From Antedon mediterranea (lineage: Eukaryota; Echinodermata; Crinoidea; Comatulida; Antedonidae), in NCBI RefSeq assembly GCF_964355755.1, contig NC_092674.1:8499001-8563000 (forward strand): a stretch of 64,000 bases of DNA. The letters run 5' to 3'. A program made the translations under genes and the position numbers. Positions 1 through 64,000 of the stretch are shown here, piece by piece (position 1 is the stretch's first letter; each line of letters starts with the position of its first letter). The notes beneath the pieces were generated by a model. It was not told the origin of the DNA and did no database searches. It saw only the letters and a program-made list of their open reading frames with translations.

Positions 1-280
1 GTTGTAAAGCCTTTCCGTCGCTCCCGCTTACTACGCTAAATTCTGACGATCGTCGCAGAAGCTACAAATTCGAATGATTTATAGACATGCGCAAACGTGT
101 CCTCTTATAAGGGTGTCCCCTGAATAGCACCCTAAATTAACAGTTACTAAACACAATTTCTTACAATTAGGAGTTGGTACTATTCTACTATACGGTGTTT
201 TTCTTCTAACTTTTAATATAATTTCTGTTGTTACTTATATAAAACATGGCATAATATTTGTAATAATTGATTTATGATAG

Positions 281-3209
281 GCCCATTCACGATGCCGTTG
301 ACAACGATCACGTGGAAGTTGTTCGTCTGCTACTGTCTTTTGGCGCCGACCCGCTTCTGGCAACTTACTCCGGACGAACGACGTTGAAATTAGCACGTAG
401 CAAGGACGCCCGCACTCTGCTTTATGGTACGTTGCTCAACATTGTGAATATTATTTTAGGAGTAATTATACGAATAATATATCAACATTTTCAATTATTT
501 ATTGGCTCACGGTTTTCTTAAACTTCTGCCTACAATTATTTGTATGTTTATTTATGCCTATGTTGCCTTGTTTCGTCATATAATGTGTTGTATTCTATAT
601 AGGTTTTTTAACGGATATAAATGGATCATGGGAAATGGGAGAAGATGAGGAACCCTTGACAGATAAAGAACTAAGGTGGCAGTTTGGTGGTAGTTCTTCA
701 CTATTCGGTACGTACCTATATCCCATAAGCACAACTCGCCCGTGTATTGCGCGATTTGTGCCTACTATCACGCGTCCGGCGGCCGTCGGTTTAATAGAAA
801 GATGTTTATTTACACGTCCACTTATGACGTCATTTTGATAATGTTCGCATGCGGCAAATCATACTACGATTTACGCCGAAACGCCTAATATACGTAAAGC
901 GTGGTTTCCACTAGAACGCAACGCAGCGACGTATCGACGCAAAGTGCTATATTGCGTAATCACAAGTGGGAACCGACGACGCAATAGTGCTGCAAACATC
1001 ACAGGTTTGATTTCACGCAGGCGGGGGCAAACACAATGATTGGAAGGGCATTTTCTGACGTTGCGTAGATTGCGTTACGTTGCATCGGTAGTGGGAACCA
1101 CGCTTTACGTTGCGTTGCGGTCTAGTGGGAACCACGCTTTACCGTTACCGCATTTAAAGGCCAACTGTTCATAAAGGGGGCGCTCTACTATTTTTCCTAT
1201 CCACTCAACAGATTAGATCTACAGTATTATTATTATTTTCACGCTGCTGCTCTAGCCCGCTACGTCACACGAGATGACTCATTCATTAAATGAAATCAAG
1301 CAGCAGTATAGTACTACACTTTGACATTTTTGTTAAAATGGAAACTCGACTATAATTTATAGGTACCACCTGTTGAATCCAAAAAACGGCTGGGAAAATA
1401 GTCTAATGACAAATCCCAAAGCATTTCTGGTATTTATGAGTCCCATGATATTACTATAATTCACTGTCAGATAATCATTGAATTATTATCAAAACAGTCC
1501 ATTGAAGTTTTTGTTTGTAATAGGATACTTGAAGTATCTAGGCTTGATAAAGTGACCCCCAGACTTGACCTTAGCAATAACAATAAGTGAGCAGCGTTTT
1601 TTGTAAGAAATATTCTTGTTTACCTTATAATGTACTTATTTACTATAGCAGTGTGCCCTGATATGAAAAACACGACAAATAAATGAATAAAGTAATTTAT
1701 GAACGTAAATAATTAATATAATAAGGACTATCCATATATACCGTAAAACCTCGAAAAGAAGCCCATGGGCTTCTTTTTTTAATGCTCTTGATGGGCTTCT
1801 TTTCGAGATGGGCTTCTTTTCGAGATGGACTTCTTTTCGAGAGTACTTTTGCAAACTGTAGAGGGGGGCTTCTTTTCGAAATGAATGCTGTAAATTTTGT
1901 GAATTTCTACTACAATAATGTGACTTTTGAGACATTTTTTCAACCATGAAATTATGTTTAATATACCAATTAAAAAACAATATAAAAAGCAAAAAAACAG
2001 TCCTATGATTCAAATACAATAATTTCGTCATCATCTCAATACAGGATGAGTAGTCTGTCTCGAAATGAAGCTCATACTATCTTGAAAAGAAGACCAGGAG
2101 GCTTCATTTCGAGATGGGCTTCTTTTCGAGAGTACTTTTGCAAACTGTAGAGGGGGTCTTCTTTTCGAGATGGGCTTCTTTTCGAGGTTTAAGCCCATGG
2201 GCTTCTTTTCGAGGTTTTACGGTATTACTACTAATTATATAACTTGGACGCACCTTTATCATCAAAGTGTGCCACTGTTGTAAAAGTGAAGTTTCTAATA
2301 AATTATTATTATCATTATATTAACTATTAATAATTTATTTCACAGATGACACAACCGATAGTTGTTATAACATATTTGAAGACATTCCAGGACCAGATAG
2401 TGATACAGAAGATGATTTTGAAATTGAGCTGAGTGATTCGCCACATTTAAATACGTTCAACCTCCAGGTGGATAAAACCAAAGGGTACGTTAAGTTTTTG
2501 TGTCACGCGTACACGTACATTTTGTGTCATGCACTAGAACACAACGCAACGTAACGCAGCGCGACGTATCGACGCAAAGTGATGCATTGCGTAATCGCAA
2601 GTGGGAACCGACGACGCACGCAGGTGGGGGCAAACACAATGATTGGAAGGGCATTTTCTTACGTTGCGTAGATTGCGTTACGTTGCGTCGCAAGTGAGAA
2701 CCAAGCCCTAGCAAAGCGCGCCGTGTGTAACCTCATGCTATGTGAAATACTGTATTTTATTGAACTTCCGATTTGCGAAGAACTAGTTGCGTCATGATAA
2801 TTCACTGTGCGCATGCGTCAACTTTTCGCAAGCAAAAATTCCTAGTCTCCAACCCCTTTGTCGTATCAGGGAATAAGAAAGTGTACTTTCCTAACGTCCG
2901 GGCGCTAAGATAGTTTTGAATATGCCTATTATTTATTTTACCAAACATTTTTCTCACAGGCCTCTCAACTGGTGCCTATTAGTAGATGTTTGTCAAACGG
3001 TCAGCATCCCTCGTGAACAATTCGAGACTGTTCATCCTACAATTGAGATAGTGTGCGTAGATGGAGAAGAACTTATACAATCAGTTTGTCATAGTCAGAT
3101 AATGACGTCATCTGTTGATCAAGTGAATGCAAAAGACCAAATTGAAATTGTTGAGTTAAATGACGACGTAAGGAAACTCCTTGATGTTGAGACTATGGGC
3201 ATAAAATAA
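281..3209 (+). CDS. BCOR: BCOR/BCORL1-type corepressor, C-terminal exons (5' end outside window)
   Basis: Four exons, 281-426, 603-707, 2346-2484 and 2960-3209, join in phase with AG/GT borders (phases 1, 1, 2) and give 212 residues before TAA. The first encodes the last ankyrin repeat ([20 protein letters not shown], then [13 protein letters not shown]), which closely matches vertebrate BCOR. The second holds a GSWE motif and the third an acidic linker ([16 protein letters not shown]). The last begins [10 protein letters not shown] and reads through to [10 protein letters not shown], the PUFD domain, which in vertebrate BCOR binds the RAWUL domain of PCGF1 in the non-canonical PRC1.1 complex in the nucleus. 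The upstream acceptor at 279-280 implies a further exon before position 1. An AATAAA overlaps the stop codon (3205-3210). A second at 5210-5215 would end a 2-kb 3' UTR. Family assignment is firm; BCOR versus BCORL1 cannot be separated because the gene probably predates that vertebrate duplication. Confidence 0.9.
896..1140. mobile_element. GGTTCCCACTAG-family MITE, about 210-245 bp
   Basis: It begins AAAGCGTGGTTTCCACTAG and carries the family interior (GCGTAATCACAAGTGGGAACC, then a GCAGGCGGGGGCAAACACAA block). It has two successive right ends, at about 1106 and 1140, each reading GTGGGAACCACGCTTT. This looks like an end duplication or one element nested against a second end. It lies in a BCOR intron. 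No coding capacity. Confidence 0.75.
1739..2224. mobile_element. Inverted-repeat element of about 486 bp (TACCGTAAAACCTCG ends)
   Basis: The left end TACCGTAAAACCTCGAAAAG has its exact reverse complement at the right end, and the perfect inverted repeat continues through a nested palindrome AAGCCCATGGGCTT on each side (about 34 bp). Subterminal arrays of a GGGCTTCTTTTCGAGAT unit occur at 1771-1880 and 2097-2215. It has no transposase, so it is probably a MITE. It sits in the BCOR intron between exons 603-707 and 2346-2484. Confidence 0.8.
2530..2708. mobile_element. GGTTCCCACTAG-family MITE, degraded copy
   Basis: It shares the internal blocks of this family (GACGTATCGACGCAAAGTG, GTGGGAACCGACGACGCA, GGGGGCAAACACAATGATTG), but both termini are eroded and the middle is shortened. 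It lies in the last BCOR intron. Confidence 0.65.
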
Positions 3210-5240
3210 AAGGAATTACGACCCGGTTCAAGTTTACGTCAAGACGTGTGTAACCTTTGCGGCTCAGGGATCGTCTTGTAATCGTTATTTCATACATTCC
3301 AAAAAGATGCAAGGTTTTGATTTATTGAATATTTAATGTGGAATAATATTTTTGATTGGTGGATTTGTAATGATTTTAAGTAACAGCTAATTGATAGATG
3401 ATTCAAACAGTGGAACAGTGATGTTGTTTTAATTATTCGTTTACGGTATTGTATTACGGAACATCTACCCGATTCTCGGCAGTGTCGGAATACCGATAAA
3501 ACTGGAGAATCTTGTGAGACGAATTGATAGTCGATTGAATAAAGTAAAACATTGTTTAATGGGATTATGACGGATTAAGACATTACGGTACCAAATGACA
3601 TTAACCAAATTCCCGGCAGCGTCGGAATACCGATACAACTTCCGAAACTTATCAGACAAATGAAACAAAGAAAGTGAAACACTTACGTCTTATATTATTC
3701 GTAAAGCTTGGTTCCCACTAGAACGTAACGCAAGGACGTAAACGCAACGCAAGCGTTTTAACCAATGACAAGCGAAGTTATAGACAGTTAGCAATCACAA
3801 GCGAATAAGCCATCGCTTGTGATTGGTCAATTCATTTGCGTTGCGTTACGTCCTTGCGTTGCATCGCTAGTGGGAACCACGCTTTAAGCCCTGATCGTGC
3901 AATTTCCGAATATCAACATTAACCAAATTCCCGGCAGCGTCGGAATACCCATAAACTTCCGATTCTTATTCGCAGTAGGCCTACGTTTATTCACAGAGAA
4001 GGAAATAAATATATGGTCCGTAATTTTTTTTTAACGACTTTGAGCCATGGTCGAGCGTACGTCAATGATACGAATGCGTTTTGTAGCGGGAACATCTATG
4101 TTTACGCGTTGTGTTTACGTCAGCACATCACTGGTAACGCAAACACTTATTTCGTCTGAATTTTGCGTGTCTGAAAAATGACCACAAAACAAATAACTTG
4201 CTTCTGTATTTCAATACAGGGCCATATATATTTCACTGGTTCATACTAATCATTCTGGACGTATATGTGTACACGTCACGTAATGACTCGCATGTGGTGT
4301 TTTTATTTAACCCGGTTTTTATTTCTCTATATTCATAAAAATGAAAAATTGATAAACAGTTTTTTACGTATGTTATGTTTTACTTGATTTTTAGAATATG
4401 TTGATGTTGAGTTTATTGTTTATTTCAATATAAATTTGAAAATATGTTTTGTTCTTATTTAATGCAGTATTTTAGCCTAATCATATTTTAAAGTTCTGTT
4501 ATTACAACTCAGTTAGTTTTATAAAGGTTGCAGAATCGGTCTGAATGTACCGTACCTTTTCACTGTCCCATATTTTATTGGAACGTGTTTGCGTCCTATA
4601 TTTATTGGAACGCGTTTATGGTATGACGGACCTATAAGTCATGGCGGACATTTAGGCCTACTATTATCGCTTAGTGGAACATTACCTTGAATCTGGGACT
4701 GTACGTTTGTTGTGTACATTTTTTTGTTGTTGCCAAAGCGTTTAAAAGAAGTTGCGTTAGTGTTTGTATTTAAATGAAGAAAAGAAACGTTGAAATTTAT
4801 ATGCAGTTTTGTACAGTTAGTTTCGAATAAATTTATTTTCCTGAATATTATGTACTGTTGTAGGCCTCTGTGTTTTATTTTTATTTCAGAGTGTTTTGTT
4901 GTGGACAAGCGGCGTTTTATTTTGACGATCCCTCCCATCGGGGAAGAATTACACACTCTAACCTTCTCCCAAGCAAAGCTGTGACATTATTTTCGCTAGC
5001 GAGTAAGCATATGTGCAATTTCTCCTCGCGTGTTTGTGTTTTTGTAAATTTTCTTTTTTGTAGGCCTATATTTTTTATAGATTCTTGAATTTTGCACCTT
5101 TATATTTTATACAGTATTTGTAAATTTTTAGATTTTTGTCCTTTTGATGTGTACATTATCATGTTAATATTGTTTTAATTCAGCCTTGTGCTGCGATTAC
5201 GATATATTGAATAAATAAATAAATAATATATTATTAGGCC
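3210..5240 (+). other. Probable BCOR 3' UTR / downstream region
   Basis: No coding exon is recognisable between the BCOR stop and the next gene. An AATAAA-rich stretch at 5208-5225 is the best distal polyadenylation signal. The region includes a MITE (3703-3885) and three copies of a short CCCGGCAGYGTCGGAATACCG-like motif near 3475-3500, 3611-3635 and 3930-3950. Open frames at 4639-5088 on both strands look like chance. Confidence 0.4.
3703..3885. mobile_element. GGTTCCCACTAG-family MITE, 183-bp palindromic subtype
   Basis: The ends AAAGCTTGGTTCCCACTAG and CTAGTGGGAACCACGCTTT form a near-perfect terminal inverted repeat that extends inward (ACGTAACGCAAGGACG). The interior is itself partly palindromic (CACAAGCGAATAAGCC, GGCTTATTCGCTTGTG orientation). 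It is nearly identical to copies at 45263-45447 and 58755-58939, so this subtype amplified recently. Confidence 0.85.
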
Positions 5241-5902
5241 TAATGGGCCTACTTGTATGGCCTAATCGGGAGGTGCAATTTTTTTTTTATAAATAGGCCT
5301 TATTTTTAGCCTATTGAATCCATGGATCACGTTTGATAACGGGGTTAAGTAGCGTCGGGTCCGCAATATTTACATAAACTGTCTGTCTTTTTATCACATG
5401 AATACCCAGAGTTTAAACTCTTACGCGAGAGACCGACCGAACATACATTGCATTGATGAATTTTAAGTAGGCCCATACAATGACTAAATCCCGTCCAATT
5501 AAGGTATTTACAATTTGCCAATTGTCAAGTTGCGAAATAAAAAGAGCGTATTGTTGTAGTTGACAAGAAATGGGTCATTCGTTGACATACTTCGCAGACG
5601 TGAATGAGTAAGATTGCATGCTTCGGTTAAGTACAGTATAGCGTTTACAGTTGCTACGCAACAGGTTTTAACGCAGGTAATGTTCCGCGAGAACTATTTT
5701 TTCCATGTTTTTTGAACAATAAAAAAAACCTATTTGAACCCTGTTAAATTTAGAAAATTTTCTCGCTCAATTTATTAAAGTTGTTGATGAAATATTAATT
5801 ATATTCTTCGGTTTCTTTATAAATAATTTTAATCCAATACTTATCGCGTATTGTTTTTCTGCTAAATAAAAAAATTGTGAGGTCTTCTTCTTCTTATCGT
5901 GT

Positions 5903-6022
5903 ATGATGGCGCTAGTAAAACATCAGCGAAAGTTTTTGTTTACTTTTTGTAACTTGTTGTGTGGATGGTGTGGTGGTCGTGTTGTGTGTGAAGAGATGAC
6001 ATTTCCACTTGTGAAATTATGA
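5903..6022 (+). CDS. Possible upstream ORF before the 6019 gene
   Basis: Two in-frame ATGs (5903, 5906) open a 39-codon frame that ends in TGA at 6020-6022. The stop overlaps the downstream main ATG (6019-6021) as ATGA. If transcription starts upstream of 5903, this uORF would sit directly against the main start and could allow reinitiation or repress translation. Transcription start is not visible, so it may instead lie in the promoter. Confidence 0.25.
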   Translation: MMALVKHQRKFLFTFCNLLCGWCGGRVVCEEMTFPLVKL

Positions 6023-9000
6023 CAAATCGTCCTAAAAGTGGTAAGCTTACAACCCGGAATTTAAAGTTTTTAAATTTATCGTGCAATGAAAGGGGTTATT
6101 CAAGAGAAGAACGACCACATGGAGGATACAAAGGTGGGTATTTATTTTGGCCTACTCTATACATTATCCTCTAGGCTACTAGAGGCTAGGCTAGGCCGAG
6201 GCTAGGACTTAGGCCTAGAGGCTAGGCCTACTTAGAATAGGCGATTGGCGGCGGCCCCTTACAACTAACTAGGCTAGTCAGTCTTCCTACCTACACAGGC
6301 ACAGTAGGGCTAGGTACTGTGAACTATTACTGTACATTGCAATTTTGTTGTGATTGACGTTTAATAATAATAGAATAGAATAATAGAAGTTCATTGAAAA
6401 ATGTTAATTATAATTAACGAAGGATTAAATACAGCTGATTATTCATAGCAGGTGTGCCTAGGCTAGGCCTACCTTATGGAAAGATTTTTTAATTAAATAA
6501 ACTGGATCGGCCATAGTGTTAATAGTATAGTAAAACTAAAAGTAGGCCTAGGCCTAGTTGGAAGAGGAATACAGCCAGTATCAATAATTTTTCTAAATAA
6601 TTTTGAAATAAATTTTATTCATGGTTTTTATCGACAATGTAATATATTATGAGCAAAAAGTATTTGGCAAACTCATTTTCATTTCTGATCTTTCAATAAT
6701 CTATCTCAAGTTTGAAGGTAAACAACAAAGAACTGTCATTCAAGGGATAATGCCAATAACTGTATATTATCAGTATTAATACTAATAGTAGATATGGTAA
6801 TAGGAATCATATTGGTTATGCTTTTAATGTTCAGTTTGGTCATACAATCAGTTCTGTAGGCCTGTATCTTGTTTCCCCAACCCCAAATTGTTTTAAAATA
6901 CAATGTAATCAAAGTTTACAATCTGCCACTGGATCAATCTCAAACAATTGATATAGGTCTAATTTTTGAAAAAATTAACAAATTAATCTTAAAGTAGAAC
7001 ATTTATAATAACATTAACATGAAATGGTATTATTGAATTAAAGTGTTTTATATGCTGCAAGGCCAATTTAACTTACTTCATTGTATTATGTTGTCAATAG
7101 ACCAGTTAAGTTCTTTCATTATTTACAGAATCAATATTTACCTTGTGGCTTTATAAATATTTTATAGATAACTTTAATGGGTGTTATTCTTATAGTTTGT
7201 CGTGTTTTTGAAAGCCTCATGGTTAATCATAGTATAATTTAGTTATACAAATATTGACCTGTTACAGTAGTCTTGAAGGCTACTGTTTAAATTACTCAGC
7301 CAATGGTAATAATAATAAATAACAAAATATATATATATAATAAATAATAAACTTTATGCACAGACTTTCAGTAAGGCTGATGTCGAGATTGAAGATATCA
7401 CACAAATGTGTAATGATGAACTGATATCTAAATTAAATAATATTTTAGCTGATGAATCTCATATTCTCAACAATACTGTAAGTTAGTAGTTACCAGATCT
7501 GGAAGATTGACAACAATTCCAGTTAAAACAAATAGACATAAATTTTCATTCTTACCTAACACTATTAGACTACAAAACAACGAGTTCCAAAGATAGGTCA
7601 TTAGGTCTTTTGTATTTTAAATTGCTTGATCTGTTGTTAAGTTCCATGTTGATCATGAATGTAAATATTGATTTCGATCCAAGTCGGCCCTAAACCGTCT
7701 CGGACAAAGTCTATTAAAGTATATTAATTAATTAATGTGGACGAGTTGACCCATTAGTTTTTGGTCGAGTTGACGTGAGGCCGAGTTGACTTGAGGCCGA
7801 GTTGAATTGAGGCCGAGTTGACTTGGGGCCGACTTGACGTGGGACCGACTTGACTTTGGCCGAGACGGTTTGGGGCCGACTTGACCTGCACCCTAAATGA
7901 TTATATGTGTATTGTTTTGCTTGTGTTTTTCTGCCAGGAACCACAACAACAATAAGTATATTAAAATGTTTGCCGCCTTTTGCCACACCTTGCAAAAAAA
8001 GCTACAGTATTTGTTCCAATTGGAAATTGCCAAATTGATGAAATAAATAAATGAAAGCAGTGAATACAGTACTGGAGATGCATAGGCCATTGGCAAACAT
8101 TGACTTATATTATTGTATCTTATTGTCCAAACAAATTTAAAGAAATGAGGCACTCTTCAGCTCTAAGGTCTTACAGCTCTTAGTAGGAGAATCAGAAAAA
8201 AACAGATTTAAACTGCATTAATTAGTTAATTAGTGAGTGAGTGGCCGAGCGGTTAAGACAGTGGAACCGTAATCACGTAGCCATAACATCGGCAGAGGTT
8301 CGAGGCTCACTCACTCCATGGTTCTGGTGGTAGAACGAGTCTTCTCGGATAAGGACTATAAACCGTAGGTCCAGTGTACACAACTTGCTCGTGTGCACTT
8401 TAAAGAACCTAGTACATCTTTCGAGACGAGTAGGGGGTTACCCCGGTGTATTAGTACATCACAGCCAGAGCCACTGATCACCAACTGGGCCCTCTGGGAG
8501 ATCAGTCTTTGACTGAAGAGGTCACCCAGTATAAAGATAAAACAAACAAACAATTAACTGTATTTTTTTATTTTTGGTTCAAATTTATTGTAAAGCTCTG
8601 TCTACACTATGAAACATAAATGTGATGCGCCCATATATAGACATGATGATGTCATGTCACTACCAAATTTGAGCACATCGCACTTTTTTGTCATTAAACA
8701 AACTTCTTTAAAGAAATTAGTAAATCATAAGGTATTTTAACCTGAAAATTATGTGTTTATTGATTTCTTTTTTTGAAGTTTGTTTGAATAACTTTTCAGG
8801 CGTTTCTAGGCAGTACCCTTTGTCAGCGTTTGCATTTGATAAACCAGCTGATTACATGACAGGGGTAAAGAAAACTGTTGATGACCACTATGAGGTAGAG
8901 AAACAGAAGAAGTTAAATGCTCCAGCGTGGGTAGGCTGGGCTAACAAGGCCAGGAACCACACAGGTGAACAGGCATTGATTGTGCAGAAATACCTGGCTG

Positions 9001-12000
9001 GTAACAAGGTACTGTAGGTAATCTGAAAGTAGAGAAATTAGACAAGAGATGTCCAACTTCATTAAACATATCTCACACATCTCAACATCCAAAAAAAACT
9101 GTAGTACTATCAGTACAATGATTTGCATAATTTTTAAGTGTTTTCTAAAACACAGTCAATATAAATGTTATCTCTAGAATCGTTAAGGACGCAAACTTGA
9201 GTCTTCAAGTACTGTAATTATTCACACATCAATGTATAAGAGAGGTTTCGCAATCTTACGAATACGATAACGAAAACGGATACATCACGCACACGTATTC
9301 GTTTTCGTAAGCCATAAAAAAATCTGTTTCGCATGGCAACAAAATATTGAGGCGCGTCCAAAATATGACTGCGAAGGTACGTGTTGCTTGGTGCTTGACT
9401 GCCTAGGCCTGCGTAACATCAAAGCGAGTGAGGACTTTAAAAACTGCTATTTATCTAAATTGACCTGGCATTTTAATAAATTACTTTAGTAAATTACTTT
9501 CAATAAATCTATAATTATATTATAATCATGAATCATTCCTAATTCAAATGCAAAATGTGCAAAATAGATCAAAAACTATACTCGTTTTGTAGTTACGAAT
9601 ATGACTGGTGATCAGCTCAAAAGTTTCACAAATGTATGACGTATCCGTTTTCGTTATCGTATTCGTAAGGTTGCGAAACCTCTCTATAGCCTCGCTGGAA
9701 AACTCCTGAAGTAGATCGCAGTGTTTATTCATTCATGTCTATCATCAGTAATTTTACCAGCTTTACTGAGTATCCAAAGATGCATACATTTTAGAATGAA
9801 TTAGTGATACTTTAAGCTCTGTCTACACTATCAAACTAGTTTGACAAAAAATGTGCCCAAATATGGTAGTGATACTGTATGCACAAATATGGTAGTGATA
9901 TGCACAAATATGGTAGTGATATGCACAAATATGGTAGTGATATAATGTCATCGTGTTCATATCACTTTTTTTTTGTCACATAAAGTTTGATAGTGTAGTG
10001 TGTGCTTTAAACTACAATATAAAGTTTGATAGTGTAGTGTGTGCTTTAAACTACAATTTCATAAATTGTAACATTAACATATTGCATCTGTAATGTACTG
10101 TACAACAGTTTTTTCAAAGCTTTTTTCCATGACAGTTGACTGACTTTATTCGAAATTCTTATAAAAATATTTTATTAAAAAAAAGTTTTACATCATTTTG
10201 TTAAGTTTATAAATTATTGCATTTTTTAATTCATATTATTTTGTAGCTTGAACAAGCAAAAGGGACTGTGCCATCATATACGGAAAAAGTGAAAGAAAGG
10301 TGTAATAGCACCCCCAATGACCCAGACAAAATGCTTGTCAAGTCCAACAGTATGCACCAGTATTTGACATCAACTGACCGATATGGAGAATCGGCAGAAT
10401 TAGTGGATATCACGCTTGGACGACCAACAAGAGCAAGGTATATATACAGTTGATTGTTTTAAGCGCTGTCTGCACTATCAAACTAGTCAAAAATCGTGTG
10501 ATTTGCCCAAATATGGTGGTGATATGCCTAAATATGGTAGTGGTCTGACATCATCATGTCCATATATGGGCACATCACATTTTTTTGTCAAATAAAGCTT
10601 GATAATATAGACAGAGCTTTAAAGTGTGAGATTTATTTTCTAGTCTGGTTTATCATTTTTCCAGAGTACCTCGAGCACAGAGGTCTACCAATCTGTCGAC
10701 AAAATATCACTAGGCTATCTCTAAATCTTGGTTCCCACTAGAACGTGACGAAAGTGCAATGCATGTTGACCAATGACGAGCAACAGTTTGAAAAATATAA
10801 CTTTTGTGATTGGTCGCATTACTTGCGTTACTTGCGTCCTAGTGGGAAATAAGCTTAAGAGGAACCATGGATGAACATACTGTTTCTGTATCTATACTGA
10901 ATATTAACTTTACTTTGATAGTTTGCTGCGTATACACCATCGATCCCAGTCTGCTCCTCAGGTTAGGGCACCAGTTGAGAATAAAATGTCCCTGCATCGC
11001 CAACAGATGATGGCAATAAGTATGTTTTGGTATTTTATTATTGTTATTGTGATGTTAAATATTGATAGAGTACTGCTAAGAAAAATTTGAACTAATGCTT
11101 AAAGTAATTATTTGTTTAATTATTATTTTTATGGGATTACCAATAATAGTTGTTTAATAATAAATATGTATTATTCATTTCAGAAAAGGGGGACAAGCAC
11201 AGGACAGTAGATGTTCCAAAGAAGTGAGTAGTTATTTCTACATGTGAAATGAATATATAATAAATGATAGAAAGAGTTAGAAAGGTAATATGATGGCAAG
11301 TGGCAGGGTTTTTTGAGTGAAATGGATGTCATGGGATTTTCCCTTTTTATTAAGCTAGTTTACTTAAGTTTTTATGGAGATGAAATTAATAAGAAGTTTC
11401 TTGTTTGAGACAGTGATCTCAATTTATTAAATCCTAATCCTAAATTATTTATATTTTACTATACTACATTATTGTTCATTAAAGTAAACTTGTTGATTTA
11501 TTAATTTTGTTTTTCAGCTTGCAACCAATTACCCAGAACGGTGAAAGTATATATGAATTCCTTGTAGGAGCTAGGTATAACAGGTGAGAACAGCCCTTTT
11601 GAGACTCCTCCAAATCCTGTGTCTTTTTGAATAAACAACAAGAAAAACATTGCGATTTCCTAGTGCATATTTAATTGTTGCAATATTGTTGTTTTAATCT
11701 ACCAAGCAAAGTGAATTTCCATTTTTATGGACAAATAAAATTTCTTGAATCCTTGTAGGAGCTAGGTATAACAGGTGAGAACAGCCCTTTTGAAACTCCT
11801 CTAAATCCTGTGTCTTTTTGAATAAACAACAAGAAAAACATTGCGATTTCCTAGTGCATATTTAATTGTTGCAATATTGTTGTTTTAATCTACCAAGCAA
11901 AGTGAATTTCCATTTTTATGGACAAATAAAATTTCTTGAATCCTTGTAGGAGCTAGGTATAACAGGTGAGAACAGCCCTTTTGAAACTCCTCTAAATCCT

Positions 12001-14185
12001 GTGTCTTTTTGAATAAACAACAAGAAAAACATTACGATTTCCTAGTGCATATTTAATTGTTGCAATATTGTTGTTTTAATCTACCAAGCAAAGTGAATTT
12101 CCATTTTTATGGACAAATAAAATTTCTTGAATCTTTAATTAATTAATTAATTCCCAGCATCACCGAGTGGTTTGGAGTTTCTCTGTTAGCTGTCAAATTA
12201 CATACAATATATAAAACAGTTTTAATTTCTAACACTGCCTTTTTTTATGTTTATATTGTAGATCATATTGTGCAGATTCAACATGTATGTCAAAGTTAGG
12301 CCTCTATGTCTCCAGAGATGACCCACTTCGCTGCTTTCTCCATCGACCGTTTCAGACTACCCCAGAAGATTCCAATTTCCCTAAACAGCAGCATTGTGAA
12401 GAAGCATCACCACCTTTGAAAACCAAGTTTGCTTGGGAGAAGAATGAAACTGCATTAACCTCTGGTCGATCTACACCTAGGTCCTTTTCCAGTGCTAGGT
12501 CAACTCCTCGTGAAGATACTCCTAGAAACCGTGGTGCCAACAAGATGCAGAAAGAGAAAAGTTCCCATGACCATGGTGAGCCATACTGTGTCATGTGCTA
12601 TGGCGGAATGCCAAAACGTGGGGTTTTGAAGAAGAATACTTCTAGAAAATTACAGAAAGATGAACATGAATGCACTGACCATTCAAACCAGGATGAGCAA
12701 TGGAAAAGAAGTTACATAAATATTTTGGAACAAAACTACCATTTAAACATAATGGGTGAGTTTTATTGTTTTTTAGTGGTAAATGTATAATTTATCTCAC
12801 TTTTGGACATATTTTCTTGATATGTATGTATCTTGTATTATGTTATGAGTGCTTTATGCATTATATTTTGTTTATCAGGAACTAGAGTTGGAATTTGCCA
12901 TACAAAGCCGTCTCCTGCAAGAGGTAATCTTCATCATTCATCGTCATCTACCCACTACCGACAAAACAAGAAGGCAAACCGACCATATGTCAACAACAAC
13001 CACTACTCAGTCCGTTGTGGATCATCTTATAGTGAATCAAAGCCAGACAGTGGGTTAAGTAGTAGATTTGGCAGTGAAATCCATGTTGGCATGCCAGTGA
13101 TGGAGACATCTGGAGAAGGTGATTTGGTAAAGGTTTCCTCAAGAAATGAAACCTGTACTTGCAAGGTTAGCTTTGTCAAAGAAGCTAATAAGAAGACTTC
13201 TGCTTGCCAGAAAAATGATCAAAATTGTGCACCAATTACAACAACAGCCAATGATGGTAAATATACAGATCTTCGCATTGATGGAAATGGAAAAGCTATT
13301 GATAGTAGAACAAAACAAAATGATCAAACTGATGGTGCCATTAGTAGTGTGTCAACTGAGAAAAGTGGAACTGAAAATGTAGTAGAAAGTGAACAAAAGA
13401 ACCATCAAAAAGTTATTTCGCTTTCTGACAACCAACCATTAAGGGATGGAGATCCAGAAGATCAAAATTTTAGAAAGTCAAAAAATGATATTACAAACAA
13501 TATTGTTACTGAAAACGTACCACAAAATGATGGAGATTTTCTGAAACAAAATGATGGAGAACCAGAAGGTGAAAAACCAACAATAAAAGTTAGCGTGGAA
13601 ATAAAAATAGTGGATGTCTGTATGAAAGGAAAGGACAGTAAAATATCTGATGTTTTAGAAAACCTACCTAACAGTGGAGAAGCAGAAGACAGTTTAGCTG
13701 AACAGACTAAGAATGGAAAGCAATCAGCAGATGGTTGTGTAAAAGGCGTTCCCGTAGAAGAGAACATGGTCCTGAACAACAACAAAAGCACATCAGTGAG
13801 TGGAGCAGCAGAAGTCAGTTTAGCTGAACAGGCTAAAAATGGAAACCACTCAGCAGATGGTTGTGTAAAAAACACTCCTGTAGAAGAGAATAAGGTTCTA
13901 TATGACAAACACCTACCAGTAAACAGTGGTGAAGTAGATGTCAGTTTAGCTGAACAGGCTAAAAATGGAAACCACTCAGCAGATGATTATGTAAAAAACA
14001 CTACTCCTGTAGAAGAGAATAAGGTTCTACATGACAAAAGCCTATCAGTAAACAATGGAGAAGCAGACGAAAGTTTAGTTGAACAGGCTAAAAATGGAAA
14101 GCAATCAGCAGATGGTTGTGTAAAAAACACTCCTGTAAAAGAGAATAAGGTTCTGAACAAATTAAAAGATAGTGGAGTAAGTTAA
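6019..14185 (+). CDS. Unrecognised nine-exon gene, about 870 aa, with C-terminal 42-aa repeats
   Basis: Exons read as 6019-6137, 7372-7477 (or 7481), 8800 (or 8814)-9008, 10247-10437, 10922-11019, 11184-11223, 11518-11583, 12262-12755 and 12879-14185. All junctions are in phase except exon 2 to 3, which needs either the GTTAGT donor after 7481 or the acceptor before 8814. These give 877 or 871 aa. I do not recognise the family. The N-terminal half is conserved-looking and globular or mixed (motifs AFDKPADYM, NAPAWVGWANKAR, SMHQYLTSTDRYGE, LLRIHHRSQSAP). Exon 8 has a Cys-containing segment (SYCADSTCMSK; PYCVMCYGG), a Ser/Thr/Arg-rich linker and a short helical end (ILEQNYHLNIM). Exon 9 is Ser/Asn/Asp/Lys-rich, low complexity and probably disordered, with four tandem 42-43 aa repeats. 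No signal peptide or membrane segment. Polyadenylation signals at 15076 and 15142. Function unknown. Confidence 0.7.
7681..7882. mobile_element. Inverted-repeat element with internal minisatellite, about 202 bp
   Basis: The ends (AAGTCGGCCCTAAACCGTCTCGG-type at 7681-7703 and its near reverse complement at 7860-7882) enclose about seven imperfect copies of a 17-18 bp unit of the form GAGGCCGAGTTGACTT (7739-7860). It lies in intron 2 of the 6019 gene. It looks like a MITE whose interior expanded as a tandem array. Confidence 0.6.
8232..8555 (+). mobile_element. tRNA-derived SINE (copy 1)
   Basis: The 5' head is tRNA-like, with A box GTGGCCGAGCGG, B box GGTTCGAGGC, and a GTGAGTG / CACTCAC acceptor pair followed by T and CCA. 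That is the trace of a mature tRNA 3' end. A core follows (GAACGAGTCTTCTCGGATAA, CTAGTACATCTTTCGAGACG, GGGGGTTACCCCGGTGTA) and then a tail ending in an AAACAAACAAACAA run. The long segment between anticodon and B box suggests a type II (Leu/Ser-like) source. It lies in intron 2 of the 6019 gene. Confidence 0.85.
8593..8700. mobile_element. CTGTCTACACTATCAAAC-family MITE, short copy
   Basis: It starts TAAAGCTCTGTCTACACTAT and contains the family interior (CCATATATNGACATGATGATG-like, TTTTTTGTCA). The right end is eroded. It lies in intron 2 of the 6019 gene. Confidence 0.6.
9238..9686. mobile_element. GAGAGGTTTCGC-ended MITE, about 449 bp (copy 1)
   Basis: A terminal inverted repeat of about 45 bp begins AGAGAGGTTTCGCAATCTTA and returns as its reverse complement at the right end (TAAGGTTGCGAAACCTCTCT), flanked by TA on both sides. 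A second inner inverted motif (CGTATTCGTTTTCGTAAGCC) follows the left end. There is no coding capacity. The second copy is at 55185-55694. Confidence 0.85.
9810..10060. mobile_element. CTGTCTACACTATCAAAC-family MITE with expanded 21-bp array
   Basis: The ends are TAAGCTCTGTCTACACTATC and a right end GTTTGATAGTGTAG present twice (about 9985 and 10025). Inside, a unit ATATGGTAGTGATATGCACAA is repeated about four times (9861-9945). Both the interior and the right end have undergone tandem duplication. It lies in intron 3 of the 6019 gene. Confidence 0.7.
10459..10623. mobile_element. CTGTCTACACTATCAAAC-family MITE, near full length
   Basis: It runs from TAAGCGCTGTCTGCACTATC to GATAATATAGACAGAGCTTT with the family interior (AAATATGGTAGTG, CATCATGTCCATATATGGGC, CACATTTTTTTGTCA). 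It sits 20 bp downstream of the 10437 splice donor of the 6019 gene. Confidence 0.75.
10722..10858. mobile_element. GGTTCCCACTAG-family MITE, 137-bp deletion derivative
   Basis: The left end TCTTGGTTCCCACTAGAACG and right end TCCTAGTGGGAAATAAGCTT enclose a shortened interior containing the ACCAATGACGAGC block. It lies in intron 4 of the 6019 gene. Confidence 0.7.
11561..12133 (+). repeat. Three tandem 191-bp copies spanning the exon 7 splice donor
   Basis: The unit starts CTTGTAGGAGCTAGGTATAA at 11561, 11752 and 11943 (spacing exactly 191 bp each time). Copy 1 includes the last 23 bases of exon 7 and its donor (AACAG|GTGAGA). Copies 2 and 3 repeat the exon end, the donor and the following intron with very few changes. 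The array ends at about 12133. The copies are nearly identical, so the duplication is recent or homogenised. Confidence 0.9.
13673..14170 (+). repeat. Coding tandem repeat, four 126-129 bp units
   Basis: Units start at 13673, 13799, 13925 and 14054. Spacings of 126, 126 and 129 bp all keep the frame. The shared protein core is SLAEQAKNG, then SADGCVKNTPVEENKVL. The units are in the last exon of the 6019 gene. The in-frame indel (TTP for TP in unit 3) supports translation of this frame. Confidence 0.85.
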
Positions 14186-15191
14186 TTTGGAGCACTGTTA
14201 CTTTAGAATTAACACTACGCAATGAAACTGATGGATATATTGATGTACTTTGCAAACTGAATTGGATTAAGTATTTTAAAACATTAAATTTAAAGTTTAA
14301 TTTTTGTTTGTTGCTTGCTTTCTCATTCCGGTGTTGCCACTAATTACAGGTAGTGAATGTGTGTGACATTATCGAAAACATATATGAGCATTTTGTAAAT
14401 ATATATTTTACCTTGTTTTCTTTTAAAACCAAAGTTTATTAATTTTGTAAAATAGAGATGAATTGTGCAAGTTTATAGAAACCTTCAAACTCTCGTGCTT
14501 TCAATTCCTTTTATGCGATTTTAATTACTTTGTTTTATAACTACTAAATGTTTGGGTTTTTGTTGGTTTTTTCATTAGTATATTGATACGCCAAAAGAAT
14601 TTGTGACGTAGGCCTATTTGTAAAAATCTTTCAATCGAGTACTGTGTATTGTGTTTAAAGAATTATGTGGTTTTTCTTTTACTTTTGTTTATAATTAGCC
14701 CAAACTCACTAATGTCGAACAAAATATTATAATCTCACATGTACTGGTACTCTTTCGGTGCTATGATAATGTGGATTTGACAAAGTAAACAACGTGATCT
14801 TAGGAAACACGCATCCCATAAGCATGGACTATATTATTCGTTTTTGCTTTCAAAAATATTGATTTTGAACTTTGCTTGCAATGTACTGTAAATGTGCAAT
14901 CTATATTGTTAGAAGCATTTTTATTTTATATAATTATTTGTATAATGCTATGAATGTTAATTTCTCTTATATAATTCGAATATATAATTTCTATAGATTT
15001 ACAAAGATTTTTTTTTTATAGTAGTGTGATCAAATGTACCGTACTGCTGTTTTGTAAATAGTTTTGAAAATATTTAATAAATATTCTGTATATAGGCTAC
15101 TTTACTAAATTTTAGTAGAAATCTATGCTATGTAGGATGCTAATAAACAAAGAACCCACCTACACATGCGTGTAAGACCAGTATGCAACTC

Positions 15192-15399
15192 TTAAGCGTA
15201 GTTCCCACTAGAACGTAACGCAGCGACGTATTGACGCAAAGTGTTGTATTGCGTAATCACAAGTGGGAACCGACGACGCAATAATGATGCAAACATCGCA
15301 GGTTTGATTTCACGCAGGCGGGGGCAAACACAATTATTAGAAGGGCATTTTCTTACGTTACGTAGATTGCGTTGCGTCGCTAGTAGGAACCAAGCTTTA
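15192..15399. mobile_element. GGTTCCCACTAG-family MITE, about 208 bp
   Basis: Left end TTAAGCGTAGTTCCCACTAG, right end CTAGTAGGAACCAAGCTTTA, with the long-subtype interior (GGGAACCGACGACGCAATA, CACGCAGGCGGGGGCAAACA). Intergenic. Confidence 0.8.
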
Positions 15400-18170
15400 C
15401 GTAAATAGTGAAAACATTTTCCTCTGGTTTCGATTAGTATATTGATATGTACCGGTAGTTCATTGATTGTAGCCTAAACCATGGAGTATTCTTTACTCCA
15501 TGCCTAAACCCAATAATTTTGACAACTGACCTAGCTAAACGAACTCTTGAAACGTAAATAAAAAAATAATTGGTTTACAATCAATGAACTCCGTAAATAT
15601 TCAGTTTATTTTACGCTGTTATTTTAAACGAGACGGAGTAGTCATTTTGTTCTCCAAAAATTGTCGAATCGTGCATAAATTGAGGGAAGCACGTGTCGGA
15701 AATATCCCATTTTTATACCGAGGAGATTGGGGTAGGTTAAACAAGATGGGATAGTCCCAATCCACAAGCACGCTCTCCAGATACATTAGTTAAGACGAGT
15801 CCTGCGCAGTGAAAGTCAATACAAATACTATACGAGTCGCATTGTATATTAAAAGATTTCTTCATGTTTAATATTAAAAATGAAAATGACTGAAATAGTT
15901 TAGCTGATAATTAGTATGACAGATTTATGACTAATCTTCTAGAGCAGTTAAGCAGACACATAACACTATCGATTCCATAATGTAAATAGCCATCTTGATA
16001 TAATACCCACAAAAAAACCGATGACAGATGAAAGAAATTAACAAATATTATTTAGTTAATTAATTGGGATCAATTGAATCAAATCAGACCTTGAATTATG
16101 TAGATACGTCCAGATAACGCCAACGTTAATAACAATAATTATTTTCCAGAGTTTACGGATCTTCAAACTTTTCCTTTCTCTTTTTCAAGAGTTCTCTCAA
16201 TCATCACCTTTACTACGTACGTAAGGTCAAGTTCGAGTCATACATTTTTTAGTTAAGATCTGACCTTGTGAAATGATAGTCTGTTTGTCTGTTGGTCCAA
16301 TTATTATAGAATTTTTGTCAACGGCATAACCACATTTATTAATATATTTATTTGTTGCTATTTAAAAAAAAAATCAACCTGTTGACTGCAGTATTACGAA
16401 CTGTGTTATTTTATTTTTTGTTGTTGAGGATAAATAACTTTAATACTGCAATATTAAAAGATCCAGAACTTAAATGATACTTCAATAACCGTGCAATTGT
16501 GCATTCATTTTTTTTCAATTGTGTATTTGTACTTTTTTCGAACCTCAATGGAAATAACTTCTTTGCATCGTTTTTTTAATGTGCATTTTTTGTGTTTAAT
16601 GTTCATTTTTGTCAGGCTAATGTAGGCCTATATACCATTTTCATCAATTCTATATTGTTGTTATTGTTGTTTTATTGTTTTTACCTTGTATTTTATATTA
16701 TGATGCCAAATAAAATAAAATATATCTATCGGTATAAGATAGAATAGTACAGCTCTCTTAAACACCTGTACATTTTGTAAATTAGCATAGCATTGTTCAG
16801 ACACTTAGCCGGTTTCAGTATTAGTGAATACCCTCCTGTCCTTTCATACTTATATTCTTGGCTGTGTATTTGCAGATGCCAGGGAATAGTGGCTCTTCCT
16901 TGCTTTTCCATTCAGTTTTATACCGTGGGTAAGTAGGCTTATTGTTACTTCTTGTTGTATAGGCAAGGTACAGTAGTGCAGGGATTTTTTTTCCAAAATA
17001 AATTCCGATTTGAATTGTTGTCTGGTGCAGATGGTTCCCACTAAAGATTATAAATGGTGGCTATCCGATCGGCGCAGCTCTATAACCAAAGAATTTGCTT
17101 ACGCTACGCTTGGCACGTATAATTTTAGTATACAATCTCACAACGGAAAGCTTTACATTGTTTATAAATATATCAGCCAAATTATATTTAGTTTGATTAC
17201 TCTGTTCGCGCACACAACTTTACGTGTAATATGCATAGTTACAATGTTATAGCAATAGCAAACAAAAACTGACTTTGAAAAGAAATGTTACAATTTTTTT
17301 TTTTAACAAGATGTTATCATTATGTTCCGACGTAAAAACCAATTACTCGTGTAACCTAAATTACTCTTCCACAAATTAAATTCAGTATTTATATTTAAAA
17401 TTATGAGGTTTACTACGAATAAAACAATATAGAAACTGAAATACGATATGATCCAAGTTCATGCACATGGCAGGGAAATTGACTCCTGTCAAATCTAATC
17501 TTTCCAACATTGCCGGGATAATAATAACTTGCTAGCAGCAGGATATTCTCTGTAGAGAACCTAAATAGAACATCCGTCATTCTAACTTAATTTTTCTTAA
17601 TCTAAAACGAAATTTATTTATGGAGATTTTATGAAAGACAACACAATATGTTTTCTTCGTATTTAAAATAATTTAAATTTTATTAATGTTCACACAATAT
17701 GTACTGTAAATGCAGTATTTACATACATCTTTCATCAATTAAAATAGCATAAAATAAACTTTAAAAAAATACAATTCTGGGTGTGAACTTTTGTGAGGTC
17801 TTAGAAGGCTGCCAATTTAGCCCTGCCTGAATACCCAAGTGAACATCAATTTTGAAAGTAATTTAGGTTTGGCCTCGGCAGACACCACAACTGTTATCCC
17901 TTGGGATGCACACCGTCATATTTCATTTTAAAACATTTATGTGGATCTGTTGCACTTATCATCACACTTACAACCTTGATGATATTAAAGGTTTTCTTTT
18001 AAAAAGGAATTTCCCACGTACTAAATTCTTTTACTTTATTGAAAATTCCTTATCTTCACTTTCAATTTCACTCTAGCTCGTACTATTTTTTCTTTCAATT
18101 CAAGTGGAAATTGGCATATTAAATACCCTGTTAACCAGTGTTGCAACTATGCTAGTGGTTTATGTGACAC

Positions 18171-18385
18171 TTAAACCACTAGCAACGCAACGTAACGCAG
18201 CGATGCAACCTAACGCAGCGACGCAAAGTGCTGTATTGTGTAATCACAAGTGGGAACCGACGACGCATCAGTGCTGCAAATACAGTATCGCAGATTTGAT
18301 TTCACGCAGGCGGGGGCAAACACAATTATCAATATCGGAAGGGCATTTTCTTACGTTGCGTCGCTAGCTTTAGGAAACAACGTTT
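18171..18385. mobile_element. GGTTCCCACTAG-family MITE, degraded long subtype
   Basis: The interior matches the long subtype (GTGGGAACCGACGACGCATC, CACGCAGGCGGGGGCAAACA). Its left end is reduced to TTAAACCACTAGC and its right end to CGTCGCTAGCTTTAGGAA. Confidence 0.7.
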
Positions 18386-18985
18386 CAATCTTGCACTAGG
18401 TTCGTCATTGTTGAATGTTGTGCTTGGAAATAGGTGTAGTAATTTTAGATGTAATTCATTGGCAATATAGTATTTTTACAACTTCCAAAAGCATAAAAAA
18501 TGTTGTCACCGTAGCCACCTTAGTGCAATTTTTAAATAAACATCATAGATAAATTTGATATAAGCATTATTCTCAGATTGGATTTTAGGCAAAAATAATA
18601 AATCAATTAATTTGATATTATATTCTTTTAACAAATAATTAACTACCTTTTTGTGCAATAGGATCTCACAATTGTCTGTATTTTTTTGAATGGTATTTTT
18701 ATATGGTTTTTGTTATGGCATAATATTGTACAGTATTGCTTATCTTTGGGTGTACAGCGTGCGTGCGTACTTAGTCTTTGTTTTCTAAACACCACTATAT
18801 TTGTTTATATTTTTAGTATGTTCATACAATGCTTTCAGCTTTTGCTGCTTTTTGTATTACATTTTTATACCGAAATAAAATAATACTGTACAATTAAATA
18901 AAATACAGTACTAATACAGTATTTCTCATGTATACTACATCCCTGATATTTACAAACAAACACATGATCCAGTTGACAATATGTG

Positions 18986-21900
18986 TTACCTTTTATCATA
19001 AGGTTTTTTTGATTTATAAGAGTTTGTTGAATGTTTTTTACAATTGTAATTGTCAGATGCTTTTTTCGTTGCTTCGACTTTAAAATCATCTTTGTCTCCA
19101 TCCATTACCATCAACTTTGCTTCCAATGCTCTGATCTTAGTTTCCAGGCTGTAAGAGATGCAAAGAGGCATTCAAAATATTGTATTCTAGATTCCAGATT
19201 CCACCAAATTCTTAAGAAGATATTTCAAGGGTCAAATTGGGGGGGGGGGAGGGAGGGAGGGGGAAATAGAAGTGGAGGGGGAGAAAATGAGAGAGGGAAG
19301 AGAGGGAAAAAAGGGGTGTTCCAATAGTAGTCTCAAGGAAAGTGTTAATTGCCACTCGTTAATGTGGCCATAAAAGCCTTAAAAAAAATTCAACCTACTC
19401 GCATAAGGCAAAGCTACACCTCATTTGGTACCCGATGGACAGAGCAGTATCATGTCTAGCGACAATAAACAGCCTGCAGTATGTGGGATACTGTAGTATT
19501 ACAGTGAGAGATTATTTAGAGAGTTATGTGCTATGGTATGGGCCAGTTGCCTAATACCAACCTTATTTTTTTAGCATTTTTAGCTCCTGAACTCTGACCT
19601 CCGAAACTTGCTGGAAGTCTATCGGCTGAGATACCGCTAGGTTGTTGCTTAGCAACCAGATCATCTCTCTAAAAATTGAAATTAAATTATGTTACAGTAC
19701 AGGACAGAATTATTGCAAAAATCCCAACGCATTCAACACGTTGTCGTTGCGTTGTGTTTGCGTTGCGTTGAACGGCTTTCAACGTTTAGTTGTTTATTCA
19801 ACGAAAGTCGTTATCAGCATGTCAAGTAAACAATTAGTTATTTCAACGCTAGCTGCTGCAGCACTCTAGACTGGCCGATTGCACGCCTGAACGATCAGTA
19901 ACAACAACAGGCAAAATACCTATCGGCAGTCACTACCAGATATTTTAATATAAATAAAAAATATATATGAAGCTTAGATATATTTTTAAGTATTGAACGG
20001 ACAGTTACCAAATAAAACACAGTGATATTTCCCAGTGTTTAGTGAAGGAAAACATCGAATAATAAGGTCGATGCCAAGTCTAACAGTTAACACTGTACTG
20101 TAGGCCTTCCGGAGGAAAACACGATCTCACGTCGTAAAATCAAACAACGTGGAAATTACTGACATCAACACACGAGGCCGCCACCCTGGTTTCCTCAAGA
20201 AAAACACCACGTGTGTTATGACGTATTTAACGATCGTTAATGACGACGAAGTATTTAATTTTATTTAGGCCTACATTTTTTAGCTGTTCGAGATTCAAGA
20301 GATAAAGTTAAAATATTGTTTCTCTATTTTGGTTTTTATTTTATAATTGTCCCATTGTTTGTTGTAATGTAATTTGAAAGAACTAAAAAATTTGACGTGT
20401 CCGACACCCATGAACCAATTTAAATCTTTATAAATCAAACAACATTACATTTTTAAGTACAAAAAGCGTTTTGAATACGTTAACAATAGAGCGTGTTGAA
20501 TGTGTTGAACCCGTTGACCGTTCATTGACGACGTCAAACAATTGAATCCCATAGCGTTGAAAACGTTGCGCGTTTTGAAAAGCATCACACTGTAAACTGA
20601 TTAAAATGTTGGCTGTTCGCTCGCATATTCTCGCAACTCCCATCCCATTCATACAGTTTCAGGAGGAGGCCAATATAATTATATTAAGAAACAAAACAAT
20701 AGTATGTTAAAGAGAAAACGCCTAAACCTCGCCTGTAATAATATATTGTCTTGCATCAGAATAAAGTGGTTCTTTATTCTGAATTGTTTGGTTATTCAAA
20801 TATTTGTGGGTTACACCTTGGCGTGAATAATATGGTATGGCACAGGTTTTGATTTTAAAGAAAACGCCTAAAATTGCCTATTGTCATCAAATTGGTCATT
20901 CCTATTTCTTGGTTATTATATTTAACGCTTTTCTCTGCATGGGTTACGTTAGGCATCACAATAATTAATTTATAATATAATACATGATAATGATATATTT
21001 ATGGATAATAATAAAACTAAACGATTTTTTTCCCTTTTAATTACGCGTTATTTCATAATGAATGAACTCTTCACCTTTCGATCAGTTCGTCCCTCACGTC
21101 ACGAAAAGCATGCGTGAAAAAGACGACGACCATGCTGGATCGTTATGTTGGTGGTGTATTGTTGCCTTCCATGGCGGCGGGTGTAGGCTACGTTGTTTTT
21201 ATAAATAATCGAGAAAAATGTAGTACAGTACTGCGAAGTTTTTAGTTTGGAAATAATTAATTACGATGTGACCTAGCCTCCAAGATTCACCGCCGCCTTA
21301 ACTTTGGTATTTAATACTCCAGTTAATATAGGCACACAGTAATTAAGGACATGACCACTGGCAATCTGTAAATACCATACGAATCCGATTGTTCGTTATT
21401 TCAACGCAAACTCAACGCAACACATTGTGTTGGTTGAATAAACAGTTCAACGAACTCAACACTTTCAACGCCAACGGACAACGCAGTTTCAACACTTTAA
21501 CAATGCGTTGAATGCGTTCAAAATCTGCAATAATTCTGTCCGGTACTGTATGTGCATTTTCATTTAATTTGTATTTCAAATGTTAGCATATATTTGGGTC
21601 CTGCAACAAAGTACAGATAAAAATTAAAGATCATTGCTCGGGCTAAAAAGACAACTTACTGATGGTTGAGAGTGAGCTCTTTTGACGATTAGCCGTTTTC
21701 CAAGGGCTACCTTTCCATCCAAAAGCAAGATGGCATTGCTTGCCTCCTAAAATAAAAAAAAAACCTTCTATGGTGAGCATTAATGTTAATTAGTGATACG
21801 TCGAAATATGAAAGACCATCCTTTATGTTCATCTATCTAGCCATACATTTTATCTCTTCTTACCCTCATGGAAAGTTCTGTTGCTAGTGTATGTCCATTT

Positions 21901-22439
21901 GGATCATAAATTCTGTCCGTTCTCTATTTTTTTTTAATGAATGCTTTGTACTGTTGTAATATATAAATTATTATACACATTCAAATTATATACATTGTAA
22001 TAGAACAACTCATTTATTATACTGTACCTCTTTTGTGCTGTAACTAGCAAAACAGTAACCACGGGGCTTGCCTTGGTTTGGACCAGTCTTGTGAAACAAG
22101 AAGTCAAATTTCTTCACATCACCATATCGTTTAAGGATCTTCAACAAGTTAAATCTGTGTTTTACAAAATGTGCAGTAGTTATGGGGTATTCAATAACAC
22201 CAGAAAGATATTTTGATGAACATTAACCTTTACCTAGCCTAGGCCTAGTTCCTGCAGGCAGCTGCTCACTTAAGCTACAAACCAGGCGCGTTCCACCGCC
22301 AAGCATGCCAGGAGGAACGAGTTAGTTAGGCCTAGGCTGTCGAAGATTAGAAAATTATATTGACAACAAAATCTTACTCGGTCAAACGAGGATCTAGATT
22401 ACCAATCCATAAACGGCAGTCGGCCTCAACTTCTTCCAT
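18986..22439 (-). CDS. RBM18: RBM18, RNA-binding motif protein 18
   Basis: Five minus-strand exons, 22439-22378, 22154-22028, 21746-21660, 19668-19562 and 19148-18986, join in phase and give 181 aa (human RBM18 is about 190). A single RRM fills residues about 8-90: RNP2 is LWIGNL, RNP1 is RGYCFASY, and KKFDFLFHKTGPNQGKPRG closely matches the human protein. The C-terminal helix SLETKIRALEAKL corresponds to the human TAKIKAIEAKL segment, and the chain ends in a Lys-rich tail KPYDKR. The start ATG at 22439 is the only ATG preceding LWIGNL in frame. The role is RNA binding, with biological function poorly defined in the family. The intron between exons 3 and 4 contains a 1.86-kb transposon. The weakest junction is the exon 4 donor (AG|GTTGGT). 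Confidence 0.9.
19231..19320 (+). repeat. Homopurine tract with G11 run
   Basis: A run of 11 G followed by GGGAGGGAGGGGG and then mixed GA sequence covers about 85 bp with hardly any pyrimidines. It lies in RBM18 intron 4, so the pre-mRNA carries a long C/U tract 80-165 nt upstream of the exon 5 acceptor. The G-rich DNA strand could form a quadruplex. Confidence 0.7.
19693..21550. mobile_element. 1.86-kb non-autonomous DNA transposon in RBM18 intron
   Basis: The left end TACAGTACAGGACAGAATTA and right end TAATTCTGTCCGGTACTGTA are inverted repeats with one mismatch in about 27 bp. Subterminal and internal arrays of GCGTTGAA/TTCAACGC motifs occur at 19728-19860, 20470-20580 and 21395-21530, as expected for transposase-binding clusters. 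I find no transposase ORF. The target-site duplication is not clear from the flanks. Confidence 0.8.
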
Positions 22440-24194
22440 TTCAGGAAAACAGCATAATTAAATTGACCTAAACCAAATTTAATTACAATGTTCTTTATTT
22501 TATTGTTGTTTACCACAGCCTATCTACTCCCTTTGTTTTTTAGTACTGAGGGCGCTGGTGGTCTACGTTAAAACAAGCGCCGCCTATCGATAAGCATTTA
22601 ACTTAAATTATTTTTTGTCACCCTTTTTTTTTTATTTTGTTAATTCTTACATTTCGATAAAATATTATGTTAATTATACCTTATTTCTGTTTTAATCAAT
22701 ATAGGATTTTTTTTTCATAAAACATATCCAACGGTTTTAGCTTTTAATGAGTCTCCATCAGGCTATTCGTTCATTTCATTTATTCTTTAATCCGTAATCC
22801 AATGTACATATACAGTAAAAAAAAAATATTACTTTAACTGATTATAGAAAATGCAAAAATACAATAATAAAACAACAACCACCCATGGACAATATGTACT
22901 GGTAAGTCATTCAAACTCTCTAGGAATTAAAAACAGCACGTTTTGCTCACAGACCTTTGTACTATCTGTAAAATGCTAGTATTCATCATAAAACGATTCC
23001 TTGTTGTTGTTTTTTTTTTATCGAAAATCGGTTAAGAATGATGATGGTGGATATCATAGAGGAATTTAGTTGAGAATACGGTCAGTAATAGGACAAGAGA
23101 ATAGAGAAGGACACACATTATGTAAATTAATTAAGAAATTGGTTTGTCACAGTTTTAGTACAAAGTTATTAGATTAATATGCATTGCATATATTTTAGTT
23201 AACGTAATAGTAGGTAAGGCTAGTAAGGTAGTGGGAAAGTATCAGGTAAGTAAGAAATAGGTTGATCCTAACATTATAAGTAATTACGTAATACTTGATA
23301 TAGCGATTATACTAGGACGTGAGTTGTGTATCAGGACCATGGGAAAAGGAACTTGTGTACGTTTATCAGGTAAAGCTATGTAGTAGACCTACAAATAATA
23401 ATAATAGGCATAGTTGATGCATGACTCAGTTATTAAACTTTCTTTTTCCCAGTGCGTCTAGGCCTAGACCTTTGATCAGTAGATAGAAATGATTCAGTGA
23501 TATAACTACTTTAAAGATTGATGATATTACTGTATAAGTAAATACTTTTGATTAATTATTGTCATTTGTTATAAAGAAACATGCAGTATAAATTTAACTT
23601 TATGGAGTACACGATGCATTAGGCTTCTACGGAACTTTTGTAAGGTTAGGGTTCGAGAAAGTGAGCATAATTTTTGTTAACAGCAAACAAATTTAAAGCA
23701 TGCTACTAATGAAAGTATTTAAGATAAAATCAACACGTGACCTTATGCAATCCCATCGTGCAATAAAGTCAACTATTTTTATGTGTAAGTACGTAAGCAT
23801 TTACGCGTATATGAAATACAGCTGTCATTTTGTGAATGATTTTTGTAGGCTGAACCAACTTAAGCTGTTTTCTTAATGTCATTCGAAACTGTTTTTGAAT
23901 TGTAAGTGTAGTAGGCTCTAAAAACGGAAGACACTCTGGAAGTAAGCCGTAACGGTTTATTGGAATACGGCTGTCGCGTGATGACGTAATACACATCTTT
24001 TTGCACAAGGGCGCAATGAACTTCATGGAAAAAAACTATAATTATAATATTCGAGTACATTTTCGTTGCTTCCCAATGCTTTAAATCAACTATAACCAAT
24101 CCTTGAGACGCTTTTTATTTGCATAATATTGTATGATCAACTTATTTTTTTAAGTTTTATATCGAGGTTACACTACACCTTTACTGCTTCTAAC

Positions 24195-24333
24195 GATTGT
24201 TTCCCACTAGGGACGCAACGCGAGGACGTAAACTCAACGCAAGATAGTTGAACTGCAATGACAAGCGACAATTCGAATAATCCGTCGCTTGTCAAAAGCA
24301 CTTCCATTCTGCTAGTGAGAACCAAGCTGTTGT
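24195..24333. mobile_element. GGTTCCCACTAG-family MITE, degraded
   Basis: Left end TTGTTTCCCACTAGGGACGC, right end GCTAGTGAGAACCAAGCTGT. Its interior retains the ACAAGCGACAA and GTCGCTTGTC inverted pair of the short subtype. Confidence 0.65.
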
Positions 24334-25589
24334 TCAATTCTTTGATCATCCAAAAATAAACCCCATGACTTTATCATGTTTATGTTTTATTCCTGAATTA
24401 TCGAACAAGCTCTATGTTTCCATCCACCTAAGACGGTTTATACGTCATTATGTGTATAGTAATGATATTGATATAGGCCCAATAGGCACGTAAAACACAA
24501 CATCATAATGAATATTAACTCGTAATTACCGGCTGCGTAAACATACCATAATTTGTCTACAAAAACATTGACATACGATTGAAAGTTCAAACATAATTTA
24601 ATTTAAAAATATGCCTATTATGATATTGTCCTTCTTTCCTTCCGTCCTCTTGTCTTAATCAATGATCCGCAACGTCAGGTGGATAGTCTACCACAGTATT
24701 ACTGGGACGTGGGCTTCTCGATGGGGCTTTTTCAGGAACATTGAAGTTGAGTTGAAGAAACACTTTCTTGAGTTTCCTGTGCAGTTATTGTTCAAGAACA
24801 GCAATAAGCTGGATAAGAATCCACGACCCAGAAATTTTAAGGCAAGCACATTAATCACCAACATAACGTTCTGCCATCACAGTGAATGTACATGAATATA
24901 GTACTAGTTATATGATGTACATATCAAAAGAACAGCCTTTAATTATTTATAGAAAATATTGACGTTTTGGTTTCTTGTCATTAATACTTTAATCGTTAGT
25001 GCAATTACAATTCAATATGTAGGCCTACATACACAAGTACACGAACCTAATTACTGATTATGAGGCTATCAATTTCAATTAGGTACGGTAGTACTTCAAC
25101 AATGACAATTATTTTCGTACGTTTAATATTATCATTTAAAGCCGTTTGCAAGTATTTATAAAAACAATCCATTACTACTGTTCCTTTTTTGACATTTCTT
25201 GTTCCTTTATTTTCATGGCCTAATTTATTTGGGAACAACAAAATGTAAACGTGTGCAAATATTTAAAGGATTGGAATCTAACAAGCAAAATAAAATAATA
25301 TAACATAACATGAGTGCATACTTAGAGCAGTTTTGCAAGGGATCGATAGCACCGTAAAGGTAATTTATTCATTCCCTATTAAGAAAACTGATTCATTTCT
25401 TGGAATTGTATTACAACGTCATTTTAAATGAGGTCCAATTAAGCTGTATGATACGTAAAGTGAGTGTATTTAACCGATTCGTTAGAATTCTATATTAGGC
25501 CTAAAATACGTATATACAAAATTAAACGTCATTAATTTTATACGTGCGCGTGCGAAAGCTTTATGTCACTTTCTTATGACGTAATTATG

Positions 25590-25850
25590 TTAGAAATGTA
25601 TATATATATGTTTTAATTATGTAAAGTTTCTACATGTCTATTAAACTATTTCTTGGCCTCTATTAACATTTACCTAGTGTCATATAAGCAAAATTATCTG
25701 ATAGTACAGCATCACATGTGAAGGCTGTATCATAGACCCTAACCCTCTTAGAAATGTATATATGTGTTTTAATATGTAAAGTTTCTACATGTCTATTAAA
25801 CTATTTACAGCATCACATTTTAAGGCTGTATCATATATCCTAACACTGTG
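25590..25850 (+). repeat. Two-copy direct repeat, spacing about 150 bp
   Basis: TTAGAAATGTATATAT plus TAAAGTTTCTACATGTCTAT (about 25589-25655) recurs at about 25748-25808, and ACAGCATCACAT with AAGGCTGTATCAT recurs at about 25707 and 25807. This is a local duplication in noncoding DNA. Confidence 0.6.
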
Positions 25851-28445
25851 ACATTCTATACTATAAGCATCAGGCGTGAAAGCTCTATTGTAGACTTTCT
25901 CTAGATACTGGACAAAAATGTTGTCATTGTGGAGATAGCACTGATGATCAAGTGTGTATACGTATGTTTTTTCCTATATGATAGACACCAATGCAAATCC
26001 TGTGAAATTTGTATCACAACCAAACTTTAGCACGTCAATGATTGATTATAATGTTGTGTACTGTAGAAGAAATCTATATCTGTATGTTGAGTTTATCCCT
26101 AACTATGAATGATAAAACTGCAACATCGCCCGGCATTTGAGTAGTTTGAAAGCTAATCTCGTTTCTCACTTCTTGAAATAGGCAGTAAATAATGTTGTAA
26201 TCACAGTATATATAGTCGTCGTGAATTTATTTCCTCTAGAATTGAAACATTACATCAAACGTATCTTCACCAATATTTCATACCACAAGACTTTCAACAT
26301 TTCGTACATATTATGGTCATAGAAAAATGCAAAATAGTGGTTCTTTTTTAATCAGTTTAAACTGAAAACAAATCAACCTAAGCAACATTACTGACTATAA
26401 TTCACTGAAACCGGGTATGTATATTTACAGAGAATCATTGGGATATCGAATTAATAAAACCGATCATGTATTATTATCATTGTATAAGTTATGCATACTT
26501 ATATACAGCCAGGTTTTTGATGAGTTGAGGTCACAAATTTATATATAATTTATCATATTTTTACCAGACTTTTTATAGTCTTCAAACAATTACAGTGCTC
26601 TTTTAAATTTCACGTTTGCACTAGTTATGTTATTTTACTGTATTCAATTTCTGACTGGGTCCCACACCAGTGAAACAGCATAGACCATAACACCTATTTA
26701 GTTTCGGTTAGGCTATAGGCTATTATGTACGGTATTTATTTTAATTTAAACTGTGTCAGGTTGATGAACTCTAATATACAGTACTTATAATTACCATTGA
26801 TTTTATAAATATTCCCAGTTTTTTCGTATAAGTTAAAACAACCTACTTAAAAATATTCAGCACATGTGACATCAATGCAGTAATGTAACCTACAAACATA
26901 GACTGTTATAATAATGTTAGTACAGATTCAGATCAACACGATACAGTCATAAAATAACATCAAGAACGTTTTCCTTAGAGACTTAAAGTAGGCCTGACTA
27001 CACACTTGACGTGAGAGGAATGTCACATACATATCATATACTGTCATTTCAGTATATTCACAAACTGTCAACCCACTTTTGATAATATCTACAAATGTTA
27101 TAAAAGAAAATCTGAGCTAAAAATGATGACGTAAATGATCTAATAAAATTATATAATTATTTTAATGCGACGCGGATTCGATTTATTCGGTGGTGTTCAG
27201 TCAGTCTATGTATATATTCTGATCAAAGTGTAGAGTTTAAAATTAATTTGGTCTTTATGAAATTAAGTTCGATATAATGTGTGTACAACAAATTGTGCGA
27301 ATGTCATTACCCAACAGCGCTAATATAAGTATGTACCGCGGTGCTTATAATACATCTGTATACCAACTGCAGCGCATTCAGCTGCAAAATCACGTTCCAC
27401 GTGGCGCCGAGTGTAATTAGACTGATGCTTTTTATTCGATCATTTACGAGGTCTCTCTATAAACACGAAATACGTAATGTCTTAACTAATTAAACAAAGT
27501 TTTCAAATATTAAATGCGCACACACACACGTTATAGCCTATTTACATTTTGATGATCGGTCTATTTTTTAATAAAGACCCTCAAATCATTTTTATTAATT
27601 GGTCCATAACGGACTAAATGTAATATTTACAAAATGTACTGTAACAATTTAACAGCAACAAACAATATGTACACGTTTGAGTAACTTACATTAAAACAAG
27701 ACTTAGATATAGAGAATAGAAAGTTAAATTCATCTATGTAACTTAAGTACGTAGTATTGCTTTTATTTTTCCTATTATATAATATTGCTATGACGTCATC
27801 AAACTTATACCATAATATATTTTTAGATTTATAGTTGGTTTTACTTTCATTTAAGAGAATATACAGTAGCAGTATGCAATTGAAATAAAAATGTATACAA
27901 TATTTATATAGTAACTTTATTTTCGCGGCTCTTTATATTCACGCCCTTTTGCAAATGACTTATTTTTACGATTAATTTGTTGATTTCGTGCATCAACATG
28001 TTCGTCTTTATTTATTTCGATTGCTTTCTATTGTCTTAAGAATCGTTAAATAAGGAACCTCATGCTAGTTTATGGTTAGGCTACAATATCAATCATCGAG
28101 ACCTAACTAGTTTCTCTTCTCTCGGTTAATAACTGTACCGTGTGCATGCTGGTTATCAACTTGCTTCCAGTTCTCCAAGAAGGGTTGCTCATTGTTGACA
28201 ATGTACGCGCCTAATCGAAGTTCGTCCAGTTCATCATTTTTTTTATTTTACTGTATATAACAGATTTTCGGTTATATTTTTCGAACCAATGCTGGATTTA
28301 TTTTACTGTTACTTTATATTTTATAATATGCTTATATGGATTTAAATTGTATGACACAGTATTGGTCGTTTTGTAACATTCAAATAATATGGGGCTACCA
28401 CATATATCTGTTTTTACTTGACTTCAACCGCCGATGACCATTCCC

Positions 28446-31400
28446 TTACAACTCATTGCGATTCGTTCCTTGGTTGTTTCCTGAACATCTCCTTTCCTTG
28501 TCTGCTATATAATTGTTAAACTCAGCCTTCCATGCAACCATGTATTCGCTGCTCCACAGGTGAAATTCTTTCTTCCATTCCATCTCCGATTCGTTTATGT
28601 CAGCTGTTAAAATAGTGCAAAAACATTAATATTGTTTAATTAGATGTGATGTAATGCAAATTCCACAACTGTAATTATTACCAAAAGTATTTTTGCTATT
28701 AACAATTTTCTTCTTTTTTTCATTCTATCCGTCATAATAAGAACGAAATTAACGATTGTAGGAAATTTTGATATTATATTAGCATCGTCAAAGTTTTTTT
28801 TATTAAACCATGTTTTTAAAAAGTAATTTAAAAATGTGATGGTATTGATTGTTTCCATTTCGAGGTGAGCATTGTTTAGTTTCTAGTAGAAGTAACATAT
28901 CATTAGACTAACTATCTTATTAGATTTCTAAAGTTTAGTGAAGTAAAGTAAACTAAACTAGTATGTTTAATAATTGTATAGAAACTAGAACTGGTCTTCA
29001 CTGGAAAACAAGCTTTCAGAGTCACTGCTTGTCAAGGTCTCTAGTCACTGCTTCTTGAAGAAGAGAGGTTTCTACCATATATAAATGATGAATCGTTGCT
29101 ATATTACAAAACAGTTACACAGAGAAAGTTCTCTGCTCAAATGGCAAGGTTATAAGCCTGTGTCACCTGCATTGACCAAGTTCAGAGTTAAAATAGTTAT
29201 TTGCCCTTTCAGACATGTAGCATGGTTTCAGCTGTTCAGCTAAATAGAGTTTAAACAAAACTGTGATATGAGAGCCATGGATTATGGTAGTCATAGATCG
29301 CAAGCTCCCTAAATGCGAAGCTACTATTATCAGAAGCAATAACCACATCATACCTGTTTCTCTGGCAAGTTTTGGAAGAAATTTGCTCCAAAGTGCACAT
29401 TTATTGGTTCGTGGGCCTTGTTTCGTTGACATGTAATCTTCTAATGAAGCACTCAGCTCAATGTAATGCTGTTTGGTTTTGCTAAACTTTTTCCAGTAAT
29501 GACCCTCGGTCGGAGTTCTTCAAAAGAAAATAAATACAACATTATTGGAGACATTAGGCCTAGGCCTATATGATTTAGTATTAATGCGCTTGTCTGCCTA
29601 ACACCTAAGCATTGGTTTATACACTTTATTTATCATAAATGTTTGTGCAGATAAGCAACAAACTAGCTAATTTATATATTATGCCAATTAGGTCAGATCT
29701 GGCTTGAAACTATAGCGCCTCATTTTGACCCAATGTGTGTTCTCGAATCCCTTTTCGAGACAACATAATTGTTTTCAAGAGTTCCAAGTACATTTTCATA
29801 TTTTGAGTTTTACAGATTTACTAACCTGAACTCTTCTGATGACAAACTGTATTAGAATAACTACTAAAACATTCCAATACAAAATGTTTTTAAAACCAAA
29901 TTAAGTCATTGTGGATGTAACTATTAAAGATATATTGTCACCCTGACAAAAATATTTTTTTTTTATATCTTTTGTTGAATATTCTATTTTATTGTCACAT
30001 AATATCTATCCACTTTGAACACAGATTGAATTGAAACCAAATTTATTTACCAGAAAAAACTGTAATTTAAAGAAATTTGCCAATGGGTTTTTTGGTTAAA
30101 TTTGACCATTAATTATATATGAGAAAACTTTTTTTTTTGTTTTTTTTACGGAAGGGATTAACTTTATTAAAACTACAAAACAAAATAACCTATTCAAAGT
30201 CTGTTTTGAGGGGACAATACATCTTTAAATATTTTTAATGAACTGAAAGAATCAAATAAAGAAATTTTGGGAAAATGTATTCTTCGCATAAAGCTAATAA
30301 CACTGAAATTGCAGCATTTCGCTTGTGGATAGTTGACGTAATTTAAGGAAGATTTACGAGTTAATTCTGTTGGCAACTATTCGATTAGTGATAGTGTATG
30401 TATTTACTGGTAGTTTGCCTAATGGATTGTATGCATTATTTAGCTTTTTGTGTCTATGAACTTTTCAGTAGATTGTTGACAATGTCCCCAACGTGTTTTT
30501 TAATTTTTTAAATGGTATAGATTTTTGGTTAACGATACCAATTTGGGCTAATGTACATACATTGTAGTGAGTGTATACTAGTCTATAAGATGTCGTGGGC
30601 GTTAATGGATTTTCTCCATTTATATCTACAATGACCTCTTTGTGTCTATTAATATTGTACGTTTATTTTATATACGTACGTAAATTGTTGAATGTTTTTG
30701 CATGGTAGACCTATAGATTTTGTTTTCGCAAAAATAACAACTTGGACTTTTGGTGAGTGTATGTACAATTTTTCTTTACAGCAAATTGTTTGAAAATGTC
30801 CCAATATTGTTTCTTCACGAAGGATTGTGTTAATGACAATAGCATTCAATAATATTGATGACACAAAACTAAAATAGTAGCAAATAATAAAAATAGAAAT
30901 AATAAATACAAAATTATAATAAGTGGGGTATCCCTTTTCTCCTTTATTATGTATTATTTTAGAAAATGTTATATGTACTTTCTTTTTATTTGAGAAATAA
31001 AATGTATTATTGATTAATAATGGTATAAACGTAAAGCTACATAAAAGAGCTCACTTAAAACCGTTTTTTGTTGTTGCAGGTTTTAAAAATCAAAACCAAA
31101 CTGAAACGTGTTTTAGAGATCTCGATATAAATTTTTGTTTTGTTTATTTTATACGGTAAATTTTGTTTTGATTAATCATTCATTTTACAGTGCCCTTTTT
31201 GGATGAGTTAATATATTGGCAATCCGTTTGATCTCGGTTGCTGAGTAAGGAACCTTTAATAGTCTTACTATCGAATAATCACTTACAAAAGGGAAATGAT
31301 ATTATGTTTGAGAACTTAACTATTTCCGTATTAAATAAAATACGAAATATACTTTCGTTTTCTGAATAAATTAATTTTTATTTAAATAAACAATCGGAAA

Positions 31401-34400
31401 TTTAATTACATCTACATCTATTTTTATTTCATTTTATAGAAAATAACAAATAAAAGTGTATATGAATAATCCATGGTTTATTCAATTTGTTTATGTTCTG
31501 CAAATGAATCTTATTGATTGATTTTATTTTTTATTTTGTTGTAATTTATGTCTCCCCTCATCCCTCTGCTCTCTTTAAACGGTAGACTACTTGTACCGTA
31601 ATGTATTATGACCAGGTCGGTAAAATCTGTTTGAGCTTGAATACAATCAAGACCGAAGAGTTACTATAGGACTGAGTCGTAACAGGAAGGGGAAAGTATG
31701 TGGTGCGTATGAGCAGGAGGGAGAGTAGGTCACAATAGACGTAAAAGTGGGATAATTTAAAAGGGATGAAGAGTACTTGAGTAGGCCTATTAGTAGACGC
31801 GATCTAGACTGGTTAGTCGGTCCCTTACTTAAGCATGGTTCCCACTAGAACTCAACGCAGCGACGTATCGACGCAAAGTGCTGTAGGGCCTATATTGCGT
31901 AATCACAAGTGGGAACCGACGACGCAATAGTGCTGCAAATATCACAGGTCTGATTTCACGCAGGCGGGGGAAAACAAAATTATTAGAAGGGCATTTGCTT
32001 ACGTTGCGTAGGTACAGCGCTACATTGCGTCGCTAGTAGGAACCACGCTTAAATCACACTGATTTTGTAGCGCAAACAAACTGTTCCCTCCCCTTATTTT
32101 AAACAAGGTTGCTAATTTAGCGATACACTTTAAGCATAGTAACATCAGTTAGACGCGTCAACGATTGCATATTTGCACGCTGGGTAATTACTTACAGACG
32201 TCACAGTTTTGTTGAAATCAGTTAACGTGATGATTACATACTTCCATGTCTTCACAGGCAAATGGCTCGACGCCATTATAGAGTTATAATGCCCTCGATT
32301 TGATATTTTACTTTATGCGATCTGGAAATATCAAATTAAGCTACATATTCCAATGCTGTTACATTGTATTATTATTATGATAGGCCTACTTCCTCGCAGT
32401 CGACTTAGATTGACTCTATCATACATCCCTGCAGTGAAACGACTTATTCAAATACTATAGTGTTACTATACATGGTTTAATGTTGAAATATGACATGTAT
32501 TTATGTTTATGACTTTGATGTTCCCAGATGCAAGAATAACTTTTTCCACTACGGCTATACCATAATTTTGGATGTGTAGAAATAAAGGTTATATTTTTTA
32601 TTTCCTGATTTTACTTCTTATAAAATGCAAATAACATTAAATGTAAAAATAAATTACCTTTAACAAACTGTGTAAGCGTGTGAGGCTAATTAGTAACTAA
32701 CGATTCTTCGTTAGAAATAAAATAAACAGTAATTTAATTTAGCATAACAATGTATTTACATTCCGATATATTTTCTATTAACTGCTGTATACTTTTCGAG
32801 AAGATACACCTACCGTACCTTAACATTGGTTCACACTAGGACGCAATGCAACGCGTTGCGCGTACTTCTTTGTATTATTATGTTGTAGTGGGAACTAACC
32901 AAAATGATAAACATACTTACCCAGTTTTTGAAAATGTTGCCCATAGATTCATCATTTTTTTGCTAAGTCCCTGTTCTTCCTCAGTAAAATTTTGACCCTC
33001 TTGTAAAGGTTGACCAAACACAAATGCAATCTCCTCACCATGTATAGCACCCATCCACTGGTGCCATGGACTAAACTTAGGCCGCTGCATAAAATAGTAC
33101 GAGTGTACTTTACTTCCGTCTTGAGTTGCGTAATCTAGGCCAAAATCATACACTGGACACTTGATATTATAATCTCCCATCCATTCATCGGTAGCATCTC
33201 TAAACATTTCCCTATTATCAATATCTATCCAGTTAGTGTACTGAAAAGCAATGGCGTCTATTTCAAATGAATTCGCCTGTGGAAGTTCTTTTACAATTAT
33301 ATCTCTGAATTGAGTTTGATTCACACCATCTGGTTGGTCTCTTTTAAAATAATCTTGCAGGTAATACACCATGTAATAAGAAGCTTCGTTTAAATTAGCT
33401 CCGATCATAATTGCTGTTGATTTTGCAAAACCCTTCTTTAGCATCATTTCTGGAGTATCTCTTATGAACACTCCATCCACAACAGGCCCAAACGGAAACA
33501 CATATACGCCATAGTCTACCCATTCATGTTCAACAATCGTTTCTGGGCTCAGGCCTCGCATACATTTCATTATTTCAGATACGTTATTTTTATTCCCATT
33601 CTTGCTGTAACAATTGACCTCTTGTATTAGCTTCATTCCTCTTCCATATGCCACGTCTTTTGTCAGAACTGCCCAAGGAGTTGTTGGTGAGCCACTTTGT
33701 AGGATTGCACGTTTAAAATAAGAAGTACTAATATTCGAAAATAAGTGAAAGCCTACACTCACGGCGCCTGCACTCTCCCCAAATATAGTTACCTTAGATT
33801 TATCACCCCCAAACATTCTTATATTGTTATTAATCCATTCCAATGCCATTTGTTGATCCCAGAGGCCGTTGTTTCCAGGAACTGTGTCATTCAAAGCTAA
33901 AAATCCAAGTGCTCCAAGTCTGTAGTTTAAGGACACGACAACAACGTCTTCAGTGGCAGAAAGTATAGCTCCGTCATATACGTCAATTGCAGTAGCTCCG
34001 GTGACAAATCCACCGCCATATATCCACACCATTACATGTTTCAATCCCCTCTCTTGACCCTTCTCAGGAACCCAAATATTCAATGATAAACAATCCTCAC
34101 TTAAGTTAGTTTTTGGATTCCACATTTCGGCACCGCTAAAGTCTGGATACATTGTGTCTTTTAGCTGATAACAACTGTATCCAAACGTAGTGGCGTTGAT
34201 CACTTCTCCCGTGTCCTTTCTTGGTTTTGGAGGCATAAACCTATTTTCTCCAATTGGAGGCTCAGCATATGGAATGCCTAGGTATGTATATACACTTTTC
34301 TGTTGCACCATCCTTTCAAAACCTCGCACAGTGCCGCTAGTTGTTCTTACTTCCAGTTTTCGAGTAAACGACGCCATGTTGGTTGTCAAGCACATTGCAA

Positions 34401-34437
34401 TGACAACCAACGTAGACAACTGGATTTTAATAGACAT
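28446..34437 (-). CDS. ACHE: Acetylcholinesterase, T-type tailed form, 612 aa
   Basis: Three coding exons, 34437-32921, 29517-29354 and 28603-28446, join in phase (2, 1). The product hydrolyses acetylcholine as a secreted or membrane-tethered enzyme. A signal peptide covers residues 1 to about 22. The catalytic triad is Ser222 (GESAG), Glu351 (GANLNEAS) and His466 (GAIHGEE), with the GGGF oxyanion segment at 141-144. Trp106 in SGAEMWNP is the choline-binding Trp (Torpedo Trp84). The acyl pocket reads YVFPF. Disulfides 89-116 and 276-292 fit the family, and Cys427 would pair with the NKCALW Cys of exon 2. Exon 3 encodes a WAT tail (EMEWKKEFHLW, YMVAWKAEF) plus a near-terminal Cys, the ColQ/PRiMA-binding tetramerisation domain. 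Human AChE-T is 614 aa. A 5' UTR acceptor at 34451-34452 shows an upstream noncoding exon. BChE-like activity cannot be excluded. Confidence 0.93.
31829..32052. mobile_element. GGTTCCCACTAG-family MITE, long subtype, about 224 bp
   Basis: TTAAGCATGGTTCCCACTAG to GTAGGAACCACGCTTAA, flanked by TTAA at both ends, with the interior GGGAACCGACGACGCAATAG and a TAGGGCCTAT insertion. It lies in the long intron of the acetylcholinesterase gene. Confidence 0.8.
32821..32900. mobile_element. GGTTCCCACTAG-family MITE, 80-bp remnant
   Basis: Both eroded ends remain (ATTGGTTCACACTAGGACGC and TTGTAGTGGGAACTAACC) around a very short interior. It ends 20 bp from the acetylcholinesterase exon 1 donor (32920). 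Confidence 0.55.
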
Positions 34438-37400
34438 TTTGTGGCGGAGTCTGAAATAATAGAAAAACCAAGTATAATTTATTTCATGTATACATTGGGC
34501 ACCTTAAAAACTGTTTTTGCAAAAGTTTTTATACCTGATGTTTTGAAATATTGACTATCACAAAATACCAGCCAATTGAGCAGGTGCTCTTGTAACATAT
34601 ATTGTTAATTATATTGTATACACTGTAAAATGTAAGTAATTCTTCGGCTTAACTACCGTGAACGACTTTAATAATACACCGCATATTATACTGTGTATTT
34701 AATTTATGAAAGAAAATGTGATACAGTATGTGAATTGTTTGTCAACAGTTTTCGTGTAATTAAATAAAATTCATGAAATTGTTTGGTCTACTTAAAATGG
34801 AAATTCATTTTTTTGACATAATTAAGACAATAAGTGACAATAAACTACAAGAAAAATACAACAAATTGCACAAACGCTGTATAGGCTATGTTAAAATATG
34901 GTTATTAGGCCAATGTTAAAATACAATTGTTGTCTCTGATATTCAATTTTTCTTATTTATTATTTTAAGTAGTAAATTGTATTAGTTTAAATGTATGTGT
35001 ATTGTTTCTAGGGTCTTTCGCGAGACATGAAACTTGGTTTCTTCTAGAGAAGACCCCAAATGATGGCTTATTACCATGTTTTCATTTATGTACACACCTA
35101 TATATTATACTGTATAATGCCATTGTTGAACAAATAAATGTTTTTTAAACTTGAACTATTGTACTCAAAATTCTGCTTAGGACCAAGAGAGCCACTTATT
35201 GCAGAGGGCCAGCACAAGGAGTTGATTCCCCTTGTTGAGTGTACTGATTCAGTTCAATATCAATCACTAGGCCAACGACGTAACGTCTCATCTTAAGAGC
35301 GATACAATTAGATATAATCATGCTGTGCAAAGCAGCAATATATCCTAGGTAGGTATAGATATGTCTAACATTCCTGTACAATTATTTATAATTACGCTTA
35401 AAACGCGCCTTGTGCAAATTATATTTTCAATCAAATTGTATAATCTTATGAAAGCGATCTTGTGCAAGTATGTCGGAACTCATTAACAGACAAGAGTGTT
35501 TTAACAGTTTTTATAAACGTGAATAAGGCGTGAAAGCACACCTAAGTGCAGGTCGTAATTAAACATGAAATAGTGTGAGCAATGAATGAAAAAATCAATT
35601 ACAAGATTATTGAGTTTCATACTATAACCCTGGATATGAAACATGAACCGAACCAATTCTTACTAACCGAATAATCCATGGGTTAAAACATTCATAACTA
35701 TTGATATTAATAATTATATTACTAATGCAAATAATGATAACATATTTATGCTGTAACTGAGGCTCATTTAAATTAAGTTGTATATAAAAATATATATAAT
35801 GCAACATTAAATCTAAACCAAAATGATTACAACATGAATAAACTAAATATATTTAATACCAATGGATTAATAAATATTATAATATGAAACATATATTTAA
35901 AACTCGCTGCAACGAAAATCTTTCAATTAGAAATGATTTAGTGCTCTAGACGCCATATCAAGAGTTTTCTGTCACTGATTTAATGGACAATTACTTTTGA
36001 CTATACTTACCATGAGGAGACAAACGGGAGCTACAGATAACCACATATACGGTAGTTTTCAAATAAAAAATAAAGTAGCCGAACCCGATATATTCCTATG
36101 ATACTCTGGAAAATAATGTTTTTACAAATACAGCACTGAGAATTGGGTAAAAGTAGACAAGGTATAGGCCATTTGGTACGCACAATTTAGAAATCAAGTG
36201 CACCTAAACCAAACAATATGCCATCTACTCGCGTCTCTACCTTAACAAAGGTTTTTTATTTCAAAATTTTTTATTTTACTTATGTATTTTTACTTCTTAT
36301 TTTATATTCTTACTATGTATATCTTACTCGTCATACTTGATTATGTTTATTGTATCTTTTCTGGTGGGTAAGCCTTAAAGTTCTTTGAACTTATTTGCCC
36401 ACCAGCCACACATCTTTCTTGTATATATATATATATATGTTTATTGTTACTTAATTATCATATTAATTTTGTGTGAAAAATCAATAAAAACAAAACAAAC
36501 AAACAAAACAAACCGTGAATATCCGTAAACCATATAAAATATAACACTGTTTTTATGCTTTTTGATTTATATTTTATCATTCATTCCGTTTAGTTAAATA
36601 CTAGACTAAAAAGAAGCACAGAAAGAATTACCGAAATGAACCAAAAGTTCTTACACTTTGAGAAACAACGTGCATACTGTACTGGTAAAAAGTATATATA
36701 TTATCGACAAATTAGTTTGTAGATTATATGAAATTATATATAACATAATACGGAAGAATTGTATTAAAATTGTTGCGAATTATAATTGGAAGTTTAGCCA
36801 AAAGCAATCAAACTTAAGATGCAAATCGGTTTGCCTGGCTATAAATGCATCATATAATATCTGTGGTCTGTCTTGTATTACAGGTCGTTCCATGTCAATA
36901 GAAAGGTCTCTTGTGGCGAATTGTTGATTTCAAGTTATGTTCAATAATTATCTTGTTGGCCTTTGCAATTTGTTTACCAACTTACGTAATATGATAAGGA
37001 AAACGGTAAGCGAAGGTTGCAAGCCTGCACTCATTACCGATCGATAGTCATTAATACCCGTTTATATACTAGGATAAAAACGATCGACGATAAAAAGATA
37101 AATTACAGTATTCTTTTTTTTCTGTACAGAAAACAAAAGAAATTAGAAAATTAAAAAACGTCCACGAAAATTAAGGATGCGCAAACATTTTGGGCTTTAT
37201 AGTATTGTATAGTACTAGGATGAAAACGTTGGTTTTCAGTAGAAAACAAAAGTTTATTATCTATTTATCATGCGTAATATGCGGGCCTTACTGTTGAACT
37301 AGAACTAATATCATGAAATTACTTAGAAAAGACCAAACAAGTGAGATTCTTCTTTAGCTTAGTATACCAACTTTTACATGAATTATTGTATTCACACTAT

Positions 37401-38089
37401 AAAGTAAAAATCTTTCAATCGATAACATTTGATACATTTTAGTGTTAATGACGTCATAATATACCAATCAGATTGTGAATAAATTGCTGTCCACCTACTC
37501 GAAAAAAAACTTGTGTTTATAGTATACTATCTGTTTTTACATGCCGGTAACATTCCTCCTCCGTCTCTATAAATTCCTCTATTGTACCGTATGTTACTCA
37601 AAAGAGAAGAGATGTAGATATAATATTATTAAGAATTATTGCATAAGGTACCTATTATTATGTACGGTATAAAGTGGTACAATTTATGTCATAGAGAGAG
37701 CGTTTATCAATGCAAATTTTTACTATTGCCCGTATCCGTACACATTGGGTGTAACAATATATAAAAATATATAAATACTGGATTTTAAACTACATTTAAA
37801 ATCACCCTTTCCTATAGTAAGATATATTGATAATATTATAATATTAATATTATCATTACTTCATGTATCGGTAAAAGGCATCTATAGGCATATAGGCATA
37901 TACAGTAGACATACAACAGATGTCAAATTATTATATCAACTAGCCTGATTTGAAGTCGGTCAGAAGGAGGTTAAAGTGGGCCTATGAACATACTTTAGGA
38001 CCTACTTCTAAACTTTCTACAGTCACTATTAGAAACATACATTAGCAAAATTTAACTAGCGTTAACCATTTTGATATGCACTGGCTTAC

Positions 38090-38230
38090 CTTTCGTTTCT
38101 ATCAGAAAAGCCCCGTGAAGGGTCCCTTACTCCCTGACACCAAAACACTTTCGTTGCTTTCAGAGACGGATTCTGTTGTGTTTCTCTTCAGCGCAGTATC
38201 CTTTCTAATCTGGCGAAGTAATTAAGTACA
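38090..38230 (-). other. Candidate noncoding first exon of the acetylcholinesterase gene
   Basis: On the minus strand this GC-richer block ends in a consensus donor (AAACGAAAG|GTAAGCC at 38090/38089) and has no matching coding frame. The esterase has a 5' UTR acceptor just upstream of its ATG (TTATTTCAG|ACTCCGCC, exon start 34450) that needs such a partner. The 5' boundary is a guess. Confidence 0.35.
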
Positions 38231-39268
38231 GCGCCACCCTGTCAACTCGGATATAATAATCAGCGTATGAGATTGATATCATTTTTTTCTTAGAATGAAT
38301 GTATGATGACGGTGGGAGACATCTGTTTATGAATTGATGATGCTGTCTAAATACTCATTATATTTTGACAGTATACTAACCCAGTACTGAGTATGTTAGG
38401 CAGCCTCGTAGCTAGAGGGCTTTTGCGATCGAACCCACCTATACAGTAAGATACGAGTGATTTAAGACTAACCATGTTTGTGACATAGCGATGCAAAAAA
38501 ATTGTATGCATAGTTCTGATATAATATTCTGATGTAAATCTGCACTTATAGTCTCTGATAACCCATATAATCTTATATGAACCCCTTTTAATTTGAAGTA
38601 ACAAACTTGTTTAATATGTTTGAAGTGTTTTAGTAGGGCTTCAGCTTGATGGATATTTCTTTATTATTTCAATGTCCTAATTCTTCAGGTAACTTGTGTA
38701 CCAGTTATATCGTGTACAATTTAAATGTTACCGTATTTTGGTGAGTCAAGTTCAACAAGAAATTTAGAAATAAATCCGTTATGACTTACGTACAGTTACC
38801 TAGATACAAGATACAAGACTACTTTATTGTCAACATTTTACAATTTTGAGATAGATCATTAAATAATACTAAACAAAATTACCGGAAGAGGGATACAAGT
38901 TTCCAGACTATACTAGAAAACCTGTTTGAAATAGACCTATTTAAGTTCCATTAACAATTTTACTAATTGTTAAATATCTATGCTACGTGTATCAATCATC
39001 AATGGCGTTTATTAACTACCTGGTCTTGCACAGATAATGTATTATCAAGTATGGTACTTAAAATAATATTTATTACCATCGTATAGCCGCTCATTCTTTC
39101 TGGATAATGTGTCAGTTATAACACCAGAGTATATTAATCTATCGTTTAAATAGATAACACGACACTTTTGACTTACTGAAGCCGGTTGTAATGTATTTAC
39201 CTTCTAACGAATAATTACAAATGATTAGTCTACAATTGGAAAGAATAGTAGTGGTAGTAGTAGTGTAG

Positions 39269-39403
39269 TACGGTTTAGTATGATGTGCCTAAATATGGTA
39301 GTGATATACTCAAATATGGTAGTGATATGACATCATCATGTCCATATATGGGCACATCACATTTTTTTGTCACATAAAGTTTGATAGTGTAGACAAGGCT
39401 TAA
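39269..39403. mobile_element. CTGTCTACACTATCAAAC-family MITE, 5'-truncated
   Basis: It retains two AAATATGGTAGTGATAT units, the CATCATGTCCATATATGGGC block and the right end GTTTGATAGTGTAGACAAGG. A (CAT)8 microsatellite follows directly. Confidence 0.65.
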
Positions 39404-42400
39404 ATCATCATCATCATCATCATCATCAAAATATATTATTATTAAATCATACATCATACATACGTCATTCCATCATTTTGGATATTTTAGTATCTTAATT
39501 AATTAAACAATACAAGGTAATCTAAGTGGTAAGAAGTGTGTTTTCTAAAATATAGCTTTACGTCGGTCTCCGAATAGGCTATCTTTATTCCCAGGTCAGC
39601 AATAAAGATTACGTATACACAAACAACCAGTGAATGTATGGTTAGAATTAGAAAGGTAATGTTGATGACGTGTTAATTAGTCAGTTTTATACAGTTTTAG
39701 AATTAGATGATCAATGACGTAAGATCTGGATATGGAAAAATAACTGCATACTCATTTTTAGTCAAAATACAATATTTTAATATTTGAATATTTTTTTCAT
39801 TTCATTTCATTTATTTTTGTTCCTTTAAAAATACAATATAAAACGAACATCATACATTTCTTTATGTACTGTCTGATCATAATACAATTCAATCTATATG
39901 TGTACAGATTGCACGTCTGCCTACTCACCCACTTGAGTTTATCTTTGCCATTTTATCTTTTAATGTCGTACGTACCACGTTCAATAGCCCCCTACTATTG
40001 GTTGTTCTAATGCACTGACATGTTATATTCAATAATGGTTCTATTTTATGTTCATTTTGAGAAGTTTGTGCAACGCAAGGCTGATTGAGCGTTCGAAAAC
40101 CAGTGTGCGCTGGTAAGTGTTTTGTTCCGAGCCAATTTACGTTTACAGTACCAACTCCAATAGCATAGTGGAATACCTCATTTGGGAACCACTATTCAGT
40201 AGAGACCCCTATTAAGGGGGCACTTCTTGTGAAACGAATAAAGGGGTATATGTTTACCAATATGACCAACTCCTATTGGGTGGAAACGTTTTTTGCAGAT
40301 TCCCAAAGGTGTCCCCTTAATAGAGAATCTTCAATATAAATATATGCATAACTTTTCAATTATCAAATAGGATGGGTGTACGGAATTGCGCGTAATGCTC
40401 TTCTCAGTGGAAATATATACTTCACAGTAATATGTTCTAGACTTTAATATAAATATATTATTCTATACATTCCAATATACAATTAAACCAGATAGTTGTA
40501 TGGGAATTGAACGTCTGTAATGCTCCTTCACTGGAGACATAGATGAATACCTGTTCTCCTAATGTGCTACTCTGATTGACGTATAATGACCAATTTCGAT
40601 TTCTTGAGCAGCTCCTCGGATTTGTGCAATCGACAAATTGTTTTAAGCGAAGGCGAAACGAGCCAATTTCAATTGATTGCTCACCAGATTCAATCTATTT
40701 ACTGAATGTCAACTTCAATTTTGTAAATCAAGTTAAATAATATTCTTTACCAGTATCGCATATTTTAACTTCATGCTTGCTATAGGCCTATCACTCTTAC
40801 ACTATAATTCCTTAGCCTAAATTTAGGGCGATAAAAATGGAAACACCCGGCGTTGTTAATAACGATTATGCATGGCGGATGATTTTGTCATTTTGGTGGT
40901 CATATTGCAGTATGATTGATATAATATTCAATTAAATTAAAAAATATTATCCCACGGGGAAAATAATTGAATGTGTCTATATATGGTAACATAGGCCTAA
41001 GGAGCTGAGCAGAGATATTTATCTTATTTCTTACTACCGATTTGTTCTTTTTATGATAAACGGTCGTGAAAGAGCCCCAATGACGTATCAAGTTCAAATA
41101 CCGTGCCAGTTTTATACGTACAAAAAATGTAACATTACTCTATCATAGTAGTGTCAAACCCCGACATGTACAATATGAATAGGAGTGTAAACCCCGACAC
41201 TCATAATGTAATATTTATGTCAATCAGTAATTCCATCGATCATTTATGCCACAAATGTTGCTGTAATTCAAGATTATTATATAGCTAATGTTGTGATTTT
41301 TATCGGTCGGCTGCAGAATAATAAATTCGCGCCAATGTTTGATTTATTTCTTTCAGAAAAATAAGAAGTCTCATATATTACATTATGTTACTTTGATTTA
41401 TTTTTCTACATATTAATTTCGTGAAAATATATTATATAATTATATTATTGTTATGGCGTCATAGTTTATAATGTTTAAAATTACTCTTTCCTGATGTGCG
41501 AGTGTTACGAAGCAAGAAATAACATTAACGGAGGAGAGAGATGCAATATGCTAGGCTGGTAACAATGAATTATGATGTGTATGAAAAATGAAATACATTA
41601 TCCAATTAAGTGTTTGGTCTAATTGAAATGTTTAGCCTTGACGTTTAAATATTCTTAGAAATCAAATATTTTGAGCGTTTTGAACAAAAAAAACAGCGTT
41701 AATTTAGATGAGTGCAAAGCACGTTGTAGCAACAAAATTAAACGTATAACAATTATAATTCCTTACCTGTTTTGGTTTAACCAGCGAAGCTCCCAGGCAA
41801 AAAACGATTCGCTCCGGGCCAGCGCAAGAGGCACTCTAACCTTAATAACGCTAGCTTCCACGGTCTTCGAACACCATTAAGTAATATCGATTTGCCGCAC
41901 AAATTACCAACCGTAGTTAGCTACTAATGATCCGCTGAAAAAAACGCATTGATTGGACCAGATCCTCGCCAAGAACAACAGCCAATCTCCACTTATGTTC
42001 GTTCTCCTTAAAATGTTTACATATATCCTTCAATCATAACTATCATGAATGGATTTTTTTTTATTCGATAAGTGTTTCTTTTCTTTGATTATATTGTAAA
42101 TAAATTGTTATATTGAGATGTAACTGAGTGGATTGTTTCGTTTAATTTCTGATAATTATATAATTATAATATATACAAAAAAAAGTATAAGCACTTATTG
42201 GAAATTTCCCTTGATGCTTTACTGTAATTTTCACGACGTGTCATCACAGTACGTTGGAAAGTTGATTTTTTTTTTTCTTATACAAAAAATGAATTTTACT
42301 GAGGGGTTTGGGCTGAGACCACACTCTCAGGTTAGGGTTAATAGCACGTTATAGAATGTTCAATTGATTTTGTACCATTTTGGCTACATTTTTAAAATAG

Positions 42401-42836
42401 CATTTTTACTTCGAAATGTAATATTTTGTATGTTAACATTTTATTGTAAATAAATAAAGGAAATAAATAAATCAGTAAAAATAAATAGTAAATAGTACAA
42501 TAAACATTGTGCACCGAGACATACTTTACTGCATCGTTCTTTAACGATGTTGTGGCCAAAGGCCTTTACATCGATCGCGTACGCAACGGGTTAAAGCAAG
42601 ATGTTACGCAGAGAGTAGCGTTCTGGTGTAACCATCTCATTTTGTCTCTCTATCAAAAATTTACACCGTGTCTTGCATACATATAGTGACCTATCTAGGC
42701 CCACCTATAGGGTGCATTATCGACGTCATAATTTTTCTAAAAGAAATTGACAATTATTGCAGTCTGACACACCCATTTTTTAATATCATTATTAATTTTG
42801 TTATTCTTTTTGAACTTAAGTTTTACCGCAAGCTTT

Positions 42837-42935
42837 TGTTCCCAAATATGCTAGTGATATGACATCATCATGTCCATATATGGGCACATCAAATGTTTTT
42901 GTCACATAGAGTTTGATAGTGTAGACCAAGCTTAA
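42837..42935. mobile_element. CTGTCTACACTATCAAAC-family MITE, 5'-truncated
   Basis: It begins within the AAATATGCTAGTGATATGAC unit and ends GTTTGATAGTGTAGACCAAG. Intergenic. Confidence 0.65.
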
Positions 42936-44190
42936 TACAGTTTAACATATTATGTATCACATGTGGCGTCTGTATACGGTTAGATTTGGCTTATGTTCTA
43001 GGATATAGGTGAAACTGTATCACAGAATTCGCCAATGATACTGTCAATTCACTCAACTTATCTAATAATGTTCTGCCATGATGACGTCATTTGTTTGAAA
43101 TCCTTCAACATTCATCGTTCAGCAGCCCACAATTCCATCTCACGTATCATCACTTAATTAATTATTCTATTGTAATCTAACCAGACAATTATCATGTTTA
43201 GTTTATTTCACTTTATTGATGTTGTACATGATGAGATTAAATTAATACTCGTCTTTGCCCCAGGCCAGCAATTCCTTTTTTTTTCTAAGCTTGATGCTCT
43301 CTTAAATTAATGTAAAGTATTTTGCTCTTGAGCTGTGCAATTGTAAAATGGTACCACCACTATCAGTAATCAAGCTGGGATCGGTGTTCATTGATGCGTA
43401 ACCAATACGTAACATAGGTAACTAATATGTAACATTATACATTATAATTTCAATCGAGCTATTTCTTATGAATGACATGCGGGTGTGATATCACAACACA
43501 TAAAATGCACAAGAAATATTAACGTATCTAAATATATTAATTTATTGCACAAATTTTAGCAACACGTATTTAAAACTAGAAGATCTTCTATCAAAACAAC
43601 AGTATGTTGTAACCAATTTGGTATCGTCATTGTTAAATCTATCTACAAAAACTTCGTCTCCTTCATTCATATATCTTATCTATAAATATGCCCTTTGATT
43701 AATTGTAGTACAGGCCTATTAACTATTTAATATCAGGCCTTATCAAAAATCGTATTATAGAAAGCACACAATTTGTTTATTTTATTGCACATTTCAATTC
43801 AAATTTTAATCAAACTGTTTAAAAAAACTGATACATCATAATGCTAATGCTAAAAATTACAACAAACATACGTTGATAGTTTATCATAGTTGAGGTCGCT
43901 ATAATATAAAATACCAGATTGGAAAATTTAATATAATAGAGGTCGCTCCATCATTTTTTTCACATCTTATGGATATTTACATGAAAACGTTATTACCTTC
44001 TACTATTAGTTACAGTACCTCAACAACGATACACTTTAGTTTGTTTTTAATTCAGAAGTTCACTGCAAATGATCTCCAAAATACATTTTTCAAACCATTC
44101 TACTCTTTATCAAAATGTTTTGTTTTTGTTTTTCAAGGTAATTACGTCAAAACACTATTTTTTTTAAATTTAAGGACATTACCCATTATA

Positions 44191-47100
44191 CTAAACGGTG
44201 GAACAATTATCAAGTGAAGGTGCGGCAAGAGTGATCTCCGGTAACTCAAATTCTGAACCGTCTTTTCTTCCTTTCAACCAAAACGTTGTTAATGGTTTTT
44301 TTCCCTGAAATGAAACGGGTACAATAATGAAATAATGCCATTACAACACAAACCGCCCGATTTGTAATACAACATTAATAAATCATATGTATGCAATGGA
44401 TGTGTTTCCAAAACAAACAAAAGCAAAATTTGAAAACTCTACAAAGTGAAATCCGATTGATTGATAGATAACAAGGCCATATAGATGGCTGCAGTCACGT
44501 GCTCATTAGTGTTTACCGACCGACCGGCCAACCGACCGTCCAACCTACCAACTGACCAAAATTGCTGAACAAAATGTTGAAATGTTGAAATGTTTAAAAT
44601 CATTTATATTTTTTTAATTTACACGTGCGTAGCCTGTCACTTTTGACGTGCTCGTATAACGTAATTTCGAGTTGAAAAGTAAGTCAAGAAAACAGAAATC
44701 GGGCAATAAGAGTGCGTAATAACATTTAACGCGAAGTGCGCGCGCAAAAATCTGCGCACTCATGGCAATTTTGTAAACGCTTAAAATTGCCTGAAACGTA
44801 CTCTTATTTCATCGAAAATAAATTTTGAAAATTTTAAGCGCGCGTACGGATGCGTTACATGCGCTACGCACGTAATTGTATTGCCATATGATGATTTATG
44901 CCCTGAAATTTATGAGTACCAAATTTTATTTAATTGTGATTGATGGTTGTGAAGATATGATTACAAACGTGATTTCGTTAAATCATGCGTAGACCGTGTA
45001 ATTTTTTATTGCGCACCGTGAAAACATAACCACATCGATTCCTGGCCATAAGGAATATACTGTGAAAAATTGACTTAGCTAGATTAAACTGATATCAAGA
45101 TAAGGTCATATACAAGTTAGTGTTTACCGACCGACCAACCGACCAACATAGTGAGCTGTAGAGTCGCGTTGCACGCGACTAAAAACAACCTCACCTACTA
45201 AAGTGTGCTTACACTGGGAATTAGAGAGCTTCATAAGAATGTTACTAAAATCAGTATTAGACTAAAGCTTGGTTCCCACTAGAACGTAACGCAAGGACGT
45301 AAACGCAACGCAAGCGTTTTAACCAATGACAAGCGAAGTTATAGACAGTTAGCAATCACACGCGAATAAGCCATCGCTTGTGATTGGTCAATTCACTTGC
45401 GTTGCGTTACGTCCTTGTGTTGCGTCGCTAGTGGGAACCACGCTTTAGTAGGTGGTAGTGGTGGACATATGCGATAGTAGTGGTAGGCGGAAGGCGGTAA
45501 GTAGTAGTGGTAGGCGGTAGTGATAAAGTGGATAAGTTAATTTACATACCTTTACGGTTATTTCTCCTCTTTTTTCCATATTAAAAGTGTCAAATTTGCT
45601 CAAAATATTGTGAGTTGCACTACTTACATGGACCATCATTGCTGAAATATTAATAATTAAATCGTGGCTGTAGCAATAGCAATCAATAGTAACATACGCT
45701 GGTGGTGGTGGTGGTATTGATGGAAGTGTTATTAGTTGGTATTATATTGTTAGTTTTGGTAATGGTAACAGTTATAGCGTTATAAAAATTTGGAACAGAT
45801 TACCAAGTCACATTAAGCACTTAGACGACTATAATCAGTTTAAAAAACATTTAAAAGCACTATATTTCAAAGAATGTTACGATACTAATTGATGTGAAGC
45901 GCCGCTGATTATAATTAAATGTTGTATAAATGTGCGCTATACAAGTAATAATAATAATAATAATAATAACAAAAACAGTTACGGATTGTAATTATTATAG
46001 GTGTATAGTTACTTTATATTATTATACTGTAGGCCTACTAATAATTATGTTCCTACACTTACCTAACCCACTTGACTCCATCCTAGAAGCCGTGTTTACT
46101 GTATCTCCAAACAGGCAATATCTTGGCATCTTTAGTCCAACAATTCCAGCTACAACTGAGCCTAGAATGAACAAATTTTGGCCGTTGTGATTTTTTTTCT
46201 ATTTTATCCAAAAAAAAGTAGTGAGAAAACTCTAATACAGAAAGAGTAGGATAGAAACTATCTGCCATATTCCTTCTACAGAAAGTTACAGTGTTAACTT
46301 GTGCTGTTTGACAGAAGTATTAATTTGTCTTTCTTAGCTTTCTATCAAGATTTTTTGTAACGACAAAACAGTTTTTCCTAAAATTGTTGTCATTTCTGAG
46401 AGGTTTAGTTATTTTTTATTTCCAACTACAAGTTATGTAATAATAATTATGTTACGTTATTTATACTGTATTACGTTGTCTACCTGAGTGAATTCCAACT
46501 CGTAACTGCATCCGATGCCCAGGCCTGTGTCGAATACTGAAGTGTTTAACTTTGTTTAGTAATGCCAGAGCCATACCGGCTATTTCTCCAGCATGATAAT
46601 TACTAATTCTTTCTGGTAATCCTGATACTACCATGTATGCATCTCCAATTGTCTCAACCTACAGAATATAAAGATATTTAAAAAAAGTTAGTATAATAGT
46701 TTTTAGCGGTTTTGATTCCTTAGTGTTCTTAAATAGTGCATTTAATTGTAAAGTTTAAAAAAAATCGCCCTATTAATATTACAATGTATAGAAAATATAT
46801 ATTTAGGCAAAAGTGCAAAAAAAATGTTTACCTTGTAGACGTTGTAGTGATCTATGACATCATCAAAAGCTGTGTAAAGATCGTTTAACATAGCAACTAC
46901 CTAAAAACATAAATTGTGTTACACAATAATGAATAGAAAAATTCTGAAGAACATGACTTTCTGTACCTTTTTGATTTGTCTTCGGAAAAAATAATCTTAA
47001 TAGCGCAGTCATTAATTATCATTTTACTAAACCTGTAAAGGTGTGCTCTCCGATGCTAGCTTTGTAAATCCGACAATATCACTAAAATAGATGGTAACCT

Positions 47101-50100
47101 CTTCAAAATACTCAGCCTCCACTTGTAAACCTTTCTTTAACTGATCAGCAACAGATCTGAAAAAAATTATGAAAAAAGAGTAAAAAAATGCATGTATTTC
47201 TTTTCTATAAAAAGTATAAAAGAGTTTGCGCAAAGTGGTATCCGATTCTTTTTAGTTTGTACTGCATTTAGACTATTGCGTCAGTATTGACTTTGCGCAT
47301 GTACAGCAACTGTTATAATAAGTTTTAAAAGTTTGTGCAAAGTGATTTGTTCTTTTTCGTACTTCATTTAAAGTTATTATTTATAAACTTATATTGTGTA
47401 GGCCTAATAAATATTACTAGTCACCGTCTCTAATCAATTAAAAATGGTTACAACGTTTGTCTACCTTGGTAGCATCTGGTACAGGAGTTGATCTGTTTTG
47501 TGTTTCTCCTCTTCAAGTTCTAATGTTCGGTCATGAACCAATTCTTCTAAATTATTAGCATATTTTTCCATCATACTTATCATATTATCAACAATGTTTA
47601 TTGATCTGGAAAGAATCATATATATGCGTATTTAACAGTAGGCCTAGCAATATTAATAGCTCTTCACATTGAGACCACCTATAATGTATATAGTATACTG
47701 TAGTCACTATTCTGTGAAATCATGTCATAACTGCTGTTAATCTCAGAATGTGGTACACATCATCTCATGCTTGTGTATTTTACCTATTTTTCTTATGAAC
47801 TAAGTTCCTGTCCCAAAACTAAGCAAATGCGAAAACTTTTTTGTTATTTCTTGCAATACAATCAATCCTTTTAAAGCAAAGTTCAAAATTGCACCATTAT
47901 GCTTCTCATTAGGTGAAAAAAATGAGTAACATGTAAGTAGAATAGTGTAACGCTCTGCCTACCTCTGTCCACACTATAAAACTATAGTTTGATAAAAAAG
48001 TGTGATGTTCCAAAATATAGTCATAGTCATGTCCATATATGGGCAAATCACATTTGTTGTCATATTCTGATACACAGAGCTTAAGGCTCATATTTGAATG
48101 TAGATGTGTATCTTAATGTTCTTTAGTATTTAGAACCAAAAATAATGAATCGTTGTAAAGCGAAAACATACTTGCCACCAGAAATCTTTTTAAGTTCAGA
48201 TTTAATTTTTGAATAAGTTGGTCTTTTTGTCGGCTCTTCATCCCAACAAGATTTAATCAAGAGTAACATCTGTCTCTTACATGCATCGACAGGAATGACT
48301 GGGCGTACATTCGGGACCGTTCCCAGTCTCACTGATTCGATAATATCTATAATTAAAATGTGAATTAGTTATAAATATATATGCCATAAAAGTGGAAAAA
48401 GTTGCCGAAAATAATTAAATTAATTTTGATATAATTGGAACTTTAATCAAATTTGGAACGCCTATACCAATAGTAAGATTATTATTTTTCAGTGGTATAC
48501 ATCCTTATCGTATTAAACCTTATATTTCACCTTTTGGTTCCACAACCTCAAGCATGCTGCTAAACGGCCCAGTCCGGAGGACGATCTCCTGCAGAATAAT
48601 CCCAAAGGCGTATACGTCACCATGAACTTCCAGAACGGGTTTGAAGCGTAATAACTCAGGGGCAGTCCAGAATAACTCTTAACAAAGCAAAGCATTGATA
48701 GTCCAGTCAATCTAGTGATATTTAGAGGTAAACCCACCACAAATTGCAATAGTAACAAAACATTGATTTTTTCATTCCAAATGTAGTTTAGAATGACATA
48801 TTAAAAGTCACCGAAAATTGAAGCATTGGAACACATTATTTTTTACGTAATCTCAACAACTATATAGTGATTTTATTTAATAAATATTTTGGGGTAGGGG
48901 GTAACATTTATGCCCATAAATTGTGGTTTTATAATCCAATCTCAATAATCTTAATATCAATGTGTAGAATATATATTTCTTTCTAATATGCAATTTAAAA
49001 AAAACAAAATACAACATTTATTTATATAACTAGAGGTCAAAAGGTTATTGACCTTTTACAAAAACTCATTTTTTTCCTTTAAAAAATGATTAACTGTAAT
49101 ATTGTGCCATAATTGTATATGCATTTAATCAAAATTGTGTTTTATCTGTACCTATCGATATATAAAATAGGAAACATGATGTTAACTAGAAGAATTTTAA
49201 AAGTAATGATGTACTATTCTTATTGAAATTGATTCTTGATCAAATGTAATGTAAACAATTTTGGGGTAGGGGGTAGCGTTTATGCCTATAATCCATTGTT
49301 TTATAATCATATCTAAATAGCTTTAGTACCAATGTGTAGAGTATATATATCCTACTAATAATATACATTAAAAAAACAATTAATACAACAGTTATACGTA
49401 ACTAGAGGTCAAAAGGTCATTGACCTTTCAAAAAAACTCAAATTTTCTTAAAATAGCGTAAAACTAAATTATGTTTATATATATTATATTTATATTTTGG
49501 AAGTATTTGGTGCAAATAATTTTTTTCCTGTACCTATTGTATCGTCATGAAATAGGAAAAATGATGCTAGCTAGAAGAACATTAAAATTCATTAGCGGTA
49601 TGTACTATTGTTGATTAATTAATGAGTCTTGATAATTTGGAATCAACTCATGATTTACTATAGATAGATTTTTGATAATTTTAGTATCAACGAATGTACG
49701 TAATGACAAGTATTTGATCTTCGCAGGGTTGCGTCTTCTCTCCTCTTCTGTATATTATATACACGGATGACTGTCGGAGCAAACAGGACAATAGTCATCT
49801 TTTCAAATTTGCTGACGACACTGTCTTGCTGGGCTCCTTCAAAATTCACAGGACGGTCATGGTTCCGCATTAGATGGTTTTATCCAATTTTGTGGAAACT
49901 CCTACTTGGAACTCAATGTGACCAAAACCAAGGAGATAATTGTAGATTTTAGGAAGGAGAAAGGACGCAGCCCTCTGGTATCCCCCACAAATGACAAACC
50001 AGCGATATTGCCCATTCCTTTAAATACCTAGGTACTATATTTGAGGACAATCTCAGCTGGGAATTAAATACAGAGGCAATAGTAAAGAAAGGACACCAGA

Positions 50101-53100
50101 GACTTCATCTGTTAAGGAAGCTGAACCATTTTAATGTCGATAAAGTAATTCTCATGGTTTTTTATAATTCCTTTATTGAGAACTTTTTAACTTTATATGC
50201 TGGTTTTTTAGTCTTATGGTCAAAGAGAGAAACTCACTACAAAGAATTGTTAACTTGAGTTCTAAATGAATAGGTTGTCAACTTCGTAGCTTATCTTCCT
50301 TCTGTGACATGCAAACTCTAGAAAAAAGTAGAGCTATTCTAAAAAATGTTAACCATGCCTTGTTCAGTGATTTCGAGCTCATGCCTCATGGGCGTTGCTT
50401 TCAATGCCCGGCATGTAGAACAAACTGGAAAAGAAATTTGTTTTTGCCATCCGACCCTTAAATTCTTGAACTGTGACTCTTGTTATATTGTACTGTATAT
50501 TGTGATATTTTTGTATATTTTGTAAGATCATTTTAATCCAGACCTTTTTATTGAATTGCTCCGTGTGGGATGATATATTTTAATCCTTCAATGCCATTGC
50601 ATTCAAGTATAATCTTTATTCGTTCCCACAAGGAGAAAATTCACCACATGTAGTTCTAATTACCCCTGAATGTTTCAAGAAGATACTCAGGTTCTGGCTT
50701 TAAGTCTGTGTGTAGAGGAACCAGGTTTCTATCATCTGATCTTCCATCCCCAATCCTCAAACACATATTTATTTATTTTATTTATTCGACTTCTCACTAA
50801 CTCAGTTAGTGAAGGATCTGGACCAACAGGTGGTAAACACCTCTAAAATGGTTCAGTCCCAATTTGCACAGTGGCTGTGTGTGACAGTGGCTGTGTTTGT
50901 GTGGACTAGTACACCGGGGTAACCCCCTACTCGTCTCGAAAGATGTACTAGGTTCTTTAAAGTGCGCATGAGCTAGTGTACACTGGACCTACGGTTTATA
51001 GTCCTTATCCGAGAAGACTCGTTCTACCACCAGAACCATGGAGCGAGTGAGCCTCGAACCCTTGCCGATTTTATGGCTACGTAATTACGGTTCCACTGTC
51101 TTAACCGCTCGGCCACTCACTCGCTTTATCAACCCCACTCCATTGCTAAAAGATATCTTGAACTTGAACATGATGTTAAGTACCTTGGTTGTGGTACGAT
51201 TATGAAGTTGGCGATATGCTAGGTTGTACTTGTAGATGGGATGGAGTCAAAGGCATTCCACGTTGTCCAGGTAGTCCATTGTACAGACGCACTAAATCAT
51301 TTTCTCTAGCAACCACAATGTCATCCTTTGTAGCTTGTTTGCATCTGAAGACTACAGCATCATGTAAGAAATAAGTGCAATGACAAGCTTTTTATAGAGC
51401 AACTTGTTTTCCAATTCCGAAAACTCTGGATGTTGTGTCACCAGTATCGCATGAGCAAACAGAAGGTTATCACAGATGTCTCTCAAATGTACTGTTTGAA
51501 CCAGTTTGATAGTCCAGCATCTCAGTTCCAGTCTAAAGAATATCACAAGATGTTTTAAATGCTTGACTGCAGAGGAGCACTAGTAGATCCGTGTCATCGG
51601 ATAATGACAGATATTTTCCTGTTTGCCGATTCAATGGTTGTTTGTACTATCCGAAAGAACATTACCATGTGCGCCGTCTTTGGTGGATGAACCGCTTTCA
51701 TAATTATCAAAGACTATGATGGCAGAGCAATATTTTTTACAGATCTCTACACTATTCCATGGAATGCTGTGCAGTAGAGCACTACCATCTAAAATGTAGG
51801 CCTACTGGACATCATTCAGTGAGTTGGATGTATTAGACTATTCAGAAGAAGTTGTTTCCACGTGGCATCATGTTGGTTTATTAGCTGAAAGTATTGTAAG
51901 TTGGTAGTTTCAAAAAGTGCTGGTGGATAACAAAGTCACCTCGAATCTCCTCTGGAACTGTAGGATTGATGCACACATATGACTTTATTGCCAGGATCTT
52001 GAATACATTGCAAGACTTTTCTAATATTCCAAGTCACCTGCAGTAACTCCTGTGTCAATGGTATGAAGTCTCTGAGTCGTAACCAAATGGATTTTTCAAT
52101 TGCCATTGTGTTCCTGACGTGTGGCCATAAGGTCTTATGTTGGCCACTGCTGGAGTAACGCCCTGATACTATTGCAAGGCATTACATACATTTCAGCACA
52201 GATTTGGTCTGGATGTACGCATTCCTATATCTCTTGTCAAACCTCTGGTTTTCTTTGAGGCTTCTCATAGAAACTTTTTCAATCACCAGGTCTGTTGACA
52301 ATCCAGCCCAGATGGTCCGAACGTCATACATACAACATGGAGGTCATTGTCAAACTGCTGTTGAACATTTTTGTATTTCTACTGGTTAAAAAATCGTTAA
52401 AATACTTATACATCCCAATATAAATACTGTAACCATGGCAACACAAATGCCATCTGGAAAAAATGGAATGTAGATCATCCAGAAGCAACAGGAACGGAGA
52501 TGTCGCTCATCTGCATCTTGAACTGGTCATGTGTATCGCGTTGGACTGAAATGTTCACCCCAGAGTATCCCTGTGTGTTTACCATTGTTGTTTACAGCGA
52601 AAACAACATTTTTAGCCAAAATTGACACATTATGTTTTTTTTTCCGCAAAAAGGACATTCTAAATAAAATGTTATGACTATAAGTTTGATATCACTGAAT
52701 AGAAAATTTAATAAGCTTTCGGATGACATAAATCCCACTTCTATATAATGTATTTTATATGGTTAAATATATGTAATTAATGGGGCATATTAATTTTGAC
52801 TTAAAATGACCTTTATTGACCTCTGACCCCTTGACCCAATGCTTGGATTTTCGGTGACTTTTAGTATGTCGTTCTACACATTATATAGAATTAAAAAATA
52901 CTAGCTTTGTTACTATTGCAATTTGTGGTGGGTATATCATTAGATTGACTGGACTATGAAGTAATACTTAAAGTCTATAATATCTAGAAATTAGTGTAGC
53001 TGCCAAAATTCGCCTATTCGGATGGCACAAAGATAGCTTAGCACTATCAGTGTAAGCAAGATATAAATATCCATAACACTGTAAACTGCAATTTTCAAAT

Positions 53101-56100
53101 AGGCCTATAGTATTTTATTCTTTAGCCGACTTACTTATACTCTTTCCTTCTACGGTTTTTTTTTGTCAATTGAAATTCTCCAAAAACTAGAATTTTCAAA
53201 TGGTATTTTAATCATTAGCAGACTCCCTAGATTTTCTTTCATTGTAATTTCTGAACGAAGTATTTGTCAATTTAAATTCTCATTTTTAAATAGTATTTTA
53301 GTCTTTTAGCAGACTTCCTATATTTCCTAATTAATTGTACTTTCTGAACTTTAGGAGAGGTAATTTGTCAATTGAAATTCTCCAAAATTGCAAACTGAAA
53401 TTTTCAAATAGTATTTTAATCTTTAGAAGACCGTTCTATCTTATTTCTATCATTTTACTTTTTAAACGTTGGCAGCTGTATTTTGTCAAATAAAATTCTC
53501 CGAATTGCAAACTGCAGTGTTCTATGTATATGATATTGGACAGAAACTTTCTTTCATTCTGAATGTTAGGAGCGATTTCTTTTTAATTTTCATTCTCCAA
53601 ACTATAGATATTTATTATCTAACAAGATCATTGTTTTATACATACGTCTACAAGTTATGTTTTCATCCTCTTCGGTATCGATTTCTTCGTTTCTTCTGAA
53701 TTGAGTTAATCCAAAATCAGTCAATTTACAAACCCAGTGACTGTCCACTACACAATTTGAAGATTTTAGGTTCCCATGTTTTTTCATCGGACTCTGGGAT
53801 AAAAATTCCAATCCCTGAAAAGAACGAATTATAACCATAATACTGATATGCTTTGTTATAGGGATAAAGTATGTAAGTGTTGAGGCGCTTTGTATACATA
53901 TAATAATATTATTCATATTATCGCCTGGGCTATAAGAATGTTTACAAGCGTAAACGATTTTTGGATGGCCTACGATTATTGTAAAAATATTATATTATCA
54001 AAATGACATTTATAGAACACATTTTACAAATCATTTTGAAATTTTACTATTTCTGTATTTGTCAACTATTTAAAACCCGGTAAGTCTACCCTTTAAATCG
54101 GTAATACAATCAAACTTCAGTAATTAAATAATATGATGAATTAGAGATTAACTGATGAATAGAATAACGGTATTCACCTGAATAATGTCTGAAGCAAACG
54201 ACAATTTGAAATTCTCGTCAATAGAAATGTCTGTGTTTTCTAATACATCTGCCAGACTGCCTTTGTTGCAATATATCATGACGTAACAGATGTCAGGAGC
54301 AATGGTGCACGCGCCTACAAACCTATTTATGTTAGTATGTTGTAGATCTATCATCTTAAAGAAAAACGAAAATAGTAAACACAGATAAAGAAGAATTCTG
54401 CAAATGAGATTCGAACTAGGACATTTTTCTACTTGATGTCTTATTATCAAACTCCGATTGGATATTCTGCACTTTTTAAGTTTAGCCATTCGCTTAGGAA
54501 AATAGCAGATATAAGCATTAATTATGTATTTCTTCAAGAAAAAATGTTAGGTATACTTTTATATACGTTACTTATATTTTTAATATACAATCATGATCTC
54601 ATGTTATAAAAACAGTCCTGGCAAAAGTGATGAAAACATAATGCAAAATCAAAGGAGACTAATATTGTGTATTTTGATAATATACGTGTGTTTCATTTAA
54701 ATGCATACGATTTGTGTGGTGTATAGGCCTACGTGTTTGTGGTGAATTGCTTGTTCCGTATAGTTCTAGTGGTAACCAAGCTTGTGGTGCCTTCTGTATT
54801 TTTACATACCTGTTTCATCTCAACGAGTAACTCTCGATCTATTGTTATACTTGATTTTCTTACTTGTTTAATTGCTACTCTGTTTCCCTTTAATAAAAAT
54901 AAATGAATTGATGAAATTCAAACAAACTATTAAAGAAAGTCGGTCCTACATATTAGTAACAGTTAACAAATACTTGAAGTAATACCATGTACCGTAGTTT
55001 CGTAAGCTTTCGATTTACGACTCGACCGACGACCAACCTAGGTCAGGTCAATCGATGTGACGTCGGTCGTCGTCTGGACCATAAAAAAAAAACATCAAAT
55101 CTGTGTTGAGGTGAGTAACGAGGACACACGCCCCAATCCCAATATCTCCGCATGTGCACAATCAACTACATCTTCTTGACCCAATAGAGAGGTTTCGCAA
55201 TCTTACGAATACGATAACGAAAACGGATACGTCACGCACACGTATTCGTTTTCGTAAGCCATAAAAAATCTGTTTCGAATGGCAACGAAATATTGAGGTG
55301 CGTCCAAAATATGACTGCGGTAAATTTGAGCGAAGCGCAGGTACGTATTGCTTGGTGCTTGGCTGCCTAGGCCTAGCGTAACATCAAAGCGAGTGAGGAC
55401 TTTAAAAACTGCTATTTATCAAAATTGACTTGGCACTTTAGTAAATTACTTTAGTAAATTACTTTCAATAAATCTAGTATTATATTATAATCATGAATCA
55501 TTTCTGATTCAAATGCAAAATGTGCAAAATAGATCAAAAACTATACTCGTTTTGTTGTTACGAATATGACTGGTGATATTCGTCAACACGAATACGCTTT
55601 ACGAATATGAAATGGGGATCAGCTCAAAAGTTTCACAAATGTATGACGTATCCGTTTTCGTTATCGTATTCGTAAGGTTGCGAAACCTCCCTAATGTGTC
55701 GTAACAGACTGCAGTGTTTAACAAATGTTTTGTCTCCTTAAAAATGAGTATAGAGGGGTGTTCCAGAGCTACAACTCCACAATGCAATTTATGCTCTTTA
55801 TTGAAAAAATAAAAACCTATTCTCTACCTTGTAGTAGCCGACTTTGCAAAATTTCTGGCTTCCACCAAAAAGTGAACTATTCATACCGCTCTGTACAGAC
55901 GTTGGTCTATTTTCAATAGCTTGCGTTTTTCCTGTTGTTATACTTTTGTTTGATATGTTTTTTGAAGAATAGTTACTTGTTAAATGAGACCTCTGAAAAA
56001 TGTACAAATCTTATGATAGATTTTATTAAGGATTTTAACTAGTTTTTAAACTTAGTAATTGTATCTATTTTTTGTATAGTTCACACATATTTCATGTTTT

Positions 56101-59100
56101 ATCGTTTATAAATGTATACCATTTCAACAAGTTTTATGTGGCATTATAAAATATTTCATAGACCAACGAAAGAAACCCTTTAAGCACAAGTAAGCAGAAC
56201 TTACAAAAATAGATCTTGATTTGTTCAGTGGAAAGTCGATTTCACTGTAATTAATCAGCCACATGTTGATGTCTTTCAAGGAGGATTCATATTTCATTCG
56301 CCTATTATTTGAAATTAAAATTTTAAAACATTATCTCTTTTATATTGCCTAGCCGATTGTCGGTACTGTATCTATTTCCGAAGTATCATAGGAATATGTG
56401 TGTGTTTCACATGTATCTAGTAGTAACCTAACCCTAACCTTGCATGATACAGGCACCACATACTGTATTACCAAATATTCATATGATACTGTATCTGTGG
56501 AGATACAGCATTGGGAACCGGGATGGTTTAGCGGAGCTCTGAAGTTGGCGTCAACACCAGAGTTTGGTATGTGAGAAAACTGATATTTTTATAAGATCAG
56601 TACTCTCTGAGTGATATTAGAAGGTAGAGTTTATTATTCATAATTATCTTGCCTTCGTATATAACACACGTGTTAAACACGTATTAGAAATGAGCAGACA
56701 GATCTGGGGGAGGCATCAAGGCGTAGACCATTGTGGCGGTAAAGGAATCGACTTTTACAAAGGTTTAAGAGAAAAGTTACATTCAGTTACAATCTAAAAC
56801 TAGATTTAATTCGTCACTATGACGAATTATAGGTTATATGCATTGATTTTAATAAAGATAATTGATTTTTAAAAGATATTTTGATTCATTGATTTTCTCA
56901 GATTCTTTAATTATTTATAATATATGATAGGACCTTGCTAACGCGAATACAATAGCCGGTATCACAATCCGATCAAAGATCCCTCTGCGTATAATGTCAT
57001 AAACCACATTTGCTGTTACATAATAATAAAGACATAAGTTATTTTTTATCTAGATTTCATTATAAATCATGTGTATAATATATACACTAAGAAATAAATT
57101 TGAACAAACAATACGGATAATAAAAAAAAATCTTATTTCGTTTCCCAAGGTGAGACTCGATCTCGGTACCTTGAGTGCCATAGACACGAGCACACACCAC
57201 CGAGCCATACACAACTGTCTAAAAATTGTAGAAAAATTCCTCCGTGTATTTACTATGCAGTAACCACTTTGGTGCAGATAGATTATTACATACCGCAATG
57301 AATTATAATTTTTTACTATGATGACATCTCTAAAAATGTACAAAAATGATGCACTGTCAAACTATATACTTTTAACTTTAATATATGAACTTTTGGAGGA
57401 AGAAAGTTAATGTTAAGTTTGTTATTTTGGCCTAAGAAAATGTTATAATTTGTTTGATTGTCGAAATGAATTTTTTTTAATTTAACATGCAATTAATTAT
57501 GGCTTAATCAACTTTTGTTCCCTTAGTTTAATAATAAATCATACATAAGATACATACACTTCAAGAAAATGAAATAAAAAATATGTGTTCCCGAGCATTC
57601 TGACGATCTATATTAATTTTAAAATTTAGCATATTTTCACCATTTTGTTAACTTACACGTGCGTAGCCTGTCACTTTTGACGTGCTCGTATAAGGCAATT
57701 ACGCGTTGAAAAGTGAATAAAATATGATGATATTATTAAAGAAAGGTTGTACAACCGAAATCGGACAAAAAGAGTGCGCATTAACGTATAACGCGCAGTG
57801 CGCGTGCAAAAATCTGCGCACTCATGGCAATTTTTTAAACGCTTAAAATTGCCTGAAACGTACTCTAATTTCATCGAAAATAAATTTTGACAATTTTGAA
57901 CATTTTAAGCGCGCGTACGCAAGCGTTATATGCGCTACGCACGTAATTGTATTGCCATATGATGAAATATGACCTGAAATTTATGAGTACCAAATTTTGT
58001 TTAATTGTGATTCATGCTTGTGAAGATATGATTACAAACGTGATTTCGTAAAATCGCGCGTAGACCGCGTAATTTTTGATTACGCATCGTGAAAATATAA
58101 CCACATCGATTCCTGGCCATAAGGAATATACTCTGAAAAATTGACTTAGATAGATGAAACTGATATCAAGATAATTCACGGACAAAATAGTGCTAAGGAA
58201 AGAATAAATAAATAAATAAAGATTTTGACAGAATCAAGAGGTTATATGCATGATAATGCATATAACCTAATAAGCAGTTCTGAGTTTAATTATTATAAAC
58301 GGTGAAATTACAAACATAAATCCAACAGCAAATATAAATATTTTAAGTTGGAATGATGATAGTTTGAATATTTCGTTTGGAAATTTCCCCTGTGGTACCA
58401 TACTCTTCATCCAAAATGTCATATAGGCCCTACAAATCCATCAAACGTAAATTTGGTTGTGGGGATGATTATCTTCGTTTCTTTTAAGTTAAGTTGACAG
58501 TATAGGAAAAAATACACAGTTGGCGGTAAGAAATTGTTCATTGCGATAGGGTTAGTATTTTCACCTACCTATAGTTTACAGTCGCAACTGCGATTAATAT
58601 TAGTGCTATACCTGCACCAACTAATCCACCAGCAAGACTCGCAATATCTGTTGGCAGAAAATAAGATAAACTAATTTCATACTGTCTTATTACGTTTCAG
58701 TCTTGTTTATAAATTCAGTGAAGACTAAGTACTCTCATTTTGTACAAATCATGTTTAAGCGTGGTTCCCACTAGCGACGCAACACAAGGACGTAACGCAA
58801 CGCAAGTGAATTGACCAATCACAAGCGATGGCTTATTCGCTTGTGATTGCTAACTGTCTATAACTTCGCTTGTCATTGGTTAAAACGCTTCCGTTGCGTT
58901 TACGTCCTTGCGTTACGTTCTAGTGGGAACCAAGCTTAAGTAATTGATTTCCAAAAAAAGTTATCAATGAAATACAATATTAATAGAGTAGGCCTAGAAT
59001 CAAACAGATAGAAAAATAGTAATGGATGTTATCTTTAAATGATCACTTAAGCCGATTTTCCACTAGGCGAATTTGTTCGCGCGAACCGAAATCGTCAGCT

Positions 59101-62100
59101 TATACGCATGTGAAGAAAGGTATTTGGAAGATGAAAATATGAATACGCATGCGTACAAGCTGGCGCTTTCGAATCGCGCGAACAAATTCGCCTTTGTGGA
59201 AAATCGGCATTAGGCTGTGTGAAAATGACCAATTATTTTTCTTGTTGGCCAGATTGCATTGCTAATAGTCTTCACTGGAGTACGCCATGTACTTTATCCT
59301 GGTGTCAAACCAATTGTAGCAAGTATTCATATTGGAGACATTTTCTTCATCATCTCTCCATGACGGACGAGACCATACTGCATTTCCTGAAGAAGATCTA
59401 TTTCAAACTTCATTGTCCTTCCTTCACAATGTCACCAAAGAGTCTGACGTTAATTTTGGAGAACAACCATCATTTGTTTTGTCACTCAATTACCTTCTGT
59501 TGCAGCACCACATCTCAAAGAATCAATCTCTTTGTTTCTCAAGATTCACAACCATTTTTAGTAATATTGAGAAAACTGTTGCAAATTCATATACCGCGGC
59601 TCTTTTATACTATTATCAAGTTTTTCATTTTCGTCCTTGTCATAGCCATATCTCCTGTTGTGCTTATACCTTATTACTATACAAACGGTTAAAAGGAGTG
59701 CTAACCTATTGTTGATTGGCAGAATTCGTTGTTCCAACCACAATCCGGGTGATCTTTAGGTACCTCGGTAGATCCACTTGGCCAAATAATAACCACATTT
59801 TCATTGTATTTGAATACTGAAGAATCTGAATAGTACTCAGCTATGTCGTAAAAATAACCACTCATTTCGTTAAAATCTTGCAGAGCGAAGTCTGGGATAC
59901 GATCACCATGTTCGTCTATTGTAACTTTTCCAGACATTCCTGTAATTAATAAAAAATTATTTTCATGGATATTGGCCCGTATTCTTGGATATAGTCCTCG
60001 ACTAGCTTTAGTCTATAGGCAAATGCAGACTACAAAAACTGTTTGTATAATTTAAACATATTCGTGACGTATATCAATAATACAAGTATTACTTAAAGAA
60101 GCATCATTTGCCCACCCTTAATGTTCGCGAGTTTCACAATTGAACAACGGTCGCGAAAATTAAGGGCGCGCGAAAATATCAATGTAATCATACTAGTAGA
60201 TAAAAGGGTCGATTGTTAATTACAATTTGGTTTTTGTAATTAGTAAATACACATTTGCATTACTCATATTCATTATTATGAACACGTACTAATATAACAT
60301 AGTACATAATAATTTACAATATGTGCTTCCCTCCATGTACTCATTATTAGTAACTGCGGAAATTAGGTTTTTTTTATTGCATATCACGCTTGTATTACTT
60401 TAAGTTATGGCAACTTTTTGATACGCAATAATTATTCGTAAATGAGACATGTGAATTTACTAAGTTTTCTTGTCTGTAGTAAAGCTTCAAAGCAGTTTCT
60501 ATCATAAATTTAAATCTTATTGAAATTACATTCATAAAAAGAATGGTAAGATAACCAAGTCTATAGCCTTCTGTCTAGTTAGCATTAAGTAGTGAGTAAC
60601 CTCTAGTTCTTATATTTCTACACTTTGTCATTGTTTACACGTATGTAGATGTAAAGACAAGATTTGAACTCGTCACCAGGACAAGTTAGATGAGAGTAGA
60701 TAATTAGTGTCTTATTCTAGGTTGAGAATCCACCCTTGATTAATCTAGGCCGTGTATTTTTACCCCAAGTAAACCACGCTAGCAGAGGTAGTACACTACG
60801 TATGTGGAAATTCGTATACACGGCTTATTAGTCGCGTGCAAACGCGACTCTACAGCTCACTATGTCGGTTGGTTGGTCGGTCGGTTGGTCGGTCGTTCGG
60901 TTGGTCGGTCGGTAAACACTAACTCAAATTTGAGCACGCGACTGCAGCCATGTATATGGCCTTGTTTTTTATGTATTTGTGTGTAATACACATACACTCA
61001 CCTTCAAATGTTCTATTGAACAACTTACGCACTATATCATTTCCACTCAATTCGTCTTCTCCCGCCTCAAGAACAGCGTGAAGAGCCACTGCGTACAGGT
61101 ACATCGCGTCGTAAAGCAATCCGGCGTGTACGTCAACCTTAAAGAGAGAATTGAACTTGATAATAGAACGGTATTTCAAATACCGATAAAACTTATGTAT
61201 CTTGTTTATTTTGTAGAAAATTAAAATAAATTTCATTCATTCCATTAAGTTTATTCATCGATTTCCGGTGCAACATGGCGCTTTGGTCATGATTGAACCA
61301 TGATCATTGTAGTTGGAAAGGCAAGCACGTGAACCACCAAGCTATAACTCATACCTTACTTTATATTTGTAACTAAATCAACATCTAATCCACCTCTAGG
61401 CATACTCATCTCGGTTGATATGATTCCCATAGGATTGTAGCAATTAAAGGCAATACACAACTTAATAGGACGACTTTATATCTGTCTATTTTTTTTTCTC
61501 AAAAATTAAAACTGTAAGTAGGTCTACTTTACCAATGATACTTTGTGTGACGTATTTGAATAACAGAATGCATCTTGCCTACCTGACAGCAGGAATTTAA
61601 TGTGACATGGCATACACGTCACTTTCTGTGACGTCGAGATCGCGGTGTCACCGATGTCACGGGAATTGTCGGGATTGCCCCTTGATCTGATTTCTTAAAT
61701 CTCTGAGGAGGCCGTGACAGTGACGCTAGCTTACTATGTAATCGCATATTGTGAATACTATGAAAATTACACTGTCTGTAAGTCGGTAGCGGATGACGTG
61801 ATCGATGATGACTCCTTGCATGAAATGGTTAGCTTCCTGAGTTGAGAATATAATTCCGAGATGCTGTTATTATAACAAGACATAACTTACCGTTGAATCC
61901 TCTTCTAGAGGATCGTTAAACGGAGTGACAGCCATTCTTCTCCTAACCTCTTCTGTAAAGTTTTTATACTTTTGAGTATCAGGCTCAAGTATGTGTATAT
62001 TAAAAATGCTACCAAATGCCTGGTGTGCATCGTCATCTCTTCCATCATCTCCCATCCACGTATTGTTTCCTATGAACGAGTTTTCGTACAAATCAACGGT

Positions 62101-63597
62101 GAAGAATATGTAATCCCCATTGATCATACCAAAATCATAAGCGTACAACATGACGTCACGGACATCACCTCCGTATGCAAACAATAGGATTACTGTAAAA
62201 AAACATTAAAACAATACATACATAGTTAAACAGACAAATAGATAGCTGACGTGTTATGTGTATGAGAGTGTTCTGTATTCTGCCTCCCTATATGGACCTA
62301 GCTGTGGAGAACAAGCACTAAGTATTCTCTGCATCCACAAGGTTACCCTGACCATGTTAAATCACACTCTACCACGTTTAATAATTCTACTGATGCGGTG
62401 ACATGTGCACCATTTACACTAGGACGATAACGATCGACGATAAATAGACAAATATGCATTTTTCATACATAAAACAAAAGAAATACAAAAACTGTTCATT
62501 CTAGAATTATAGAATAACCATCTATGCTTCCTTTGATGAAAATGATCTTTTCACACGTTCAATCAAATGACGTCATGATTAGTAACAGCAATAATATCGT
62601 GACAATACAACGATTTTATTGTTTTTATTTATCATGACGTCATTTGATTGGAATTTAAAAAATCTTATTTTTATAAAATAAAAAAAAAAACCTTTCTAAT
62701 TTCATTTGTTTGTTGTAATAAAAATGCATGCTTATATATATATATTTATCTAGTGTGCCTTTAGCAGCAGCTCAGGTTATCATAATCATAATGTACTAAG
62801 TTATCAAAAGTATGTCATAACATGCATATGAATATAGACCAATTCTGTAATGGTCATTTCAATAGAGAAACAAAATCATTCTTACTTCTGGCTTCGTCTT
62901 TAGTTTTTTCTAACGTTGTATAATGAGTGTCTTCAGTTCCGTACACTAGGTGTTCATTTCCAGGTTCAAAACTGCTGTATTGGGAAATTTCAACTCCAGC
63001 ATCTTCAAGACTAGTCCGAACTTCCGACGAGGTTAACTGCCACGAGTGTTCGCTGGAAGTAATTATGGCAGCTCTAGACCATTCAAAACGATGAAAAAGC
63101 TCTACAATCATCGGTGCGCATCTGAAGTACGGACCAACAGTACGAACAAATGTAGGATAATTGAGCTTATTTGACATGGATGAAGATGTGCAGCCCCACG
63201 AAATCATAGGAAGATCCCAGGCCGCGGTTAAAAGTCCAGATGGCTCACAGACACTGTCACATCCGGCACCGATGAATCCATGTAGATGCAGAACCAATCC
63301 ATGAGACCATAGATCAACTACTTCGTACAGGCCATCACCAGCATTACAACGTGTGTCGTTCCAGAGGAATCCGATCGATCGATTTGGTAAGAGCGCCGGA
63401 TCATTCTGAATATCATCGATGGCGATAGATGCCGCGCTAGCGATCTTTGAACCTATTGGCCAGGAGCCTGTATATGGCAGCAATACACCAAGTACGATAT
63501 CAGTGGTGTCTCCATATGACCCAACGCTTCCTAAAACCACATTTATGAAAGGTACGATCAGACAGAATCGAATGCATTGCTTTAACCTCATCGGCAT
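44191..63597 (-). CDS. NPR1/NPR2: Receptor guanylyl cyclase, natriuretic-peptide-receptor type, 1,094 aa
   Basis: Nineteen coding exons, all in phase: 63597-62886, 62192-61891, 61137-61002, 59939-59706, 58647-58569, 56301-56205, 55992-55828, 54887-54810, 54354-54178, 53814-53646, 48677-48531, 48346-48172, 47605-47465, 47156-47033, 46900-46832, 46658-46484, 46161-46063, 45641-45550, 44304-44191. It makes cGMP from GTP at the plasma membrane on binding an extracellular peptide (ligand unknown here). A signal peptide (to about residue 25) precedes an ANF-receptor domain (to about 461, ending in the membrane-proximal [10 protein letters not shown]). One membrane helix follows (about 463-486), then a pseudokinase (about 570-820; VAIKQV Lys, HGNLKSSN in place of HRD, DFG kept), a dimerisation coil ([11 protein letters not shown]) and the cyclase domain (SDIVGFT with metal Asp 897, [25 protein letters not shown]). 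Human NPR1 is 1,061 aa. A 5' UTR acceptor lies near 63677. Confidence 0.94.
44464..45190. repeat. Dispersed repeat, about 720 bp, with GACC-rich ends
   Basis: It begins near GGCCATATAGATGGCTGCAG and a (GACC)n-like run (ACCGACCGACC), passes CACGTGCGTAGCCTGTCACT, GAGTGCGTAATAACATTTAA and CGTACGGATGCGTTAC, and ends in a second ACCGACC run followed by AGAGTCGCGTTGCACGCGAC. The middle recurs at 57650-58185 and the ends at 60826-60965. No ORF. It lies in the last cyclase intron. Confidence 0.7.
45263..45447. mobile_element. GGTTCCCACTAG-family MITE, 183-bp subtype
   Basis: Almost identical to 3703-3885, including AGTTATAGACAGTTAGCAAT and both ends, and flanked by TAAA/TTTA. It lies in the last intron of the cyclase gene. 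Confidence 0.85.
45780..45968 (+). pseudogene. 3' end of a LINE with (ATA)n tail
   Basis: An open stretch reads [20 protein letters not shown], then a short helix and a stop. This is the typical C-terminal end of LINE ORF2 proteins (W-N-x-L-P followed by a helix). A short 3' UTR and an ATAATAATA microsatellite follow. It lies in a cyclase intron, antisense to the gene. It is 5'-truncated, as usual for target-primed insertions. Confidence 0.6.
47949..48086. mobile_element. CTGTCTACACTATCAAAC-family MITE, degraded
   Basis: It runs from about TAACGCTCTGCCTACCTCTG (left end disrupted) through CATGTCCATATATGGGCAAA to GATACACAGAGCTTAAG. It lies in the cyclase intron between 47605 and 48172. Confidence 0.55.
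49720..50640 (+). pseudogene. Degenerate LINE reverse transcriptase fragment
   Basis: An in-frame stretch [18 protein letters not shown] followed by [13 protein letters not shown] carries the RT catalytic FADD motif. After frameshifts, remnants of the thumb and C-terminal region follow ([13 protein letters not shown]-like, a [11 protein letters not shown]-like segment, then LQRIVN). It resembles Rex1-type fish and invertebrate LINEs. It is 5'-truncated, with multiple stops. It lies inside the 48697-52957 composite, antisense to the cyclase. Confidence 0.75.
50765..51123 (-). mobile_element. tRNA-derived SINE (copy 2)
   Basis: On the minus strand it begins with the same tRNA-like head as 8232-8555 (GTGGCCGAGCGG A box, GGTTCGAGGCTCACTC with B box) and shares the core up to GGGGTTACCCCGGTGTA. 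After that it has a different 3' part (ACAGCCACTGT repeats, GGTCCAGATCCTTCACTAAC) and an AAATAAATAAA tail. It lies within the composite in the cyclase intron. Confidence 0.85.
51190..52400 (-). pseudogene. Decayed coding remnant of a probable mobile-element protein
   Basis: Minus-strand frame near 52340-52190 reads [17 protein letters not shown], then [10 protein letters not shown], before a stop. A nearby frame gives [20 protein letters not shown]. From memory, the [16 protein letters not shown] and QHK motifs occur together in a repeat-associated protein family of cnidarians and other invertebrates whose role is not known to me. Frames are broken by many stops and shifts. It lies within the 48697-52957 composite. 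Confidence 0.45.
53080..53610 (+). repeat. Degenerate tandem repeat, about 100-118 bp units
   Basis: The motif TTTGTCAATTGAAATTCTCC (with variants) recurs at 53162, 53263, 53364 and 53482, each followed by TTTTCAAATRGTATTTTARTC-like sequence, giving about 4.5 copies. It ends 40 bp before cyclase exon 53814-53646 (its donor side on the minus strand). Confidence 0.65.
55185..55694. mobile_element. GAGAGGTTTCGC-ended MITE, about 510 bp (copy 2)
   Basis: The same inverted ends as 9238-9686 (AGAGAGGTTTCGCAATCTTA and TAAGGTTGCGAAACCTCCCT), flanked by TA. It is longer than copy 1 through an extra segment near 55318-55340 and an ACGAATACGCTTTACGAATA insertion near 55590. It lies in a cyclase intron. 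Confidence 0.85.
57141..57210 (-). repeat. tRNA-like relic (SINE head?)
   Basis: On the minus strand, TGGCTCGGTGG fits an A box and GATCGAGTCTC a B box, at tRNA-like spacing. It aligns with the relic at 61278-61350. No convincing cloverleaf, so not called as a tRNA gene. Confidence 0.35.
57650..58185. repeat. Second copy of the 44464-45190 repeat, ends missing
   Basis: It shares CACGTGCGTAGCCTGTCACT, CATGGCAATTTT, CGCACGTAATTGTATTGCCA and TGGCCATAAGGAATATACT with 44615-45105 and lacks the GACC-rich ends. It lies in a cyclase intron. Confidence 0.7.
58755..58939. mobile_element. GGTTCCCACTAG-family MITE, 183-bp subtype, inverted
   Basis: In opposite orientation to 3703-3885 and 45263-45447 and nearly identical to them. 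It is bounded by TTAA on both sides (58755-58758, 58936-58939), the best evidence here for a TTAA target site in this family. Confidence 0.85.
59047..59212. mobile_element. Foldback MITE, about 166 bp
   Basis: TAAGCCGATTTTCCACTAGG with CGAATTTGTTCGCGCGAA returns at the right end as TTCGCGCGAACAAATTCG and GTGGAAAATCGGC, a terminal inverted repeat of about 38 bp. The inner part has a second inverted pair (GTCAGCTTATACGCATG, CATGCGTACAAGCTGGC). It lies in a cyclase intron. Confidence 0.75.
60826..60965. repeat. End fragment of the GACC-rich dispersed repeat
   Basis: It contains AGTCGCGTGCAAACGCGACT, a GGTTGGTCGGTCGGTTGG array and GGTAAACACTAACTCA. This is the two ends of the 44464-45190 element, in inverted orientation, joined with the middle deleted. 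It lies in a cyclase intron. Confidence 0.65.
61278..61350 (-). repeat. tRNA-like relic (SINE head?)
   Basis: On the minus strand, TAGCTTGGTGG (A box) and GGTTCAATCATG (B box) lie at tRNA-like spacing, colinear with 57141-57210. The arms pair poorly. Confidence 0.35.
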
Positions 63598-64000
63598 CTT
63601 TGTCGATTGATTAAATTGTTAGAGATCATTGAATTTTACTGTGATTATCATTTCGTCATTTTAGCAGTAGAAGGACCTGTAAAAGATAACAAAAAGACAA
63701 ACGTTTTATGTCACACCACTAGACTTTTAGAATCTTAAACTTGGTGAAAGTAATTTGACGAGATGGAACATCCGAATTTTCACTTGTAGCTGGTTAGCTT
63801 ACTTGAACTACATGATATATTGCCTTTGTGTTGCATCTTCTTCTTCTTCAATAACATTTATTCAATAATGGTAAAGACAAATAATACAAGAATAATAAAC
63901 AATAAGAAACAGTAATACAAAACAAAAACAAGAAAAGCTAAATAAGAGAAAGGAATGGCATCATTGGGGTCATGATTAGAAGTAAAAAACTTGTCTCACC

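Follow-up and report, generated by a model that had tools for sequence, protein, structure and literature searches.

The window analysed here, a stretch of 64,000 nucleotides from the genome of Antedon mediterranea, carries on its minus strand a receptor guanylyl cyclase gene, as indicated by domain matches, and one intron of this gene contains a complete DNA transposon in which further mobile sequences are nested (Table 1). The donor of this intron, GTATGT, follows base 53646, and its phase fits the join to exon 48677-48531. Both arms of the element lie within this single intron, with no exon between them. The preliminary description had placed a kinase-domain exon 20 bp from one of the arms; the exon is real and belongs to the receptor guanylyl cyclase, but the gap is 21 bp, and these last 21 bp of the acceptor are host sequence.

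Table 1. Features of the guanylyl cyclase locus and of the inserted element, with positions in the window.
Feature	Position	Strand	Remarks
ANF_receptor domain	62857-63618	-	E=1.2e-31
Kinase-homology exons	within 54151-54546, 53605-53994, 48531-48677, 48126-48368	-	
HNOBA-type linker	47464-47631	-	
Cyclase domain	46464-46658	-	
Host exon, kinase-homology domain	48531..48677	-	acceptor 21 bp from element
Host intron with element	48678..53645	-	4968 bp; about 707 bp without insertion
Left 3-bp target-site duplication, TGA	48696..48698	.	flank comparison
Complete non-autonomous DNA transposon, probably AcademX-like	48699..52956	+	4258 bp
Left terminal inverted repeat	48699..48829	+	begins TAGTCCAGTCAATCTA
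Subterminal direct-repeat unit 1	48886..49240	+	period 372 bp
Subterminal direct-repeat unit 2	49258..49633	+	372-bp spacing
LINE fragment, C-terminal reverse-transcriptase part	49707..50461	+	in nearly all copies
Decayed transposon gene (XPG-type nuclease protein)	50670..52310	-	tblastn; interrupted by stops, frameshifts and SINE
SINE, 358 bp, A-rich tail	50769..51126	-	absent from most copies, present in L025
Right terminal inverted repeat	52836..52956	-	ends TAGATTGACTGGACTA
Right 3-bp target-site duplication, TGA	52957..52959	.	flank comparison

The composite that had been delimited at 48697-52957 is a real unit, although its exact limits are 48699 and 52956, with a 3-bp TGA duplication on both sides. 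Repeat detection in the window returned inverted arms at 48720-48829 and 52836-52945 (110 nt, 81% complementary), in agreement with the arms of about 120 bp proposed earlier, and the full arms extend to the element ends as terminal inverted repeats of ~120-130 bp beginning TAGTCCAGTC. The 16-mer TAGTCCAGTCAATCTA has two exact matches in the window, one at each of these ends. The 372-bp direct repeat was likewise recovered at a 372-bp spacing, and a third unit of the same type (about 373 bp) occurs in 5 of 12 other copies. Besides, 154 bp after position 51661, kept in 12/12 other compared copies, are missing from the window copy, a deletion that is private to it. Searches of the element region with Rfam and ARAGORN gave no matches.

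A search of all 18 contigs of the genome (354 Mb) recovered many further copies with the same arms, so that the absence of other copies, which would have refuted the preliminary description, is not what is observed. In its 40 best places the left arm shows 98-100% identity, and the right arm was recovered at 96-100%. When up to two mismatches were allowed, the terminus TAGTCCAGTCAATCTAGTGATA was found at 179 genome places compared to 0 for the reversed control, while the 16-mer, with at most one mismatch, was found at 236 places compared to 13 in the control. Family copies were compared first, followed by twelve more intervals that included related families. Ordinary family copies are 3.5-4.4 kb long. 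In an alignment of 13 copies that includes the window one, individual copies deviate by 1.1-3.4% from the majority sequence (the window copy by 1.6%), and the K2P distance averages 3.5% over all pairs. The family is young and moderately abundant, and its defective copies number about one hundred. Some larger copies (L031, L032 and L034/L035) were considered as candidate autonomous elements and rejected, given that their extra length consists of other retroelements nested inside them, including a 1651-aa LTR-type ORF and LINE ORFs. The former, at L031:1498-6450 (G000:C8:1167537-1177530), is a single open frame of the LTR-retrotransposon type within a family copy, in which protease, reverse transcriptase and integrase-like parts can be recognized by eye.

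The LINE fragment and the SINE, both anticipated in the preliminary description, were confirmed. The reading frame of the LINE fragment matches RVT_1 (E=1.5e-7) in the sister copy L036, and the fragment was amplified together with the element. The SINE occurs at at least 40 genome places at 97% identity or higher and belongs to a very abundant, young family, with 3390 first-look candidates, of which those scored showed 97-99% identity; A- and B-box-like words can be seen by eye, and ARAGORN reported no tRNA in 50769-51126. The SINE was considered as private to the window copy and this was rejected, since L025 (C3:37133368-37137788), at an unrelated locus with different flanks, carries it at the identical point. 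A SINE common to the window copy and to a copy at another locus implies that a SINE-loaded element moved a second time. From the layered cargo, with the LINE in nearly all copies and the SINE in two copies at unrelated loci, the succession of steps can be read: decay of the gene and gain of the LINE, amplification, gain of the SINE, and further movement. The cargo also illustrates that defective transposons can bring retroposon sequence to new places.

A decayed protein gene had been described between the arms, and tblastn confirmed its presence; it is, however, a remnant of the transposon's own protein and not an unrelated gene. The remnants on the minus strand of the window are collinear with the protein of related elements, and the C-terminal end of the gene, at about 50670-50768, was placed by means of the sister copy L037. 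The stop in CDIL*TG is common to L036, L037, L038 and the window copy, and stops shared among copies indicate that the amplified master was already dead. What links the family to coding elements is a terminus of 16 identical bases, together with an identity of 75-78% across the initial ~78 bp, as observed in L041, L043, L046, L047 and L048, which also contain pieces of the protein. Additionally, L066, which has the same terminus, aligns to residues 298-1184 of L063, a full-length relative, with an identity of 33%, and a further gene copy, L059, has a 613-aa frame. L041 and L048 were rejected as full autonomous elements, their gene having stops and no N-terminal half, and none of the genome copies examined is an intact autonomous element that shares its exact ends with the window family. 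Identical stretches of 343-374 aa are encoded at three different loci (L041, L048 and L054), which points to a relative without its N-terminal part that moved or was duplicated very recently.

The full-length relatives L063, L064 and L065 have open frames of 1247-1534 aa with an XPG-type nuclease and a cysteine-rich C-terminus, and they appear to be complete genes of the AcademX-like kind. The score of L065 is equalled by that of a second locus, C8:13753496. Pfam matches in different members were weak when taken alone (XPG_I, E=0.042; DUF6589, E=9.6e-7, in the upstream part of one full-length relative, L065; CXC-type cysteine domain, E=0.0091). A profile built from eight C-terminal domains retrieved Exonuclease 1 from the Protein Data Bank (E=2.4e-6, 218 profile positions aligned), and the alignment takes in the motifs FDGY..S.K..R, EADA, DTD and GCD..S...GIGK. 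On this homology, the C-terminal domain of the relatives' protein is an XPG/FEN-type nuclease.

Target-site duplications were counted in 26 family and related copies, with the TA at both ends treated as belonging to the element. The flanking duplications, which included TGA, GTA, TCA, AGT, TAT, ATT and others, were of 3 bp in 23/26 copies and of 4 bp in 2/26, and none exceeded 5 bp in these 26 copies tested to 8 bp; shuffled flank partners gave a mean of 2.4 and a maximum of 8 (5000 trials) compared to the 23 observed. Moreover, queries joining both flanks with one 3-bp copy retrieved empty sites for three copies, which come from L025, L030 and L047 and not from the window locus: a gap-free match over 120/120 bases (99%) at ten places for L025, across 121 bases (98%) at seven places for L030, and over 118/118 bases at three places for L047. 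The uninterrupted empty sites demonstrate that members of the family, and one relative, duplicate 3 bp upon insertion. For the window locus, the expected empty-site sequence is ...GCATTGAAGTAATAC....

Taken together, these features make it highly probable that the element is a cut-and-paste DNA transposon belonging to AcademX and itself non-autonomous. It has been reported that AcademX elements make 3- or 4-bp duplications and AcademH elements 9- or 10-bp duplications, matching their nuclease and helicase (Kojima, PMC10045372). The window family resembles AcademX in its 3- or 4-bp duplications (PMC10045372), its terminal inverted repeats and the nuclease, here XPG/FEN-like, of terminus-sharing relatives, with a decayed homologue in the window copy; it differs in being non-autonomous, the N-terminal part of its gene gone and the remainder full of stops, and in its long arms (~120-130 bp), 372-bp subterminal repeats and cargo of LINE and SINE. 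AcademH belongs to the same superfamily, but its 9-10-bp duplications and helicase (PMC10045372) were not seen here, and the relatives' proteins gave no Pfam match to a helicase. The superfamily assignment is the most likely one on duplication length, nuclease and sharing of the terminus, rather than on Academ reference sequences, and AcademX is the most economical classification, with the DUF6589 match of L065 as a tentative candidate for the catalytic DDE core. The preliminary description was right in suspecting a DNA-transposon family, but the kind is not an undescribed one, because both the duplication length and the nuclease-type protein agree with AcademX, a lineage already known; the window family adds a non-autonomous member to an established superfamily and is ordinary in kind.

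An origin from a superfamily other than Academ (e.g., Harbinger, Zator or CACTA) or from an unnamed one is unlikely. Several superfamilies make 3-bp duplications and the unconfirmed DDE core leaves some room for such an origin, but the duplications of the window family are not the TWA of PIF/Harbinger, the ends are not those of CACTA, and the encoded XPG/FEN-type domain is as expected for AcademX, whose nuclease is of the XPG type. The TA found next to either end of almost all copies was at first read as the target duplication, which would make the element a non-autonomous Tc1/mariner transposon with ends GTCC..GGAC that duplicates its TA target. Nevertheless, this has hardly any probability: here TA belongs to the element and the true 3-bp duplication lies outside it in 23 of the 26 copies, the relatives encode an XPG-type nuclease protein and not a mariner transposase, and the reading is refuted because the gap-free empty sites of L025, L030 and L047 lack the element's TA. 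That the arms arose by inverted duplication in place, with repeats due to chance and no mobile element, is a reading for which nothing speaks beyond the arms themselves; it is refuted by ~180 termini elsewhere, by the identical structure of all fetched family copies, and by the target-site duplications and empty sites.

As an AcademX-type element, the insertion probably has the following history. An ancestral AcademX-like element lost its coding capacity through stops, frameshifts and loss of the N-terminal half of its protein, and it took up the LINE fragment. We infer that amplification took place in trans, through the protein of intact relatives recognizing the shared terminus TAGTCCAGTCAATCTA, and that one of these relatives supplied the enzyme; such mobilization would have produced the 3-bp, and sometimes 4-bp, target-site duplications. 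One copy later gained the SINE, a copy loaded in this way moved again, and the window copy inserted at a TGA target in the ~0.7-kb receptor guanylyl cyclase intron and lost 154 bp. The exact ends, duplications, empty sites and link to an encoded protein described here for a young AcademX-like family should be useful for genome annotation.

The preliminary description had also proposed that the arms pair in the pre-mRNA, and the predicted arm duplex, of about -141 kcal/mol compared to -32 for shuffled arms, is consistent with this ability. At most, such predicted pairing could possibly loop the intron; two arms that enclose no exon lack the layout that promotes circular RNA, which is accordingly not predicted. 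In addition, the element end just upstream of the acceptor contains TTGACT, a branch-point-like word located about 29 nt from the AG. Both the strength of the duplex and this word would favor a role for the host, in which pairing brings donor and acceptor closer and the element terminus serves as branch point for the exon. This role is nevertheless very improbable: arms of this kind are common to all family copies, which makes the potential for pairing no evidence of function or selection, a distance of ~690 bp separates the donor from the nearer arm, and the insertion is young and known from one locus. It is scarcely less doubtful that a young AcademX-derived insertion took over the supply of the branch point and shapes the guanylyl cyclase intron through arm pairing, which, if true, would represent splice-site remodelling by a transposon end. 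An insertion beside a splice acceptor is in itself a natural test of the proximity of an element that is tolerated near an exon.

The 16-bp terminus was also observed in elements of other sizes. L042 (C2:13290914-13297544) is a 6.6-kb element of another subfamily; its frames do not exceed 130 aa, and it does not clearly resemble the nuclease protein. L045 (C4:34011861-34012399) is a miniature element of 539 bp with a G-rich tandem repeat, and a pair of ends at a similar distance occurs at C4:34028621-34029157.
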